Program-made: the position numbers and the translations under genes | The notes under the pieces: generated by a model | The model's database searches: none | What the model saw: only the letters and a program-made list of their open reading frames with translations | Told to the model about the DNA's origin: nothing | In this document: positions 1 to 64,000 of the stretch, in pieces | Position numbering within the stretch: the first letter of the stretch is position 1 | Layout: the number at the start of each line of letters is the position of its first letter | Source of the DNA: Prochlorococcus sp. AG-363-O15 | GTDB taxonomy: Bacteria; Cyanobacteriota; Cyanobacteriia; PCC-6307; Cyanobiaceae | Assembly (NCBI GenBank): GCA_003278255.1 | Contig: QCFZ01000001.1 | Coordinates: forward strand, 1 to 64,000 | Direction: 5' to 3' | Length of the DNA: 64,000 nt

Positions 1-1203
1 GCTGCAGGACAAATAATATGGATATTAAGTGTACTTCTCTTAGGTGGCAGCTCAATCTTTGGAGGGATAAATTTCATAGCAACTATACTAAAACTTAGGA
101 GGCCAGGCTTAAAATTAATGCAACTACCTATGTATTGCTGGGCGATGCTAGGTACAAGTATTTTAGTAGTTTTGTCAACACCAGTCTTGGCCGGAACTTT
201 AATACTTTTAAGCTTTGATATTGTCGCTCACACTGGTTTTTTCAACCCCGTTCTAGGTGGGAATGTTATTGTCTATCAACATCTTTTTTGGTTTTATTCT
301 CATCCTGCTGTTTACATAATGGTGCTGCCTGCATTTGGTCTAGTAAGTGAAATATTACCTGTTCATTCCCGTAAACCTCTTTTTGGTTATACAACAATGG
401 TTTACTCAATTATGGCAATTGTTGTTTTAGGTCTTGTGGTTTGGGCTCACCACATGTTTACAAGTGGAACCCCTCCATGGATGCGTTTATTTTTTACAAT
501 TGCAACCTCGTTTATAGCTGTACCAACCGGCATTAAATTCTTTAATTGGGTAGCAACATTATGGGGTGGAAAAATATCTTTAAATAGTGCAGTACTTTTT
601 TCATGTGGATTTATTGTTAATTTTGTACTGGGTGGAATTACTGGAGTAGCACTAGCCCAAGTACCATTCGATATTCATGTACATGATACCTATTTCGTAG
701 TAGCTCATTTCCATTACATTGTTTATGGTGGATCAGTTTTTGTAATTTTTTCATCTATTTATCATTGGTTTCCAAAATTCACAGGGCGGCTACTAAATGA
801 AAATCTGGGTAGATTTCATTTCGCACTTACTTTCATTGGTTTCAACTTATGTTTTGCTCCACAGCATTGGCTAGGCCTCAATGGGATGCCAAGACGTGTT
901 GCCGAATACGACCCACAATTCACCTTAGTGAATCAAATCAGCAGTATTGGCGCATTACTAATGGCACTAAGCACTCTTCCATTCCTATACAACGTTATTC
1001 AAAGTACTTTTAAAGGTTTGGAATCTGGAGACAATCCTTGGCAAGCACTAACACCAGAGTGGTTAACAAGTTCGCCTCCTCCTGTTGAAAATTGGGTTGG
1101 AGACCCACCTTTGGTCAAAGAACCATATGGATATGGCCAAAAAGAAATTCAACCAAAAATAAAATCTAATCTAAACGTAAAGTCAATTAAAGAAGAGCAA
1201 TGA
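1..1203 (+). CDS. ctaD: cytochrome c oxidase subunit I, 5' end outside window
   Basis: Catalytic subunit of the aa3-type terminal oxidase, which reduces O2 to water and pumps protons. The frame is open from base 1, so the N-terminal part lies outside the window. The ORF track's ATG at 118 is internal. Visible landmarks are FYSHPAVY, the CuB histidine pair in WAHHMFTSG, and the heme-ligand region DTYFVVAHFHY. The YSHPxVY form, without the usual glutamate, is typical of A2-type heme-copper oxidases. The stop overlaps the ctaE start (ATGA), so the two are cotranscribed. A charged C-terminal tail follows the last membrane helix. Confidence 0.97.
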   Translation, partial: AAGQIIWILSVLLLGGSSIFGGINFIATILKLRRPGLKLMQLPMYCWAMLGTSILVVLSTPVLAGTLILLSFDIVAHTGFFNPVLGGNVIVYQHLFWFYSHPAVYIMVLPAFGLVSEILPVHSRKPLFGYTTMVYSIMAIVVLGLVVWAHHMFTSGTPPWMRLFFTIATSFIAVPTGIKFFNWVATLWGGKISLNSAVLFSCGFIVNFVLGGITGVALAQVPFDIHVHDTYFVVAHFHYIVYGGSVFVIFSSIYHWFPKFTGRLLNENLGRFHFALTFIGFNLCFAPQHWLGLNGMPRRVAEYDPQFTLVNQISSIGALLMALSTLPFLYNVIQSTFKGLESGDNPWQALTPEWLTSSPPPVENWVGDPPLVKEPYGYGQKEIQPKIKSNLNVKSIKEEQ

Positions 1204-1805
1204 CAACACTTACCTCAACAACCCAGCAAAGTTCTGAAAAACCTGTCTCTCAAGAGGAAGAACATCCAGACCACAGGTTATTTGGATTAGCAGCATTCCT
1301 TGTGGCTGATGGGATGACTTTTGCTGGTTTCTTTGCAGCATATTTAACTTTTAAAGCAGTCAACCCACTATCACCTGATGCAATTTATGAACTAGAGCTT
1401 CCTCTACCCACCCTCAACACAATTCTTTTACTGGTCAGCAGTGCAACATTTCATAGAGCTGGACAAGCGCTCAAGAAAGACAAAGCATCTTTATGTCAAC
1501 TATGGCTAATCATTACTGCGCTCTTAGGCCTGGCTTTTCTAGGTAGTCAAATGGTTGAGTACTTCACATTGCCCTTTGGACTTACAGACAACCTATACGC
1601 AAGCACCTTTTATGCCCTTACAGGCTTCCATGGACTACATGTAACCCTAGGCGCATTAATGATTCTGATTGTGTGGTGGCAAACACGGTCTCCAGGGGGA
1701 CGAATCAACAAAAACAATCAATTCCCATTAGAGGCTGCTGAACTGTATTGGCACTTTGTTGATGGTATTTGGGTGATTCTATTTATCATCCTCTACCTGC
1801 TCTAA
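1200..1805 (+). CDS. ctaE: cytochrome c oxidase subunit III
   Basis: Membrane subunit III of the aa3 oxidase, which supports the subunit I core. The 201 aa carry about five membrane helices, the usual size for bacterial five-helix subunit III. Family segments include DGMTFAGFFAAYLT, GFHGLHVTLGALMILI and HFVDGIWVILF near the C-terminus. The ATG overlaps the ctaD stop by 4 bp. It is probably the last gene of a ctaC-ctaD-ctaE operon; ctaC would lie upstream of the window. Confidence 0.97.
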   Translation: MTTLTSTTQQSSEKPVSQEEEHPDHRLFGLAAFLVADGMTFAGFFAAYLTFKAVNPLSPDAIYELELPLPTLNTILLLVSSATFHRAGQALKKDKASLCQLWLIITALLGLAFLGSQMVEYFTLPFGLTDNLYASTFYALTGFHGLHVTLGALMILIVWWQTRSPGGRINKNNQFPLEAAELYWHFVDGIWVILFIILYLL

Positions 1806-1909
1806 AACCCTGAATTTTTGTCCAAAGTAGAAAAGTTTTAATCAATCCCCCTTGCAACAATTGGACTTCCTATTCATAATTCGTTCAATTAACAATTAAA
1901 ACTGGCAAA

Positions 1910-2290
1910 ATGCTGGCCGGCAAAGAACTACTCGACAAAGCAAGATCTCTAAGCAATCGTCCCGAGGATGAAATTGCTAGAGGTTGTGGATACGTAGGCC
2001 CTAGCGGAAGGGTTTTACGAAAAAGCTTCTATCGCGCACTAGTGGAAGCTAAAGGTTACAAACTTCGCTCTAGCACTACTGGTAGAGCTGGTGGCAGGTC
2101 CTCACGAGGAAGACAGGCTGAATTCCGTACCCGAGTTCATGGGAATGGGAATCTGCTTATAGGTCATGCCTATACAAAAAGACTTGGTCTAGAACCTGGC
2201 CAAGAGTTCCGAATTGAAGTTCGAAGAGAGTCAGGCTCTATTTGGCTAATGCCCCTCGAAGACAAAAAAACTCAATCTAAAGAGACTTGA
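1910..2290 (+). CDS. cyAbrB-type AbrB family transcriptional regulator
   Basis: A 126-aa basic protein of the cyanobacterial AbrB-like family. These DNA-binding regulators are linked to carbon and nitrogen metabolism in other cyanobacteria. The N-terminal half (GKELLDKARSLSNRPEDEIARGCGY) is the cyanobacterial signature region. The C-terminal half (GNGNLLIGHAYTKRLGLEPGQEF) resembles the swapped-hairpin AbrB fold. It is preceded by a 104-bp spacer and convergent with ribE. Its targets cannot be read from the sequence. Confidence 0.9.
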   Translation: MLAGKELLDKARSLSNRPEDEIARGCGYVGPSGRVLRKSFYRALVEAKGYKLRSSTTGRAGGRSSRGRQAEFRTRVHGNGNLLIGHAYTKRLGLEPGQEFRIEVRRESGSIWLMPLEDKKTQSKET

Positions 2291-2325
2291 AAAGTGTTGA
2301 ATTCGTGACAAAGTTCTTCTGAGAA

Positions 2326-2994
2326 TTAAGTCCAACCTTGGTCTAACAGCCACTCCTTTGAGAGGTTGTTAGATACTTCTATTTTTTGACCACTTTTTCC
2401 AAAGCTGAGATTTTTGTTCAACAAATTTTCAGCATATTTAGCGATTAGGTCAGTCTCAAGGTTTACAAATGCACCAGTGCTCAAATATTTCAAAGAGGTG
2501 TTATCCCATGTATGAGGTATTACGGCTATCCAAAAACTAGAGCCATTACCAGTAATTCCAGCAATAGTTAGGCTTATACCATCTAAAGAGATACTTCCTT
2601 TTTCACACATGTAACGAGCTAAGGACAAATCTTTTAAACCAATTTCAACCCGCCATGATTTTGTTAAAAAATCAATAGCAATTACCTCTCCCAGTCCATC
2701 AACATGACCACTGACAATATGACCTCCTAATCGATCTGAAAAACGCAAGGCAGGTTCAAGATTTACAAACCCCCTTCTTTCTGCCTTCCATCCAAGTGTT
2801 GTTCTACTAAAAGTCTCTTCACTTACATCAGCAAGAAATCCACCAGCAACTAATGCTTTAACAGTTAAACAAACTCCATCAACAGCAATGCTATCCCCAA
2901 GGTTTAAGGGAGAGAAAGGATCACATCCTTCTACTAAAAGCCCTTGATTACGACGACTAACTTTTCCTATCGCCTGAATAAGTCCAGTAAACAT
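2326..2994 (-). CDS. ribE: riboflavin synthase alpha subunit
   Basis: Dismutates two 6,7-dimethyl-8-ribityllumazine molecules to riboflavin plus a pyrimidine product. It shows the family's duplicated lumazine-binding domain. The N-terminus MFTGLIQAIG is the canonical start, so I chose the ATG at 2994 over the track's upstream TTG. Motifs include SIAVDGVCLTV, and GSISLDGISLTI with SGHVDG in between. About 222 aa is normal. It is divergent from the bifunctional-nuclease-family gene across a spacer of about 60 bp. Confidence 0.96.
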   Translation of the reverse strand: MFTGLIQAIGKVSRRNQGLLVEGCDPFSPLNLGDSIAVDGVCLTVKALVAGGFLADVSEETFSRTTLGWKAERRGFVNLEPALRFSDRLGGHIVSGHVDGLGEVIAIDFLTKSWRVEIGLKDLSLARYMCEKGSISLDGISLTIAGITGNGSSFWIAVIPHTWDNTSLKYLSTGAFVNLETDLIAKYAENLLNKNLSFGKSGQKIEVSNNLSKEWLLDQGWT

Positions 2995-3057
2995 TTCTCC
3001 CAAGCCTTTTTACAAGAATAATTAGCCATAATCGGATATAGAGATCCCGAGGTAGTT

Positions 3058-3603
3058 GTGGTCGAGATGAGCGTGGCAGGACTCGGCCTGGATGCCTCTA
3101 ACAGAAGTCCTATTCTTTTGCTCCGTGACCCTTCTGGCCGTAGACAGGTTCCTATTTGGATAGACCACGCACAAGCCCACAACATAATGTCTGGTCTTCA
3201 AAAAGATCATTCTCAAAGACCTCTTAGTCATGACTTAATGATTAATCTTTTGGAAGCAGGAAATCTTTCTTTAGAAAGAGTCATTATTCACAATATTGAA
3301 GACAGTACATTTCAAGCAGTACTAAAACTCAGTCAAATAGTTAATGGAACTGCACAAAAAGACTTGTCTCAGACTATAGAAATCAATGCGCGTCCAAGCG
3401 ACGCAATAGCACTAGCGATTAGGACTGAATGCAGTATCTGGATGCTTGAAGAAGTCGTATCAGAAGCTTCAATACCAGTTGATGCTGATGCAGACGCAGA
3501 AGATCAAGATGAATTCCATCAGTTCATCGAAAAAATTAGTCCATCCGAATTAGTACAACACTTAAAAACAAGAGATTCCTCTGAAGAAAATCTGATTGAT
3601 TAA
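3058..3603 (+). CDS. bifunctional nuclease (DUF151/BFN) family protein
   Basis: A 181-aa protein with the DUF151/BFN domain over roughly residues 1-140. Markers are RSPILLLRDPSGRRQVPIWID and ARPSDAIALAIRTE. Plant homologues have been described as nucleases active on DNA and RNA, but the cyanobacterial role is not settled. The C-terminus is acidic (DADADAEDQDE). The start used is GTG at 3058, with ATG at 3067 as the alternative. It is the first of two same-strand genes, 23 bp before the aldo/keto reductase. Confidence 0.88.
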   Translation: MVEMSVAGLGLDASNRSPILLLRDPSGRRQVPIWIDHAQAHNIMSGLQKDHSQRPLSHDLMINLLEAGNLSLERVIIHNIEDSTFQAVLKLSQIVNGTAQKDLSQTIEINARPSDAIALAIRTECSIWMLEEVVSEASIPVDADADAEDQDEFHQFIEKISPSELVQHLKTRDSSEENLID

Positions 3604-3626
3604 GAAAACTAAGGACCATTTCATTT

Positions 3627-4763
3627 ATGAAAAAAGCACGACGACCCTTTGGAAAAGATTATTTAGTAAGTCTTTTCACACTTGGAACCATGAGAGCACT
3701 TAGCTCTGAAAAAGAAATGTATAATGTTATAAAAGCTTCAGCATTTGCCGGAATAAATCACATAGAAACAGCACCTTCTTATGGAGTGGCTGAGGAGCTA
3801 ATAGGTAAATCATTGCAAAAAATGAATCATCAAAATATTGAGCCTTTAGGTGGATGGATTATAACAAGCAAAATTTTACCTGGCATTGATTTAGCTAATG
3901 GAAAAAAACAAATAAAAAATAGTCTATCTAAACTCAAAATACCAAAAATCAACAACCTCGCGATTCATGGATTAAATACATATGAGCATCTCGAATGGTC
4001 ACTAAATGGAGATGGCGAAAAATTATTAAAATGGGCCCAAGGTGAAAATCTTATTGGTCAAGTAGGCTTTAGTTCCCATGGTCACTATTCCATCATCCAA
4101 GAAGCAATCAATAGTAAAAGATTTGATTTCTGCAGTCTTCACCTACATCTTTTAGATCCAGAGAGAATTCCTTTGGCCAAACATGCATTAACTTTAGGGA
4201 TGGGGGTAATGGCTATATCTCCAGCAGATAAGGGTGGGCGTTTACAAAATCCTAGTGAAACATTGAAAAAAGATTGTCATCCCTTTTCTCCATTAGAACT
4301 TGCCTATAGATTTCTTCTTTCACAAGGAATAAGTACCCTTACTGTTGGAGCAAATAATTCAGCAGATTTAGTCCTCGCCTCAAAACTTGCAAATGCAAGT
4401 AATCCTCTTGAAGAATCAGAGCAAATAGCAATTCAAAATATAAAAGACCAATCAAAGTATCGTCTTGGGGCTACCTATTGTGGGCAATGTCGTAATTGTC
4501 TTCCATGCCCTAAAAATGTACCTATTCCAGAAATTCTACGCCTTAGGAATCTATTAATAGGTCATGACATGAATGAATTCACCAAAGAAAGATATAACCT
4601 GATAGGCAAAGCCGATCATTGGTGGGAAGTTAAAGATGCAACAGCATGTATGAAGTGCGGAGATTGTCTTCCACGCTGTCCAAACCAATTAGAAATCCCT
4701 AATCTTCTCAAAGAAACACATAATCTATTAATTAACAAACCAAGGAGAAGACTATGGGGCTGA
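3627..4763 (+). CDS. aldo/keto reductase with C-terminal ferredoxin-like Fe-S motifs
   Basis: Predicted NAD(P)H-dependent oxidoreductase of 378 aa. The first ~280 residues form the aldo/keto reductase barrel: FGKDYLVSLFTLGTMR at the start, HIETAPSYG containing the usual catalytic tyrosine, then VGFSSHG and LTVGANN. The C-terminus carries CGQCRNCLPCPKNVPIP and CMKCGDCLPRCPNQLEIP, cysteine patterns typical of 4Fe-4S clusters. The substrate is unknown for this subfamily. Its end overlaps the convergent substrate-binding-protein gene by 12 bp. Confidence 0.9.
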   Translation: MKKARRPFGKDYLVSLFTLGTMRALSSEKEMYNVIKASAFAGINHIETAPSYGVAEELIGKSLQKMNHQNIEPLGGWIITSKILPGIDLANGKKQIKNSLSKLKIPKINNLAIHGLNTYEHLEWSLNGDGEKLLKWAQGENLIGQVGFSSHGHYSIIQEAINSKRFDFCSLHLHLLDPERIPLAKHALTLGMGVMAISPADKGGRLQNPSETLKKDCHPFSPLELAYRFLLSQGISTLTVGANNSADLVLASKLANASNPLEESEQIAIQNIKDQSKYRLGATYCGQCRNCLPCPKNVPIPEILRLRNLLIGHDMNEFTKERYNLIGKADHWWEVKDATACMKCGDCLPRCPNQLEIPNLLKETHNLLINKPRRRLWG

Positions 4764-5762
4764 TTGTCTCCATAAACTTTCTAAATCTCTTGTTTCTAAA
4801 TGACTCAAAGGATCTAGTGACCATGAATTTATCCAGGAATCTTTTGAAGAGAACATTATTGATCTATATCTAGATGGTAAAGATTTAATCGCAGTACTTA
4901 ACTCATAATCTTGCAAGGGAGGGATAAAGCCTACTGCAATAAGTTTAACTAATGAAGGTAAGCTCCATGCAGTTTCAATCAATGAATGAGGCAGAGGTTC
5001 ACGAGTAGAGGATGGTCTAATCAACAAACTCCAATTTATTGGGCTCCCACTACTTGGGAGAGCAATGCTCAAGCGTTGATCTCTTAATAAACTGGGCATA
5101 CATCTCTGCAAAGGTAAAACTGCCACCTTGGCTTTACCAGAAACAATCCAATTCAAGGCCTCACGATCATCAAAAGTAATTGCTTGGTTTCTCAAAAGCA
5201 CCAAAGCATCTTCATTAAACATTCGACTCGCTATAGACATCACAAGGCGAGGGCTATTAGGCAAAATAATTTTTCCTTTTAATTCAGGATTAAGTAATAC
5301 ATCCCATTGTTCTCTCGCCTGAGGTAACAAAGATTCTCCTTTACGAAAAAGCATTGCCCAAGGGCTAAATCCAATTGGAAAAACCTTCTTGGCAAAATTT
5401 GGATCCAAACTATCTAAGAACGTTGTTGCTTTATCAGACAAACGACTCAAAAAGTTTTCAGCACCAATTAATTGAAGTTCTTTTGATAAAAAATTCCCTA
5501 ACCATCCATCACCAATTGCAAGCAAATCAGCACTCTTAGCCAAATCAATAGATAGAGAACCTTGATTGTATTCATCCTGAAGTTCTTCAAATCGCCAAGG
5601 GTTGGGTAAAGCTTTTAGAAGTTCCTTTGGTAGGACTTCAGATCCTGCTCTCAAAACAGGACCACTTCTGCCTTTAACTAATCCACAACTTGCAAGACCA
5701 CCAAGGCCAGCAAGCGCCCCTAGTTGTAGAACCTTTCTTCTACTAAACATCTTTGAAATCAT
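4752..5762 (-). CDS. ABC transporter substrate-binding-like lipoprotein
   Basis: A 336-aa exported protein resembling the spermidine/putrescine or iron type of periplasmic binding proteins. The N-terminus has a twin-arginine-like SRRKVLQLG followed by a hydrophobic stretch and the lipobox-like LASC, so a lipidated Tat substrate is plausible. Segments such as IGFSPWAMLFRKG and GKIILPNSPRLVMSIASRM fit the family. No permease or ATPase gene lies beside it, so the ligand cannot be inferred. The start is ATG at 5762, with a second ATG four codons later. Confidence 0.75.
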   Translation of the reverse strand: MISKMFSRRKVLQLGALAGLGGLASCGLVKGRSGPVLRAGSEVLPKELLKALPNPWRFEELQDEYNQGSLSIDLAKSADLLAIGDGWLGNFLSKELQLIGAENFLSRLSDKATTFLDSLDPNFAKKVFPIGFSPWAMLFRKGESLLPQAREQWDVLLNPELKGKIILPNSPRLVMSIASRMFNEDALVLLRNQAITFDDREALNWIVSGKAKVAVLPLQRCMPSLLRDQRLSIALPSSGSPINWSLLIRPSSTREPLPHSLIETAWSLPSLVKLIAVGFIPPLQDYELSTAIKSLPSRYRSIMFSSKDSWINSWSLDPLSHLETRDLESLWRQSAP

Positions 5763-5789
5763 TTTAATAATGTAAAATACAAAGCAGTT

Positions 5790-6974
5790 TCATAAACAAG
5801 ACCCCTCCACTAAATCATCAACAGCCTCTTCACAAGCTTTGACTAAATCATCACAAGTTGCTCCATTTAATTGAGCCAAAAAAGCAAAAGCACCTGCCCC
5901 AACGCCCTCTTTTACATAACCTTTTTCATAATCTTGGAGTACTCTACAAACACTATTGTTAAAGCGAAGGCCACTAGCAAAACCAATCATCTTTATGTCA
6001 AAATGTTTTTCGATTAAACCAATAAGAGATAAAAGAGAACTGGATTCTTTTGTCTCCTCAGGCGAAGAAATAGATTCTTCTATGAGCCATGAAGTAGTAC
6101 CAAGCGCAATCCCTTCAACAAACCTTGAACGCTGGAATGGTTTCAACTCCGCAAGCGCTAAAGCCAAAACAGCCAACATTTGACTACCTCCTCCCAACAA
6201 AACTTTTTGGCCAACCTCCCTTGCACCAAGCAAAATACCAACTGCTGCTGCTTGAAAGGGGTCTCCCACTGCTGCTAACAATTGTTTAGGCAAAGGGTTT
6301 ACACCTAAACCTGAAGAAATCAATCCTCTTTGGACAATCTGCCTCTTTAATGAAGTAGGCGGGTTCCGAATACTTCCACTAATCAAATCTCCAACAGATA
6401 ATCCAAGTCCGGTTAAAACTGCCTGAGCCGTGGTCGTGCCACCAGGTACACATTCAGTAAGGAATAAAGGTTTACTTAGTCTTCGCCCCATTGATATACC
6501 CTTCTGCCAAAGAGTTTGAACACGCTCTAAACACATAGCATTTCCTGTAGTCAAGCAATCAGCAGGTCCATTCGAAGGCAAATCAAAACGAAGATGAGAA
6601 AAATCAGGTTGTTTAGATAACCCGACTGCAAGAACAAACGGATACAATCCCAGCCATCGATTAGCGACATAACTAATCAAAGCTGGTGAAACACCTGCAG
6701 GAAGAGCAGGCAATGGCCAACGTTTTTCTTTGGATGGTCCATATAAAAGAAGCTCTGCATCAGCTATTGCGGTAAATCTCCTGGAAACTGAGGTAGAACC
6801 AGCCGCCGAAATACCATCGATTTCTGCTGTGCGTGTTCCTCCAAGTATTAACAGAAAATCTAACCCTGAATTAGTTCTAGTAAGAATTTTGATCCATTTT
6901 TGAATTTCCAAAAAAGAAGTTCTTGAACCAAATGCTCTGCATCCATAAGGGAGGTTTTCCCATTGTAAAGCCAT
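5790..6974 (-). CDS. CobT-like nicotinate-nucleotide phosphoribosyltransferase family (UPF0284)
   Basis: About 394 aa, related to nicotinate-nucleotide:dimethylbenzimidazole phosphoribosyltransferase, which activates the lower ligand of cobamides. Glycine-rich segments support this (LLILGGTRTAEIDGISAAG, PGGTTTAQAVLTGLGLSVGD, GDPFQAAAVGILLGA). This is the divergent branch seen in cyanobacteria and archaea rather than classical CobT. I chose ATG at 6974; the track's TTG at 6992 would overlap the DUF2232 stop. It is cotranscribed with DUF2232 upstream. The enzymatic role is inferred from homology only. Confidence 0.8.
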   Translation of the reverse strand: MALQWENLPYGCRAFGSRTSFLEIQKWIKILTRTNSGLDFLLILGGTRTAEIDGISAAGSTSVSRRFTAIADAELLLYGPSKEKRWPLPALPAGVSPALISYVANRWLGLYPFVLAVGLSKQPDFSHLRFDLPSNGPADCLTTGNAMCLERVQTLWQKGISMGRRLSKPLFLTECVPGGTTTAQAVLTGLGLSVGDLISGSIRNPPTSLKRQIVQRGLISSGLGVNPLPKQLLAAVGDPFQAAAVGILLGAREVGQKVLLGGGSQMLAVLALALAELKPFQRSRFVEGIALGTTSWLIEESISSPEETKESSSLLSLIGLIEKHFDIKMIGFASGLRFNNSVCRVLQDYEKGYVKEGVGAGAFAFLAQLNGATCDDLVKACEEAVDDLVEGSCL

Positions 6975-6988
6975 CAAAGATCTCTTGC

Positions 6989-7681
6989 TCAAAGTGGGTC
7001 TAAAGCTATGAGAGAATTCAATAGTTTTGGAGGTTCAGGAATGTGAGTTTTTAATCTAGGAAATATCCAAAAAGCCAAAGCATGAAGGGTTAAAACATAA
7101 ACAATCTCCTGTATTATCACTAAAGAAATAGCCATAAATTGAACATGTATTAAATCTGGAGAAAAAGGAACATGAAAAACATTAATTAACTTCTCTAATA
7201 AACCAGAACCTGCTCGTGTGATAACAACCCATAGGTTTTCACCAACTAACAAAGAAAGAATAAAAACTCTAATCAAAAAGCCACAAGTCCCTAAGAAAAC
7301 ACCAACACCCCAACTAAGCCACCAACTTAAATAATTTTTCCAACTCCAACCAAGCCAAAAAGCAAGCAATCCATAGGGGAACAAAATCAGAGGTCCACGA
7401 ACTGGCCCCATCAAGGCAGTCAGCAAAAGAACTGTTAGAGCAATCCCTTCAATGCCTGCATTTAATCCACGTCTTACTTGTAAAAGTGCCAAAGGCAATG
7501 GAAGAGCAAGCCTAAATAGTGCGCCACCAATTGGCAAATAGTAAAGAGCCACCCAAACGAGTGCTGTAGCAGCAGCCAAATAAGATGTTTCCATCATCTT
7601 AAGAGCCTGCACTCTACTTAGAGGTTTTGAAGGGCTAGACGCTTGCCTTAATCTTTTTTTCAAAAAAGTCTGCAACGTCAA
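6989..7681 (-). CDS. DUF2232 membrane protein
   Basis: A 230-aa integral membrane protein with about five or six hydrophobic helices (for example TSYLAAATALVWVALYYLP and FMAISLVIIQEIVYVLTLHA). It matches the DUF2232 family common in cyanobacteria; its function is unknown. The track's start is TTG at 7681. The basic stretch LKKRLRQASSPSKPLSRVQ before the first helix would be cytoplasmic by the positive-inside rule. It sits between a lipoprotein gene and the CobT-like gene, all on the minus strand. Confidence 0.8.
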   Translation of the reverse strand: MTLQTFLKKRLRQASSPSKPLSRVQALKMMETSYLAAATALVWVALYYLPIGGALFRLALPLPLALLQVRRGLNAGIEGIALTVLLLTALMGPVRGPLILFPYGLLAFWLGWSWKNYLSWWLSWGVGVFLGTCGFLIRVFILSLLVGENLWVVITRAGSGLLEKLINVFHVPFSPDLIHVQFMAISLVIIQEIVYVLTLHALAFWIFPRLKTHIPEPPKLLNSLIALDPL

Positions 7682-7705
7682 AGTCCTTTATTTATAGAAA
7701 GTTTA

Positions 7706-8170
7706 TTACTTCTTAGAAAAACTTACACGTTCTATTCTCTCTACCTCAAAACTAATTCCCGCATTACGCAAAGCCTTAGTCACACCTTCAGCAGGTGCCG
7801 AGGGATTAGCCTCTGAAAGCTTAATGGTAATGCGATATGGACTTGGATTAAATGGAATAATCATTGGTTTGATTTCTTTTTTCTGCTTAATCTGCGAAAC
7901 TTTCTTTCTATCTTTCTGAACCTGATCAATATTTTCTTTCGTTTTTAAATCAATCTTCCTTACAACTTTAGAAGTATTTGACGATGGACTATCTAGTGAA
8001 GCATCCTTAACCAGAGGCATTTCTGAAGGTGCATCAAAGCTTTCTGAAAGTTGTTGGCCAATAGGCGTATTAGCACATGACTCTAAAAACAGTATCAATA
8101 CTGGAGTGGAAACAAGACTTTTTCTAAAGAACTTCTGGAAACACTTAAGCTTAAACATAAACAGCAACAT
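7706..8170 (-). CDS. putative lipoprotein, unrecognised
   Basis: A 154-aa protein I do not recognise. The N-terminus is basic, then hydrophobic (VLILFLESCANTP), ending in a lipobox-like LESC, so export and lipidation are likely. The middle is low-complexity and lysine-rich (KTKENIDQVQKDRKKVSQIKQ). The C-terminal ~45 residues (YRITIKLSEANPSAPAEGV) look more structured. Its ATG overlaps the final base of the topA stop, so it is read from the topA transcript. Confidence 0.65.
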   Translation of the reverse strand: MLLFMFKLKCFQKFFRKSLVSTPVLILFLESCANTPIGQQLSESFDAPSEMPLVKDASLDSPSSNTSKVVRKIDLKTKENIDQVQKDRKKVSQIKQKKEIKPMIIPFNPSPYRITIKLSEANPSAPAEGVTKALRNAGISFEVERIERVSFSKK

Positions 8171-10881
8171 TATCCATCCCCAAGCTTAATCACTCTTACA
8201 GCACTAGCCCTAAGCCTTCCTGATTTAGTTGTAGTAGGTACCTTTCTTTGAGATGTTTTTGTGCTCTTTTTGCTAACACTTTTAGTTGCTTTCTTTTTCG
8301 CAGTGGCTGTCGTTTTTCTTGATGATTTTTTACTGGCAGCCTTTGCTGCTAATAATTCAACAGCCTCCTCAAGGCTAATATCATCTGCACTCTTTCCTTC
8401 TGGAAGAGATGCATTTAATTTTCCTTGTTTTACATATAATCCATAAGGCCCATCATAAATCTGGATCTTTTCATTATCTCCCGAAGGAGTTCCTAAATCC
8501 TTTAAAGCTGTTCGTCCACCTCTGCCTCGTTTAGGCATTGAAAGCAATTCCAATGCCCTTGGAAGTTCAACTTCAAGAACATCATCTTCACCCTTTAATG
8601 ATCGATAGTCCTTTTCACCTTTGCCTTTATTCCAAACAATGTAGGGACCAAATCTACCTAAACCAGCCTGTATTTTGCCGCCTTCAGGATGTTCCCCTAA
8701 AGAACGAGGCAAGCGTAATAATCCTAAAGCATTTTCAAAAGTCAAATCTTCTGGCTTAACTCCTTTAGGGAGAGAAGCACGTTTCGGTTTTGGGACTTCG
8801 TCACTTACTTGGCCTTTCTGTACATATGGACCATATTGACCAAATAGCAAGTAAATATTTTCACCAGTTTCTGGATCAATTCCTAAAGATTCAGGTCCAT
8901 CAACTTTCTGTTTAAGAATCTGTTCTACCTTTTTCTCATCCAAGTCAGCAGGTGTGGTTTCTTGTGGAAGAGTAGCTTTAACCAACTCTTCTTCTCCATC
9001 TTCACCTACTCGTTTAGATTCAAGATAAGCGCCAAAGCGTCCTATTCGAACAACACAAGGAAGTCCATCTAAATCTATAGTTCTTGATGCCCCTGGATCA
9101 ATATCCCCTTCCCTTTGTTGAACTTGAATCTCCAATCCTTTGTCACCTTTATAAAAACCTTCTAAATAAGGAAGCCACTTAACTTTTCCAGTAGAAATTT
9201 CATCTAAAGTTGATTCCATTCTTGCAGTAAAACTAGTATCAACTAGGTCAGGGAAATGTTCCTCAAGCAAAGATGTAACAGCAAATGCAGTAAAACTAGG
9301 CGTGAGTGAATTGTTCTGAAGAGATGAATATCCTCGATCTACAATTGTTCCAATTATACTTGCATAAGTAGAAGGCCTTCCGATACCTTCTTTCTCAAGC
9401 ATTTTCACTAATGAAGCCTCACTATATCTAGCTGGAGGTTGTGTCTTATGACTAAGAACTTCTACTTCTTTAGCATTAAGTTGATCCCCGACAGCTAACG
9501 CAGGCAATAAAACCTCTTTCCCTTCAAGTGCTGCCTCCGGGTCATCGCTACCTTCTACATAAGCTCGGAAAAAACCTGGGAAATCAATCCTCTTACCACT
9601 AGCACGAAAAGACGCTTCACCTGATAAAACATCAATTGCAACCATAGTCAAACGTGCATCTGCCATTTGACTAGCAACAGTACGTTTCCAAATAAGCTCA
9701 TAGAGACTTAAGTCGCGACCTTCTAAACCTGTTTCATTAGGAGTTTTAAAGTTTTCACCAGCAGGTCGAATTGCTTCATGCGCCTCTTGTGCATTGCGAG
9801 ATTTAGTACTGAACTGACGAACAGATTTACTAAGATATTCATTACCATATCGAGACTCAACACATTTTCTGGCTGCATGAATTGCCTGATCAGACAAATG
9901 CACAGAATCTGTTCTCATATAAGTAATGAACCCTCTTTCATAAAGCCCTTGGGCACAACGCATTGTCTCTCTAGCTGATAGCCTAAGTTTTCTATTAGAT
10001 TCTTGTTGAAGAGTACTGGTAGTAAATGGTGGAACAGGTTTTCTAGTTGTTTGTTTTTCCTCAACAGAATCAACTTTCCATTCACCAGAACGAAGTTTAT
10101 TTGCAAGAGTTTTAGCTTCTACTTCATTTATCAAACAAACGTTATGCCCTTTTTTAAGTTCACCTGTACTTTCATCAAAGTCATTACCATTAGCTATCCG
10201 TTTATCCGAAATACTTATAAGTTTGGCATCAAAACAACTACCTCCTTTTGCCAATGCAACCTTTAAATCCCAATAACTACCACTCTTAAAAGCTCTACGA
10301 GCTCGCTCACGTTGAACAAGAAGTCGAACTGCTACTGATTGAACTCTCCCAGCAGAAAGACCCCATGCAACCTTTTTCCAAAGAAGAGGTGAAAGGGTGT
10401 AACCAACCAATCGATCAAGAATCCGTCGGGTCTCTTGTGCATGAACCAGCTCCATATCAAGATCACGAGTTTGCTTAAGCGCCTTTGAAATAGCCTCTTT
10501 CGTGATTTCATGAAAAACCATTCTTTTAACAGGCACTTTTGGAGCCAGAAGCTGAAGCAGATGCCAACTAATGCTTTCACCTTCACGGTCTTCATCAGTA
10601 GCCAGTAGAAGCTGGTCAACTCCCTTTAAAGCCGCTTTTAGTTCTTTAACTATCTTCTTCTTATCCTTTGGGACGACATATAAAGGTTCAAAATCAGCGG
10701 TTGTATTCACGCCAAGATTCGCCCACTTTTGCCCCTTTTGGGCAGCAGGAATCTCACTTGCATTATTTGGCAAATCTCTTACATGCCCCATAGAAGCCTC
10801 TACTTGAAAATCCTTAGGCAGGAACCCTCGAATGGTTCGTGCCTTTGTAGGACTTTCGACGATGACCAGAGTTTGTACCAC
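8170..10881 (-). CDS. topA: DNA topoisomerase I
   Basis: Type IA topoisomerase that relaxes negative supercoils, 903 aa. The Toprim domain opens with [13 protein letters not shown] and carries [13 protein letters not shown] (acidic metal site). The catalytic tyrosine is in [10 protein letters not shown] near residue 319. The C-terminal third holds repeated glycine/tyrosine-rich DNA-binding modules ([49 protein letters not shown]). A Lys/Ser/Thr tail follows from about residue 845. The start is GTG. It is divergent from ndhB over 128 bp, which should contain both promoters. Confidence 0.97.
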
Positions 10882-11009
10882 AGACGAATGAAAAACCTTT
10901 CTTACTCTTTATCGCACTAAATAGGGGGCTGCATAGAGCTTGAACAAATTCACAGACTCAATTAGTAACGCAGCTAAAGTCACTAAAGCAGGTTTTATAA
11001 GGTTTCTCC

Positions 11010-12581
11010 ATGCCAGCAATGGGTGCACTTCTTTCCACCACCCAAGTCATAGCAGCTCCTGAAGAGCTGCTCAACCTTTCTCTAAATGCTGGTGCAATTG
11101 CGCCTGAGGGAGTGATTCTTATAGCCATGCTTGGGACCCTAATGGTTGACCTTGCAGGCGAAAAGGCCGCTGCACGCTGGGCTCCTCTTATTTGCTATGC
11201 AGGCTTGGGAACATCGCTATTTCTACTTGCAATGCAATGGAATGGTCCAATAGAACCATCCTTTCTTGGCGCATTCCTCGCCGATAATCTCGCCATTGCT
11301 TTCAGGGCAGTAGTAGCACTATCAACACTCCTATCTCTTTTGATCAGTTGGAGATATGCAGAACAAAGTGGTAGCCCTGTAGGGGAATATGCCGCAATTC
11401 TTCTTGCAGCAACTCTTGGAGCAATGCTCTTATGTGGATCAACTGATTTAGTAAGTGTTTTCATCTCCTTAGAAACCCTTTCTGTTGCCAGCTATTTACT
11501 TTCTGGCTACATGAAAAGAGATGCTCGCAGTTCTGAAGCAGCACTAAAATATTTACTAGTTGGCTCAGCTGCAGCCGCTGTATTCCTTTATGGATCATCT
11601 CTTTTATATGGAATAAGTGGTACTACAAATCTCCAATTAATTGGTGTTGCTCTATTAACAAGTCCAACTCCTTTAGCGGCATTGGCATTGGTCTTTGTAC
11701 TTGCAACTGTTGCATTCAAAATCGCTGCAGTGCCTTTTCATCAGTGGACACCAGATGTTTATGAAGGTTCTCCAACCCCAGTTGTTGCCTTCCTTTCAGT
11801 TGGTTCAAAAGCTGCGGGATTTGCTCTAGCAGTAAGACTTTTAGTGGGATGTTTCAGCGCATTTGACAGTCAATGGAAATTACTTTTTACAGTTTTAGCC
11901 GTTTTAAGCATGACCCTAGGGAACGTTGTAGCCCTAGCTCAAACATCTATGAAACGAATGCTCGCCTATAGCTCAATAGGACAAGCAGGTTTTGTGATGA
12001 TAGGTCTTGTATGTGGAACAGAAGATGGCTTTGCAGCAATGGTCCTTTATATGGCCGCATATCTCTTTATGAATCTTGGTGCTTTTGCTTGCATAATTCT
12101 TTTCTCACTTAGAACTGGCAGTGATCGAATCTCAGACTATGCAGGTCTTTATCAAAAGGATCCTTTGATAACTCTAGGATTAAGTTTGTGCCTTTTATCT
12201 CTTGGGGGAATTCCTCCAATGCTAGGTTTTTTTGGGAAAATTTATTTATTCTTTGCGGGCTGGGCAGACAAACAATATTTACTTGTTGTCGTTGGATTAG
12301 TAACCTCAGTTATATCAATTTACTATTATATATCTGTTATCAAAATGATGGTAGTAAAAGAACCTCAAGAAGCATCAGAGGTGGTCAAATCTTATCCATC
12401 AATTAAATGGGAAACAATCGGGTTACCCCCTTTAAGAGTTGCACTTGTTACATGTGTTGTAGTTACCGCAGTTGGAGGGGTCTTGTCCAACCCTCTATTC
12501 CAATGGGCTAACAGTACAGTCGCTGGAACACCCTTACTTCAGGAAGCAATTGCGATAGGAGCAGGCAAAACACTTGGATAA
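11010..12581 (+). CDS. ndhB: NAD(P)H-quinone oxidoreductase subunit 2 (NdhB)
   Basis: Proton-pumping membrane subunit of the NDH-1 complex in thylakoids, used in cyclic electron flow, respiration and CO2 uptake. The 523 aa contain about 14 helices. Family landmarks are [47 protein letters not shown] and [14 protein letters not shown]. The start is ATG at 11010; an in-frame ATG at 11019 is possible. It overlaps the next gene's TTG start by 8 bp. Confidence 0.97.
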
Positions 12582-13290
12582 AAGTCAACCTCTCATAAAT
12601 AAGCCAGTAGCAAAGCTAACTGAAGTTAGTAAACATTATGGTCAAGGTTCATTGATCGTTAAAGCCTTAGATCGATTGAATCTAACAGTTAATCAAGGAG
12701 ATTATTTAGCTGTGATGGGGGCTAGCGGATCTGGAAAGAGTACGGCAATGAATATATTAGGTTGCTTAGATCGACCAACAAAAGGAAGTTATAAACTAAA
12801 TGGAATGTCCGTAGAAGATCTAGATGATGATTCACTCGCCGATCTTAGGAACAAAGCCCTTGGCTTTGTCTTTCAACAATTTCATCTACTTCCAGAAGCA
12901 ACTGCAATAGAAAATGTAATTTTACCTATGATATATGCCTGTGTTGATTCATCAGAAAGAACAAAAAGAGCCCAAAAGGCTCTTATAAGAGTTGGCCTTT
13001 CAGAAAGAATGCATAATCGACCCAATCAACTGTCTGGGGGGCAACAACAGCGTGTAGCAATCGCTAGAGCAATTATAAATCAACCAGCTTTACTTCTTGC
13101 TGATGAGCCTACTGGCGCACTTGATTCAAAGACCACAGAAGATGTACTAGATCTTTTTGACAACCTTCACAATCAAGGTATAACTATTGTACTAGTGACA
13201 CATGAAGATGATGTCGCGGAAAGAGCAAAGAGAATTATACGTTTTAACGATGGTAAAGTAGTTGAAAATATAGAAAGAAATAAATATTAG
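12574..13290 (+). CDS. ABC transporter ATP-binding protein (LolD/MacB/DevA-like)
   Basis: ATPase subunit of 238 aa. It has Walker [10 protein letters not shown], the signature [15 protein letters not shown], Walker [12 protein letters not shown] and the H-loop [14 protein letters not shown]. The spacing resembles the LolD/MacB/DevA group that drives mechanotransmission or lipoprotein exporters. No permease gene is adjacent, so the substrate is unknown. The TTG start overlaps the end of ndhB, giving translational coupling. It ends 2 bp before the convergent birA stop. Confidence 0.9.
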
Positions 13291-13292
13291 TC

Positions 13293-14054
13293 TTACATCC
13301 AGCGAGTCAATCTTTTTTCAGAAGACCCGTTGCTAACAATTAATCTTCCGTCAAAGTCAAGTCCTTTAATAGACCATTCTTTACCAGTTTGTTTATCTAT
13401 TATTTCCTTAGCCCACATACGAGTTTCCACTTGATCAAGCAAGTGAATTCGATCTTTAACAAGATCCATCGCAATTTCTAACGCTAAAAGAACTTCAGCA
13501 GACCAAAATGCTAAATCACAATTAAAAGAGCCAAGTACCTGACCAAGTGAAATCCCTTGATCAGGTACTTTGTTGGTTACATTCAATCCAACACCAACAC
13601 GAATCAACTTCAAAAGATTACCTCTATTTACCAGAGTAGGCAAAAATCCAGCCAACTTACGCCTATTAACTATTAAATCATTTGGCCACTTAATTTGAAC
13701 ATCTAAACCCTTATTTTCTATTCTTTGACAAAGAGAAACTGCTATAGCCAAACTAAACAATCCAAAAGGTTGATTAAATCCACTGACCGGGATAGCAGCA
13801 CTGGTCCAAACTCCCCCAAGCTTGGATTCCCAAACTCTTCCATATTGACCTCGACCAAAAACCTGCCTTCCAGCAAAAAAAGCCCTTGGCTGGTCATCTT
13901 GAAATGGCTTAGCTTTCAACCAATCAGACAATTCTTTTTCAGTACTTGCACAAACAGGTTTCCAACGCATTAACCATGGTTTTCTTCCTGTTGAATTTAG
14001 TCGCCATTGATGTGCAACTTGAGCCGCTCCTCTCCATGATTTAGCTCTGTGCAT
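13293..14054 (-). CDS. birA: biotin--[acetyl-CoA-carboxylase] ligase
   Basis: Attaches biotin to the carboxyl carrier protein of acetyl-CoA carboxylase. The 253 aa contain only the ligase domain; there is no N-terminal HTH, so it is not a repressor. Motifs are GRGQYGRVWESKLGGVWTSA (biotinyl-AMP loop) and KWPNDLIVNRRKLAG, then a small C-terminal domain. The ATG lies 14 bp inside the aminotransferase gene, so the two are coupled. Confidence 0.92.
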   Translation of the reverse strand: MHRAKSWRGAAQVAHQWRLNSTGRKPWLMRWKPVCASTEKELSDWLKAKPFQDDQPRAFFAGRQVFGRGQYGRVWESKLGGVWTSAAIPVSGFNQPFGLFSLAIAVSLCQRIENKGLDVQIKWPNDLIVNRRKLAGFLPTLVNRGNLLKLIRVGVGLNVTNKVPDQGISLGQVLGSFNCDLAFWSAEVLLALEIAMDLVKDRIHLLDQVETRMWAKEIIDKQTGKEWSIKGLDFDGRLIVSNGSSEKRLTRWM

Positions 14055-15237
14055 TCCACCAGGGTCTAATGCGGAAGATTGCTTCTTCCAATTCTTCTAC
14101 AGGACGAACCAAAGCAAGTCGAAGCCAATCAGACCCTCCTAAACCAAAACCCGATCCTGGTGTTAATGCAACTCCTGTTTCAGCAAGGAGTTCGGCAGCA
14201 AAAAACTCATCATTCCAATCACGATTTATTGCCCAAGCAGGCATTGGCATCCAAAGGTATAAAGCCATTGATGGAACAGGGATATCCCAACCAAGATCTT
14301 TAAGCGACTCTAAAACTTTATCCCTACGTTCTTTATAGTTTACTAGAAGATATTTTGGCCATTGTTCATATTTTGATAAAGCCACTATTGCTCCTGATTG
14401 CAAAGCCAAGGTTTGGTTGAAATCTACAATATCTTTAATGCTTTTCAACGCTGTAACTAAAGGTTCGGCACCAATCGCAAAGGCCAACCTAAATCCACCC
14501 ATACTCCAACCTTTTGAGAAAGAAAAAAACTCAATCCCCCATTCACGCCATCCAGGAGATCTCAACAAACTAGGTGCCTGATGATCAATTGCCAAGTCCA
14601 AGTAAGGATTATCATGAGCAATAACTATCTCATGTCTCCTCCCTAAGTTCATAGCCTCATCTAACCATTCTTGTTCACCAACTTGAGCTGTCGGATTATG
14701 CGGAAAACCAAAAGTTATCATTTTCAACTTATCTAAATTAGCAATAGATAGCGAATTAAAGTCTGGTTTCCAATTATCAGAACTTTCAAGAAGAAGTCTT
14801 TGTATTTTAGCGTCTGCAAGTATCAAGCCTCCTTTATGAGAAGGATATGAAGGATCAAGAATTAGGCCAAGTTCTCCAGGATTCATTACTGCAAGGGGCA
14901 AATGAGCAGTTCCTTCCTGGGAACCAACAAGTAATAAAACTTCCTTTTCAGGGTCAACACTTTCCCCCAATCGCCTCTTGCACCATGAAGCAACCTCCTC
15001 TCTAAATGGTCTAGTTGCAGCATGAAGACAATAAGAAGAGCTTTCAGGTAAAAACAATGCCTTAGATATTTCCTGGACAACATCATCTGGAGGAAGCAAG
15101 TCTGATGACCCCAGAGATAAGTCGATAAGATCTGGGAGATGATTCTTATTACTTTGAATTCTATATTTTTGTTTTCGAATATCATTCCTAGCAAAAACAC
15201 CTGTACCCAAACGATCAAGGCGCGTTGAAAATGGCAT
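14041..15237 (-). CDS. class I/II pyridoxal-phosphate aminotransferase
   Basis: A 398-aa fold-type I aminotransferase. The PLP lysine is in FSFSKGWSMGGFRLAF, the cofactor aspartate/tyrosine region is IVIAHDNPYLDL, and GFPHNPTAQVGEQEW matches the family's NPT motif. It is close to enzymes annotated as succinyldiaminopimelate or LL-diaminopimelate aminotransferase. The substrate cannot be fixed from the sequence. About 135 bp upstream is free of genes and probably holds its promoter. Confidence 0.88.
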   Translation of the reverse strand: MPFSTRLDRLGTGVFARNDIRKQKYRIQSNKNHLPDLIDLSLGSSDLLPPDDVVQEISKALFLPESSSYCLHAATRPFREEVASWCKRRLGESVDPEKEVLLLVGSQEGTAHLPLAVMNPGELGLILDPSYPSHKGGLILADAKIQRLLLESSDNWKPDFNSLSIANLDKLKMITFGFPHNPTAQVGEQEWLDEAMNLGRRHEIVIAHDNPYLDLAIDHQAPSLLRSPGWREWGIEFFSFSKGWSMGGFRLAFAIGAEPLVTALKSIKDIVDFNQTLALQSGAIVALSKYEQWPKYLLVNYKERRDKVLESLKDLGWDIPVPSMALYLWMPMPAWAINRDWNDEFFAAELLAETGVALTPGSGFGLGGSDWLRLALVRPVEELEEAIFRIRPWWNAQS

Positions 15238-15372
15238 AAAGCTGCACCTCAGAGCCGAATTTTTATCTGGAAACTATACATATATTATTTTAATATAAAC
15301 ATCAAACAAATAGGGCTTTATATCTACTAAATAATTGGTCATTATTAGAAATCTCGCAGGACCTATTAAATC

Positions 15373-16179
15373 TCAAAGCTTATCTATAGATTTCTTAAGT
15401 TCTTCCAACTCAGCATCAACTTCAGAAACATTTACCTTCTGAACACTTTCCTCATTTGTAATTTCTCTTTCTAATTGAGACGAAATCTGATTAGCTTCCG
15501 GAAGAGCAACATTCTCAGCTCCACCTTGAAGTCTCTTTCTCAATGCACTTAACTCATCATCTAAATCATCATTTCCTTCTAAAGCTGCGAATTGACTCTC
15601 TAAATCTGCTCCCGCAAGTTCAGCTGCAGCTTGACTAGAAGCTTCCAGCGCTTGAACTTTATCTTCCATGCGTTCAAAGGCTGCCATTGCACTATTTGTA
15701 CCTATATTCCCGACGGCACTTTGAAGTTGCTGTTGTGCTTGAGCAGCTTGCGCCCGAGCTTTAAGCATGTCCTTCTTGGTTTTAGCCTCAGCTATTTTTC
15801 CTTCTAAAGCGACCAAACTTCTCTTAAGCATTTCAACTTGACCTTCTTGAGCTTGAAGCTGATTATTTAATGAAGTTGAAGAGTCTTGAAAAGCTTTTCT
15901 TCTAGAAAGTGCTTCCCTTGCAAGATCTTCTTCGCCTTTCTGAAGAGCAAGCTCTGCTCTTTCATACCAAGTTTGAATTTGCCCCTCAGATTGCTTAGCT
16001 TGATTAAGAAGTCTTTTCTGACTTGATATCGCCATAGCAACTGCCTGACGAAGCTTAACTAGATCAGCCTGCATATCAGCTACAGACTGATCCAAAATCT
16101 TCACAGGATCCTCAGCTTTGCTGACTAGATCATTGAGGTTTGCCCGCAATAAACGACTCAATCTGTCAAAGAAACCCAT
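15373..16179 (-). CDS. vipp1: PspA/IM30 family membrane-remodelling protein Vipp1
   Basis: ESCRT-III-like coiled-coil protein that maintains thylakoid membranes, 268 aa. It starts MGFFDRLSRLLRANLNDL, the amphipathic membrane-binding helix 0, followed by long heptad-rich helices (about residues 25-215). The C-terminal extension ending VDAELEELKKSIDKL distinguishes Vipp1 from PspA, which lacks it. It stands alone on the minus strand. The 68-bp spacer to the divergent DUF721 gene presumably carries both promoters. Confidence 0.93.
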   Translation of the reverse strand: MGFFDRLSRLLRANLNDLVSKAEDPVKILDQSVADMQADLVKLRQAVAMAISSQKRLLNQAKQSEGQIQTWYERAELALQKGEEDLAREALSRRKAFQDSSTSLNNQLQAQEGQVEMLKRSLVALEGKIAEAKTKKDMLKARAQAAQAQQQLQSAVGNIGTNSAMAAFERMEDKVQALEASSQAAAELAGADLESQFAALEGNDDLDDELSALRKRLQGGAENVALPEANQISSQLEREITNEESVQKVNVSEVDAELEELKKSIDKL

Positions 16180-16247
16180 GGGGGCAATTATTCAAGCCTT
16201 CAATGAGGGTAGCGAGCCCAACCAAAAACTCCAATTAAAATGTTGTG

Positions 16248-16781
16248 ATGGAATTTGCTCCTAAAAATCAACGCAAGAAATTTGGAAAAGGAGAAATCCT
16301 CCAACAAGCTCCTCTTCAACCTGTAACTGCTTTATCTAGCTGTCTAGAGAGAATGCAACACTCATGGAAAAGAGACTTAGTTGGAATTTGGCGTGATTGG
16401 GAGAAACTTGTTGGCCCTCAATTAGCCAACAATTCAAGACCTCTAACAATCCGTCAGGAAATTCTTTCTATTGGAGCGACTCACCCTCAGTGGCGACAAG
16501 CACTTCTTTATAACCGACCACAACTATTAGCAAGAATCAAGGCTGCAGGCTATGCAATACGTGACCTAAGAATCAAGCAATACCACCCTTACAAAATCCA
16601 AGAGAAAGAAAATGAGAGTAGTATTTGGGCAAGACATCCAAGCAGAATTGATGTACATGGAATGGCTATTTGCGAATATTGCCTAAGCCCAGCCCCAGCT
16701 GGTGAAATGGGTCTTTGGGGAAAATGTAGCTTCTGTAGACGGAAGCAATTTGCCTTAAAAAGTGAAGCCACAGAATTGTAA
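16248..16781 (+). CDS. DUF721/DciA-like protein with C-terminal zinc-ribbon-like motif
   Basis: A 177-aa protein with a DUF721 domain around residues 25-110 (LVGIWRDWEKLVGPQLANNSRP, then LSIGATHPQWRQALLYNR). DUF721 is the DciA family, which in many bacteria loads the replicative helicase. The C-terminus has CEYCLSPAP and CSFCRRKQF, a likely four-cysteine zinc ribbon. I prefer ATG at 16248 over GTG at 16245. It is divergent from vipp1. Confidence 0.78.
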   Translation: MEFAPKNQRKKFGKGEILQQAPLQPVTALSSCLERMQHSWKRDLVGIWRDWEKLVGPQLANNSRPLTIRQEILSIGATHPQWRQALLYNRPQLLARIKAAGYAIRDLRIKQYHPYKIQEKENESSIWARHPSRIDVHGMAICEYCLSPAPAGEMGLWGKCSFCRRKQFALKSEATEL

Positions 16782-16836
16782 TCTGTTGACAAGTATATAT
16801 ATGCAGTTTTATTACTAGATTAAAACAAATCAAATT

Positions 16837-18669
16837 TTAAAATCTTTCAGATCTAGGCATTCGCCAATCAGGAGTCACACCATTTTTTAATAATTTATTA
16901 GCCCTTACTTCCAGCTCCAATCTATCTATACGTAAAACAATATAAACTCCAAATCTACCTAATATTGAATATTTCAAATGCTTCCAATGTGGCCTTTTGA
17001 TAGTATTTTTATCAATTAAAATTAAAGCAGAAGGAGAACCTTCTGTCCCATAAATTGGCCTTCCCATCCAACCTCTTCTTTCTTCTAATAATAATCTTTG
17101 CGAAACATTTACTAATGCCCCTGCAGATCGACCCTCATAAACTACAACTTGTTTTGTGTAAAAATGTAGAGAAGGTTTTGCAGCTCCAACCATTACTAAT
17201 GGCTCAAATTTATTTTGAGATTCAACCATCAAATCAGCTGCCTGTCTCAATGGCAATTGTCGCAAATTATCTGCCAAATTCCATATTGGCAGAAGAACAA
17301 ATGAATGAATGAATATCAATGGTATTTGCATCGGCAGAAGACTCCAAGGTCTTGCCCTAAATAATATTAAACAACCTACTAATACATTGAGGCTTAAATA
17401 AAATGCGGCTCTTAATGCAAGATTGGTCCCAAGCAAATCATCTGCAAGAGAAGGCATTTCAGGATCATTAATGCTAGGAATCCATAAATGAGCAAAACAT
17501 AGAATTAAGGATAAAATTAAAACTATAACAACAGTTCCAATCCAAGCAAAGTTAAATTGAAATGAATTTTTCTTTAGACGACTTGAGGTTAATCCAATCA
17601 GAATAGAAGCTGCAGGAGTAGCAGGCAGCCAATAACTAGGAAGTTTTGTAGCGGCAAACGTAAATAATAGAAAAACAGCAAAAAGCCAACAAAAAGCAAA
17701 CCCATCAAGCGATTGATCAGGATCTTTGCTTGCAGAGGATAAACCTTTAAAATAAGACTTGCAAATATTAATTATGCCAAGGATTAAAAATGAAGTAAAG
17801 GGCAATGATGCTACTAAAAACATCATTGCAAAAAACCAAAAAGGCTGAGAGTGGCTATTGACTACTGAAGTAAGTCTTTGGAAGTTATGATAGCCAAAGA
17901 AACTATTCCAAAATGGTTTGCCCTCTACCAAAAGTTCTGCCAAATACCAAGGAAGACATATAAATAAAGTTACTATTAACCCATAAAGTGGTCGAATCCT
18001 GGCCCATAATCTAACAAAGTCTTTTTGATACATACCAAACAAACAAAGTGTTATAGCCATCAAAACCAATGCAACCGGCCCTTTAGTTAAAACCGCTAAT
18101 CCTAATAAAAGCCAAGCAATCCACCAAGATTGATTTATTGGATTCGCATATCTTCTCCATTGATATAGAAAACTCAATCCCAAAGTTGAGCATAAAAGAG
18201 CATCACTTACAGCAATTCGACTCCATATAGTGACCAAAGGAGAAAGAACAAATGCTAAAGATGTAACAACAGCGGTTCGTCGAGGATAACAATCTCCTTT
18301 TTGGGGGCAGATCATTAATGTTTGTCCTATTACAAGCATTATCAAAACAGTTGCCAAAGCTGAAGGAAGCCTTGCTGCCCAAGTACCTAATTGATCCCAT
18401 TCATTCTGTCCAGGCAATGAATACCCCAAACCCATAAGCCAATAGATAAGAGGAGGCTTGTCATAACGAGGAAGGCCATTAACCCTTGGGGTAAGCCAAT
18501 CCCCAGTTTCACTCATTGCTCGACTAGCTGCAGCAAATAATGGTGGTGTTTCATCAACAAGACCTGTGTCACCTAATTGATAAACACAAAGAAAGATTCC
18601 CAGACAAAATATCAAAAGAAGACCTCTAGTCCTTTGACGATTTAACAAAATCGGTGTTGATTTATTCAT
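16837..18669 (-). CDS. ArnT/PMT-like family 39 glycosyltransferase, membrane
   Basis: About 610 aa with at least ten hydrophobic helices. The N-terminal loop GLVDETPPLFAAASRAM contains the acidic DE pair used by GT-C enzymes, and is followed by RVNGLPRYDKPPLIYWLMG. These match the ArnT/dolichyl-phosphate-mannose transferase clan, which moves lipid-linked sugars outside the membrane. I trimmed the track's start to ATG at 18669, which overlaps the upstream glycosyltransferase stop by 8 bp. The acceptor is unknown; a cell-envelope sugar is likely. Confidence 0.85.
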   Translation of the reverse strand: MNKSTPILLNRQRTRGLLLIFCLGIFLCVYQLGDTGLVDETPPLFAAASRAMSETGDWLTPRVNGLPRYDKPPLIYWLMGLGYSLPGQNEWDQLGTWAARLPSALATVLIMLVIGQTLMICPQKGDCYPRRTAVVTSLAFVLSPLVTIWSRIAVSDALLCSTLGLSFLYQWRRYANPINQSWWIAWLLLGLAVLTKGPVALVLMAITLCLFGMYQKDFVRLWARIRPLYGLIVTLFICLPWYLAELLVEGKPFWNSFFGYHNFQRLTSVVNSHSQPFWFFAMMFLVASLPFTSFLILGIINICKSYFKGLSSASKDPDQSLDGFAFCWLFAVFLLFTFAATKLPSYWLPATPAASILIGLTSSRLKKNSFQFNFAWIGTVVIVLILSLILCFAHLWIPSINDPEMPSLADDLLGTNLALRAAFYLSLNVLVGCLILFRARPWSLLPMQIPLIFIHSFVLLPIWNLADNLRQLPLRQAADLMVESQNKFEPLVMVGAAKPSLHFYTKQVVVYEGRSAGALVNVSQRLLLEERRGWMGRPIYGTEGSPSALILIDKNTIKRPHWKHLKYSILGRFGVYIVLRIDRLELEVRANKLLKNGVTPDWRMPRSERF

Positions 18670-19756
18670 CTCTATTATTAATATTTTTAATAATCCAAGA
18701 CTCAACACGCTTAGCAAATGCTTCCTTTGAGGCAAATCTCTCCACCCATTTCCGGCAAGCACTTCTATTTATTTCTTCCACTCGAGAAACAGCAGAAGTC
18801 ATAGCGCGAATATCATCAGGAGGAACCAACCAACCTGTCACACCAGAGGTAATTAATTCACCTGGTCCCCCTCTATCATATGCAATTACAGGTACACCAC
18901 AAGCCATAGCTTCAACTACAACATTTCCATACGCTTCATTCCATTTTGGTGTATTAAGTAACACTCGACAGGATCCCAATTGCTTCTGTAACTCTGAAGT
19001 AATTAAAAATCCACGCCAATCAATTGTTCCTTGTGGGGCAGAGTTCTCTATTGCAGATGCATAATCAGAATCTTCAATCAATCCCCAAACAACCAAACGA
19101 TCCTCCAAAGCAGCTGCAACTGCAACCGCATCCTCTAATCCTTTCTCAGGAGCAATTCTGCCAGCCCAGCCAATCGGTCCTTCTTCTTTTAGTTGTACTT
19201 GATAAAGTCCTAAATCAAAGCCATTCCCTACAACAATTGGATCACTATTTAACGAATAATCTTGAGCCTGTCGCTGAGTATGAAATGCAAATCTAGAAGG
19301 ATTTAAACAAGCTACCTCGCTAATCAAACTTGTCATTGTATGAGAGACATGACCCATACTGATCAAATGAAAAAGATCAACCTGCACATGTTGAGTCAGC
19401 CAAATTGGTAACCAGTCATAACTAAAATTAAGTACTGCATCAGCAGTCTTTCCTAATTCAAGAGCTTCGTCCCACAAACGTGGCAAAACACCTTTATTGG
19501 GAATAATTACTGGGGCATCTACTAATTGATGCTGCCAACTGGGTTGATCAATACCTTTAATTGTCTTGATTTCAGCTTGAGCGCAACCTGTTGGCAGATC
19601 CGATCCATCCGGTGCAACAACAATTACTTTATGGCCTAAATCCAAAAGTCCCTTTATGAGCGAACTTAAAGTCAGTTCAACTCCCCCTCCCGCTCCACTA
19701 CCTAGATGTCCTATAGGTGTACTAACTAAAACCAGTTCTAATTGTGAATTAGTCAT
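18662..19756 (-). CDS. group 1 glycosyltransferase (GT4-like)
   Basis: A 364-aa cytoplasmic GT-B fold enzyme. The N-terminal GAGGGVELTLSSLIKGLLDLGH is the typical start of the acceptor domain. The C-terminal NEAYGNVVVEAMACGVPVIAYDRGGPGELI is the EX7E nucleotide-sugar motif. It is followed by GVTGWLVPPDDI. It probably adds a sugar to an envelope glycan or glycolipid. It overlaps both neighbours (4 bp with the DMT gene's end and 8 bp with the GT39 start), so the three form a tight minus-strand operon. Confidence 0.9.
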   Translation of the reverse strand: MTNSQLELVLVSTPIGHLGSGAGGGVELTLSSLIKGLLDLGHKVIVVAPDGSDLPTGCAQAEIKTIKGIDQPSWQHQLVDAPVIIPNKGVLPRLWDEALELGKTADAVLNFSYDWLPIWLTQHVQVDLFHLISMGHVSHTMTSLISEVACLNPSRFAFHTQRQAQDYSLNSDPIVVGNGFDLGLYQVQLKEEGPIGWAGRIAPEKGLEDAVAVAAALEDRLVVWGLIEDSDYASAIENSAPQGTIDWRGFLITSELQKQLGSCRVLLNTPKWNEAYGNVVVEAMACGVPVIAYDRGGPGELITSGVTGWLVPPDDIRAMTSAVSRVEEINRSACRKWVERFASKEAFAKRVESWIIKNINNRDE

Positions 19757-20715
19757 AGATCTGTTTCCTCTGACAATTCGTTGGTTGAACTATCAATAGG
19801 CATCCACAAACGACTACGTTGACTAACTAAAAAAACTGATATCAATACAAGAATTACTCCTATCCATTGCAATTGAGCAAGTCTTTCACCTAGCCACAAA
19901 CCTCCAGTAGCCAAAGCAAAGACTGGAGTTAAAAAAGCCAAAGTACTAAAACTTGTTATTTCTTCCCGATTAGCAAACCAAAAAAACAACCCATAAGCTA
20001 GCGCACTTCCAAAAAGGCTTGCATATGCCATTAAGCCCCATTCGTAAGGATTCCATTGGGGTATTAAAGACCAATTTTGATCAAACACATGCCAAATAAG
20101 TAATGGAATACTTCCAATCAACATGTGCCAACCAGTCACCGCAACAGGATCGCTTTCTTTGCAAGCAAAACGAATAAGAACAGTTCCTAAAGCCATTGCC
20201 AAAGCAGCAGCCAACATCCAAAGCTCTCCATGATTCCAAAGAAAATCAATAGAAGGGGATTCACCAAGCAATAGCCAATGGTTCAACAACTCAGGAGGCG
20301 ACCCTAAGCAAATAATTCCTACCAACCCAAGCATCAAACCAATCCAACCAATTGGGTTAATTTCATTTCCAAAAAGAGTTCTGGCCAAAAGAGCAACTAT
20401 TAATGGCTGAGAGTCAATAAGAACCGAACCAAGTCCCGCTCCGGTTTCCACTAGACCCTTTGCAAGAAACATTTGAAAAAGACTTGCATCAATTGCTGTA
20501 AAAACAAAAAACCAAACCAAATCACCAGATGCAATAAACAAACTTCTCCCCAGCAATGGCACAGCAATTAACAATGCCAATCCCGCTGGAAAAAGCCGCA
20601 AGCAAGCAACTAGCAAAGGCCCCCCAGAGGTCACTAACGGTGCCATCGCTGCCATTGCTGTGCCCCACAAAGCAAATGGCAAAACCATTAGGAACCATTG
20701 CCGAAGTGAAATCAT
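19753..20715 (-). CDS. DMT superfamily (EamA) transporter
   Basis: Ten-helix exporter of the drug/metabolite family with two EamA repeats. The first covers FALWGTAMAAMAPLVTSGGPLL to SPPELLNHW; the second covers LAMALGTVLIRFACKESDP to GVILVLISVFLVSQR. The start is ATG at 20715 (MISLRQWFLMVLP), because the track's longer start has no hydrophobic character and overlaps sppA. The substrate is unknown. It is the promoter-proximal gene of the glycosyltransferase operon. Confidence 0.88.
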   Translation of the reverse strand: MISLRQWFLMVLPFALWGTAMAAMAPLVTSGGPLLVACLRLFPAGLALLIAVPLLGRSLFIASGDLVWFFVFTAIDASLFQMFLAKGLVETGAGLGSVLIDSQPLIVALLARTLFGNEINPIGWIGLMLGLVGIICLGSPPELLNHWLLLGESPSIDFLWNHGELWMLAAALAMALGTVLIRFACKESDPVAVTGWHMLIGSIPLLIWHVFDQNWSLIPQWNPYEWGLMAYASLFGSALAYGLFFWFANREEITSFSTLAFLTPVFALATGGLWLGERLAQLQWIGVILVLISVFLVSQRSRLWMPIDSSTNELSEETDL

Positions 20716-20768
20716 GAGGTCATTTAGCGGTCTCCTTTTTAAGATTCGGAGATATTCGCAAAAAAGGA

Positions 20769-21581
20769 ATGATCTGGCCCTTGCGCCGCAAGTCTCGAAG
20801 ACGGATGGCAAGAATCAACATTGAGGGGCCAATTACTGGAACCACAAGGAAGATTGTGCTCAAAGCTCTCAAACAGGTTGAGGAGAGAGAGTTCCCTGCC
20901 CTATTACTTCGCATAGACAGTCCTGGTGGAACAGTTGGTGACAGCCAAGAAATTCATAGCGCAGTTTTGAGACTGCGCGAAAAGGGATGTCGAGTAGTCG
21001 CAAGCTTCGGGAATGTTTCTGCATCAGGAGGTATTTATTTGGGTGTTGCTGCTGAAAAAATAGTCGCAAACCCTGGATCCATAACTGGATCTATTGGAGT
21101 GATACTCCGTGGAAACAACCTTTCCAAATTGCTTGAAAGGATAGGGATCCAGTTTGAAACTGTAAAAAGTGGCCCTTATAAAGATATCCTTTCTCCTGAC
21201 CGTTCTCTAACTAAAGAAGAAAGAGATTTACTTCAAGCTCTCATAAATAGTAGTTATGAACAATTTGTAACGGCTGTCTCTGAAGGGCGGCAATTAAGTA
21301 TTGAAGAAGTAAAAAGTTTTGCAGACGGGAGGGTTTTTACAGGGGCGCAAGCCAAAGAAATTGGATTAGTTGATGAACTAGGTGATGAAGAAGATGCAAG
21401 GCGATTGGCAGCAAAATTGGCAGACTTAGATGAAAGCAAAGCTCAACTAGTGACTCTGGGTCGCCAAAAGAAAAAACTATTGGGATTTCTCCCAGGAGGC
21501 AAAATTCTTTCTTCTCTCATAGATTTTGTTGATCTAGAACTGGCCAACCAAGCACAAATCCTTTGGCTCTTCAGGCCTTAA
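20769..21581 (+). CDS. sppA: signal peptide peptidase SppA-like S49 protease
   Basis: Short-form SppA of 270 aa, a Ser/Lys membrane-associated protease that degrades cleaved signal peptides. Motifs are LLLRIDSPGGTVGDSQEI, the nucleophile region NVSASGGIYLGVAA, and the likely base lysine in SGPYKDILSPDR. There is no strong N-terminal membrane segment beyond a basic start, which is common in short cyanobacterial forms. It is followed after 3 bp by aroH. Confidence 0.92.
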   Translation: MIWPLRRKSRRRMARINIEGPITGTTRKIVLKALKQVEEREFPALLLRIDSPGGTVGDSQEIHSAVLRLREKGCRVVASFGNVSASGGIYLGVAAEKIVANPGSITGSIGVILRGNNLSKLLERIGIQFETVKSGPYKDILSPDRSLTKEERDLLQALINSSYEQFVTAVSEGRQLSIEEVKSFADGRVFTGAQAKEIGLVDELGDEEDARRLAAKLADLDESKAQLVTLGRQKKKLLGFLPGGKILSSLIDFVDLELANQAQILWLFRP

Positions 21582-21584
21582 GAA

Positions 21585-21974
21585 ATGGCCTTTCAAAACA
21601 AAAACTTCAAGTTGCAAGGTTTAAGAGGAGCAACCACCAGTGCAGAAAATTCGGTTAAAGCTATAGAGGCCGCAGTCACTGAACTCGTCTCAGAGTTGGT
21701 TAATCGAAATAATCTTCAGCCTGAGCAAATTATTTCAATTACTTTTTCTGTGACAAATGATCTAAACGCATGTTTTCCTGCAGCCATAGCAAGAAAACAT
21801 GGAGGTTGGAGCGAGGTGGCTTTGCTTGACTGTCAACAAATGACTGTAATAGGAGACTTAAAACATTGCATTCGCATACTTGCTCATGTTTGGCTCCCTA
21901 ATGATCAAATACCTCAGCATCCCTATCTAGGAGAAGCAAAATTGCTTCGTCCTGATAGATCAACAAAAAACTGA
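21585..21974 (+). CDS. aroH: chorismate mutase, AroH class
   Basis: Converts chorismate to prephenate for phenylalanine and tyrosine synthesis. The 129 aa match the monofunctional AroH trimer type: LRGATTSAENSVKAI near the N-terminus with the catalytic arginine, SITFSVTNDLNACFPA, and a C-terminal RVLAH-like RILAHVWLP. It is cotranscribed with sppA. Confidence 0.95.
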   Translation: MAFQNKNFKLQGLRGATTSAENSVKAIEAAVTELVSELVNRNNLQPEQIISITFSVTNDLNACFPAAIARKHGGWSEVALLDCQQMTVIGDLKHCIRILAHVWLPNDQIPQHPYLGEAKLLRPDRSTKN

Positions 21975-22077
21975 CACCTCTATCTCCGGCCCAAGTCTCA
22001 TCCTTAAGTCCACAAAGAGAAGGAAAATCATCACAATTTCAGATTCATAGTCACTTCCACCTCATCCTTGGTTAAAA

Positions 22078-22656
22078 ATGGTTAAATCTCGTTCCTGGTT
22101 TCAACTAAACAAAATCAAGTCAATTGGACTTAGTGCAGGAATTATTGCGACATGTCTAATCTTTGATGGAAACAAGCCCAAAGCGTCTCTAGCTAATTCT
22201 TTGATGGAATTTAGATGGGAAAATATCGGAAACTATAGAAAACTTTATTACTCTCAAAGCTCAAAGGAGAAAAGAGATAGGGCCACTTACTATCTAGTAA
22301 TGAGACCCACTGATAGAAAAACCGCAATACTCAAATTAACTATTAAAATGCCAGAACATTTCGACGCTCGAATAACTCCCAAAAATCTAACTCTATGCAA
22401 AGTAACAATTGGAGGAATGCTTTCCAAGACAAAGTGCGAAGAAAAAATTCCTGCGATTTTTGAAATAGCCAAAAATCAATCCGAAATAGAAATCTTCCCT
22501 GAAAGGCCCATCCCCGTTAACGACGGATATGCAGTTGTGATGAAGATCTTCAACCCAAACAAAGCAGGAATGTTCCAAATAAATGCTATGGCTCAAGCTC
22601 CTGGAGACATACCTGTATCTGGCTATTTAGGAAGCTGGAATATCGATATCGAATGA
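22078..22656 (+). CDS. DUF2808 exported protein
   Basis: A 192-aa member of DUF2808, a cyanobacterial family of unknown function. After a basic N-terminus there is a hydrophobic stretch (IGLSAGIIATCLIFDG) that could be a signal peptide ending near KASLAN. The mature part is beta-rich (YYLVMRPTDRKTAILKLTI), with two cysteines (LTLCKVTI and TKCEEKIP). Gene order next to rpmH-rnpA is the usual one for picocyanobacteria. Confidence 0.8.
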   Translation: MVKSRSWFQLNKIKSIGLSAGIIATCLIFDGNKPKASLANSLMEFRWENIGNYRKLYYSQSSKEKRDRATYYLVMRPTDRKTAILKLTIKMPEHFDARITPKNLTLCKVTIGGMLSKTKCEEKIPAIFEIAKNQSEIEIFPERPIPVNDGYAVVMKIFNPNKAGMFQINAMAQAPGDIPVSGYLGSWNIDIE

Positions 22657-22703
22657 ACTGATAAATTAATCCTCTAATGAAGGCCTAATGGCTTAGCAGA
22701 TCA

Positions 22704-22841
22704 ATGACTAAAAGAACCCTTGGAGGAACCAGCCGAAAAAGGAAAAGAGTCTCTGGATTCCGAGTACGTATGCGAACTCATACAGGTCGTAGAGTTATTC
22801 GCTGTCGCAGAAAACGCGGCAGAGCAAGACTTGCTGTCTAA
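22704..22841 (+). CDS. rpmH: 50S ribosomal protein L34
   Basis: A 45-aa basic protein missing from the supplied ORF track because it is short. Translation from ATG at 22704 gives [19 protein letters not shown], then [21 protein letters not shown] and a stop at 22839. This is the L34 pattern. It lies directly upstream of rnpA, the classic rpmH-rnpA order. The track's 22720..22929 ORF is an out-of-frame shadow. Confidence 0.97.
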
Positions 22842-22901
22842 AATTAAACTCGCAAAAACTAGTTTTCCAACTGATCAATTCCCAAAACAAGGCCTAGGAC
22901 A

Positions 22902-23288
22902 ATGGTTTTGCCTAAACCAATGCGGCTAAAAGGCCATAGATGTTTTGACCATCTTCATAGATCAGGTGTTAGATATCAGGGTCCTTCAATGGTTTTAAAA
23001 GTTGCCAAAGCAAATCCCAAATTAATTAGATCTCATAAAAGAGATCAAAATCCCACTGCCTGCAAATGTGCAGTTGCAATCAGCAACAAGGTAAGCAAGA
23101 AAGCAGTAGTTAGAAATCGCCTAAGACGTCTTTTCCACCAGCATTTACGGCTGAGATTGTCCTCAGAGCCTCAACGCGGCAATAACTGGGCTTTGATAAG
23201 CCTTAAACCAAATTCATCTAAAAAAGAATTAAATCCATTACTTGAAGAATGCGACAAATTACTTCGAGAGGCAGGATTAGTTAAATGA
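22902..23288 (+). CDS. rnpA: ribonuclease P protein component
   Basis: Protein subunit of RNase P, which trims tRNA 5' leaders, 128 aa. The family's basic RNR motif appears as AVVRNRLRRLFHQHLR. The N-terminus is typical (MRLKGHRCFDHLHRSGVRYQG). The start used is ATG at 22902; an in-frame ATG six codons on is also possible. It overlaps the next gene by ATGA. Confidence 0.95.
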   Translation: MVLPKPMRLKGHRCFDHLHRSGVRYQGPSMVLKVAKANPKLIRSHKRDQNPTACKCAVAISNKVSKKAVVRNRLRRLFHQHLRLRLSSEPQRGNNWALISLKPNSSKKELNPLLEECDKLLREAGLVK

Positions 23289-23692
23289 AATCCAGCACTG
23301 AAGAGATTTTTTATGAGGGTGGCCCAGCTAAGGGAGATCTATTCCTGAATCTTCTAGCTGGTTTAACCCTGATAGGTCTCCCCTTTACCTTTGGAGCTGT
23401 TGTAAGGGCTCTATGGTTACGTTTCAAGATAACCAGTCGACGAATTTCTGTTACTGGAGGATGGCTAGGCCGTGACAAAACCCAAGTGGTTTATAGCCAA
23501 ATCAACGAAGTGAGAGCGGTACCAAGGGGATTGGGATCCTATGGAGACATGGTTCTTGTTTTAAAAGATGGAGCAAGACTTGAAATGCGTTCAATACCTC
23601 GCTTTAGGGACACAGAAAAGTACATAATTGGACAGATGAGTTCTCGAAACGAAAAAAGCTCTCCTCAAAATGTCCAAGGCTTCGCACCCTGA
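23285..23692 (+). CDS. bacterial PH domain (bPH_2) membrane protein
   Basis: A 135-aa protein with a hydrophobic hairpin at residues 18-43 (LFLNLLAGLTLIGLPFTFGAV). A YdbT/YdbS-type PH domain follows: FKITSRRISVTGGWLGRDKTQVVYSQI, then DMVLVLKDGARLEMRSIPR. It sits between rnpA and yidC, a conserved cyanobacterial position. A role in membrane protein biogenesis is only a guess. Its start overlaps the rnpA stop. Confidence 0.8.
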   Translation: MKSSTEEIFYEGGPAKGDLFLNLLAGLTLIGLPFTFGAVVRALWLRFKITSRRISVTGGWLGRDKTQVVYSQINEVRAVPRGLGSYGDMVLVLKDGARLEMRSIPRFRDTEKYIIGQMSSRNEKSSPQNVQGFAP

Positions 23693-23776
23693 TTAAAATC
23701 TTCAGGTTTGTGAGACAACACCACTAGTGCTGTTGCAAACTAGCCCTAACTTTCCCTTTATTCTCAACTAGTAAAA

Positions 23777-24919
23777 GTGATCGGGTACATCTCTGACAAT
23801 CTGCTTATCCCGATCCTAGATTTTTTCTATGGATTGGTTCCAAGCTATGGCTTAGCAATCGTTGCCCTAACAATTGTTATAAGACTTGCATTGTTCCCTC
23901 TCAGCGCAGGGTCAATACGCAGCGCTCGTCGCATGCGCATAGCACAACCAGTAATGCAAAAGCGACAAGCAGAAATCAAAAGCAGATATGCAAATAACCC
24001 TCAAAAGCAGCAAGAAGAACTTGGAAAACTAATGAATGAATTTGGCAGTCCACTCTCTGGATGCCTACCTCTATTAGTTCAAATGCCGATACTCTTTGCT
24101 CTTTTTGCAACTCTTCGAGGATCACCTTTTGCAGATGTCCCTTATTTGATCAATCTAAAAGTTCTTCCTTCAGATCAAATAGCAGCTGTAGAACCCAAAC
24201 CATTTACCAGCCCTAGGCATTCGATCTTTGTAACAGAAACCAACCATGTGCCAGTTGTAGCTTCTCTTCCTGGAGGGACAAAAATTGGAACAGGTGAATC
24301 AGTAAAAATCAATCTTCAAACTCTTTCAGGTGAAACTTTTAGTAGTGTTCTCTCAAAATATGACAATGGAGCAAAATTCAATCCTGTTTGGAAAGTCACA
24401 AAGGGAGAAGATTTAGTAAAGGTAACTTCTGATGGAACTGTTAAAGCTCTATCAACTGGAGATGCAACTATTGAAGGAAAGATTCCTGGATTAGCTGCAA
24501 AAAGTGGATTCTTATTCATCAAAGCACTTGGTCAAGTAGGTTTTTATGTTGATGGAAATATCAATTGGGATATAGCAATTCTTGTAGGAGGGTTTGGTTT
24601 AACTTTATTAGTTTCACAAGTACTTTCAGGCAGAGGCATGCCTGCAAACCCTCAACAATCCACTGCAAATAAAATTACTCCAATAATGATCACTGGGATG
24701 TTTCTATTTTTCCCTTTACCGGCAGGAGTTCTCTTGTATATGGTCATTGCAAATATCTTCCAAGCCCTCCAGACATTCTTACTTAGTAGAGAAGCATTGC
24801 CAGATAATTTGCAGAAAATACTAGATCAACAAATTGCTCAAAAAGCCTCACCTGAATTAGCATCACCTAATTCAATTTCTTCAGATCGCTTACCATTTGA
24901 ACCTAAAAGCGGAAAATAG
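23777..24919 (+). CDS. yidC: membrane protein insertase YidC/Alb3 with inserted Ig-like segment
   Basis: Inserts proteins into the cytoplasmic and thylakoid membranes, 380 aa from a GTG start. The first conserved block is [20 protein letters not shown], and the second is [23 protein letters not shown]. The later helices are [15 protein letters not shown] and [22 protein letters not shown]. Between the second and third core helices lies an extra segment (about residues 136-252). It reads like a bacterial Ig-like (Big_2) fold: [20 protein letters not shown] followed by [11 protein letters not shown]. It is upstream of the broken yceD. Confidence 0.95.
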
Positions 24920-25434
24920 TTTCGGGCTTACAAGCAATTCCATTAAAGGGATTGAAAGCCCTATCGTCGTCCATGAAAGATTGGAATTTAAATGGCTACA
25001 TGGACAATCTCCTTACTCTTACTCCTCTTAAAGGAACCCTCTCAGCTAAACATCAAGGAAAAGCTCTATTTGTAAAAGGAAATGTAAATACTATTGCAAG
25101 TCTTTGTTGTGATAGGTGACTAGGAGGTTTCAACAAAAAAGATCAAATGCTATGCCGAAGAATTGATATGGATCGGAACAAATGATCAATCAACAAAGGG
25201 AAATTTTATCAAACATATTAATTATATGGATGACTTAATGGAATATATCGCACCTTTTGGGAACTTTGAGCCAGAGCAATGGGTATTTGAGCAAATTAGT
25301 TTAAGAATGCCTTTATTAAATATCTGTAGTCTGGAATGCCCAGGTCCAGATCATCGTTACCCTGAAGGTCTTAATGATCTTGTTAACCAGAAATCAATCA
25401 AAATGGGTTCATTCGATCCTCTTTGGACCTAACT
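24916..25434 (+). pseudogene. yceD: YceD/DUF177 family protein, disrupted
   Basis: Translation after yidC gives LQAIPLKGLKALSSSMKDW, then VNTIASLCCDR, which is YceD-like. The frame then meets TGA at 25117-25119, where the second cysteine of the CxxC-like pair is expected. A six-A run at 25135-25140 shifts the frame by +1. In the new frame the reading continues KCYAEELIWIG to NICSLECPGPDHRYPEG and stops after SFDPLWT. The conserved N-terminus also lacks an ATG, GTG or TTG upstream. The track lists only the downstream part (25163..25432). YceD is linked to 23S rRNA/L32 biogenesis elsewhere. The lesions look like a pseudogene unless they are sequencing errors. Confidence 0.82.
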
Positions 25435-25452
25435 AAAAAAATTGCTTTAGCC

Positions 25453-26976
25453 ATGGAAAGCTGGGAAAACCATCTAGACCTTTTAATTCGAGCAAGAACT
25501 CCTTTGATATGGATTCGGAGTGGTGAAGAGGAACGAGTTGAATTTTTAATTGGTCAAGCAGCCTCAAGGCTCCAATCAAGACGCTTTGCCTCTTGGGACT
25601 TTATTGATGGACTAAAAGGTGTTCTTAACTCAGAAGGCCTTGCTGCAAGACAACCTATGGCTGTCTTGCAATGGCTTCAAAAACTTGATGCAAATAATCC
25701 CACCATTCTTCTAGTAAAAGATTTTCATCGTTTTTGTGATGATGCCGGAATTGCTCGAATGCTGAGAAATCTCTCAACACAATTAAGACAATTACCTCAC
25801 ACAGTCGTACTTTCCACAGGCACTTGGTCTCCACCTAATGATCTTGATGATGCTTTGACAATCCTTGACTTACCTCTGCCTCAAGAACCTCAACTAAAAA
25901 AACTTCTCAGCAAAATCGCAGAGGCAAGTGGCAGTCCTCTTAAAAAAGAAGTTTTAGAAGAACTCACCCATGCTTGTAGTGGATTGAGTGAAGCAAGAGT
26001 TAGACAAGTCGCTGCTAGAGCTCTGGCTCAGCGCGGCCAAATGGGACTTGAAGATCTTGCAGAAGTGCTGGAAGAAAAAAGACAAAGCGTTGCTCGTAGC
26101 GAAGTTCTTGAATACTGCGAAACCCATGCCACACCAGCTGATATTGGAGGTTTAGATGCATTAAAAGCTTGGCTGGATCAACGTCATCAAGCTTTTTCTG
26201 ACGAAGCACGTAATTTCGGCCTTCCTCTCCCCAGAGGAGTATTACTGGTAGGTCCCCAAGGCACAGGCAAGTCTCTAACTGCCAAAGCAATAGCGCACAG
26301 CTGGTCAATGCCTCTTCTGAGACTTGATGTGGGCCGTCTTTTTGCCGGACTTGTAGGAGCAAGTGAAGCAAGAACTAGAGAAACTATTCAATGTGCTGAA
26401 GCAATGGCACCTTGTGTTCTATGGATAGACGAAATAGATAAAGGTTTTGGAGGAGATGCAAGAAGTGATGGAGGCACAAGTCAAAGAGTCCTTGCAAACG
26501 TACTTACATGGATGGCAGAAAAAACTTCAGCTGTTTTTGTAGTTGCTACAGCCAATGGAATAGAACGACTACCTGGAGAATTACTACGCAAAGGACGCTT
26601 TGATGAAATATTTTTGCTTGATCTACCTTCTACGGAAGAAAGATTCAGCATCCTTCAACTTCACATCCAACAACGAAGACCAAACTTAAAAGTTGCATTG
26701 TCCACAGTAGTTGATAGAACTATTGGTTTTTCTGGGGCCGAACTCGAACAAACTGTTATAGAAGGAATGCATTTTGCCTTCGCAGAACGTCGAGAGCTAG
26801 AAGAAACTGATTTAATTCTTGCCGCAACTCAATTGGTGCCTTTATCCAGAACAGCAAAAGAACAGCTCCAGTCCCTAAAGGAATGGTCAGCTGGCGGAAG
26901 AGCCAGGCCAGCCTCAATAATGTTAAGTAAGTCACTAAAGACAGATCCCGAATTCGGAAGCCAAGAAAATTTTTAA
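25453..26976 (+). CDS. ycf46: Ycf46-type AAA+ ATPase
   Basis: About 508 aa. The N-terminal domain (residues 1-230, MESWENHLDLLIRARTPLIW) is the Ycf46-specific part, followed by a AAA+ module. Walker A is GPQGTGKSLTAKA, Walker B CVLWIDEIDKGFGGD, and the sensor/arginine-finger region VVATANGIERLPGELLRKGRFDE. Cyanobacterial and algal-plastid Ycf46 has been linked to photosynthesis and inorganic carbon use. I chose ATG at 25453; the track's TTG at 25423 overlaps the yceD remnant. Confidence 0.93.
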   Translation: MESWENHLDLLIRARTPLIWIRSGEEERVEFLIGQAASRLQSRRFASWDFIDGLKGVLNSEGLAARQPMAVLQWLQKLDANNPTILLVKDFHRFCDDAGIARMLRNLSTQLRQLPHTVVLSTGTWSPPNDLDDALTILDLPLPQEPQLKKLLSKIAEASGSPLKKEVLEELTHACSGLSEARVRQVAARALAQRGQMGLEDLAEVLEEKRQSVARSEVLEYCETHATPADIGGLDALKAWLDQRHQAFSDEARNFGLPLPRGVLLVGPQGTGKSLTAKAIAHSWSMPLLRLDVGRLFAGLVGASEARTRETIQCAEAMAPCVLWIDEIDKGFGGDARSDGGTSQRVLANVLTWMAEKTSAVFVVATANGIERLPGELLRKGRFDEIFLLDLPSTEERFSILQLHIQQRRPNLKVALSTVVDRTIGFSGAELEQTVIEGMHFAFAERRELEETDLILAATQLVPLSRTAKEQLQSLKEWSAGGRARPASIMLSKSLKTDPEFGSQENF

Positions 26977-27085
26977 AATCCTAGTCATCATTCACATTTA
27001 CAGGCAGCATCCAAACCTGTGCAAATACAAAGTGCAGCCAATCAGGAACAAATTTGAGGATTTACATGAATAACACGTAGGCTGA

Positions 27086-28396
<1,311 letters not shown>

Positions 28397-28402
28397 ATTT
28401 TG

Positions 28403-29485
28403 ATGAACATACTTGCATCACTAACGGTCCTAGGATTTCTGATTCTTTTTCATGAAACAGGACATTTTTTGGCGGCTAGATTACAAGGTATCCGAGTAAA
28501 TGGCTTCTCAATTGGATTTGGTCCTGCTCTAATAAAAAAAGAAATTCAAGGTATAGATTTTGCTCTTAGAGCACTTCCATTAGGAGGATTCGTATCATTT
28601 CCAGATGATGAAAAAGATAACACTATTCCTAAAGATGACCCTGATCTCTTGAAAAATAGGCCTATAGCGCAAAGAGCTATAGTTATTTCTGCTGGAGTAC
28701 TGGCAAATCTTCTACTTGCATGGCTAATACTTTTCGGACAAGCAACTTTTATTGGCCTACCAAATCAGCCAGACCCTGGAGTTCTAGTTGTGTCAGTTCA
28801 GCGAGAAGAAGTTGCTGCAAATTCCGGATTAATGGCTGGAGACAGAATACTTAGTATAAATGGAACAAAGCTAGGTCGAGGACAAGAAGCTGTAAAAGTA
28901 TTAGTCCAAAAAATCCAAAGTTCTCCAGGCAATGAACTTAAACTTGAAAGAATGCGTGGCAACTCAAACGAAATATTAAAGATAACTCCTATTGAAAAAC
29001 AAGGCAATGGAAAAGTGGGTGCTCAATTACAACCTAATGTCACAGGTACCATTCGAAGAGCAACTAATCTAGGTGAAATTTTCAATCATGCTGACTCTCA
29101 ATTTTGGGATCTTCTAAATCGCACTATTAAGGGCTATGGAGGCTTAATAACGGATTTTGGATCCACTGCTCAACAATTAAGTGGTCCTGTAAAAATTGTA
29201 GAAATAGGAGCCCAACTTTCTGAACAGGGCGGCTCAGGGCTTATCCTTTTTGCCTCTTTAGTTTCAATAAATCTAGCCGTTCTAAATTCATTACCTCTTC
29301 CTCTTTTAGATGGTGGCCAACTAGTGCTTCTCTTATTGGAAGGAATAAGAGGGAAACCAATTCCTGAACGAGTTCAATTAGCATTCATGCAATCTGGATT
29401 TCTTTTACTTATTGGATTAAGTGTTGTTTTAATAATCCGCGACACCACTCAATTATCAATGGTGCAACAATTTATAAATCATTAA
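28403..29485 (+). CDS. rseP: RseP/site-2 protease family zinc metalloprotease
   Basis: Intramembrane metalloprotease of about 360 aa. The zinc site is LILFHETGHFLAARL (HExxH) in the first helix, and the second zinc ligand is in SLPLPLLDGGQL near the C-terminus. A PDZ domain lies around residues 125-195 (NSGLMAGDRILSINGTKLGRG). The substrate is unknown; anti-sigma factors and signal-peptide remnants are family precedents. ATG at 28403 is preferred over TTG at 28400. It is coupled to serS. Confidence 0.94.
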   Translation: MNILASLTVLGFLILFHETGHFLAARLQGIRVNGFSIGFGPALIKKEIQGIDFALRALPLGGFVSFPDDEKDNTIPKDDPDLLKNRPIAQRAIVISAGVLANLLLAWLILFGQATFIGLPNQPDPGVLVVSVQREEVAANSGLMAGDRILSINGTKLGRGQEAVKVLVQKIQSSPGNELKLERMRGNSNEILKITPIEKQGNGKVGAQLQPNVTGTIRRATNLGEIFNHADSQFWDLLNRTIKGYGGLITDFGSTAQQLSGPVKIVEIGAQLSEQGGSGLILFASLVSINLAVLNSLPLPLLDGGQLVLLLLEGIRGKPIPERVQLAFMQSGFLLLIGLSVVLIIRDTTQLSMVQQFINH

Positions 29486-29648
29486 AACTGATCCAAACTA
29501 ATAACTAAAGTAGAATTTTAAATTTGCATAAAAGCTTTCCAGAGGACATCTCAAATAACCTCTATATTTTCTCGTCTTTTGCAAAAAAATTACCTTAAAT
29601 CCCTGAAGCGTTAGGATTTAGCCCTAATTAAACGAATCCAGCCACTGC

Positions 29649-29951
29649 ATGGCCAAAAAGTCAATGATCGCGCGCGATGTAAAGCGCAAAAAACTGGTAG
29701 AACGCTATGCGGCCAAGCGAACCGCTCTAATGGCAGCTTTCAAAGCAGCCAAAGACCCTATGGAAAGGCTTGAAATACATCGCAAAATCCAAGCATTGCC
29801 AAGGAATAGTGCTCCCAATCGTATTAGAAACCGTTGTTGGGCTACAGGTAAACCTCGTGGTGTCTATAGAGACTTTGGGCTATGCAGAAACCAACTTCGA
29901 GCGCGGGCTCATAAAGGAGAACTACCCGGAGTGGTTAAGTCAAGTTGGTAA
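29649..29951 (+). CDS. rpsN: 30S ribosomal protein S14
   Basis: A 100-aa, very basic small-subunit protein of the long, zinc-free S14 type. It begins [21 protein letters not shown], and the conserved C-terminal block is [29 protein letters not shown]. It sits outside the main ribosomal operon between rseP and pnp, with 163 bp upstream that may hold its own promoter or leader. The 66-aa ORF inside it is a shadow. Confidence 0.97.
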
Positions 29952-30133
29952 CTCATCAATTTTGAATTGATCCGAGAAATAGCTTTCCTTAACAACAATC
30001 CACAACAACACTCGCATTTAACCAAAGGACTATCTAGCCAAAAAGGGTCCAAATTAAGTAGTAATTCAATTTTCCTGTAAAAGGGTCCCTATCAAATGCA
30101 AGAATATTGAAAGACAAAAGGACATAAGAGCAC

Positions 30134-32299
30134 GTGCAAGGTCAGACACAGACGATCTCATTTGATGGACGGGAGATAAGACTGACTACTGGGCGATATG
30201 CGCCTCAAGCCGGTGGTTCAGTCATGGTGGAATGCGGAGACACCGCAGTCCTAGTAACTGCTACCCAAGCACCAGGGCGAGAAGGTATCGACTTCCTGCC
30301 ATTGATCTGTGACTACGAAGAGCGTCTTTATGCGGCAGGTCGAATACCTGGAAGCTTTATGAGACGAGAAGGCCGTCCTCCAGAGCGAGCCACTCTCATT
30401 TCTCGATTAATTGATCGTCCAATGCGACCATTGTTTCCTGCATGGATGAGAGATGACATTCAAATAGTTGCCACATGCCTTTCTTTGGATGAAAGAGTTC
30501 CTTCAGATGTTCTTGCTGTCACAGGAGCTTCTATGGCAACACTGCTGGCAAATATTCCATTTCACGGCCCTATGGCAGCAGTGCGAGTAGGCCTTCTTGG
30601 AGATGATTTTGTACTGAATCCCAGCTATCGAGAAATTGAAAGAGGTGATCTTGATTTAGTTGTCGCAGGAACACCCGATGGAGTTGTAATGGTTGAAGCA
30701 GGAGCAAACCAACTTACTGAGCAAGATGTAATCGAAGCAATAGATTTTGGATATGAAGCCGTTACAGAATTGATCAAAGCTCAACAAACAATTCTAAAAG
30801 AAGCAGGAATAAAACAAATAAAACCTGAAGAACCTCCCTCTGACGAAACTGTTCCTACATATCTGGAGAAAAATTGCAGCAAGGCAATTGGTGAAGTTCT
30901 CAAGCAATTTGATCAGACAAAAGAAGAGCGGGATAACAAATTAGATGCAATTAAATCAGAGACTTCAGAAACGATCGATTCTCTAAAAGAAGATAATTCA
31001 GTCCGTAAGTTGGTTTCAGGAAATAACAAATTACTTGGAAATAGTTTTAAAGCATTAACCAAAAAATTAATGCGAGAACAAATTATCAAAGAAGGCAAAA
31101 GAGTAGATGGTCGTAATCTTGACGAGGTACGTGAAATATCTGCTGCTGCTGGAGTTTTACCAAAACGTGTCCACGGCTCAGGCCTATTTCAACGAGGTCT
31201 AACCCAAGTACTTACTACTGCCACTTTAGGAACTCCTAGTGACGCACAAGAGATGGATGACTTAAATCCTAATACAGAAAAAACATATCTTCACCACTAC
31301 AATTTCCCTCCTTATTCAGTAGGCGAAACACGTCCAATGCGTACTCCAGGGAGAAGAGAAATTGGTCATGGTGCTCTTGCTGAGAGAGCAATTATTCCGG
31401 TCTTACCAGCAAAAGACACTTTCCCATATGTCTTAAGAGTTGTAAGTGAAGTTCTTAGCTCTAATGGCTCAACATCAATGGGTTCTGTATGCGGAAGCAC
31501 ACTTGCATTGATGGATGCTGGTGTACCACTCAAAGCTCCAGTTAGTGGTGCAGCAATGGGCTTAATCAAAGAAGGCAAAGAAGTAAGAATTCTTACTGAT
31601 ATCCAAGGGATAGAAGATTTTCTAGGAGATATGGATTTCAAAGTAGCCGGTACAGAAAAAGGAATTACAGCCCTTCAAATGGACATGAAAATCAGTGGTC
31701 TTGCATTGCCAACAATTGCAGAGGCAATAAACCAAGCACGTCCTGCAAGAATGCACATTCTTGAAAAAATGTTAGAAGCTATTCAGGCACCTAGAGAAAA
31801 CCTTTCTCCTCATGCACCTCGCCTTCTAAGTTTCAGAATTGATCCTGAACTTATCGGAACTGTAATTGGTCCTGGTGGCAGAACAATTAAAGGAATTACA
31901 GAAAGAACAAACACCAAAATCGATATCGAAGATGGAGGAATAGTTACTATCGCATCCCACGATGGTGCTGCTGCAGAGGGTGCTCAACGTATCATTGAAG
32001 GCCTTACCCGAAAAGTTAACGAAGGAGAAGTATTCACAGGGTCAATTACAAGAATTATTCCAATAGGTGCATTTGTAGAAATACTTCCAGGGAAAGAGGG
32101 GATGATACATATCTCTCAACTCTCAGAAGCACGTGTAGAAAAAGTTGAAGATGTTGTGAAGGTTGGAGATGAAGTAACTGTGCGTGTAAGAGAAATAGAT
32201 AATCGTGGAAGAATCAATTTAACCCTGAGAGGAGTTCCCCAAAATGGAGATGATCCTCACACTCCTTCCATGCCAACACCAGTTGCACCTTTAATATAA
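30134..32299 (+). CDS. pnp: polynucleotide phosphorylase
   Basis: 3'-to-5' phosphorolytic exoribonuclease of 721 aa. There are two RNase PH domains (about residues 1-230 and 310-550) with an alpha-helical linker between. The KH domain contains [18 protein letters not shown], and the S1 domain [20 protein letters not shown]. The start is GTG at 30134. The 182-bp upstream region is free of genes, and in other bacteria the pnp leader is a site of autoregulation. Confidence 0.97.
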
Positions 32300-32308
32300 A
32301 TAGTTAGA

Positions 32309-33223
32309 TTAGACCACAAAATCAGGATCTATCTCTTTAAGCTTCTTCAAGGTTATATTACAAATAGATGAATGACATAAGCCATGGCTTGCAATCAAAA
32401 AACCATTTTGGAGCAAATCACCATTATTGTATTCAAGTGAACGACCATCTGCATGAGTAAAATCCCCTCCAGCCGCCTGAATGACTATATCTGGAGCAGC
32501 CATATCCCAATCTTTTGGGGCAGTTTTACCAGAAAGAGAAAAATAAATATCAGCTTCTCCTCTCAATATTGATGCAATCTTACAACCAACACTTCCTACA
32601 GATTTTGTACCTCCAAAAGTAAAACTACTTATAAGTTTTTCAAGCTTTTCATTCCGATGATTTCTGCTTGAAACAAGAATTAACTCAGAAAGTTCTGTCC
32701 TCTTACTAAAGTTTAATTTTTTTATTGTTCCTAACCGATCTTCACACCAGGCTCCCTTCCCAACAACTCCTATCCATAGCTCTTCTAATTCAGGAATTAA
32801 CACAATCCCAAATATAGGCTTATTGTCTCGCAAAAGCGCAAGATGAACTGCATATTCACCAGTCCCTTGCAAAAAATCTTTAGTTCCATCTAGAGGGTCA
32901 AGAATCCATAACCACTCTTTATTTATTGGCATCCCTTTTTTGTACGAATCCTTAGCGGTTTCCTCACTTAACAATTCCCATCCTGCTAAAGGGAAATGAT
33001 TTTGCAATCCATCTATCAACCAACTATTAACCGCAAGATCTGCTGCTGATACTGGGCCATCTCCACCATCTTCAACATCAAGCGCCTTTGAGAACCCATA
33101 AGGAGGTTGATCTCCTCTTGCATAAGCACGAAGAATATCTGCTGCTCCCCAACTAAGGTTTCTAATACGGTCCAAAAGATCCCCAATTTTCACTTCTTTA
33201 GGAAGAACAATTTCGCTTGGCAT
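32309..33223 (-). CDS. cysQ: CysQ-like 3'(2'),5'-bisphosphate nucleotidase
   Basis: Inositol-monophosphatase-fold enzyme that probably removes PAP formed in sulfate assimilation; 304 aa. Metal-binding motifs are WELLSEETAKD, WILDPLDGTKDFLQGTGEYAVHL and DWDMAAPDIVIQAAGG. The start codon shares the CATG at 33221-33224 with rsmI on the other strand. An inositol phosphatase activity cannot be excluded. Confidence 0.9.
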   Translation of the reverse strand: MPSEIVLPKEVKIGDLLDRIRNLSWGAADILRAYARGDQPPYGFSKALDVEDGGDGPVSAADLAVNSWLIDGLQNHFPLAGWELLSEETAKDSYKKGMPINKEWLWILDPLDGTKDFLQGTGEYAVHLALLRDNKPIFGIVLIPELEELWIGVVGKGAWCEDRLGTIKKLNFSKRTELSELILVSSRNHRNEKLEKLISSFTFGGTKSVGSVGCKIASILRGEADIYFSLSGKTAPKDWDMAAPDIVIQAAGGDFTHADGRSLEYNNGDLLQNGFLIASHGLCHSSICNITLKKLKEIDPDFVV

Positions 33224-34109
33224 GATCGATTTAAAAAATAATGTCGGTTCTAATGATCTTATTGAACCTGCACCTGGAGTCCTCTACATAGTTGGTACAC
33301 CTATTGGGCATCTGGGAGATCTATCGCCAAGGGCACAGTCACTCCTTACCAACGTTTCAGCTATCGCATGTGAGGACACGCGTCACAGCAGGAAGTTAAT
33401 AAGCAAATTTAGAACTAAAGCACTTTTAATAAGTTTTCATAGGCATAATGCACAAAGCCGACTACCAACACTTCTTGAGTTACTAAAAACAGGAAAAAGC
33501 CTGGCTTTAATTAGCGATGCAGGTCTTCCAGGAATAAGTGATCCTGGTGAAGAGCTTGTTTCAGCGACCAGAGAGGCAGGGCTTCAAGTTATTTGTATCC
33601 CAGGACCATGTGCTGCCACAACAGCTTTAGTTTGTAGTGGACTTCCTTCTGGAAGATTTTGTTTTGAAGGTTTTTTGCCGCCTAAAGGCAGTAAAAGGGC
33701 AAAACTTCTAAAAGAAATTTCACAAGAAGAAAGAACAACTGTTTTATATGAATCCCCACATCGATTAATTCAACTACTCAAAGAACTAATTACTATCTGC
33801 GGAGCAAAAAGGTCCTTATATGTTGCCAGAGAATTAACTAAGCGCCATGAACAACACATTGGGCCAACAATTGGAATTGCGTTAAAATATTTTCTAGAAA
33901 ATGAACCTATAGGGGAATGCACAATCATATTGGGAGGAGCAGAAAAAAAATTGAATATTGAAATCAGCGAGCCAGAGTTGCTTAAAAAAATGCATGCTTT
34001 AATAGATGAAGGATTAAGCACTAATGAAAGTGCAAGATTGATTTCTAAAGAAGAAGGTTTATCAAAGAGATTTCTCTACAGACTTTTACATCAAAAAGAC
34101 ATCTCCTAG
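33222..34109 (+). CDS. rsmI: 16S rRNA 2'-O-ribose methyltransferase I (C1402)
   Basis: SAM-dependent methyltransferase of the tetrapyrrole-methylase fold, 295 aa. Motifs are GVLYIVGTPIGHLGDLSPRA, ACEDTRHSRKLISKF, LALISDAGLPGISDPGEELV and FEGFLPPKGSKR. It modifies the ribosomal decoding centre, as in E. coli RsmI. The ATG overlaps the cysQ start on the opposite strand; a later in-frame start would also leave the GVLYIVG motif intact. Confidence 0.94.
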   Translation: MIDLKNNVGSNDLIEPAPGVLYIVGTPIGHLGDLSPRAQSLLTNVSAIACEDTRHSRKLISKFRTKALLISFHRHNAQSRLPTLLELLKTGKSLALISDAGLPGISDPGEELVSATREAGLQVICIPGPCAATTALVCSGLPSGRFCFEGFLPPKGSKRAKLLKEISQEERTTVLYESPHRLIQLLKELITICGAKRSLYVARELTKRHEQHIGPTIGIALKYFLENEPIGECTIILGGAEKKLNIEISEPELLKKMHALIDEGLSTNESARLISKEEGLSKRFLYRLLHQKDIS

Positions 34110-34164
34110 ATGCCCTTTTCTATTACAATAGTCAAAACTAATTTTATTCGGGCATTCTAGGAAA

Positions 34165-34395
34165 ATGTTACTTCGATTGAGATTACTTGCAATGAGTTTT
34201 GGAAGTGGTGCCCTTTTACTCTTGGTTCTTTGTCTTGGAGCACAAAATCTGAATGAGAGACATAAATTAAATCTAGGATTTGCTAAGTCTGCACCTCTTC
34301 CTTCAGGATTTTTAATAGGGATATCAATTGTTATTGGTGTAATAAGTGGAGGAAGCACTACCGCATTATTGATTCAACCTCCTCATGAAGATTAA
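34165..34395 (+). CDS. small two-helix membrane protein, unrecognised
   Basis: A 76-aa protein with two hydrophobic segments (LLAMSFGSGALLLLVLCLG and SGFLIGISIVIGVISGGST) joined by a charged loop. I do not recognise the family, although small proteins like this are conserved in picocyanobacteria. It follows rsmI after 55 bp on the same strand. ATG at 34192 is an alternative start that would shorten the basic N-terminus. Confidence 0.6.
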   Translation: MLLRLRLLAMSFGSGALLLLVLCLGAQNLNERHKLNLGFAKSAPLPSGFLIGISIVIGVISGGSTTALLIQPPHED

Positions 34396-34410
34396 ATCAA
34401 AGAAACATAC

Positions 34411-35253
34411 TTAAGCATCTAAAGCCACAACTGCCCCATCGACAAGCAAACGAGTAACTCCTCTAGCCAAAAGAAAAGGTTTTGAAAGCTTGAAAATTGT
34501 AGTGTTAGGAATTTTTATGACTCTTTGATTTCTTCCACAATGACGCTTTGCTGAACGTTGATTAACAAATAAGCGAAGCACCTGTCTTTCTTGATCTCCT
34601 TCTGAAAGGAATCCAAGTTCAGGGAAATCCTTTAATAGTCTTATATCAAGTTCCACTGTCTTATCTACCAACATATAAACTGTTTCAGGTAAAACATCTC
34701 CAGAAATAGACTCACATCCCAAATCTTGTTGAGCATGCGAATTAAAGCTTGTAGTAAGAGGTACAATTTCTTGAAAAACCTCTGAAGAAGAATCATTCTC
34801 TAAGTCTGGCTCAGGTAATTCATCATTAGAAGAATCGTCATCAGAACTAGATCCAAAGTCATCCGCATCATCAAGTGCAAGAGGCCCTGAGGCTTCTTTC
34901 TCTAAGTCCACGTCAATTCCAGTGACGACTTCTTCATCAATAGGCCTTGCAATCTTATCGCCTGGATTTTTATTTTTATCAAAATCTTCTTTCGTAAATC
35001 CAACTTTTTCCAAAGGTTTCTGATTAGGTGCATCCAATGAATCACTAATTCCAGAGTTCTTTATTAAATCTCCTCTAGAGCGAAAGGCCTTTAGAGCGGT
35101 ATATTCATCTTGCGGCAATAAAGCTTTTACCGTCCGATTGACTGTATTTGCACTACAGCCGTATGACTCAGCCAAACTTATGGTGGACTTACCAGAGCGG
35201 TAACCCTCCACAAGCTCTCTCTTTTGACTCTCAGTCAGCCGGATGCCCGCCAT
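34411..35253 (-). CDS. HTH-domain protein with acidic linker
   Basis: About 280 aa. The N-terminal ~65 residues (MAGIRLTESQKRELVEGYRS, then SLAESYGCSANTVNRTVKALL) form a Hin/transposase-like helix-turn-helix, as in some small DNA-binding regulators. A very acidic, serine-rich linker follows (DDADDFGSSSDDDSSNDELP). The C-terminal ~110 residues are mixed and end in the hydrophobic LLVDGAVVALDA. I moved the start to ATG at 35253, because the track's 35310 start runs up to the tRNA gene. The role is unknown. Confidence 0.72.
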   Translation of the reverse strand: MAGIRLTESQKRELVEGYRSGKSTISLAESYGCSANTVNRTVKALLPQDEYTALKAFRSRGDLIKNSGISDSLDAPNQKPLEKVGFTKEDFDKNKNPGDKIARPIDEEVVTGIDVDLEKEASGPLALDDADDFGSSSDDDSSNDELPEPDLENDSSSEVFQEIVPLTTSFNSHAQQDLGCESISGDVLPETVYMLVDKTVELDIRLLKDFPELGFLSEGDQERQVLRLFVNQRSAKRHCGRNQRVIKIPNTTIFKLSKPFLLARGVTRLLVDGAVVALDA

Positions 35254-35321
35254 CTGATGCAATTTCCAAGCATCCAACCATAAACGGCCAGCCCTCGAAA
35301 TGATTGTCAAAATGATTTTCT

Positions 35322-35395
35322 GCTCCCTTAGCTCAGCTGGATAGAGCAGCTGCCTTCTAAGCAGCCGGTCGTTGGTTCGAATCCAACAGGGGGCG
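35322..35395 (+). tRNA. tRNA-Arg (anticodon TCT)
   Basis: The 74 nt fold into a full cloverleaf. The acceptor stem GCTCCCT pairs with AGGGGGC with one T-G wobble. The D arm is GCTCAGCTGGATAGAGC, the anticodon stem GCTGC/GCAGC with loop CTTCTAA, and the T arm GTTGG TTCGAAT CCAAC. The anticodon is TCT, reading AGA/AGG. CCA is not encoded. It lies just upstream of the HTH gene on the opposite strand. Confidence 0.97.
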
Positions 35396-35684
35396 TATTT
35401 TCAACCATTCCTATTTTCGAAGCACATAAATAAAAGTATTTATAAAAATAGAGACACTAGATTTTTCATATATAAACAAAGAATCTTGTCTCATTTACTA
35501 TGCTTTAAAGAGATTTGCTAAACATTTTTAATCCAACTAATTCTGGTACAAACACAAAAAAATAATTTAAATACTTAATACCTAAAGAGCTTATACGCAA
35601 TCATTTGCAACACTTGCGACAAACAAATTAAGAAAAATAGCCAAATTATGGTCAAATAATTATGGACATAGGGTAATTATTGAC
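35396..35684 (+). other. AT-rich intergenic region after tRNA-Arg
   Basis: These 289 bases have no ORF of credible length on either strand. The composition is very AT-rich. No perfect inverted repeat, integrase core site or tRNA fragment was seen. It probably contains the promoter of the class II aldolase gene. Confidence 0.5.
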
Positions 35685-36371
35685 ATGAGCGAACTAATCA
35701 AAAAGTTCAATAGTTGGAGGGAAGGTCTTGTCCTAAGAAAACAATTAATTGATACTGCAGGAGAAATTAATGGGTTAGGTATAAATCAAGGAAAGTCTGG
35801 AAATCTATCGATAAGAATACCAGGAGGAATGTTAATTACTCCTGGTTCTATTTCATATCAGAAAATTAAACCATATGATCTAGTAGCCCTTGATCTAAAT
35901 GGCAATGCTATTAAGAGTAAAAACAAAGGTTTCCCAAAAAGGCCTTCAAGTGAATGGAAGCTTCATGCAGAAATATATCACAATAGAACTGAAGTAAATG
36001 CAATTATTCATTGTCATTCAATAAATGCAACTGCACTTTCTTGTCATAATAAAGAAATAACAAGTTTCCACTATATGACTGCTATTGCTGGTGGTAAAAC
36101 TATTCGTTGTGCTGAATATGCAACATTTGGGAGCAGTGATCTGCCCAAAAAAACATTAAAGGCTCTCGAAGGGCGCCTAGCTTGTTTATTAGCCCACCAT
36201 GGTCAAATAGCAATAGCTCCTAGCCTAGAAAAAGCATTGGAAATAGCAATAGAAGTCGAGACATTATCAAATATTTATCTAAAGGCATTACAGATAGGTC
36301 CACCAAACAATATTGATTCCAACGAAATGGAAAAGGTCATAGAAAAATTTAATCTCATTAACTATAAATAG
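35685..36371 (+). CDS. class II aldolase/adducin family protein
   Basis: A 228-aa zinc-dependent aldolase-fold protein. Characteristic pieces are GLGINQGKSGNLSIRIPGGMLITPGSI, WKLHAEIYHNRTEVNAIIHCHS (HxH metal ligands) and LLAHHGQIAIAPSLEKALEIA. Relatives include fuculose-1-phosphate aldolase, ribulose-phosphate 4-epimerase and MtnB. The substrate cannot be assigned. It stands alone in an AT-rich region beside tRNA-Arg, without salvage-pathway genes nearby. Confidence 0.88.
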   Translation: MSELIKKFNSWREGLVLRKQLIDTAGEINGLGINQGKSGNLSIRIPGGMLITPGSISYQKIKPYDLVALDLNGNAIKSKNKGFPKRPSSEWKLHAEIYHNRTEVNAIIHCHSINATALSCHNKEITSFHYMTAIAGGKTIRCAEYATFGSSDLPKKTLKALEGRLACLLAHHGQIAIAPSLEKALEIAIEVETLSNIYLKALQIGPPNNIDSNEMEKVIEKFNLINYK

Positions 36372-36390
36372 TAATAAAAAATCCATACAA

Positions 36391-36693
36391 TTAATTTGGC
36401 GGGACTATCTTCTTAAGAGAAATAGCAATCTCTTCACATCTAGTAGATCTCAGTAGAATAGATTCAGAACTCCTCACTTCTACTTGCAGCTGTGATTTAC
36501 TTGAAGATAGCAAAGAAATTATCACCTTAACTAGTGGTTTAGAAAGATCACGTGAGGGTGAAGTTTCTGCATAAACCTGCTTTTGACTAGAAAATTTTTG
36601 AACTACATCAAGTCCTAATTCTCTTAAGGAAGCATCAAAAATACCTAGCAAAGATTTCGAGTTAGAAAAACTAGTCCAGGAGAAAGCGGCCAT
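36391..36693 (-). CDS. hypothetical protein, unrecognised
   Basis: A 100-aa protein without a signal peptide or membrane helix. The N-terminus MAAFSWTSFSNSKSLLGIF is followed by an alternating hydrophobic pattern (VKVIISLLSSSKSQLQVEV) suggesting beta strands. It is convergent with the aldolase gene, 19 bp apart. The start ATG at 36693 is followed upstream by an AT-rich promoter-like region. I cannot name a family. Confidence 0.55.
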   Translation of the reverse strand: MAAFSWTSFSNSKSLLGIFDASLRELGLDVVQKFSSQKQVYAETSPSRDLSKPLVKVIISLLSSSKSQLQVEVRSSESILLRSTRCEEIAISLKKIVPPN

Positions 36694-36946
36694 TAAAAAT
36701 TATTTTTTTTTGTAATTCAAACTCTTTATATACATGTCTCGGTCAAGAAAACAAGAAGCACTTTCCAAAAGCAACTTTTTATACAATTGTCTATTTCATC
36801 ATTATCTCTATAGCGCAGAATATGAAGAAATACAATTCTAAAAATAACAAAGCCTAATAAATACTAAATCATCCAATCAACAAATTATAAAGTGGATTGA
36901 TCGCTAAGGATGCGTTTAACTGTAAATTAAATACACCCTTAGTTCC
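36694..36946 (+). other. AT-rich divergent intergenic region
   Basis: These 253 bases separate the divergent hypothetical (minus) and membrane-hypothetical (plus) genes, so they should contain both promoters. No ORF, tRNA or clear hairpin was seen. The last bases run GTAAATTAAATACACCC before the downstream ATG. Confidence 0.45.
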
Positions 36947-37621
36947 ATGGCTTACTCTGAAGCTGAAGTCCTTGCAGGCGGCCTAGCTCATATCCCAGTA
37001 GCAGTGGGGATTTTAATCTTCATCAACAATATTATCAAAATACGTACTTATAATTCCACTGAACTTGTAAAGCAAGATAAACAGAATACTACTAATATTT
37101 TGAAAAAGAAAAATCCTGTAGACCAAGAAAGAAGTTACTTGAATAAAGATGCTCTGAATTCCGAGATTAATCTTCAAGAAAAGGAAGTGAATCTAACTAT
37201 GACAGAAGAAGCAAATTTAGAAGAAGAAAGTATTTATACAAAAACAACTGAAAGGGAACTACAAACAAATTCAAATGTTCAAAATCAAAGTTTAGAAGAG
37301 CAGGCTCTATTCGAAAGGAGCCTTCAAGAAAAAGCAAATCAAATTGAAGTCGAAGAAATACTTAGAGAATCAAAATCACCTTTTACAAAAAAAGAAAGTG
37401 CTCAAGCAAGTAATTATAAAAAACTCAAATATCTTAATCCATGGAACATTGCTGCTCTGTCTTTACTATTTTTTAGTGGGGGAGCAATTATTCTTTTTGA
37501 AGAAGGCATCCCCCTCAAACATATAAAACAAAATTCTCAAGAGGGCATAAGCAATGAAATAATTATGAAATCTAATCCTCTTCTAAGTTTAGTATCAATC
37601 AACAAGAAGAGGGCTTCTTAA
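36947..37621 (+). CDS. two-helix membrane protein with charged, glutamate-rich middle; unrecognised
   Basis: A 224-aa protein with an N-terminal hydrophobic segment (HIPVAVGILIFINNIIKI) and a second one near residues 163-182 (IAALSLLFFSGGAIILF). Between them is a long Glu/Gln/Lys/Asn-rich stretch (residues 35-150) likely to be helical or disordered. No family is recognised. Such low-complexity composition makes homology searches unreliable. It is flanked by other small membrane proteins, but no operon partner is obvious. Confidence 0.55.
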   Translation: MAYSEAEVLAGGLAHIPVAVGILIFINNIIKIRTYNSTELVKQDKQNTTNILKKKNPVDQERSYLNKDALNSEINLQEKEVNLTMTEEANLEEESIYTKTTERELQTNSNVQNQSLEEQALFERSLQEKANQIEVEEILRESKSPFTKKESAQASNYKKLKYLNPWNIAALSLLFFSGGAIILFEEGIPLKHIKQNSQEGISNEIIMKSNPLLSLVSINKKRAS

Positions 37622-37681
37622 AAAGGGTATACTCTAATGACTAAAATCGAATAATATTCCCTTGCGTGTAAGTTTAATTTC

Positions 37682-37948
37682 TTATTCTCTACCTACATTA
37701 TAGATAAAGTCTTGAAAAGATGGATTATAAAAATAAAGCAGTACCGCAATGAGCAACAAAATATTTAGGCCTATCACAATTGAACCTATAACCATTCTTT
37801 GCCTTTTGCCAGGCATTCTGTATTTCAAACCTGCAGGCAAATTAAGCAATACTTCTTGTTTCTCTTCTGATTTAGGACTAACTTCATTTGAAAAAAAGCC
37901 CTTCTTAGAATTTGAAGCGTTATTAGGGGATCGCTTTTGCTCTTCCAT
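37682..37948 (-). CDS. small single-helix membrane protein, unrecognised
   Basis: An 88-aa protein. A disordered, charged N-terminus (residues 1-45) precedes GLKYRMPGKRQRMV, one membrane helix (IGSIVIGLNILLLIAVLLYFY) and a short tail. The positive residues before the helix predict the N-terminus in the cytoplasm. It is probably conserved among picocyanobacteria, but I cannot assign a family. It is convergent with the preceding membrane-hypothetical gene. Confidence 0.55.
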   Translation of the reverse strand: MEEQKRSPNNASNSKKGFFSNEVSPKSEEKQEVLLNLPAGLKYRMPGKRQRMVIGSIVIGLNILLLIAVLLYFYNPSFQDFIYNVGRE

Positions 37949-38010
37949 AACTTAAAAAAGATCCATTGGTAAAGGATAAATGGAAAACTTCTAAAGAAAA
38001 TAAACTCGTA

Positions 38011-38406
38011 TTAGAGACCTTGGCAAAGTTGCATTACTTCTTTAAGAATGTTCTCAGAGAACATTCCAGGACCAAAACCCAACTGACTCATAATCAAATC
38101 TGCCTCCAGTCCAAGTATTCGAGTTTGACATGGATAATTTTCCTGGGATCCAGCGAAACGCTGAAGCCCTTCAGCCCTAAACAAAGCCTCAGCACAAACA
38201 CCCTCTTCACCCAAACGTAAACATCTTTCTGCTAGTGGGTCCAATCCTTTTAATCGAAAATCAGCAAATGCACAAAAATTAGTTTGAAGGCCTATTCCAC
38301 CAAAAATAAGCAAGAGAGCAAGATTTCTATTAATCAAACGCCAACGAGATTTTTTTAAGAATGCCTCGCATTTGTCTGATAAAAAATGCAAGGTGCCTAA
38401 TTGCAT
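38011..38406 (-). CDS. exported cysteine-containing hypothetical protein
   Basis: About 131 aa from ATG at 38406; the track extends 24 residues further. A basic start and hydrophobic segment (NLALLLIFGGIGLQTNFCAFA) look like a signal peptide. The mature region has cysteines at spaced positions (AERCLRLGEEGVCAEAL, ENYPCQTRI, VMQLCQGL) that could form disulfides in the periplasm or lumen. No family is recognised. Confidence 0.55.
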   Translation of the reverse strand: MQLGTLHFLSDKCEAFLKKSRWRLINRNLALLLIFGGIGLQTNFCAFADFRLKGLDPLAERCLRLGEEGVCAEALFRAEGLQRFAGSQENYPCQTRILGLEADLIMSQLGFGPGMFSENILKEVMQLCQGL

Positions 38407-38591
38407 TCGCCCAACACCTTTGAAACTACAAGGCTTTTCGCACTGTCTTGACAGGTGAAACCTTGAATAACAGCCCATAACGAAGCCCTATTAAAAGACG
38501 CCCTTTTAAACAAGATCAATCAAATGTCAACTGAAAGTGCATTTAAAAGCAATTTACTGACATACTCTGTGGGAGAAAATCAATTTTACGG

Positions 38592-38804
38592 ATGTACTTC
38601 GACTTCCACGCCGTTGCAGCCCTTCTTCACACTGCAATTCCCCTTGCCGCCGGGGCTGCAGGTGTCGGATATTTTGTCATGCGCTCAAAAGGTATAGGTT
38701 TTGGCACCTCACACCTCCTTGTAGGTTTGCCAATGTTTGCAGTAGGTGCAGCCGCAGCAGCCTTGTATTACCTCACAAGTGGAGATGCTTCCTACGCGTT
38801 CTAG
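38592..38804 (+). CDS. small two-helix membrane protein, unrecognised
   Basis: A 70-aa, alanine- and glycine-rich protein with two hydrophobic helices (VAALLHTAIPLAAGAAGVGYFVM and LLVGLPMFAVGAAAAALYYL). The codon use is GC-richer than its surroundings, which suggests a conserved and well-expressed gene. It is followed by the perfect inverted repeat at 38861-38913, probably its terminator. Its function is unknown. Confidence 0.65.
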   Translation: MYFDFHAVAALLHTAIPLAAGAAGVGYFVMRSKGIGFGTSHLLVGLPMFAVGAAAAALYYLTSGDASYAF

Positions 38805-38860
38805 AAAAAGAACTACAACTAAAAATCTAAATAGAGCGATTAACTCTGTCTAAGTCTGTT

Positions 38861-38913
38861 CCTTGTGTTTCTAACCGAGCTAAATCATATATAGCTCGGT
38901 TAGAAACACAAGG
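38861..38913. terminator. perfect 22-bp inverted repeat, probable bidirectional terminator
   Basis: CCTTGTGTTTCTAACCGAGC plus TA forms the left arm, and its exact complement the right arm. The nine-base loop is AATCATATA. There is no mismatch over 22 bp. The right side runs into AATTTTTTAATT, so transcription from the left would meet a U-rich tract. It lies between a plus-strand gene and the minus-strand gluQ, the expected place for a convergent terminator. Confidence 0.75.
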
Positions 38914-39041
38914 TAATTTTTTAATTATTTATAACTTGTTTTACTAAGTAACTCTTAAATATTAATTGAATAAAATTAGATCTATTGAATACTTAAATAG
39001 AAAATTAAAATTAACTATGCAATCAATTTAAAACAAATAGA

Positions 39042-39968
39042 TTAATCCGAATAAACACTGGAAATACTATTATAAGCGCCTTCTCTTTTAATTAATTCAC
39101 TTAAAAGTTCTTTTGAGCTTAAAACTGATCCAACTGGCAAGATCTTCATGCTAGCTGCTAAGGATCCAATGATTTGATGAGCTTCAACACCTTCCTTCCT
39201 AAGGGCATTAAGGCCTAAACTATGATCTCTTTTAGATAGTTTTTTACCTTGACCATCACACATTACAGGAACATATTTATATTTCATTGGTTCTTCTCCT
39301 ATGGTATTTATAATAGCAATCTGTCCACACATAGCCATTCTTAAATCATCACCTCTGACAACTTCGTTAATTCCAGAAGTTAAATCATCTACAACAGTAG
39401 CAAGGTTATAGGCAATAAAACCATCAGATCTCCTTAGTATAATATCTCCACTAATCGAAGAGAATTCATTGTCAACTCTTATTCTTAAGCTTGGCAACCT
39501 CCCATTTTCTAAACCCCAAGAATTGTTTAGATCTCTACATGTACCAGGATAGATAGTTGGAGCACCTTTAGACTCTGAAATATTAGCCAATACACTTCTA
39601 GTACAACGACAAGGATATAACTTCCCTTGCCTCTTTAAAGCTGAAAGGACTGAGCTATATAACCCCAGTCTCTTACTTTGAAAAACTATTGGCCCATTCC
39701 ACTCAAGGCCTAACCAAAGAAGATCATCTTGAATACTTTGTATTGCACCTAAACGATTCCTAGGAATATCCAAATCATCAATACGAAGAAACCAAAGGCC
39801 ATTTTTCATTCGAGCCCTCAACCATGAGAGCAATGCAGTTCGAATATTCCCCAAATGCATAGGGCCTGTAGGGGATGGAGCAAAACGACCCCGATAACCC
39901 TGAGCACTTACCTTCTTGCCAAATCTAATTTGCTCAAGCAAATGTTCAGGCAATGCAAATTTTTCCAA
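39042..39968 (-). CDS. gluQ: glutamyl-Q tRNA(Asp) synthetase
   Basis: Truncated GltX paralogue of 308 aa. It loads glutamate onto the queuosine of tRNA-Asp and lacks the anticodon-binding domain. Motifs are RFAPSPTGPMHLGNIRTALLSWL, the zinc-ligand region LYPCRCTRS with GTCRD, and the signature KKLSKRDHS. It is the gene downstream of hup on the same strand, separated by a strong terminator, so it probably has its own promoter. Confidence 0.95.
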   Translation of the reverse strand: MEKFALPEHLLEQIRFGKKVSAQGYRGRFAPSPTGPMHLGNIRTALLSWLRARMKNGLWFLRIDDLDIPRNRLGAIQSIQDDLLWLGLEWNGPIVFQSKRLGLYSSVLSALKRQGKLYPCRCTRSVLANISESKGAPTIYPGTCRDLNNSWGLENGRLPSLRIRVDNEFSSISGDIILRRSDGFIAYNLATVVDDLTSGINEVVRGDDLRMAMCGQIAIINTIGEEPMKYKYVPVMCDGQGKKLSKRDHSLGLNALRKEGVEAHQIIGSLAASMKILPVGSVLSSKELLSELIKREGAYNSISSVYSD

Positions 39969-39984
39969 GATTTAAATCTTTCAT

Positions 39985-40037
39985 AAAACATCACTCACAA
40001 GGAAGAGGCTCCCTCAACTACTAGTGAGTGATGTTTT
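39985..40037 (-). terminator. rho-independent terminator of the HU gene
   Basis: AAAACATCACTCAC and its exact complement GTGAGTGATGTTTT (14 bp) flank a 25-base loop that contains a smaller GAGG/CCTC pairing. Read on the minus strand, the stem ends in TTTT just before ATGAAAG. It begins 37 bp after the HU stop codon. Confidence 0.85.
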
Positions 40038-40074
40038 GCCTTACAAGGTTGAAGTTGTTCTTAAAATTTAAGAA

Positions 40075-40350
40075 TCAGCCCTGAACACGATCCTTAAACA
40101 TCTTGCCTGCAGTAAAAGCTGGAACACGTTTTGCAGGGATTTTGATCTTCTCACCAGTTTTTGGATTCAGGCCTTGACGAGCTGAACGCTCACGAGGCTC
40201 AAAAGATCCGAAGCCAAGAATGGAAACCTTCTTCCCTTCAACAACAGAATCAATGATGGTGTCAATAGCCGCATCAACGACAAGGGAGACGTCTGTCTTT
40301 GTTAGCTCAGTACGTGCTGCCACCAGGTTGACGAGATCTGCTTTATTCAT
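40075..40350 (-). CDS. hup: HU-family DNA-binding protein
   Basis: A 91-aa nucleoid protein that bends DNA as a dimer. It starts MNKADLVNLVAARTELTKTD and carries the family arm GFGSFEPRERSARQGLNPKTG followed by IPAKRVPAFTAGKMFKD. The higher-GC codon use than the neighbours fits high expression. It has its own terminator and about 165 bp upstream without a gene. Confidence 0.97.
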   Translation of the reverse strand: MNKADLVNLVAARTELTKTDVSLVVDAAIDTIIDSVVEGKKVSILGFGSFEPRERSARQGLNPKTGEKIKIPAKRVPAFTAGKMFKDRVQG

Positions 40351-40517
40351 TGGAAAGGGGTGATTTAGTAGAGATTTTTAAGCCATGAATTCAATGATGA
40401 AATCACTGCCAATTTCTCTAAGCGCTCTCATGGTATGGAGCTTGGCCTCTTACGGCAACCGAAAGAGACCGTGCCGCAACGCTTTATACCAAAATTTAAA
40501 CGCTATAAAACAACTCT

Positions 40518-41165
40518 TCACTCCTTTTCCCAACTCTCCCATGAGAGAAGTTTCTTCTTAGTCAAGGCACCAAGAGAAGCCCCAGATGCAAGTGCTGGCT
40601 TTGAATCTGAAGGAAGCCAAGACAGCATTTTCTTTATACTTTTTTGTTGGAGAGAGAAATGAAAAGTGTTTTGATTTGAAAAATAAGCCAATCGATCAAA
40701 ATTCACAGGAATGAGCAAACGTCCACAGAACAGAACATTCCAAGGAGATGGTGCATACACAACTGAACTGCCTGGGGTAAGACCAGGCGTCCATAGCATT
40801 CGCATTCCAGAAGGAGACAAATATTGTTCTGAGAAACTTTCTAGTCCATTCAAATCTGGCAAGAGATAAGCCTCTTCCTCTTGAACCACTACTGACCAAC
40901 CCAATTTTTCTTGTATTTCAAAGATCTTTCCATGCCCTTGCCTACTTGTAAGCAAAATGCGGCCTCCTCTATCTCCTGCAAGCTCGCCTAAAGCTTCAAT
41001 TGTTTGAGACGTTAACGGCGGGCAGTCAATCAGAACAGATTCTTTTTCGCAATCAAGCCACCAAGCAGTACCTCCATTAGTTGCTTTGTTTGAAGGGAAT
41101 GCCCATATTCCTTCTCTAACTTGGTATGGATATTCACCCAACTCGTCTTGTTTGGACGTAGTCAT
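40518..41165 (-). CDS. metallo-beta-lactamase-fold-like protein with degenerate metal site
   Basis: About 215 aa. The fold signals are WWLDCEKESVLIDCPPL near the N-terminus and GMRMLWTPGLTPGSSVVY, with LFCGRLLIP in the position of the usual GD motif. Where MBL enzymes have HxHxDH this protein has TSRQGHGKI, so zinc binding is probably reduced or lost. It may be non-catalytic or use another chemistry. ATG at 41165 is chosen; 41189 is the longer option. It is divergent from glgX. Confidence 0.7.
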   Translation of the reverse strand: MTTSKQDELGEYPYQVREGIWAFPSNKATNGGTAWWLDCEKESVLIDCPPLTSQTIEALGELAGDRGGRILLTSRQGHGKIFEIQEKLGWSVVVQEEEAYLLPDLNGLESFSEQYLSPSGMRMLWTPGLTPGSSVVYAPSPWNVLFCGRLLIPVNFDRLAYFSNQNTFHFSLQQKSIKKMLSWLPSDSKPALASGASLGALTKKKLLSWESWEKE

Positions 41166-41197
41166 GACATTCTTAAAAGCAAGAAGCAATTAATGGG

Positions 41198-43273
41198 TTG
41201 AAGATCCATCTTGGAAGAGCCTGGCCTCTTGGTAGCAGTATCACTTCAAGAGGAGTGAATTTTTCTATAGCGGCTCCTAATGCTAATCGCGTAGAACTAT
41301 TGCTGTACAAGCAAGTCAACGATATTGCACCAGAAAGAATCATTGAACTGAACAGCAATCATCGCTCTGGTGATTACTGGCACATCGAAATCGAAAATTT
41401 AAAAGAAGGAAGTATCTATTGCTATAGAGTTTTCGAACAAAAAAATGTTAATGGCAACCCAACAAGTAATTTTAAAGTATTGATTGATCCATGTGCAAGA
41501 GCAATTGGCGGATGGGATGTTTATCAGAGGAACGCTGCGAAAGGAACTGCAGAAAACCTGAACTGCTGTCTAAAAGGGATAGTTTCTGAAAGAGATCAAT
41601 TTGACTTCGATTCTCACCCAAGACCTAGACACTCCTGGAAAAAATGTGTTATCTACGAATTACATGTTGGAGGCTTTACTAATCGACCTGATTCAAAAGT
41701 ATTAGATATCTATAGAGGTACTTTTAATGGGTTGTCCGAGAAAATTCCTTATTTAAAAGACTTAGGAATAACAACTATTGAATTACTACCAATTTATGCA
41801 TTCGACCCATATGATGCACCAAAAGGGTTAGATAATTATTGGGGTTATAGCCCAATAAATTGGTTTACTCCTCACCACGAATATATTTCAGGCAACAACC
41901 ATCTGGAAGCACGAAATCAAGTAAGAGAACTTGTAGGGAAATGCCATGATGAAGGAATAGAAGTAATCATTGATGTTGTATATAATCACACCGCTGAAGG
42001 CAATCATGAAGGGCCAACTATCAGTTGGAAAGGGTTTGCAGACTCAATCTATTACTACAAAGATAAAGATAATAAATATCAAGATGTAAGTGGATGTGGA
42101 AACTCTATTGCTGCGAATAGACCATTAGTTAGACAATTGATATTGGAATCAATGAGATGCTGGGCAAATGAATTAGGTGTCGATGGCTTCCGTTTTGATC
42201 TGGGCATTGCTTTAAGTCGGGGAGAAAATCTAATGCCCCTTGAAAAACCACCTTTATTTGAAGAAATTGAAGCAGATCCATTACTAAGCGGATTAAAAAT
42301 AGTTAGTGAGCCTTGGGATTGTGGAGGACTATATAAATTGGGAGATTTTCCATCAAAAACCATCAATACTTGGAACGGTCATTATCGAGATGATATTAGA
42401 AAATTCTGGAAAGGTGATAAAGGCACTACTTGGCTTTTAAAAGAAAGATTAACTGGAAGCCCTGATCTTTATAAAGACATGTCTAGTGGGCTCTGGAAAT
42501 CAATAAACTTTATAACTGCTCATGATGGATTCACATTACATGATCTTGTTAGTTTTGATGTCAAACATAATCTTGCAAATGGAGAAGACAATAGAGATGG
42601 TGAAAATCATAATAATAGCTGGAACCATGGAGTAGAAGGACCAAGCACAAATGATGACCTGCTTGTTCTTAGGAACCGTCAAAAGAAAAATCTTTTAGCA
42701 ACACTCCTACTATCTCCTGGCACACCAATGCTTCTAATGGGGGATGAAGTTAGTCGCAGCCAAGGAGGAAATAACAACACTTGGTGTCAAAATAGTCCAC
42801 TTGGATGGATGATTTGGGACGAAAAAATATGCGATAGAAATATGTATTCTTTTATAAAAAAACTTCTACAGATAAGGGCGACTCTTCCTGAGCTCTTTTG
42901 CCCAGATTACCCTCATAAGGAAGAACAGTTAATAGATCCTAATGAAAAACAAAAACCTCTTTGGATTCAATGGCATGGGATAAAGCCTTTCAAACCTGAT
43001 TGGAATAACTGGTCTCATACAATTAGCTATAGCATTAACAAAGGAAATGAAGGATCTGTCTTATGGATGGGCTTTAATGCATACAGCAAAAAAATGTTCT
43101 TTGAATTACCTAAAAATGCTTTACCTTTGACAGTTATATTAAACACATCCCTAACAAGTCCTGAGGATTTAAAACAAATACATCAAAAAACTAATTTAAA
43201 AGAAATAGAATTAGAAAGTAGAAGTGTTATTTTGATGATTTCACGAGAATATTCTAAGAGATTAAAAATTTGA
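41198..43273 (+). CDS. glgX: glycogen debranching enzyme GlgX
   Basis: Isoamylase-type GH13 hydrolase of 691 aa that cuts alpha-1,6 branches in glycogen. The N-terminal CBM48-like domain (HLGRAWPLGSSITSRGVNFSIAAP) precedes the catalytic barrel. The four GH13 regions are VIIDVVYNHTAEG, GVDGFRFDLG (nucleophile Asp), IVSEPWDCGGLY (acid Glu) and FITAHDGFTLHDLVSF. The start is TTG at 41198. A 3' tRNA-Gly gene lies on the opposite strand. Confidence 0.95.
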   Translation: MKIHLGRAWPLGSSITSRGVNFSIAAPNANRVELLLYKQVNDIAPERIIELNSNHRSGDYWHIEIENLKEGSIYCYRVFEQKNVNGNPTSNFKVLIDPCARAIGGWDVYQRNAAKGTAENLNCCLKGIVSERDQFDFDSHPRPRHSWKKCVIYELHVGGFTNRPDSKVLDIYRGTFNGLSEKIPYLKDLGITTIELLPIYAFDPYDAPKGLDNYWGYSPINWFTPHHEYISGNNHLEARNQVRELVGKCHDEGIEVIIDVVYNHTAEGNHEGPTISWKGFADSIYYYKDKDNKYQDVSGCGNSIAANRPLVRQLILESMRCWANELGVDGFRFDLGIALSRGENLMPLEKPPLFEEIEADPLLSGLKIVSEPWDCGGLYKLGDFPSKTINTWNGHYRDDIRKFWKGDKGTTWLLKERLTGSPDLYKDMSSGLWKSINFITAHDGFTLHDLVSFDVKHNLANGEDNRDGENHNNSWNHGVEGPSTNDDLLVLRNRQKKNLLATLLLSPGTPMLLMGDEVSRSQGGNNNTWCQNSPLGWMIWDEKICDRNMYSFIKKLLQIRATLPELFCPDYPHKEEQLIDPNEKQKPLWIQWHGIKPFKPDWNNWSHTISYSINKGNEGSVLWMGFNAYSKKMFFELPKNALPLTVILNTSLTSPEDLKQIHQKTNLKEIELESRSVILMISREYSKRLKI

Positions 43274-43288
43274 ATTAATAAAAAAGAA

Positions 43289-43359
<71 letters not shown>

Positions 43360-43414
43360 AGGAGTACATAGGAACCACAGTAAAAGAAAAACGTGGGTCC
43401 TCGTTTAAGCACTA

Positions 43415-44851
43415 TTGCATTATGACCTTGCGCCTTCCAAATCAATCAGTTTGACAACAATTCCATCACTCAAAGGGAACGCGCGACGGAGGCTAATGAT
43501 CTCCTATGGCCTAGGAGATGCTGGAACTGGCCTAGCTGCTACACAACTTGGCTTTTATTTGTTTCCCTTCTTTACCGGTACAGCTGGATTGCCAGCGTTC
43601 ATAGCAGGTTCATTATTGATGGTAATAAAAGTTTGGGATGCAATTAATGATCCAGCTATCGGCTGGATGAGTGACCACACAAATACTCGTTGGGGTCCCC
43701 GACTGCCATGGATGATTGGTTCAGCAATCCCTCTAGGCATAAGCCTTTCTGCTATTTGGTGGGTCCCGCCAGGTGGAATAACTCAAAAAACCACTTATTA
43801 CATCCTGATATCGATTCTTCTCATGACTGCTTACACAGGAGTCAATCTGCCATTTGCCGCCCTTTCAACTGAACTAACTGAAAAGATAACTTTAAGAACT
43901 CGTTTAAACGCTGCAAGATTCACTGGTTCCATTTTGGCAGGCTTCACAGGATTAGTTGTCGCTGCAAAATTGCTCTCTGAAGGAAATGGTGGATACATCA
44001 CAATGGGTAGGGTTACAGGCACTATTGCTGCATTAGCGACTCTTTTGTCTTGTTGGGGGTTAGCCCCTTTTGCAAAAAAAGCCAGACGCCCAACTGGTAA
44101 ACAAGAACCTTTTCAACTACAGCTGAAAAGAATCCTGAGAAACAATCACTTCTTAAAAGTAATTGGACTTTATCTTTTGCTTTGGTGTGGTTTGCAATTA
44201 ATGCAAACAGTTTCTCTTGTTTATCTAGAACAAGTAATGAAAGTCCCAACAGTACTTTCGAAATGGATACCTGTTCCATTTCAGCTAAGTGCCTTAGCAG
44301 GTCTTCAAGTTTGGAGTTTCTACTCAAATCGTTTTGGAAGAATTTCAGCTCTCTACTTTGGAGGAATTATTTGGATAATAGGATGTATTATTGCAATAAT
44401 TTTGCCTGCTCTATCTCTTGAGAGTCTTGCAAGTAATTCAATCGTTTGGAGTAGTAATGAAGGCATAAAAATGCTTGCTTTAATTGGAACAATTTTGTTA
44501 GTGGGATTTGGCGCGTCAACCGCATATCTCATCCCATGGTCACTCCTTCCAGATGCAATAGACGCTGATCCAGAAAAACCAGCTGGTATTTATACAGCTT
44601 GGATGGTTTTAATCCAAAAAATAGGAATAGGCCTAAGCGTTCAATTGCTTGGTGTACTTCTATCTTTATCAGGATATATATCGACAAATGAGTGTTTAAA
44701 TTCAATAGAATGCCTTCAACAACCATTTAGTGCCCAAATAACAATTCGAATGTGCATGGGATTAATCCCTGCGCTACTTGTATTGATTGGACTTATCTTA
44801 ATGAGAAACTGGTCAAATCAAATTCAAAGAATGGAAACATCAAATTCATGA
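43415..44851 (+). CDS. MFS transporter, GPH (sugar:cation symporter)-like
   Basis: A 478-aa carrier with about 12 helices. Near the N-terminus, VWDAINDPAIGWMSDHTNTRWGPRLPWM matches the GPH-type loop 2-3 motif. The second half has LVGFGASTAYLIPWSLLPDAIDAD and a large final loop. Relatives transport sugars or glycosides with Na+ or H+. The substrate is unknown. The start is uncertain (TTG at 43415). Its stop overlaps the MlaE-like ATG, so the two are coupled. Confidence 0.88.
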   Translation: MHYDLAPSKSISLTTIPSLKGNARRRLMISYGLGDAGTGLAATQLGFYLFPFFTGTAGLPAFIAGSLLMVIKVWDAINDPAIGWMSDHTNTRWGPRLPWMIGSAIPLGISLSAIWWVPPGGITQKTTYYILISILLMTAYTGVNLPFAALSTELTEKITLRTRLNAARFTGSILAGFTGLVVAAKLLSEGNGGYITMGRVTGTIAALATLLSCWGLAPFAKKARRPTGKQEPFQLQLKRILRNNHFLKVIGLYLLLWCGLQLMQTVSLVYLEQVMKVPTVLSKWIPVPFQLSALAGLQVWSFYSNRFGRISALYFGGIIWIIGCIIAIILPALSLESLASNSIVWSSNEGIKMLALIGTILLVGFGASTAYLIPWSLLPDAIDADPEKPAGIYTAWMVLIQKIGIGLSVQLLGVLLSLSGYISTNECLNSIECLQQPFSAQITIRMCMGLIPALLVLIGLILMRNWSNQIQRMETSNS

Positions 44852-45594
44852 AAACACCTCGCTGGCTTAAGCGACTAGGCAGCAGTTTGATTATTGGGGG
44901 ACAAGCCATAGCAACTATTGGGCGAGGCAAAGTCAATTCAAATGATCTTTCCGATCAACTGTTAGAAGCTGGCCCAGGAAGCTTTTTGATTGTTCTAATT
45001 ACTGGCATTGCTGCGGGCACAGTATTCAATATTCAAGTTGCTGCTGAACTTAGCCGTCAAGGTGTTGGCTCTCAAGTCGGAGGCCTTCTCGCAATTGGAA
45101 TGGCCAGAGAAATTGCTCCTCTATTAACTGCGACCTTACTTACAGGAAAAGTTGCTACTGCATATGCAGCCCAACTAGGGACAATGAAAGTCACCGAACA
45201 AATAGACGCAATAACTATGTTAAGAACTGATCCTATTGAGTATCTAGTTGTTCCTAGATTGATTGCAATGGTAGTAATGGCTCCTATCCAATGCTTGTTA
45301 TTTTTCATTGTTGCCCTTTGGAGTGGCCAGATCAGTAGTACTTTCCTTTATCAAATCCCTCCAAGAATTTTCTGGAACTCAGTGCGTGAATGGCTCATAC
45401 TTAGTGATATCCCATTCATGCTTATCAAAGCAATTGTTTTTGGGCTTTTGATTTCTATTCTTGCTTGCGGCTGGGGGCTAACCACCAGAGGCGGGCCAAA
45501 AGAAGTTGGAACAAGTACTACTGGAGCAGTAGTAATGACACTGGTGACAGTTTCATTAATTGATGTCTTATTAACACAAATTCTTTTTGGATGA
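44848..45594 (+). CDS. MlaE/YrbE-family ABC transporter permease
   Basis: Five- or six-helix permease of about 248 aa from the lipid-trafficking ABC family (DUF140). Conserved pieces are NIQVAAELSRQGVGSQVGGLLAI, MAREIAPLLTATLLTGKVATAYAAQLGTMKVTEQIDA and CGWGLTTRGGPKEVGTSTTGAVV. In other bacteria it moves phospholipids across the envelope with an MCE protein and an ATPase; neither is adjacent. The ATG at 44848 overlaps the MFS stop. Confidence 0.92.
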   Translation: MKTPRWLKRLGSSLIIGGQAIATIGRGKVNSNDLSDQLLEAGPGSFLIVLITGIAAGTVFNIQVAAELSRQGVGSQVGGLLAIGMAREIAPLLTATLLTGKVATAYAAQLGTMKVTEQIDAITMLRTDPIEYLVVPRLIAMVVMAPIQCLLFFIVALWSGQISSTFLYQIPPRIFWNSVREWLILSDIPFMLIKAIVFGLLISILACGWGLTTRGGPKEVGTSTTGAVVMTLVTVSLIDVLLTQILFG

Positions 45595-46022
45595 TGCCCT
45601 CAAAAAAAACTCCTAATCAAAATTCACAAGAAGGAAGTGTGATCCTAACTTCTTTCCATCGTCTTCCACTGTTAATCATTATTTTTGGTCTTTCACTATT
45701 ACCTATACCTATCAACCATATACCAGCTATTTCAATAAGTCTATTTGGTATATTCTTACTGATTCAATCCTTTACTCTTCAATTAGAACTAACTAAGGAA
45801 GATTTTATTGTAAAACAATTAGGAAGAGAGTTACGTCGTTTTCCATTCGAAAATTGGTTGGCGTGGCGTATTTTCCTTCCTGGGCTTCCTGGAATCCTTT
45901 ACTTCCGAGAAAAAGCCAGCCCACATCTTTTACCAATTCTCTTTGACCCAAAAATGCTAGAGAATCAGTTAAGGTTAAGAGTTGGTGGTTTAGAAATAAA
46001 ACAAGAAACTCAAAACTCTTAA
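45591..46022 (+). CDS. DUF3119 membrane protein
   Basis: A 143-aa cyanobacterial DUF3119 family member. It has two membrane segments (LLIIIFGLSLLPIPINHIPA and ISISLFGIFLLIQSFTLQ). A soluble C-terminal half (RELRRFPFENWLAWRIFLPGLPGILYFRE) follows. The ATG overlaps the permease stop (ATGA). A link to lipid transport is suggested only by the operon position with MlaE. Confidence 0.8.
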   Translation: MMPSKKTPNQNSQEGSVILTSFHRLPLLIIIFGLSLLPIPINHIPAISISLFGIFLLIQSFTLQLELTKEDFIVKQLGRELRRFPFENWLAWRIFLPGLPGILYFREKASPHLLPILFDPKMLENQLRLRVGGLEIKQETQNS

Positions 46023-46054
46023 AGCTTAAAAACCAGTTCCCCAAAAGTTGAATA

Positions 46055-47071
46055 ATGTCTGAAGAGAATCCACCTGTCTCCGAAATCACCAAAGCTGAAC
46101 CAACGGCATTGGATCAATCCATGACTGAACAACCTTCAGTAGATGTATCTCAACTTAAATCCAAAGCATCAAACCAAACAAAAACAAAGGAATCAATATC
46201 TTCAGAAGATTTTGATTCCTTTACCAACATTGCATTAAAGGAGCTTCAAGTTAGACGAAATGTTTTAGAAGAAGAAATTGAGGAATTATTGAAACGTAAG
46301 AAACAGCTTGAGAATGAATTTAAGTCATCATTCTCAGGACAGTCTGATGCCATTGCAAGAAGAGTAAAAGGATTTCAAGACTACCTTTCAGGAGCATTTC
46401 AAGATCTAGTTCATTCTGCTGAGCAACTTGAGCTTGTAAAACAAACTGTTCTAGTAAAGCCATCTCCATTAGATGAAAGTCAATCAACAATTGAAAAAAC
46501 AGATCCTATAGCGACAGTTGCTGTAGCCGACACTTTTAAGCCGGATGAAGATTTAATTCGTCAATGTTTAGATCAATTTCTAGGTCAACCAGATTTTTAT
46601 GCTGAACCTTGGAAATTGCGTAGAAGTTTAGAAGAAAAAGATATTGAACTCCTTGAAGATTGGTTTTTTAGTATGGGTGGAAGAGGGGCACAACCAAGCT
46701 GTGGTAGCAGGTCTAAAAATATTTTGGTATCAGCAGCATTAATATCAATACTCGGTGAACTTTATGGAGACCGATTCCAAACCCTAGTTTTAGCAAACCA
46801 ACCTGAACGCCTAGGCGAATGGAGAAGAGGCCTTCAAGATGCCTTAGGTCTAGGCAGAGAAGATTTTGGGCCAAATAGCGGAATAGTCCTTTTTGAAAGA
46901 GCGGATGGTGTTGTTGAACGAGCAGACAGACTAGAAGACCGAAATGAAGTGCCACTGATTATTATTGATGCAGCGGAAAGAAGTATTGAAACCCAAATCC
47001 TTCAATTCCCACTCTGGCTAGCCTTTGCTGCAAGTCCAGATGAAATCTATGCAGAAGAAGACCTTCTTTAA
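46055..47071 (+). CDS. DUF3086 protein
   Basis: A 338-aa soluble protein of a cyanobacterial family. Residues 50-110 form a strong coiled coil (LKELQVRRNVLEEEIEELLKR, then QLENEFKSSFSGQ). The C-terminal ~170 residues form a conserved domain with LLEDWFFSMGGRGAQPSCGSRSKN and an acidic end. The function is unknown. It is probably cotranscribed with DUF3119 (32 bp) and plsY (0 bp). Confidence 0.85.
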   Translation: MSEENPPVSEITKAEPTALDQSMTEQPSVDVSQLKSKASNQTKTKESISSEDFDSFTNIALKELQVRRNVLEEEIEELLKRKKQLENEFKSSFSGQSDAIARRVKGFQDYLSGAFQDLVHSAEQLELVKQTVLVKPSPLDESQSTIEKTDPIATVAVADTFKPDEDLIRQCLDQFLGQPDFYAEPWKLRRSLEEKDIELLEDWFFSMGGRGAQPSCGSRSKNILVSAALISILGELYGDRFQTLVLANQPERLGEWRRGLQDALGLGREDFGPNSGIVLFERADGVVERADRLEDRNEVPLIIIDAAERSIETQILQFPLWLAFAASPDEIYAEEDLL

Positions 47072-47692
47072 ATGACACCTGAACATCAACTCACCACTCT
47101 TTTAATTTTGGGTATTGGATATCTACTGGGATCTATCCCAAGCGGATATTTAGCAGGCAGATTATTTGCTGGAATTGATCTTCGCGAAAAAGGTTCTGGA
47201 TCTACAGGAGCTACAAATGTTCTTAGACATGTTGGGAAAAAAGCTGCTTTAATTGTTTTTATTATCGATGTAAGCAAAGGCATTGCTGCAGTTTTAATTG
47301 CAAAGCTTTTCAACCTAAATGAAATATTTCAAGTTGCTACTGGAATAACTTCGTTAGCAGGTCATATTTGGCCAATATGGCTCAGATGGAGAGGCGGTAA
47401 AGCAGTTGCTACTGGCCTGGGAATATTTCTAGGACTTTCATGGCAAGTAGGATTAGCTTCATTAGGTATTTTTCTCTCAGTTCTTTCTATAACTAGAATT
47501 GTTTCTCTATCAAGTGTAATCTCATCAGTTAGTCTTCCAATATTGATGGTGATAAGTTTTCAAGGAAATAATTCTAGCCCTGCATATATAATTGTAAGTA
47601 TTATCGCAATGGGTTTAGTAATATGGAGACACCGAAGCAACTTACGAAGATTAATCGCTGGAACCGAGCCTAAACTAGGTCAATCAAATTAA
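47072..47692 (+). CDS. plsY: glycerol-3-phosphate acyltransferase PlsY
   Basis: Integral membrane enzyme of 206 aa that acylates glycerol-3-phosphate from acyl-phosphate, the first step in phospholipid synthesis. Motifs are LLGSIPSGYLAGRLFAGIDLREKGSGSTGATNVLR (motif 1), GHIWPIWLRWRGGKAVATGLG (motif 2), and the basic tail RHRSNLRRLIAGTEPKLGQ. It is immediately downstream of DUF3086 and overlaps pyrF by 4 bp. Confidence 0.96.
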   Translation: MTPEHQLTTLLILGIGYLLGSIPSGYLAGRLFAGIDLREKGSGSTGATNVLRHVGKKAALIVFIIDVSKGIAAVLIAKLFNLNEIFQVATGITSLAGHIWPIWLRWRGGKAVATGLGIFLGLSWQVGLASLGIFLSVLSITRIVSLSSVISSVSLPILMVISFQGNNSSPAYIIVSIIAMGLVIWRHRSNLRRLIAGTEPKLGQSN

Positions 47693-48420
47693 AGCACTGA
47701 TAATAATTCCCTGGAAAAGTTTTCAAATGCCTCACAAGGACTTTCCGCCAAAGTAACAGGTCTACCAACAACTAATTTAGAAGCACCCAAAGAAATTGCA
47801 GAAGAAGGTGTCATAACTCTTGCCTGGTCATTAACCAAGTCAGAACCTAATCGAATGCCAGGAGTAATTAATTCAAATGGCTTAGGATATATTTTACGCA
47901 AATTGGCTACTTCCCTAGGTGAACAAATACATCCATCTATTCCTGCACCAAATGCAATCTTTGCCAAATAATCTACTCTCTCATCAATAGATTGAGTAAT
48001 AAGAAGTTCCTCTCCAAAAAGTCTTTCATCCCAACTTGTCAAAACTGTTACTGCTAAAACTTTTGGAGGGCAAAGTCCTGACTTCTTAGCTCCATCAACA
48101 GAAGCATTTTTTGCCTCTAAAAGTGCCTTACTACCAGCACAAGCATGAACAGTCATCATCTCTGCTCCTAAGCTGGCTGCCTGGTAACAGGCCCCTGCGA
48201 CAGTATTAGGAATATCATGAAACTTCAAATCAAGAAATACCTTTAAGCCTTTATCTCTTAGATCAGAAATTATATTTGGACCTGTACTGACAAATAGCTC
48301 CAATCCAACCTTTACCCAAAGTAATTCTGGTATTTTTGAAATCATTTCAAATACCTCTGATCGACTCATTCCATCAAGGGCAATAATTAATTTCTCAGCG
48401 GGGTCACATGTCAAAGTCAT
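47689..48420 (-). CDS. pyrF: orotidine 5'-phosphate decarboxylase
   Basis: Final step of UMP synthesis, 243 aa. Visible motifs are KVFLDLKFHDIPNTV (catalytic Asp-Lys-Asp array), MTVHACAGSKALLEA, and a C-terminal LVVGRPVTLAESP phosphate-binding loop. Convergent with plsY and 20 bp downstream of tyrS on the same strand. Confidence 0.96.
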   Translation of the reverse strand: MTLTCDPAEKLIIALDGMSRSEVFEMISKIPELLWVKVGLELFVSTGPNIISDLRDKGLKVFLDLKFHDIPNTVAGACYQAASLGAEMMTVHACAGSKALLEAKNASVDGAKKSGLCPPKVLAVTVLTSWDERLFGEELLITQSIDERVDYLAKIAFGAGIDGCICSPREVANLRKIYPKPFELITPGIRLGSDLVNDQARVMTPSSAISLGASKLVVGRPVTLAESPCEAFENFSRELLSVL

Positions 48421-48440
48421 TTAATCAAAAAAGTAATAGC

Positions 48441-49688
48441 TTAAATTGAAATCTTTCTAAAAGTCTTTTTCCCTAACTGGATAACTCTTCCTATAAGCTG
48501 TTGACTATCAACAAACTCTTCATTGGGATCAGTAATCTTTTTCCCATCTATTCTCACTCCACCTCCTTTAATTTGACGTCTAGCTTCACTACTACTTAGA
48601 CTTAAGCCTAATGCATTAATTAAGTAAAATGCTTTAGCCGGGAAATTAACAGAAGAAATTGATATTTCTGGAATATCTTCAAGATTATCACGTTTACCTA
48701 AAATCAACTTTTCTGAATCAGATTGAGCCGATTTAGCTGCTTCTAAACCATAAAAACTTGATGTAACCATAAGAGCCATAGTTTTTTGCCGTTCTCGAGG
48801 ATTCTCAGGTAATGCGTTCATATCAACATCAGTAAGTAAAGTCAAATAACTAATAACAGCTTCATCAGGAACTTTCTCCAATTTCGAATACATTGAAAGA
48901 GGGTCTTCTCTCAAACCTACAGCATTTCCAAGACTTTTACTCATCTTCTGAATACCATCAAGGCCAGTTAAAATAGGCAGCAAAAGTCCAAATTGAGGGC
49001 TCTGATTAAAATAACGCTGAATATCTCTGCCTATTGCAACATTAAACTTTTGATCAGTACCTCCAAGCTCTATATCAGCTTTAACAGCAACAGAATCATA
49101 CCCCTGAAGAAGAGGGTAAAGAAACTCATGAATTGAAATGGGTGTTCCTGATTGATACCTATTACCAAAATCTTCTTTAGCTAGCATTTGATTAACAGTT
49201 GCATTACCTAGAAGATCAATAACTTGAGTCAAGTCCAGATTAGAAAGCCATTCACTATTACGCTTGATTTCTAAACGACCTGGAGTCTCAAAGTCCAATA
49301 AGGATTCTTTTGAAGGTTTACCAATACCTAATTGTTCAAGATAAGTAATTGCATTTTCTTCTACTTCATCTTTACTTAGTTGAATTCTTGTTGAGCTTTT
49401 ACCAGTGGGATCTCCTATTCGAGCCGTAAAGTCTCCAATAATTAATACTGCAATATGTCCAGCATCTTGAAAGGCTCTTAACTTCCTGAACAAAATACTA
49501 TGTCCCAAATGTATATCACTTCCAGTCGGATCAATTCCAAGTTTTATTCGGAGCGGCTTGTTTTGCTTAATAGATTCCTCAAGCCGAAACATTAAATTTT
49601 GATTTAGGTCGTCCCCTTTTGAATATGGGAAAAGGTCTGCCATTCCCCTCTCTAGCCATGATGGAAGTGGGGTTGACATCTCTTGCAT
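48441..49688 (-). CDS. tyrS: tyrosyl-tRNA synthetase
   Basis: Class I synthetase of 415 aa charging tRNA-Tyr. The signatures are [20 protein letters not shown] (HIGH-like) and [14 protein letters not shown] (KMSKS). The C-terminal ~70 residues form an S4 RNA-binding domain ([21 protein letters not shown]). The size suggests the TyrS type with the S4 domain. It is upstream of pyrF; DUF1825 lies 44 bp further upstream. Confidence 0.96.
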
Positions 49689-49732
49689 AGCAATCTTTTT
49701 ATATAATAAACATTAATTGATAAATACTTAAG

Positions 49733-50059
49733 TCATTCAGAAGACTGTTCTAACTGCACTTTCATCCTCGTCAAGGTCATATTCATCTGGTCAAACATCT
49801 GGTCAGGAGTAATTCCAAATTGACCTAGTTGAGTTTTTAATTGCTCAACTGTCATTTTGGCTTGAAAGTCTTCAGAAAGTTCAAACCTCTTCATAAAAAC
49901 TTTATAACGTTCCATAAGGGCCTCCATGGTGTCGATAAACATTTTCTTACCTTCTCGATCAAACTTCCCATAATCAGAACCAAGCTGCATTAGCTCTTGA
50001 TAATCAGTAAAAAGCCTTTTAGCTTCTTCTTGAACAATCTCGGATTCGAAAAAAGCCAT
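49733..50059 (-). CDS. DUF1825 protein
   Basis: A 108-aa, mostly helical, acidic protein of a cyanobacterial family of unknown function. Conserved text includes MAFFESEIVQEEAKRLFTDYQELMQLGSDYGKFDREGKK. It has no membrane segment. It is the first gene of a probable operon with tyrS and pyrF. Confidence 0.85.
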   Translation of the reverse strand: MAFFESEIVQEEAKRLFTDYQELMQLGSDYGKFDREGKKMFIDTMEALMERYKVFMKRFELSEDFQAKMTVEQLKTQLGQFGITPDQMFDQMNMTLTRMKVQLEQSSE

Positions 50060-50525
50060 ATTTTTATGCTCCTACCACTTTGAAATGGAACAAGGTGTAT
50101 TCCCTGAAGTCTCCTTTAAAAAAATGCTCATTGGGCTTACTGTAGTTAAATCCCCAGAATCATTGGATTTTAGGGGAGGGGGGCAATGACTTATTCATAT
50201 TCTCCCTAAAAACACGTCATTTTGCAGGTAGTGAAAACCAATCGCAATTTCAAACCGAGATACTGAACTGGCTAGTAAAAATTTCCAAATCAGATCTATT
50301 CATAAATGAACAAGGCATAGTCTCTGTATTTACAAGGGATATTTGATTCGATCCACCTATTGGACAAGCTCGTCTTTTGAAGTTCTCCCACATGCAAGGG
50401 TTAAAAATCAAAATTAATTTCGGAAGAATATTCATTTGTAATATTTCCAAATCAGCGCTCTCCTTACGAAGAGTTTCGCAAAGGAGTATTAACCGTTAAC
50501 GTCTTATTCAGTTAGCTTTTTAAGA
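50060..50525 (+). other. 466-bp gap with possible coding remnant
   Basis: No confident gene is present. One plus-strand frame is open from 50146 to 50343, is interrupted by TGA at 50344, then is open again to a TAA at 50497. Its translation (for example QTEILNWLVKISKSDLFINE) has no start codon upstream and no recognised family. A 13-nt direct repeat (ATTTCCAAATCAG) occurs at about 50281 and 50443. A GC-rich bulged hairpin (CCCC/GGGG) sits at 50151-50177. The promoters of DUF1825 and the HhH gene should also lie here. Confidence 0.45.
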
Positions 50526-51155
50526 ATGTCCCGTCGCCATTGGTTGGATCCACTGGCTCGGCAAGTGCTCAAGGCAACTGGTCATTTACCTAATTCAAGA
50601 AAAACGAGAACATCCAATAGCAAAGAAATTGAACGAGCCCTTAAAGCCCTAAAAAGCACGCAAAGGAAATTAGAGAAAAGTCCTTCTTTTTTTGTCGATG
50701 TAAATCGAGCTAAAAGATCTGATTGGCAAAAACTTAAAGGCTGTACAGAAGCAATGATTGATCTATTGCTAAGACTTCAAAATGGAGGCGTCCAATTAAG
50801 TTGTTCTGAAGATCTGTGTTTGCTTCTAGAGCTACCAGATCAGCTAGTCGAACAATGGAACCCTCACTTAGTATTCCGTTGGTATGGAGATTCTCCGCCT
50901 TTACCTGATTTTTCACAAATAGACTTAAATAATGCGGATTTAGAATGCATTAAAAAAAATCTAAATTGGTCAAATCAACTCATCAATAAACTCTTAAAAG
51001 AAAGACAAAGAAAACCTTTTGAACACTTAGCAGATCTACAGGAAAGAATGTGCTTAGCTCCTTCAAAAATAGAAGAGTTAATTGGGAATGTGCGCTTTGG
51101 GTCAAGACACTTTAGTCCCACTCTTCCACCAGACTGTAAAAATGGAAGACCTTAG
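50526..51155 (+). CDS. helix-hairpin-helix (ComEA-like) protein
   Basis: A 209-aa protein. The C-terminal half (PDFSQIDLNNADLECIKKNLN, then KPFEHLADLQERMCLAPSKIEEL) matches the HhH DNA-binding repeat of ComEA. Unlike true ComEA it lacks a membrane anchor and a signal peptide, so it is probably cytoplasmic. The N-terminal half is basic and unrecognised. The start is ATG at 50526. It overlaps the GIY-YIG gene by 14 bp, and the pairing suggests a joint DNA-related role. Confidence 0.75.
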   Translation: MSRRHWLDPLARQVLKATGHLPNSRKTRTSNSKEIERALKALKSTQRKLEKSPSFFVDVNRAKRSDWQKLKGCTEAMIDLLLRLQNGGVQLSCSEDLCLLLELPDQLVEQWNPHLVFRWYGDSPPLPDFSQIDLNNADLECIKKNLNWSNQLINKLLKERQRKPFEHLADLQERMCLAPSKIEELIGNVRFGSRHFSPTLPPDCKNGRP

Positions 51156-51741
51156 TAGACAAGGTAGATTATTCCATAATGAATCAATATCTTGTGATAT
51201 CGATTACAACAATCGATCATTCGAAATTAGTAATGAGTCCCTTTTAAATTGGCAAAAGCGAATCCACACTCATCAGTCACAGCTATTTAGAAAAAATGGC
51301 ACGATTCTTCAACAAGGTTCTCTATTTACTAAGTTAGATACTGATGTAATTGATCTTTTCGATCCACTAAAGTTGACACCTTTGCCAATTAACTTTTGGA
51401 GATTGCCACACTCCCCTCATCAAGGACCTGCAATTTACATAGTTATGGACCACCTCAAGGAAATTGATTCTCACTTAATTCTTTATCTAGGTGAAACGAT
51501 TGCCGCAGAAAAACGTTGGAAAGGTGCGCATGATTGCAAAGCTTACCTTTCTGCTTACTGTGAAGCTCTTCGCATAGCAGGTATAAGTAGTCGACTGAGC
51601 ATTCGTTTTTGGACTGATGCTCCTATCAATACAAAAAAAAGAAGGCAACTCGAGCAAAAGCTGATACAACTTTGGCTTCCACCATTCAACAAAGAGACAA
51701 GAGCACGTTGGAATACGCCCTTCACTGCCGATATCAATTGA
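51142..51741 (+). CDS. GIY-YIG nuclease family protein
   Basis: About 199 aa from ATG at 51142. The middle (GPAIYIVMDHLKEIDSHLILYLGETIAAEKRWKG) has the two-strand GIY and YIG-type signature and its conserved arginine. A later histidine/aspartate pair (HDCKAYLSAY) fits this cyanobacterial branch. A conserved glutamate (QLEQKLIQLWLPPFN) is the probable metal ligand. It overlaps the HhH gene by 14 bp, so translation is coupled. Confidence 0.8.
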   Translation: MEDLSRQGRLFHNESISCDIDYNNRSFEISNESLLNWQKRIHTHQSQLFRKNGTILQQGSLFTKLDTDVIDLFDPLKLTPLPINFWRLPHSPHQGPAIYIVMDHLKEIDSHLILYLGETIAAEKRWKGAHDCKAYLSAYCEALRIAGISSRLSIRFWTDAPINTKKRRQLEQKLIQLWLPPFNKETRARWNTPFTADIN

Positions 51742-51783
51742 ATCCCACCGTTAAAATTATTAATCACAACCCACTAGGAGCCA

Positions 51784-53265
51784 ATGCAAATCGTCCTCAA
51801 TCTTGCAAACGTGCAGGACTGGTCAGGAGCTGTACTGGTTGTGGGCCTTCTAGAAGATGACCTCAAAGAACAACTAAGCAATCTAGAAAAACTATTTGAA
51901 GGCCTTCTACTCAAAAATTTGGATCATCAAGATTTCTCTGCAAAATCAGGAGAAATGGCGTGCTTTCAAATATTAAAAGAAAGCTCCCAAAAAATTGTTC
52001 TCGTCGGCATGGGAACATCCAACAAACTTTCTCTTAATGAATTAAGAAAGGCTGTTGCAATAGGAGCGCGAGCATGCATTGGAACATCTGGTTCCCTAGG
52101 AATGCTTTTCCCATGGGACAAATTCGATTTGGAACTAGCTACCAGAGCAACTTGTGAAGCGGCACGTCTCTCTCTATTTCAAGATCTTAGATTTAAATCC
52201 AATAAAAAAGAGTCTCCTAAAAGGCCTGAAAAACTAGAATTAATTGGTCTAGAAAAAGCATCAGAATCTTGCCTAAAAGAAATAAATGCAACTTGTGCTG
52301 GAGTAGAACTTGCTAGAGAACTAGTAGGAGCACCTCCAAACAAACTAACCCCTTCTTCTCTAGCTCAAACAGCATTAGAGATAGCAAATCAATATTCTCT
52401 TCAATGCAAAATTCTAAGTCAAAAAGAATGCGAAAAGCTAAATATGGGAGCATATCTAGCTGTAGCAAAAGGATCAGATCTTAAACCAAACTTTATCCAT
52501 CTAATTTATAAATCCAAAGAACCTATAAAACATCGTTTAGTTCTTATTGGCAAAGGACTTACCTTTGACTCAGGTGGATACAACCTAAAAGTTGGTGCAT
52601 CCCAGATTGACATGATGAAATTCGACATGGGAGGCAGTGCCGCAGTTTTAGGTGCGGCAAGAACAATTGGAGAGCTTTGTCCAATAGAAGTTGAAGTACA
52701 TTTTCTTATCGCAGCATGTGAAAATATGATCAATGGTTCTGCAATACATCCAGGAGATATAGTCAACGCATCAAATGGTACTTCTATAGAAATCAACAAC
52801 ACAGATGCAGAAGGAAGACTCACTTTGGCAGATGCTCTTGTATATGCCTGCAAACTAGAACCCGATGAAATAGTTGATCTTGCTACTTTGACGGGGGCTT
52901 GTGTAATTGCATTAGGTGATCAAATTGCGGGTCTTTGGACAGATAACGATGAATTAGCAAATAATCTTTTAGATGCAGCTAATGAAGCCGGGGAAGGACT
53001 GTGGCGAATGCCAATGCACAACTCATATAAAGAAGGCCTTAAATCAACTTTCGCCGACATAAAAAACACAGGTCCTAGAGCAGGAGGTTCAATTACAGCA
53101 GCACTTTTCCTTAAAGAATTTGTACAAGCTTCCATCCCATGGGCACATATAGATATTGCTGGCACTGTTTGGGCTGAGAAGGATAGAGGTTTAGATCCTG
53201 CTGGAGCAACCGGCTACGGTGTAAGGACACTAATCAATTGGGTTATCAACAGGAAAAACAAATAA
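51784..53265 (+). CDS. pepA: leucyl aminopeptidase (cytosol aminopeptidase)
   Basis: M17-family metallo-aminopeptidase of 493 aa. It carries the catalytic lysine region IGKGLTFDSGGYNLK and the zinc-binding block NTDAEGRLTLADALVYA, with GGSAAVLGAA between. It is active as a hexamer and can also bind DNA in some bacteria. It starts at ATG 51784, 42 bp after the GIY-YIG gene, and may be read from the same transcript. Confidence 0.96.
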   Translation: MQIVLNLANVQDWSGAVLVVGLLEDDLKEQLSNLEKLFEGLLLKNLDHQDFSAKSGEMACFQILKESSQKIVLVGMGTSNKLSLNELRKAVAIGARACIGTSGSLGMLFPWDKFDLELATRATCEAARLSLFQDLRFKSNKKESPKRPEKLELIGLEKASESCLKEINATCAGVELARELVGAPPNKLTPSSLAQTALEIANQYSLQCKILSQKECEKLNMGAYLAVAKGSDLKPNFIHLIYKSKEPIKHRLVLIGKGLTFDSGGYNLKVGASQIDMMKFDMGGSAAVLGAARTIGELCPIEVEVHFLIAACENMINGSAIHPGDIVNASNGTSIEINNTDAEGRLTLADALVYACKLEPDEIVDLATLTGACVIALGDQIAGLWTDNDELANNLLDAANEAGEGLWRMPMHNSYKEGLKSTFADIKNTGPRAGGSITAALFLKEFVQASIPWAHIDIAGTVWAEKDRGLDPAGATGYGVRTLINWVINRKNK

Positions 53266-53367
53266 ACAAACCCAATAAAAAATATTTATAAAATCATACT
53301 TTTCTTCAAAAGATATTCTTATAAGAATCTTACTTAATCAATACTATCGAAACTTAAAATCAATCTA

Positions 53368-53661
53368 TCAAGAAACTGCTGCAGTAAAAGTTTTATCTCT
53401 TTCTTGAATTCTCTCGACCAAAGAACGCTTTCTTGGACTTTCTAACGCATAAATCTGCCATCTTGCCCTATCCGAAGAAGAAGACAGGACCCTCTCTAAA
53501 TCATCAGAAGCCTCTTTAGGACTTGGATAAGGACCAATATGCCTAGTAACCAGTCCATCCTTAACAGTCAGCAGATACATACATTCCCTTCCATATTCAC
53601 TTGGAGATGGTACTAACTTTTTCCCAAAGAGGGGATGGGTGAAAACCCACATTTTTTTCAA
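53368..53661 (-). CDS. conserved hypothetical protein
   Basis: A 97-aa soluble protein with a structured N-terminal half (THPLFGKKLVPSPSEYGREC, then YLLTVKDGLVTRHIGPYPS). A basic C-terminus (LESPRKRSLVERIQERDKTF) follows. No membrane segment or known motif is seen. It stands alone between pepA and msrA on the minus strand. I cannot name a family. Confidence 0.6.
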   Translation of the reverse strand: MKKMWVFTHPLFGKKLVPSPSEYGRECMYLLTVKDGLVTRHIGPYPSPKEASDDLERVLSSSSDRARWQIYALESPRKRSLVERIQERDKTFTAAVS

Positions 53662-53726
53662 AACTGTATCAGCTTGAACGTCTTTTATTTTTTACTTAGA
53701 TTTAACTTTTTCTTTATATTCATACT

Positions 53727-54353
53727 TTACTCCCATTTATTTGAAGATCTTGCGTTTGCCCCCCAAACCTGATCCAATCGAGCATCTCTGCGACAGCTAT
53801 ATCGATAAAAATTGTATTTAAAGTTGTTCCTTTCAGCAAAGTTTTGATGATAGTTCTCGGCTCTCCAAAATTTCATTGCTGTTTTAATTTCAACCTTCAT
53901 AGAAGACAAAGATTCCATCAATTCAGTTGAAGCCTTCTGAGCACTTTCAATAGCATCCATTTCCTGAGATTCATCTTTGAAAAAAATTACTGGGCGATAT
54001 GAGTCCCCTCGATCACAAAATTGTCCATTATCATCAAATGGATCAATATTTCTCCAATAACTTCTCAATAAGGTTGCATAATTAATCCTACCAGAGTTAT
54101 AAACAACTTTTACAGCTTCTTGATGGCCCAAATGATCTTGATAAGTAGGTTTTTCCAAGGTTCCACCCGTATAACCACTCTCTACTGAAATAATCCCAGG
54201 TAATTCTTCTAAATCATGTTCTAAACACCAAAAACACCCACCAGCGAAAAAAGCTTCTTCTTGGCTAGCATTAACTACTGATGGAGAAATAAGGAAAGCC
54301 ATCAATAACATTAACAGAAAGCTTTTTTTGAAATACATGTTAAACCGTTTCAT
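53727..54353 (-). CDS. msrA: peptide methionine-S-sulfoxide reductase, exported
   Basis: Reduces S-methionine sulfoxide in proteins. The 208 aa open with a signal peptide ([20 protein letters not shown]), so it acts in the periplasm or lumen. The active site is [18 protein letters not shown] with the catalytic cysteine, then SVESGYTGG and [13 protein letters not shown]. The C-terminal resolving region is shortened, with Cys in [12 protein letters not shown]. Its ATG overlaps the lpxB stop by 4 bp. Confidence 0.95.
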
Positions 54354-55528
54354 ATTAAAATCAAATCTAGAATTTCCTTAGCGGCTCTATCTGTTACTCC
54401 AGGAGAGCCAAGCGTCTTTCTAAGTCTGTCATAACCCTCAAGCATTTGAGACCTAATTTTATTATCCTCAAGCAAAGGCACGGCTATTTCGAAAAGTCTT
54501 TTAGGGCAAAACTCTTCTTGAATTAATTCGGGCACTAATCTTTCTTTTAGCAAAAGGTTTACTGGTGAGATGTGGTCAACACTAAAATTTAGGACTTTTC
54601 TAGCCAAAAAAGCAGTTATCCTGCTAACTCTATAACCTACAATTTGAGGGACACCATGGAGTGCTAATTCCATATTTATAGTTCCTGACTTGCCTAATGC
54701 AAGATCTGCAGCAGCAAAAAGAATGGGTTTAATACTATCAACCTTTTTTGCAGGAATAACCTTACCTTTTACTCCTTCAGTCTCTATTATATCTTGCAAA
54801 ATTCCTTCAAAACTCTCTAACCCTGCAGGGACAAAAACACTGAGGAGAGGATCATACTGTTGAAGTAATGCTGCTGCTCTCGCAAGGGTCGGCATAAGAT
54901 AACGAATTTCTTGGCTCCTAGAAGCGGGAAGCAATAATAAAACCCTTTTATCAATTTCTAGGCCTAGCGAATGAAAAGCTTCTTGACGATCAGGTAAATC
55001 TTTTAATGTATCAAGCATTGGATGTCCCACCCAACTAACCTTGCCTCCTAGTTGCTTATAGAAATCAGCTTCTGCCTTGAAAATTGCAAGAATTCTATCT
55101 GAAAAGCTTATTAAATCAGTAGAACCTCCATCACCTATTCGCCAGGCCCATTCCTGGGGCGCAATGTAATAAGTAATTGGCACTTCTGGTTGTAATAACC
55201 GCAACTTATTCCCTAATCGAATATTGGGACCCATGTAATCAATTAAAACAACTGCATCAGGAGGATTTTTTTTAAGCAAACCATCAACCTTTGATTGAAT
55301 CCTTAACGTCGGCAAAATAAAAGGTATTGCCTCCCAAAGGCCAATTGCTCCCATATGTGAAGTGTCTGCAATCAAATGAGCTCCAGCAGCTTTCATTCGA
55401 GGACCGCCAAGAGCTATTACTTCAAGAGAAATTGATCTATTAAAAGCTTCTCTATACAAAGCTTTTACTAGAAGACTTCCCTGCAAATCTCCTGAGACTT
55501 CACCAGTACTAATTAATATTCGGGGCAT
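54350..55528 (-). CDS. lpxB: lipid-A-disaccharide synthase
   Basis: Glycosyltransferase that joins UDP-diacylglucosamine and lipid X in lipid A synthesis. About 392 aa from ATG at 55528 ([20 protein letters not shown]); the track start is 23 codons upstream, inside lpxA. Family markers are [27 protein letters not shown] and [26 protein letters not shown]. Coupled to msrA and 7 bp from lpxA. Confidence 0.94.
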
Positions 55529-55535
55529 AAGAGAT

Positions 55536-56378
55536 TTATGCTTGAACAGGCATTGGCCCTCTTCGATCTTTTTGTATAGATCCTTCCATAAAATCACAGA
55601 GATGTTCTGCCGCTGGCATCAATGATTTCTGTCGTGCCAATTCAAGGCCCTTTTGAATTACATGTTCTGAACGAAAAAGCAAATTCCAGATTTCCTGTAA
55701 TTGCCTAAGTTCTATTCCATCTTGATTCTCAACACGACTTCGCTTCAGCCCAACTCTATTTAAACCACGAAGTCTTCCAGGATGACCTTCTACTAGGCAA
55801 TAAGGTGGAACATCTCTATCAACTCTTGTCATACCACCAACCATTGCCAAGCGACCAATATGTACAAATTGGTGTATACCTAGACAGCCTCCTATTACTG
55901 CTCGATCTTCAATCACAACATGACCAGCTACTTGTATAGAATTAGACATCACTATTCCACTTCCAAGTTCACAATTATGTCCTAAATGGCAATATGCCAT
56001 TAGCAAATTCTTATTTCCAATCTTAGTTTCTTCTCCTTCATTTGTAGCCTTATTTATAGTTACGAATTCCCTAATAGTATTCTCATTGCCAATAACAACT
56101 TTAGTAGGTGCTCCTTGATATTTAAGATCCTGCGGCTCTAAACCTAAACAAGCTCCAGGGAAGACTTTGTTCTTTTCGCCAATAATTAAATTTCCATCAA
56201 GAACAGCATGAGGTCCTATCCATGACTGAGAACCAATTCTTACTTCAGGGCCAATAACTGCCCCAGGTCCAACAATTACCCCATAATCAAGTTCAGCTCT
56301 TGGATCAACAACGGCAGAAGAATGAATTTGAGTAGATTTTTGTGCTGTGATCACTGAGGGATTGCAAAGCTCTTTCAT
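55536..56378 (-). CDS. lpxA: UDP-N-acetylglucosamine O-acyltransferase
   Basis: First committed-pathway acyltransferase of lipid A synthesis, 280 aa. The left-handed beta-helix hexapeptide repeats run from residue 15 to about 190. [21 protein letters not shown] contains the catalytic histidine region, and [18 protein letters not shown] follows. A helical C-terminal domain holds [10 protein letters not shown]. Second gene of the lpxC-fabZ-lpxA-lpxB series, 5 bp from fabZ. Confidence 0.95.
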
Positions 56379-56383
56379 GGTCC

Positions 56384-56839
56384 TCAGTCCACCAAAGAAA
56401 ACATCAAGTCACCAGAGCAAACAACTTGTTTATCAACTGTTGCTTCTGCCCTAACTTTCCCAAATCGTTTTCTCTTCAAACTAACGAGCTCACAACTAAT
56501 AACCAATTGATCTCCAGGGACGACAGGCCTTCTAAAACGAACTCCATCTATCCCTGCAAATACAAACAATCCTTTAGGCAAATCTGGCATCTGAGTCACA
56601 ATCAACCCCCCAACCTGAGCCATTGCCTCAACGATCAAAACCCCTGGCATTAAAGGCCTGTCAGGGAAATGGCCTTGAAATTGAGGTTCATTTAGCGTGA
56701 CATTCTTTATTGCTACTGCCCTTTCACCAGGCTCATGTTCAATAACACGATCTACCAAAGCGAAAGGATATCTATGAGGCAAAAGCCCCATAATTTCCTC
56801 ACTTCTAAGAACAACAGGAGTTGGAGTGGAATTAGTCAA
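56384..56839 (-). CDS. fabZ: 3-hydroxyacyl-ACP dehydratase FabZ
   Basis: Removes water from 3-hydroxyacyl-ACP in fatty-acid elongation. The 151 aa show the hot-dog fold active site [20 protein letters not shown] (catalytic His) and [21 protein letters not shown] (catalytic Glu). Its place between lpxC and lpxA is the usual arrangement, as the two pathways share hydroxyacyl-ACP substrate. Confidence 0.96.
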
Positions 56840-56846
56840 AGGAGAG

Positions 56847-57698
56847 TTAAGAATTCTTGGAAAGGGTTTGAAGAGCAGTCGCTAAATCTGCATGAAGTCC
56901 ATGGGAACCCTTGTAGACCAGCACCTGAGCATTAGGGAATCCAACAAGAGCCAAATCACCGATTAAGTCCAATAGCTTATGGCGGACTGGTTCATCATCA
57001 AATCTGAGAGGAGGGTTAACCCAGCCATCACCATCACAAACCAAAGCATTATCTAAGCCCCCGCCTTTTATGAGTCCTTGATTCCTTAACTTTTCTACTT
57101 GATCAAGGAAACCAAATGTCCTTGCTGATGCAATCTCTTTAACAAAAGTTTCGGGAGTGAGCTCAATTGTCAAAGCCTGAAAACCAATAGCTTTATGTGG
57201 GAAATCAATTAACCCAACCAAACTAAATTTCTCTGAAGGTGTTGCTGTAATAACACTGTCACCCCTATAAAAAATTAATGGCTTTTTTATGGCCAAAGGA
57301 AATCGACCAGATCCTGAAACATTGATCAACCCAACCTCTTGAATCGCCTCAACCCAGGCCAAAGCAGAGCCATCTAACAAAGGAATTTCCTGGCCAGATA
57401 CCTTTATATGTACATGAGTCAAACCGCATCCTGCCAAAGCCGCCAGCAGATGCTCAACAGTTGAGAGTCGAAAATCTCCTAAATCTAAAGTTGTACAAAG
57501 CTGACTATCACGCACCTGATCTGCTTGAAGCTTTATCGGCGCATCAAAACTATTTACCCAAGAAACATGAAACCCAATTTCATCGCTAGGTAAAAGATGC
57601 ACTTCTACCTGATTTCCACTATGCAGACCAATACCTTTCCTTGATACTTCCCCTCCAAGAGTCCAGAACTCTCCATAGTTTTTTGGCAAAAAAGTCAC
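56847..57698 (-). CDS. lpxC: UDP-3-O-acyl-N-acetylglucosamine deacetylase
   Basis: Zinc deacetylase for the committed step of lipid A synthesis, 283 aa. Zinc-site motifs are [14 protein letters not shown] and [17 protein letters not shown]. The substrate-pocket ends are [15 protein letters not shown] and [11 protein letters not shown]. The start GKGIGLHSG is standard. It begins immediately at the bamA stop (1-bp overlap), so it is expressed with the outer-membrane assembly gene. Confidence 0.95.
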
Positions 57699-59983
57699 TA
57701 GAACTTCCAGCCCACTCCAAGATTAAAACGCCATTCACCATCAAAGTCCTGACTGGCAGCTTCAAGACGTAATGGACCTACTGGTGTTGTAACTATCAAG
57801 CCTGCACCTGGAGAGATGCCACTTCCAGGCTTTGACAATAACTTGCCTGGCTTTCCAGGGACATTACTTTGAGAACCTAAGTCACTTCCTCCATCAACAA
57901 AAACTGATCCGGCAACTATGTTCCAAATTGGAAATCTATATTCAATTGAAGCCTCTCCAAAACTTCTGCCAACTGCTAAATCACAAGAACTCCAACCTCT
58001 TACTGAACTGGATCCTCCAAGACAAAAGGCCTCATAAGGAGGAAGCTCACCAACAATGGTGCCCGCTTTAACTTGAAATCCAATTGATTGAGGGCAATTC
58101 AATTTTTCTCCTCTCTTAGGGCGACATCCCTTAGCAAGCTTCAACCAATTAACAGGAATAAAATGCGTATAACTAACTCTTGCACGATTAAAAGTTGGTG
58201 AATTTTCTCCAATAGAAATAAATTGTTCAGTAGCCAAAGTTAAATAATCACCTGAAGTCGGATTCCTGGCGTCATTGAGTTTATTATAAGTAGCAGCAGC
58301 TCTAATACCAAAAAGATTATTTTGATCTGAACAATTAAAAGCTATACAAATCAAATCATTATCAGGGGCCTTACCATCTTTAAGATTTGGAGTAGCAACT
58401 CCATAAGGACGACTCTCGCCAGCATAATCAATAGCCTTTACAGACTGTATATTCATCCCAACAAGAACACTCCAGGGAACTTTCTTATAAGGGTCACCTC
58501 CATTCAGAGGTCTTGCAAAAGAGAAATTAGTACCGGTTCTCTGAATGGCTACTGAATCACCTTCATAATCAAACCAGCTATTACCTGGCGAAGAGGCTTT
58601 AGCCTCATTAATTGAATCAAACTTACCTTTTGTATGAGAAGAAGAACCAATGTCATATGCATAAACAGAATTACCATCATAATAATCAGTTACACTACGG
58701 ATAGTGCCACCATCTGCACTTCTAAATACCTGTGGGACTTCTCTACTTAAGAAAATAGAAGTTCTAAATGATGTCCGATGTTTATCTCCTTTAATCCAAG
58801 GATCGGCAAAAGTCAAATTAGCCAACCCTCCATATTGTCCATAAGTCAAATTAAGAGTAGAACTCCAAGCTCTACCCAACAAATTTGTATCTTGAATACC
58901 TATTTGTCCAAACACACCTTGACTTTGACTATAACCAATACCCCCCGAAAGAGATCCTGTAGATTGTTCTGTAATACCCAAAACTATCTTTACCTTACCT
59001 TGCTCGCCTGGAATAGGCTTTAAGGTTACTTTTACATCACTAAATAAAGAAGTTGCATAAAGTCTTTTTATGTCCCGTTCAAGCTGATTTCTATTGAAAA
59101 CTTCTCCAGGCTTTATTGATATTTCTCTTTTTATAACCCAAGGCTTAGTTTTTCCCTTTATAAATTTCATGTCGCCATCCTTTACATCACCATCCTTATT
59201 AAGAAACTGAACATCAACACCAGTAACAGTGCCTTCTACTACATTTAATTGAACCAATCCATCGGGAGTAACTCTATTAGGACCAGAAATTCTGGCCAAA
59301 GAATATCCTTCATTGACATACCAACTCTTTAAAGCCTTTAATCGAATCTGAAGTGAATTTAGATTAATGGTTTTACCATAATCAGACGCAAATATTCGCT
59401 TAATTACGCTTTTTGGTAATTTATTCTTTTTAGGCTGAAATTGGATTTGTGTAAGTAATGGATTAGGTTGAACCTCAACTAATATCTGAACTCCTAAAGG
59501 TCCATTTATTGGTTCTAAACGAACAGAAGAAAACCAACCTGTTGAATAAATTGCATCCAAATCAAGTTTCAACTGCTCTTTAGTAACACTGCTTCCAGGA
59601 CGAACCCTCATTGCGTCGTATGCAGCAAATTCCAAGCGTTCTTTTTCTGGATGATCGTCCAACCCTTCAATAATCACCTCAGATATAAGAACCCTTAAGT
59701 CCGATGTCTTTTCCGACGAATCACCATCACCAAAAGGATTAAATTGCGCAATCTTGTAGTTCAAATAGCTAGATTTATTGATTTCATTCTGAGCATTTAA
59801 ACCTCTATAAGAAAACAGTGTCTTTTCTCCTTCATCTCGATGAACTCCTGGTTTTGAATCAGCTTCTCCAGAAACAAAAGGGATAGCCAAAGCAAGTGCT
59901 GAAGCTCCTAGGCGAAAGACATTAGAAGGCCTGCGATTGAGGAATCTAGACATGTATCTAAAAAAACGGGCGAATTGAGCCAT
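57698..59983 (-). CDS. bamA: outer-membrane assembly protein BamA/Omp85
   Basis: Beta-barrel insertase of 761 aa. A cleavable signal region (VFRLGASALALAIPFVSG) leads into a linker, then about three POTRA domains (residues 80-330). The C-terminal beta-barrel runs from about residue 400. The Omp85 signature SVRGWSSCDLAVG is present and the protein ends in WKF, a typical barrel end. It starts the lpx operon on the minus strand. ATG at 59953 is an alternative start. Confidence 0.94.
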   Translation of the reverse strand: MAQFARFFRYMSRFLNRRPSNVFRLGASALALAIPFVSGEADSKPGVHRDEGEKTLFSYRGLNAQNEINKSSYLNYKIAQFNPFGDGDSSEKTSDLRVLISEVIIEGLDDHPEKERLEFAAYDAMRVRPGSSVTKEQLKLDLDAIYSTGWFSSVRLEPINGPLGVQILVEVQPNPLLTQIQFQPKKNKLPKSVIKRIFASDYGKTINLNSLQIRLKALKSWYVNEGYSLARISGPNRVTPDGLVQLNVVEGTVTGVDVQFLNKDGDVKDGDMKFIKGKTKPWVIKREISIKPGEVFNRNQLERDIKRLYATSLFSDVKVTLKPIPGEQGKVKIVLGITEQSTGSLSGGIGYSQSQGVFGQIGIQDTNLLGRAWSSTLNLTYGQYGGLANLTFADPWIKGDKHRTSFRTSIFLSREVPQVFRSADGGTIRSVTDYYDGNSVYAYDIGSSSHTKGKFDSINEAKASSPGNSWFDYEGDSVAIQRTGTNFSFARPLNGGDPYKKVPWSVLVGMNIQSVKAIDYAGESRPYGVATPNLKDGKAPDNDLICIAFNCSDQNNLFGIRAAATYNKLNDARNPTSGDYLTLATEQFISIGENSPTFNRARVSYTHFIPVNWLKLAKGCRPKRGEKLNCPQSIGFQVKAGTIVGELPPYEAFCLGGSSSVRGWSSCDLAVGRSFGEASIEYRFPIWNIVAGSVFVDGGSDLGSQSNVPGKPGKLLSKPGSGISPGAGLIVTTPVGPLRLEAASQDFDGEWRFNLGVGWKF

Positions 59984-59998
59984 ATACCTGCGCAGAGA

Positions 59999-60775
59999 TT
60001 ACTTGTAATTGCGTGGTTTAGAGGTGACCCCTTGGACCCGTTTAAGGATCTCACCGTATGCCTCGACAACACCACCTAGATCTTGACGGAATCGATCTTT
60101 ATCCAAAATTCGATCATTTGAATCAAGGGTTCTCTTGTCCCAAATTCGACAAGTATCAGGACTAATCTCATCAGCAACTAAAAGTTCACCTGAATTATTG
60201 ATCCCCATTTCTAATTTGAAGTCAACAAGCACAAGGTCAATTTTATCTAGAAAATCCTTTAAAAAATCATTCACCCAACGAGCTAGTTTCTCAATTTCCA
60301 AGCGCTTGGCATGACTAACTATTCCAAGGATTTCTAATCGAGACTCAGTAAGCAAAGGGTCTGACAAGGAGTCATCCTTATAATAAAGATCTAATAAGGG
60401 TGGAGAAAGTTCTTTGCCTTCAATTATTGGAGTCTGTTTACAGAGAGAGCCAGTAGCAATATTCCTAACAACAATTTCCAAAGGAATAACCTCTACCTTT
60501 TGAACCATCATCCATTCCTCTGACAACAAGCCTAGGTAATGATTTGGGATTCCTTCTTGTTCCAAAAGTTCAAACAGAGATGCAGATATCTGACAATTAA
60601 TTCTTCCTTTACCTTCTAGCTGAGAATGCTTTAAAGCATTAAAGGCAGTTGCATCATTCTTAAATTCAACCAAGACACTATCTATATCTTTACAGGCATA
60701 TATCCTTTTTGCCTTGCCTTCATACATTAATAAGCCGTGATCAGGTGACATTTGATTTATTTGAGAATGAGTCAA
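59999..60775 (-). CDS. purC: SAICAR synthetase
   Basis: Phosphoribosylaminoimidazole-succinocarboxamide synthase of purine biosynthesis, 258 aa. The N-terminus [19 protein letters not shown] and the block [18 protein letters not shown] are diagnostic, as are [32 protein letters not shown]. An earlier start may be wrong, as LMYEGKAKR is normally near position 5. It is followed by bamA, 15 bp away. Confidence 0.96.
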
Positions 60776-60793
60776 AAAATGGTTTCATCCATC

Positions 60794-61765
60794 CTAGTCC
60801 TTCATCTCTTTCAATTTAGAGTCATCTTTTTTTGGAATGCTCAAAAAATGTCTAAGATTGCTCGGATCTTTTTGAAGTGAATGATTTGAATTAATAAGTT
60901 CCAATAAGGTATAATCATCATCTAATTCTATTGCCAATGATTCAAGTTTTCCCCTTAGAGATTTAACATCATCGCCTTCAATCAAAGCAAGTATGAATTG
61001 CAATCTAAGAATATCTTCAACTAACCACCAAGCCTTATCAGAATAAGCCTGATTAAAAGCCTTATCCAACAATCTTGCACGCTTATCTCTTTCTAAATGA
61101 CCAATAAGCTGTGCAGCAAGTGCAATGCGTCTTGCTCCAATTGCACCACTTTTTCTTCCTGCCAAAAGAACCATTGCAGCCGAATCCCAACGTCCAATTG
61201 ACTGCTCATGTTCAGCCAATAAATCAAGTGCTGAAAGTTTGAGAGGGACCCCATCCTTGCTATAACTAACTGTGAGCATTTCTTTTTCTAATTTTTCTAG
61301 GTCACCTTCCACCAATTCAGTTAAAGCCCAAGAAGCTTTTGAATGATCCATTGCTGCCTTTGCTGCCTGCCAGGAAAGGATTAACCAACTTCTTCGCTCA
61401 ATCTCTGAAACCGGATTTATACCTTTAAGCAATTCTTGTGCAGTCTTGGGAGATTTACAGGCCATATGCGCATTGGCATTAGCCATGACAAGTTCATAGG
61501 TTTTGGGAGACGGTGCAACAGACAATAATTTTTTGCTAAGCACTCTGAGCCGATTATTTAAAGCAAAAGTTGAAGCATTAATACAAGCATTTTTCAACTC
61601 CAAGAAATCACCATTTCTCAATATTTGTTCATAAGAGTTTTCAGGAATAGGCTTAGAAAGACTTCTTTTTTCATTAGACATAGCTCTTGACACGGAGCTA
61701 TAACCAACTGAAACCATCAAGAAAATGGTTAGGGAAAGAAATTGAATCCCCATAAAGCCAAACAT
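60794..61765 (-). CDS. exported helical (TPR-like) hypothetical protein
   Basis: A 323-aa protein with an N-terminal hydrophobic signal (GIQFLSLTIFLMVSVGYSSV). The rest is helical with repeated short blocks resembling TPR units (SALDLLAEHEQSIGRWDSAAM, RRIALAAQLIGHLERDK). The cellular role is unknown. It is upstream of purC on the same strand (18 bp) and divergent from purD over 88 bp. Confidence 0.62.
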   Translation of the reverse strand: MFGFMGIQFLSLTIFLMVSVGYSSVSRAMSNEKRSLSKPIPENSYEQILRNGDFLELKNACINASTFALNNRLRVLSKKLLSVAPSPKTYELVMANANAHMACKSPKTAQELLKGINPVSEIERRSWLILSWQAAKAAMDHSKASWALTELVEGDLEKLEKEMLTVSYSKDGVPLKLSALDLLAEHEQSIGRWDSAAMVLLAGRKSGAIGARRIALAAQLIGHLERDKRARLLDKAFNQAYSDKAWWLVEDILRLQFILALIEGDDVKSLRGKLESLAIELDDDYTLLELINSNHSLQKDPSNLRHFLSIPKKDDSKLKEMKD

Positions 61766-61853
61766 TTCAACAAAATTGAGAGAGGGTATTGGTTCAACCT
61801 GGCAAAATCATGCCTTCCCAAACCTAGGGGTAATCACATGCCAATCTGCTGCT

Positions 61854-63170
61854 ATGTCAATTTCAAACAACTTTGATCAATCTCTGCCCCATTTAAACAA
61901 TATCCTTGTGATAGGGAATGGTGGCCGAGAAAATGCACTTGCATGGGCACTGAAAGGCTGCAATGGCATTGAAAAAGTTTGGGTCACCCCAGGCAATGGA
62001 GGGACAGAAAACCATAAAGGTTGTAAGCGCTTATATCTTGAAGATCAAAATGAAAAAACACTTATAGAAAGCTGCTTTTTACATTCAATCGATTTGATTG
62101 TGATTGGACCAGAGGCACCTCTTGCAGCAGGATTAGCAGACAAACTAAGAAAAGCAGGCCTAGTTGTTTTTGGCCCTGGAGCAAATGGAGCTCAACTTGA
62201 AGCAAGCAAATCCTGGGCAAAAGACCTGATGAAAGAAGCGAAAATTCCAACAGCAAATTATTGGACTGCAACAACAGAAAAAGAAGCTTTGTCGATATTG
62301 CAGCATGTCAAATGTCCGCTTGTAGTCAAAGCTGATGGACTTGCCTCAGGTAAAGGAGTAACTGTTCCAGATTCCATAGAAGCTACAGCAGAGGCCATTA
62401 AAGAAACTTTTCAAGGGAAGTTTGGAAAAGCAGGTGCTCACGTAGTTCTAGAAGAGAAACTACAAGGCCCAGAAGTTTCTGTGTTCGCATTATGCGACGG
62501 AAAAAAGTTCATTTTGTTACCACCCGCTCAAGATCACAAACGCCTGCTTGAAGATGACAAAGGCCCTAATACAGGAGGAATGGGCGCATATGCTCCTGCT
62601 CCTCTTCTTTCAAAAGAAGATCTGAAAAAAGTAGTGAAATCTGTTCTAGAGCCAACTCTTAGCACCCTAAATAAAAGAGGTATTAATTATCGAGGCGTAA
62701 TTTATGCAGGTTTAATGATGACTTCATTAGGTCCTCAAGTCATTGAATTCAACTGTCGATTTGGAGATCCAGAGTGTCAAACACTTATGCCCCTTATGGG
62801 ACCCGAATTAGCAAGAATTCTCCAAGCATGTGCCCTGGGATGCCTTGAAAAAGCCCCAAAACTTACAATCTCAAATCAATGTAGTGCATGCGTCGTTTCT
62901 GCTGCCAAAGGTTATCCTCATAACCCAAGAAAAGATGATCTTATATCTTTAGAAATTACATCTGGAGACCTGCTCCAGATTTTTCAGGCTGGAACATATT
63001 GCGACGAAAAAGGAATGTTATTTACTTCTGGAGGAAGAGTTTTATCAGTTGTAGCTCAAGGAAATAACTTTGATGATGCATTCACGGCTGTATATAAAGG
63101 GCTATCAAAAGTTCATTTTGACGGGATGATTTTTCGCAAAGATATTGGTCATCAAGTTCGTCAGTCCTAA
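61854..63170 (+). CDS. purD: phosphoribosylamine--glycine ligase
   Basis: ATP-grasp enzyme, second step of purine synthesis, about 438 aa. The N-terminal nucleotide-binding segment is ILVIGNGGRENALAWALKG, followed by VKADGLASGKGVTV (ATP loop). The C-terminal metal-binding block is VIEFNCRFGDPECQTLMPLM. I used ATG at 61854; the track start adds 26 unlikely residues. It is followed by nblS in the same direction. Confidence 0.95.
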   Translation: MSISNNFDQSLPHLNNILVIGNGGRENALAWALKGCNGIEKVWVTPGNGGTENHKGCKRLYLEDQNEKTLIESCFLHSIDLIVIGPEAPLAAGLADKLRKAGLVVFGPGANGAQLEASKSWAKDLMKEAKIPTANYWTATTEKEALSILQHVKCPLVVKADGLASGKGVTVPDSIEATAEAIKETFQGKFGKAGAHVVLEEKLQGPEVSVFALCDGKKFILLPPAQDHKRLLEDDKGPNTGGMGAYAPAPLLSKEDLKKVVKSVLEPTLSTLNKRGINYRGVIYAGLMMTSLGPQVIEFNCRFGDPECQTLMPLMGPELARILQACALGCLEKAPKLTISNQCSACVVSAAKGYPHNPRKDDLISLEITSGDLLQIFQAGTYCDEKGMLFTSGGRVLSVVAQGNNFDDAFTAVYKGLSKVHFDGMIFRKDIGHQVRQS

Positions 63171-63194
63171 TCTTTGTTCAAGAAAATAGGCCTA

Positions 63195-64000
63195 ATGGAA
63201 AGCACAAATTCCCCCACAATTGCTGAATGGGCAAAACCCACTGGAGGGGGACCTCCCCCAGAACCTAATAATTGGTGGCAAAAAATAAATCTCTGGTGGT
63301 CAGAGTTCAGCCTTCAAACCAAATTACTGGCAATTGCCACTTTGGTAGTGAGCCTGATGATGACAGGTATTACATTTTTCGTTCTAAATGGCATTCAAAG
63401 AGATGCAGGAATGAACGACACTCGCTATGCCAGAGATCTTGGCTTGCTTCTTTCAGGCAATGTCACTGAACTAGTCGCACAAGGGAGAGATAGAGAACTC
63501 GCCAACGTAGCTGAACAATTTTGGAGATCAAGTCGCAGCATTCGATATATCTTCTTTGCAGATCCTGAAGGAGTTATATATCTAGGCATTCCTATTAGTG
63601 CAACTCCTTCAACTAGTAATAGTGAACTTCAATTAAGCCGACGACTGGAACTTCCAAACGAACTAAAAAGACGACCCCAAAATCCTTTAGTAAGGCAACA
63701 CCTAACACCTCAAGGACAAATCACAGATGTATTTGTTCCAATGATTTGGAAAGGGAATTATTTAGGAACACTAGCTATAGGAGTAAATCCTAATGAGACT
63801 GCATTAGCTAGTGCCGCCTTAACTCGAGAAGTTACTGTAGCTGTTTTTATATCGATATGGGTTTTAGTGATATTGGGTGCAGTTTTTAATGCATTAACTA
63901 TCACTCGTCCAATAAAAGAGTTATTACGTGGAGTTAGAGAAATTGCAGCAGGAAACTTTGATTCAAGAATCTCTCTACCAATGAGTGGTGAGTTAGGAGA
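63195..64000 (+). CDS. nblS: NblS/Hik33-type sensor histidine kinase, 3' end outside window
   Basis: Stress-sensing histidine kinase that controls light, nutrient and phycobilisome responses in cyanobacteria. This fragment has no matching ORF in the track because it lacks a stop in the window. From ATG at 63195 the frame has helix 1 (LLAIATLVVSLMMTGITFFVL), an external sensor domain, helix 2 (VAVFISIWVLVILGAVFNAL) and the start of a HAMP domain (TRPIKELLRGVREIAAGNF). The kinase core lies outside. It follows purD by 24 bp, the common picocyanobacterial order. Confidence 0.9.
   Translation, partial: MESTNSPTIAEWAKPTGGGPPPEPNNWWQKINLWWSEFSLQTKLLAIATLVVSLMMTGITFFVLNGIQRDAGMNDTRYARDLGLLLSGNVTELVAQGRDRELANVAEQFWRSSRSIRYIFFADPEGVIYLGIPISATPSTSNSELQLSRRLELPNELKRRPQNPLVRQHLTPQGQITDVFVPMIWKGNYLGTLAIGVNPNETALASAALTREVTVAVFISIWVLVILGAVFNALTITRPIKELLRGVREIAAGNFDSRISLPMSGELG

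Follow-up and report, generated by a model that had tools for sequence, protein, structure and literature searches.

YceD (DUF177, PF02620) is nearly universal in bacteria, and its molecular role has been described as unknown (PMC5049393). Deletion of yceD in E. coli lowers 23S rRNA and leaves growth unaffected, and in plants the homologous DUF177A is essential for accumulation of the plastid 23S rRNA (PMC5049393). Members of the family carry two cysteine motifs, C-X2-C and C-X3-C (PMC5049393). In many bacteria the gene lies next to rpmF; intact picocyanobacterial genomes, in contrast, place it between yidC and ycf46. The window (the whole 64,000-nucleotide stretch analysed, bases 1-64000 of contig C1) retains this yidC-yceD-ycf46 arrangement, with a full-length relic of yceD at 24916-25450 (plus strand) that belongs by profile to the same family as the E. 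coli, plastid and cyanobacterial proteins. Both cysteine motifs remain recognisable in the relic, whereas its open reading frame is destroyed.

The window genome is represented by a 1.34 Mb assembly of 40 contigs that is 71% complete, and it is most closely related to single-cell Prochlorococcus genomes, AG-363-A16 and AG-409-B05 among them. As originally predicted, the genes flanking the relic are intact: yidC upstream (23777-24919, plus strand; PF02096, E=3e-35) and the AAA ATPase gene ycf46 downstream (25453-26976, plus strand; PF00004, E=8e-35). The latter was matched in 400 of 400 sampled genomes of the family and served as the marker of the yceD locus across them. A yceD profile built for this lineage from 19 intact relatives matched two frames of the relic at the protein level (E=2e-30 and 2e-24), and the corresponding DNA profile spans almost the entire yidC-ycf46 interval (E=1e-79). 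Judged by these profile matches, the likeness to yceD is evidently not due to chance, and the identification of the gene made in the original prediction holds. Against the general family model PF02620 the relic reaches 24.1 bits (E=3.1e-5), below the cut-off of 33.2 bits, because its reading frame is broken. Synteny with rpmF, which had been proposed as a check, does not apply, since in this genome rpmF, the gene for L32, is located on another contig (C36) and yceD adjoins yidC and ycf46. Searches for a promoter or terminator that might explain the segment returned nothing above chance.

Alignment of the relic to the yceD genes of the 19 intact relatives revealed a full-length YceD sequence disabled by independent lesions. 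The first affects the start: in most intact relatives the yceD start and the yidC stop overlap in the four bases ATGA, which read ATAG here, so that the ancestral ATG has become ATA (24916-24918, plus strand) and no ATG, GTG or TTG is present at the ancestral start position. The in-frame starts left downstream are a TTG (24952) and an ATG (24973). From 24916, 67 YceD-like residues are followed by a TGA nonsense codon (25117-25119, plus strand) in the context CCDR*LGGF, exactly where the second cysteine of the C-X2-C motif (CDRC) is expected; open reading frames of 18 relatives align across this codon, and all intact relatives in the alignment encode an ordinary cysteine at that position. The third lesion is an A6 run with one extra base (25135-25140, plus strand), which causes a +1 frameshift; no other frame split within the window has multiple support. 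After this run the YceD-like reading continues one base out of register (TKKIKCYAEELIWIG). In that frame, the sequence from 25136 reads KKIKCYAEELIWIGT...FDPLWT, a TAA codon (25430-25432), LKKLL and a TAG codon (25448-25450). The first cysteine motif is reduced to CDR* without its second cysteine, and the second motif, CSLEC, is kept in the other frame. Near the C-terminus, CTT (Leu) replaces the invariant arginine of the D[PS]R motif (R188L; 25421-25423, plus strand).

The original prediction had listed three lesions, namely the missing start, the nonsense codon and the frameshift. All three are present, yet the count falls one short, as the TAA at 25430-25432 (plus strand; FDPLWT*LKKLL*) is a fourth, lying six codons before the ancestral stop. 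For the same reason the relic extends to the ancestral TAG (25448-25450, plus strand), which is separated from the ycf46 ATG by 2 nt, a spacing shared with several intact relatives, and not only to 25434 as first proposed. The YceD reading frame is not intact, being broken by the lost start, the TGA, the +1 shift and the TAA; with these four changes combined, the segment would be unable to yield a full-length YceD by standard decoding.

Could the lesions be errors of sequencing, amplification or assembly in an otherwise intact yceD? Frameshifts in homopolymers are typical of such errors, and apart from its lesions the relic is conserved to the same degree as intact copies. As an error control, 1145 stop-to-stop open frames of related regions were compared with the window by alignment, and interrupted genes were counted once antisense and 5'-extension artefacts had been removed. 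Apart from the yceD segment, the roughly 55.7 kb of the window assigned to coding frames showed no frameshift or in-frame stop, as opposed to the four lesions and the substituted invariant arginine found in the 535 bp of the relic. The errors published for a single-cell pipeline amount to 3.0 indels and 5.0 mismatches per 100 kb (PMC6122165); at these rates, the probability of at least four errors in 535 bp is 1.4e-7, a value that assumes that the genome comes from the same single-cell set as its relatives, a membership inferred from those relatives and from the size and fragmentation of the assembly. Moreover, yceD has been deleted outright in related lineages. The earlier view that the lesions make sequencing error less likely is strengthened by this control, the published rates and the deletions, and we regard error as a very unlikely source of the lesions. 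The segment carries several lesions, occupies the orthologous position and is the only trace of yceD in the 71%-complete assembly, where a profile search for the second copy that had been considered found no other YceD; it is very probably a real unitary pseudogene.

Even less probable is a division of yceD into two small functional proteins, encoded at 24952-25119 (55 aa) and 25163-25432 (89 aa). Both open frames do contain recognisable YceD sequence; however, the ancestral start is lost and only TTG or internal ATG starts would be available, the two cysteine motifs would end up in separate products with the first motif cut at its second cysteine, the C-terminal end is truncated as well, and a split form occurs in none of the relatives examined. 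Continued use of the gene through recoding, with selenocysteine inserted at the TGA and programmed slippage at the A6 run, is barely credible: the TGA does fall exactly on a conserved cysteine and the slippery A6 follows it, but no SelA was found in the window genome or in 19 relatives, the intact relatives aligned carry a cysteine codon at the site, the start codon is lost as well, and a further stop, the TAA, lies downstream.

YceD evolves fast in these organisms, with intact pairs averaging 39% identity, compared with 77% for their neighbours. The pseudogene shows the same mean identity to intact yceD genes (39%), and its mean residual from the value predicted by species distance (-0.015) falls within the spread seen for intact genes (-0.05 to +0.05). 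Similarly, the relic carries changes at 5 of the 31 near-invariant sites, one of them due to the nonsense codon, as against 1-7 in intact genes. By identity residuals, the relic therefore has no excess divergence beyond intact yceD genes, which argues that its inactivation in the window genome was probably recent. Decay of the gene is thus evident from its lesions and not from excess divergence.

Loss of yceD is not peculiar to the window genome. In many Prochlorococcus and Synechococcus relatives an intact yceD fills the yidC-ycf46 gap of 511-552 bp, its start codon in most cases overlapping the yidC stop. Other relatives, several deep lineages among them, have no yceD and a gap of just 15-158 bp; a profile search recognised no yceD remains in these short gaps. 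The lineages closest to the window by tree path, L142 (gap of 158 bp) and L143 (104 bp), represented by genomes G001 and G019, both lack yceD, and the gene is likewise absent from the locus in G197, G009 and G123. Whole well-known Prochlorococcus clades lack it: PF02620 was found in none of 121 genomes of one Prochlorococcus genus (g17), 41 of which are at least 90% complete, and in none of 41 genomes of a second (g56). Strain MIT 0701 (L051), on the other hand, retains yceD.

For a tree of 40 lineages built from nine genes (3286 columns), parsimony requires at least eight changes in yceD state, and on a four-gene tree of 95 loci it requires nine. A single common loss was rejected, as a tree that places every non-carrier in one group falls short by 608 log-likelihood units (AU p = 2.5e-96). 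One shared loss for the window and L142, L143 and L163 was weakly rejected (AU p = 0.03). Several non-carriers fall within well-supported clades that also contain carriers, for example L161 with L148, so the repetition of the loss does not depend on the weakly resolved branches near the window; the exact number of losses does rest on those branches. Since yceD occupies one and the same position wherever these loci carry it, its loss is far more probable than repeated gain. On these trees, the gene appears to have been lost independently at least some eight or nine times in the picocyanobacterial family. Taking the locus and the trees together, we consider it highly probable that the segment derives from a vertically inherited yceD that was inactivated recently, and that it represents one of these roughly eight or nine independent losses.

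Several further states of the locus were noted. In L047 (positions 3587-4000; the same locus as L161, genome G190), yidC and ycf46 are separated by an AT-rich gap of 414 bp without yceD remains recognisable by profile, which is perhaps a fully decayed relic; the sister lineages L148 and L166 retain an intact gene. Outside Prochlorococcus, yceD is absent from 10 of 10 genomes of the picocyanobacterial genus g8 (1.4-2.5 Mb), and in one of them (G007, L237) ycf46 directly follows yidC. Synechococcus sp. Tobar12-5m-g (L095, 3948-3997) lacks yceD at the locus, and its sister L102 has it. In a complete Synechococcus-like genome (G128, contig C1, 572579-573166), the yceD match falls into two pieces about 40 bp apart within a 212-codon frame, suggesting a YceD protein with an insertion.

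Possible partners of YceD were not lost along with it. L32 was detected in 30 of 40 genomes, without any apparent relation to the presence of yceD, and comparison of its sequences by eye revealed no difference between carriers and non-carriers. Almost every genome still has RNase III and Mini-III, whether or not it carries yceD. Co-loss of these partners was rejected on this basis, as all three are retained irrespective of yceD. The repeated loss in Prochlorococcus, with L32, RNase III and Mini-III still in place, shows that the 70S ribosome of a photosynthetic cell can work without YceD. The simplest account would be that YceD has a small effect and that Prochlorococcus can manage without it, the gene having become dispensable there as in E. 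coli. A dispensable yceD would first be disabled by point mutation and then deleted through the deletion bias of streamlined genomes; the window would represent the point-mutation stage and the neighbouring lineages the end stage. More tentatively, and with some doubt, an ancestral change in Prochlorococcus ribosome assembly may have made YceD dispensable, hence the repeated parallel loss. If so, sister lineages with and without yceD would be natural knock-outs that could reveal the role of YceD for 23S rRNA. Matched lineages of both kinds are available for a functional test.

A study of Prochlorococcus genome streamlining (Sun and Blanchard 2014; PMC3940434) assigns strong selection and gene loss, according to its title, to an early phase of the genus, and its text makes no mention of DUF177. 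The case of yceD has in common with such streamlining losses that a small-effect gene was lost from a reduced, free-living genome; it differs in that a near-universal, ribosome-linked gene was lost about eight times in parallel. No report of yceD loss in Prochlorococcus was found in the literature searched. The window relic contributes a loss caught at the pseudogene stage, among the many that this near-universal gene has undergone in parallel.

Elsewhere in the window, three segments (35263-37687, 50069-51135 and 60752-61805) were unmatched by open frames of the related regions compared. The first of them contains a tRNA-Arg gene (35321-35396) and an open reading frame at 35685-36371 that resembles a class II aldolase-type protein.

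Follow-up and report, generated by a model that had tools for sequence, protein, structure and literature searches.

Soluble plant ferredoxin-NADP reductase (FNR, or PetH) is bound at the thylakoid by a separate membrane protein, Tic62 or TROL. In the three-domain form of the enzyme, FNR-L, an N-terminal extension consisting of a CpcD linker domain (PF01383, NF058510) and a flexible linker holds FNR at a photosynthetic complex. FNR bound to the phycobilisome linker CpcL docks through CpcD, and cyclic electron flow reportedly depends on this attachment (PMC10322944). Modelling of Prochlorococcus treats FNR as a soluble complex (PMC5082946).

Prochlorococcus is among the most abundant photosynthetic organisms, and the literature searchable here is silent on how its FNR is placed when there are no phycobilisomes. 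In openly accessible literature, with subscription papers outside this scope, we found no description of the Prochlorococcus FNR N-terminus, nor a published description of the membrane module reported below. This module forms the N-terminus of an unannotated gene, here called B, and links it to a re-engineering of FNR in Prochlorococcus.

Gene content and order between the aldolase gene and gluQ

The window analysed is a stretch of 64,000 nucleotides of contig QCFZ01000001.1 of Prochlorococcus sp. AG-363-O15. Five ORFs (A to E, Table 1) were confirmed in the block 36391-38804, with an Aldolase_II gene on one side and GluQRS on the other. Each has homologs in other genomes, so all five are real genes. 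An Rfam scan yielded nothing but tRNA-Arg.

Table 1. Coordinates of the five genes, of the segments of B discussed in the text, and of flanking features.
Feature	Position	Strand	Characteristics and basis
tRNA-Arg	35321-35396		Rfam
Class II aldolase-family gene (flank)	35685..36371	+	PF00596 4.9e-46
Gene A	36391..36693	-	100 aa, soluble alpha/beta; patchy family, non-syntenic here
Gene B	36947..37621	+	224 aa; membrane module at N-terminus, predicted coiled coil rich in Glu/Lys, second TM near C-terminus
Shared N-terminal module of B	36947..37045	+	first 33 codons, MAYSEAEVLAGGLAHIPVAVGILIFINNIIKIR; profiles A1/A2, genome search, codon changes
Second hydrophobic segment of B	37442..37498	+	residues 166-184; hydropathy, alignment
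Gene C	37682..37948	-	88 aa, one TM
Gene D	38011..38478	-	155 aa, exported helical domain, four invariant Cys
Gene E	38592..38804	+	70 aa, two TM
GluQRS (flank, conserved synteny anchor)	39042..39968	-	NF004314 8.1e-81, above curated cut-off
HU-like DNA-binding protein (flank, synteny anchor)	40075..40350	-	named from sequence alone, no profile

The initial annotation had described five small proteins of unrecognised families, three or four of them membrane or exported, in DNA of lower GC. These observations were borne out: none of A to E reached a Pfam or NCBIfam cut-off, and four of the five (B to E) are membrane or exported. By hydropathy, B and E each have two hydrophobic segments, C has one, D has one at its N-terminus and A has none. 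GC content averages 39.1% over the whole window and is 35.8% in the block, which ranks 29 among 616 windows of the same size, but this low value is not the mark of an island; the dip sits in B (32%), C (34%) and intergenic DNA, and D and E have 41% and 53%.

The further proposal of an accessory, lineage-specific region applies only to A, which is out of place, and not to C, D and E, which are widespread and in fixed order. Conservation searches covered about 100-121 family genomes. Among 121 sampled family genomes, C is present in 44, D in 59 (including Synechococcus types) and A in 20; in the sample of relatives, E was found in 25 genomes of Prochlorococcus type, and Synechococcus has a short form of it. 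The order B-C-D-E-gluQ-HU is fixed in many low-light Prochlorococcus (e.g. loci L061, L074, L076, L078, L147, L148 and L150), and C-D-E-gluQ-HU without B is found at L065, L068, L069, L071 and L079 in an annotated comparison of 40 loci. Synechococcus keeps D-E-gluQ-HU; at the Synechococcus-type loci L161 and L162 an E form of 38-39 aa lies between D and gluQ, and C and B were not found there. Both C and B are missing at the D-E-gluQ site in MIT9313 and Synechococcus, and in one genome group of the annotated comparison E lies about 33 kb from C and D. An identical order in all picocyanobacteria, named in the initial annotation as evidence against lineage specificity, was thus not fully borne out, although many genomes keep the order. 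B is syntenic, yet fast-evolving beyond its conserved N-terminus. Strain names are used here provisionally: G009, G099, G106, G135, G142 and G266 are taken to be SS120, MIT9313, MIT9211, NATL2A, MIT9312 and MED4, respectively.

A strain-specific, recently acquired cluster would fit the low GC of B and C and the presence of A at a site unseen in other genomes. The conserved B-C-D-E-gluQ-HU order and the wide occurrence of C, D and E largely refute this possibility, which we regard as very remote, and the phage and viral collections searched contained no relatives of the N-terminal module or of B, which also speaks against it. PHROGs gave no match for A, B, D or E and one weak match (0.065) for C. 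Judged from the gene order shared across annotated loci, the locus is for the most part a conserved picocyanobacterial neighbourhood, with A as the newcomer.

Members of the patchy A family lie elsewhere in other genomes. One relative, in G033, adjoins an aldolase-like gene at a different locus, and relatives in four other genomes adjoin a response-regulator-like gene. The best fold for the AF2 model of A is KA1-like (E 0.0035, TM 0.58), which is not significant. C ends in the conserved sequence YxxPGKRQRxxxxSxVxGLNxLLxxxxxxYFxxPxFxxFIYxxGR. A paralog of 57-85 aa (KWDYTSxRQNLITG...LLYRTVPAVHQFISGKPL; L199-L204) is found in most low-light genomes; in six genomes (G013, G017, G018, G023, G037 and G048) no more than about 600 bp separate it from a pcb antenna gene. 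D was found across Prochlorococcus and in many Synechococcus with its four cysteines invariant; its AF2 model is helical, with pLDDT >90 over about residues 80-155, and a PDB fold search gave no match below E 0.3. E is 64-84% identical within Prochlorococcus, and its Synechococcus form has a single TM. The idea that E might be PsbX, or a different small subunit of a photosystem, was rejected for want of a Pfam match. An E-like membrane protein of 45 aa (MYQDYTAILLMLLTAIPLAVVAATIFFYIRNNDRK...) is encoded about 1.3 kb from isiA in G115 (L170:3820-3957), a genome that has E beside gluQ as well. C, D and E, the conserved neighbours of B, are small proteins of the membrane or the lumen/periplasm; they probably belong to one membrane system with B, though this connection is weak.

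A membrane module common to B, FNR and small proteins

Residues 1 to about 30 of B (MAYSEAEVLAGGLAHIPVAVGILIF) constitute a transmembrane module. Searches with B matched the first 30-60 residues of proteins of 355-430 aa and 90-116 aa in many genomes, and the longer proteins were recognised as FNR by reading their sequences. Proteins were assigned to the module family on the basis of an N-terminal M-x-Y/L-S/N...V..GG...x.P followed by a TM, with a significant match to profile A1/A2; B of the window fits this family, with E 3.6e-20 in a profile search of its own genome. In 53 of 121 family genomes, two of them with weak matches only, profile A1 finds carriers of three classes (B, FNR and small proteins), mostly at E 1e-12 to 1e-23 per genome. 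At the level of sequence, the three classes share one module family. Among the matches listed for profile A2 in 194 class genomes, none lies beyond the family; none of 25 module sequences matched Pfam, and no relative was found in the PDB. Small module proteins are ubiquitous and range from 40 to 135 aa, and those of 40 aa in G266 and 46 aa in G135 consist of the module alone. The module thus offers a handle on small picocyanobacterial genes that are wholly unannotated.

Positions M1, Y3, G11, G12, H15 and P17 are invariant in alignment A1, and the conserved set Y3, S4, G11, G12, H15 and P17 is shared by FNR, B and stand-alone proteins down to 40 aa; Synechococcus copies have Ser in place of His15. 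Over module codons 1-20, B of the window differs from two homologs by 12-14 synonymous changes and 1 nonsynonymous change, an excess which indicates conservation at the protein level and strong purifying selection. In all three classes the net charge is -0.6 to -1.7 ahead of the helix and +1.8 to +2.2 behind it. This bias predicts a topology with the N-terminus outside and the C-terminus in the cytoplasm, which would suit an FNR domain in the cytoplasm.

The GG at positions 11-12 and the acidic stretch before it recall a double-glycine leader (SEAEVLAGG/LAH), which would be cut by a peptidase-exporter so that B is exported. This reading was rejected as most improbable: conservation extends past GG to H15 and P17; FNR, which begins in the same way, has to work in the cytoplasm; the spacing is unlike that of the usual leader, LSxxELxxIxGG; and no exporter gene was noted among the neighbouring genes read.

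Behind its module, B has conserved heptads of the type LKxEVxRLEAEA and the second TM. The homolog in G048 (L061:6615-7433) has a C-terminal LysM domain after TM2 (PF01476, 1.4e-11); B of the window has no LysM, and among the homologs scanned or aligned PF01476 was found in that of G048 only. A LysM behind TM2 fits the N-out/C-in topology. It possibly places this homolog on the cell-wall side, in the plasma membrane rather than the thylakoid, and of all the facts it speaks most strongly against a function confined to the thylakoid.

The neighbours of module genes were compared in six related phycobilisome-bearing genomes from three genera, one of which, G144 (with isiA as partner), is a MAG with 4% contamination. 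All seven module genes of this sample lie within 1.4 kb of isiA or of a gene for a CpcL-type linker, whereas the chance that a random gene lies no more than 3 kb from one or the other is about 0.5%. The distance to isiA is 198-271 bp in G126, G148 and G144 and 1.3 kb for G051 copy 1, and a CpcL-type gene lies 203-294 bp from G051 copy 2 and from the module genes of G004 and G115. The CpcL-type neighbour is a PBS-linker protein with a C-terminal membrane segment (PF00427, 7.2e-33 for the G004 copy). It is mainly this association that leads us to suspect a role on the photosystem I (PSI) and antenna side. The linkage with isiA, together with the invariance of His15 in the Prochlorococcus-side alignment A1, could also mean that H15 ligates chlorophyll, with the stand-alone form serving as a small subunit of an antenna or quencher. 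The Ser of the Synechococcus copies argues against such pigment binding, as does the lack of a visible HLIP-like ExxNxR motif, and we consider it improbable.

Exchange of the FNR N-terminus and loss of phycobilisomes

FNR was detected in 117 of 121 genomes. Its alignment begins at residue 1-3, i.e. with the module, in 43 of them, and in four further genomes the profile match shows that the FNR ORF opens with the module, giving 47 Prochlorococcus-side genomes in total; in phycobilisome-bearing (Synechococcus-type) genomes the alignment begins at residue 36 or later. Six FNR N-termini from the latter were read and five scanned. PF01383 (CpcD) was above cut-off in two of the five (1.6e-8 and 7.6e-7) and 0.1 bit short of it in a third, and in the remaining two the CpcD region was covered by the NCBIfam FNR profile only, aligned incompletely. 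In the module-bearing FNRs at L050 and L144 PF01383 is absent, and the NCBIfam profile match begins after its CpcD part, from position 86-92 on. With its 43 residues the module is too short for a tree that could date the fusion, and the FNR catalytic domain was used instead; in its tree the module-bearing FNRs all fall on one side of a single branch (93/86). FNR was not found in the window's own assembly, which is 71% complete; we infer that the strain carries the fusion. These N-termini suggest that Prochlorococcus FNR sits in the membrane instead of being freely dissolved.

A clue to the order of events comes from G002, a basal-looking MAG of 1.9 Mb (85% complete, 2% contamination; loci L327 and L329-L331). 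It has phycobilisome linkers and an apparent rod-gene region and no Pcb/IsiA match, and its single FNR match is module-bearing and shares its gene order with MIT9313. Since this FNR is 83% identical to that of MIT9313, it is not simply from a contaminating MIT9313-like contig. Lineages with phycobilisomes and without pcb, AMZ-II/III, have been placed at the base of Prochlorococcus (PMC11559063). G002 is possibly such a transitional lineage, possibly a chimera; in the former case, a module-bearing FNR in a basal phycobilisome-bearing genome means that the exchange probably preceded phycobilisome loss.

In the complete genome G003, module and linker form a separate ORF of 115 aa that ends in TAG just upstream of FNR, and FNR itself now begins with a different membrane segment (STPAPTAVLAGIGSILLFAIVGLVVGPDYDGMNAP), whereas its congener G050 retains the original module. 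Relatives of the new segment are proteins of 49-73 aa, some of which adjoin a module-only gene. Compared with its sister, G003 indicates that the anchor is exchangeable while a membrane segment is retained. The second small membrane family (STPAPTAVLxGxxSIxLFAIVGLxVGPDYDGMNAP; L034/L109 in G003, L128, L129, L252), one copy of which became this FNR N-terminus, occurs in 23 of 121 genomes, each with 1-4 copies.

The G003 enzyme functions behind a TM segment unrelated to the module, as would also be expected if the module, a single short hydrophobic helix, were a signal-anchor spread by duplication that, lacking a specific partner, fixes FNR and B in any membrane. The LysM of one B homolog, which suggests a different membrane, agrees with this. 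We find such a generic anchor rather unlikely, as the conservation of Y3, S4, G11, G12, H15 and P17 exceeds what a hydrophobic anchor needs, and as all seven neighbourhoods show linkage to isiA or CpcL-type genes.

Proposed role and comparison with known systems

The reading we favour, and think reasonably probable, is that the module is a picocyanobacterial membrane anchor or docking module, perhaps on the photosystem I side, that tethers FNR and B. It would insert in the thylakoid membrane and dock its cargo beside photosynthetic complexes, most likely on the PSI/chlorophyll-antenna side, and would tether FNR where phycobilisomes no longer serve that purpose. The cargo of B would be a cytoplasmic coiled coil closed by the second membrane helix, i.e. 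a membrane-bound spacer or scaffold. A more specific version is put forward tentatively, as a possibility we would not yet bet on: on the PSI/IsiA-Pcb side of the picocyanobacterial thylakoid, the module could serve as a hitherto unrecognised docking helix or small membrane subunit, to which FNR moved before phycobilisomes were lost, with B as a second cargo (scaffold). If true, this move would have allowed cells to lose their phycobilisomes while sustaining NADPH production and cyclic electron flow. A covalent membrane anchor that FNR has in common with other small proteins bears on linear versus cyclic electron flow and on the order of antenna-loss events.

Among known systems, the stand-alone forms of 40-46 aa resemble in size and topology the small single-helix thylakoid proteins (HLIP/SCP, PsbX, PsaI), from which the module differs in having neither a Pfam family nor a PDB match. 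CpcL (CpcG2), the PSI-type phycobilisome linker, is also a membrane anchor of the antenna/FNR system, and module genes in three Synechococcus-type genomes have a divergently oriented CpcL-type gene next to them; however, its TM, which is C-terminal, lies at the opposite end, and the module has no sequence relation to it. The parallel with FNR-L lies in the N-terminal extension and flexible linker, but the Prochlorococcus-side FNR lacks the CpcD fold and has a transmembrane helix module in its place. Tic62 and TROL are alike in bringing FNR to the thylakoid membrane, the role proposed here for the module. This likeness is one of function, and unlike these separate proteins, the module anchor is covalently part of FNR.
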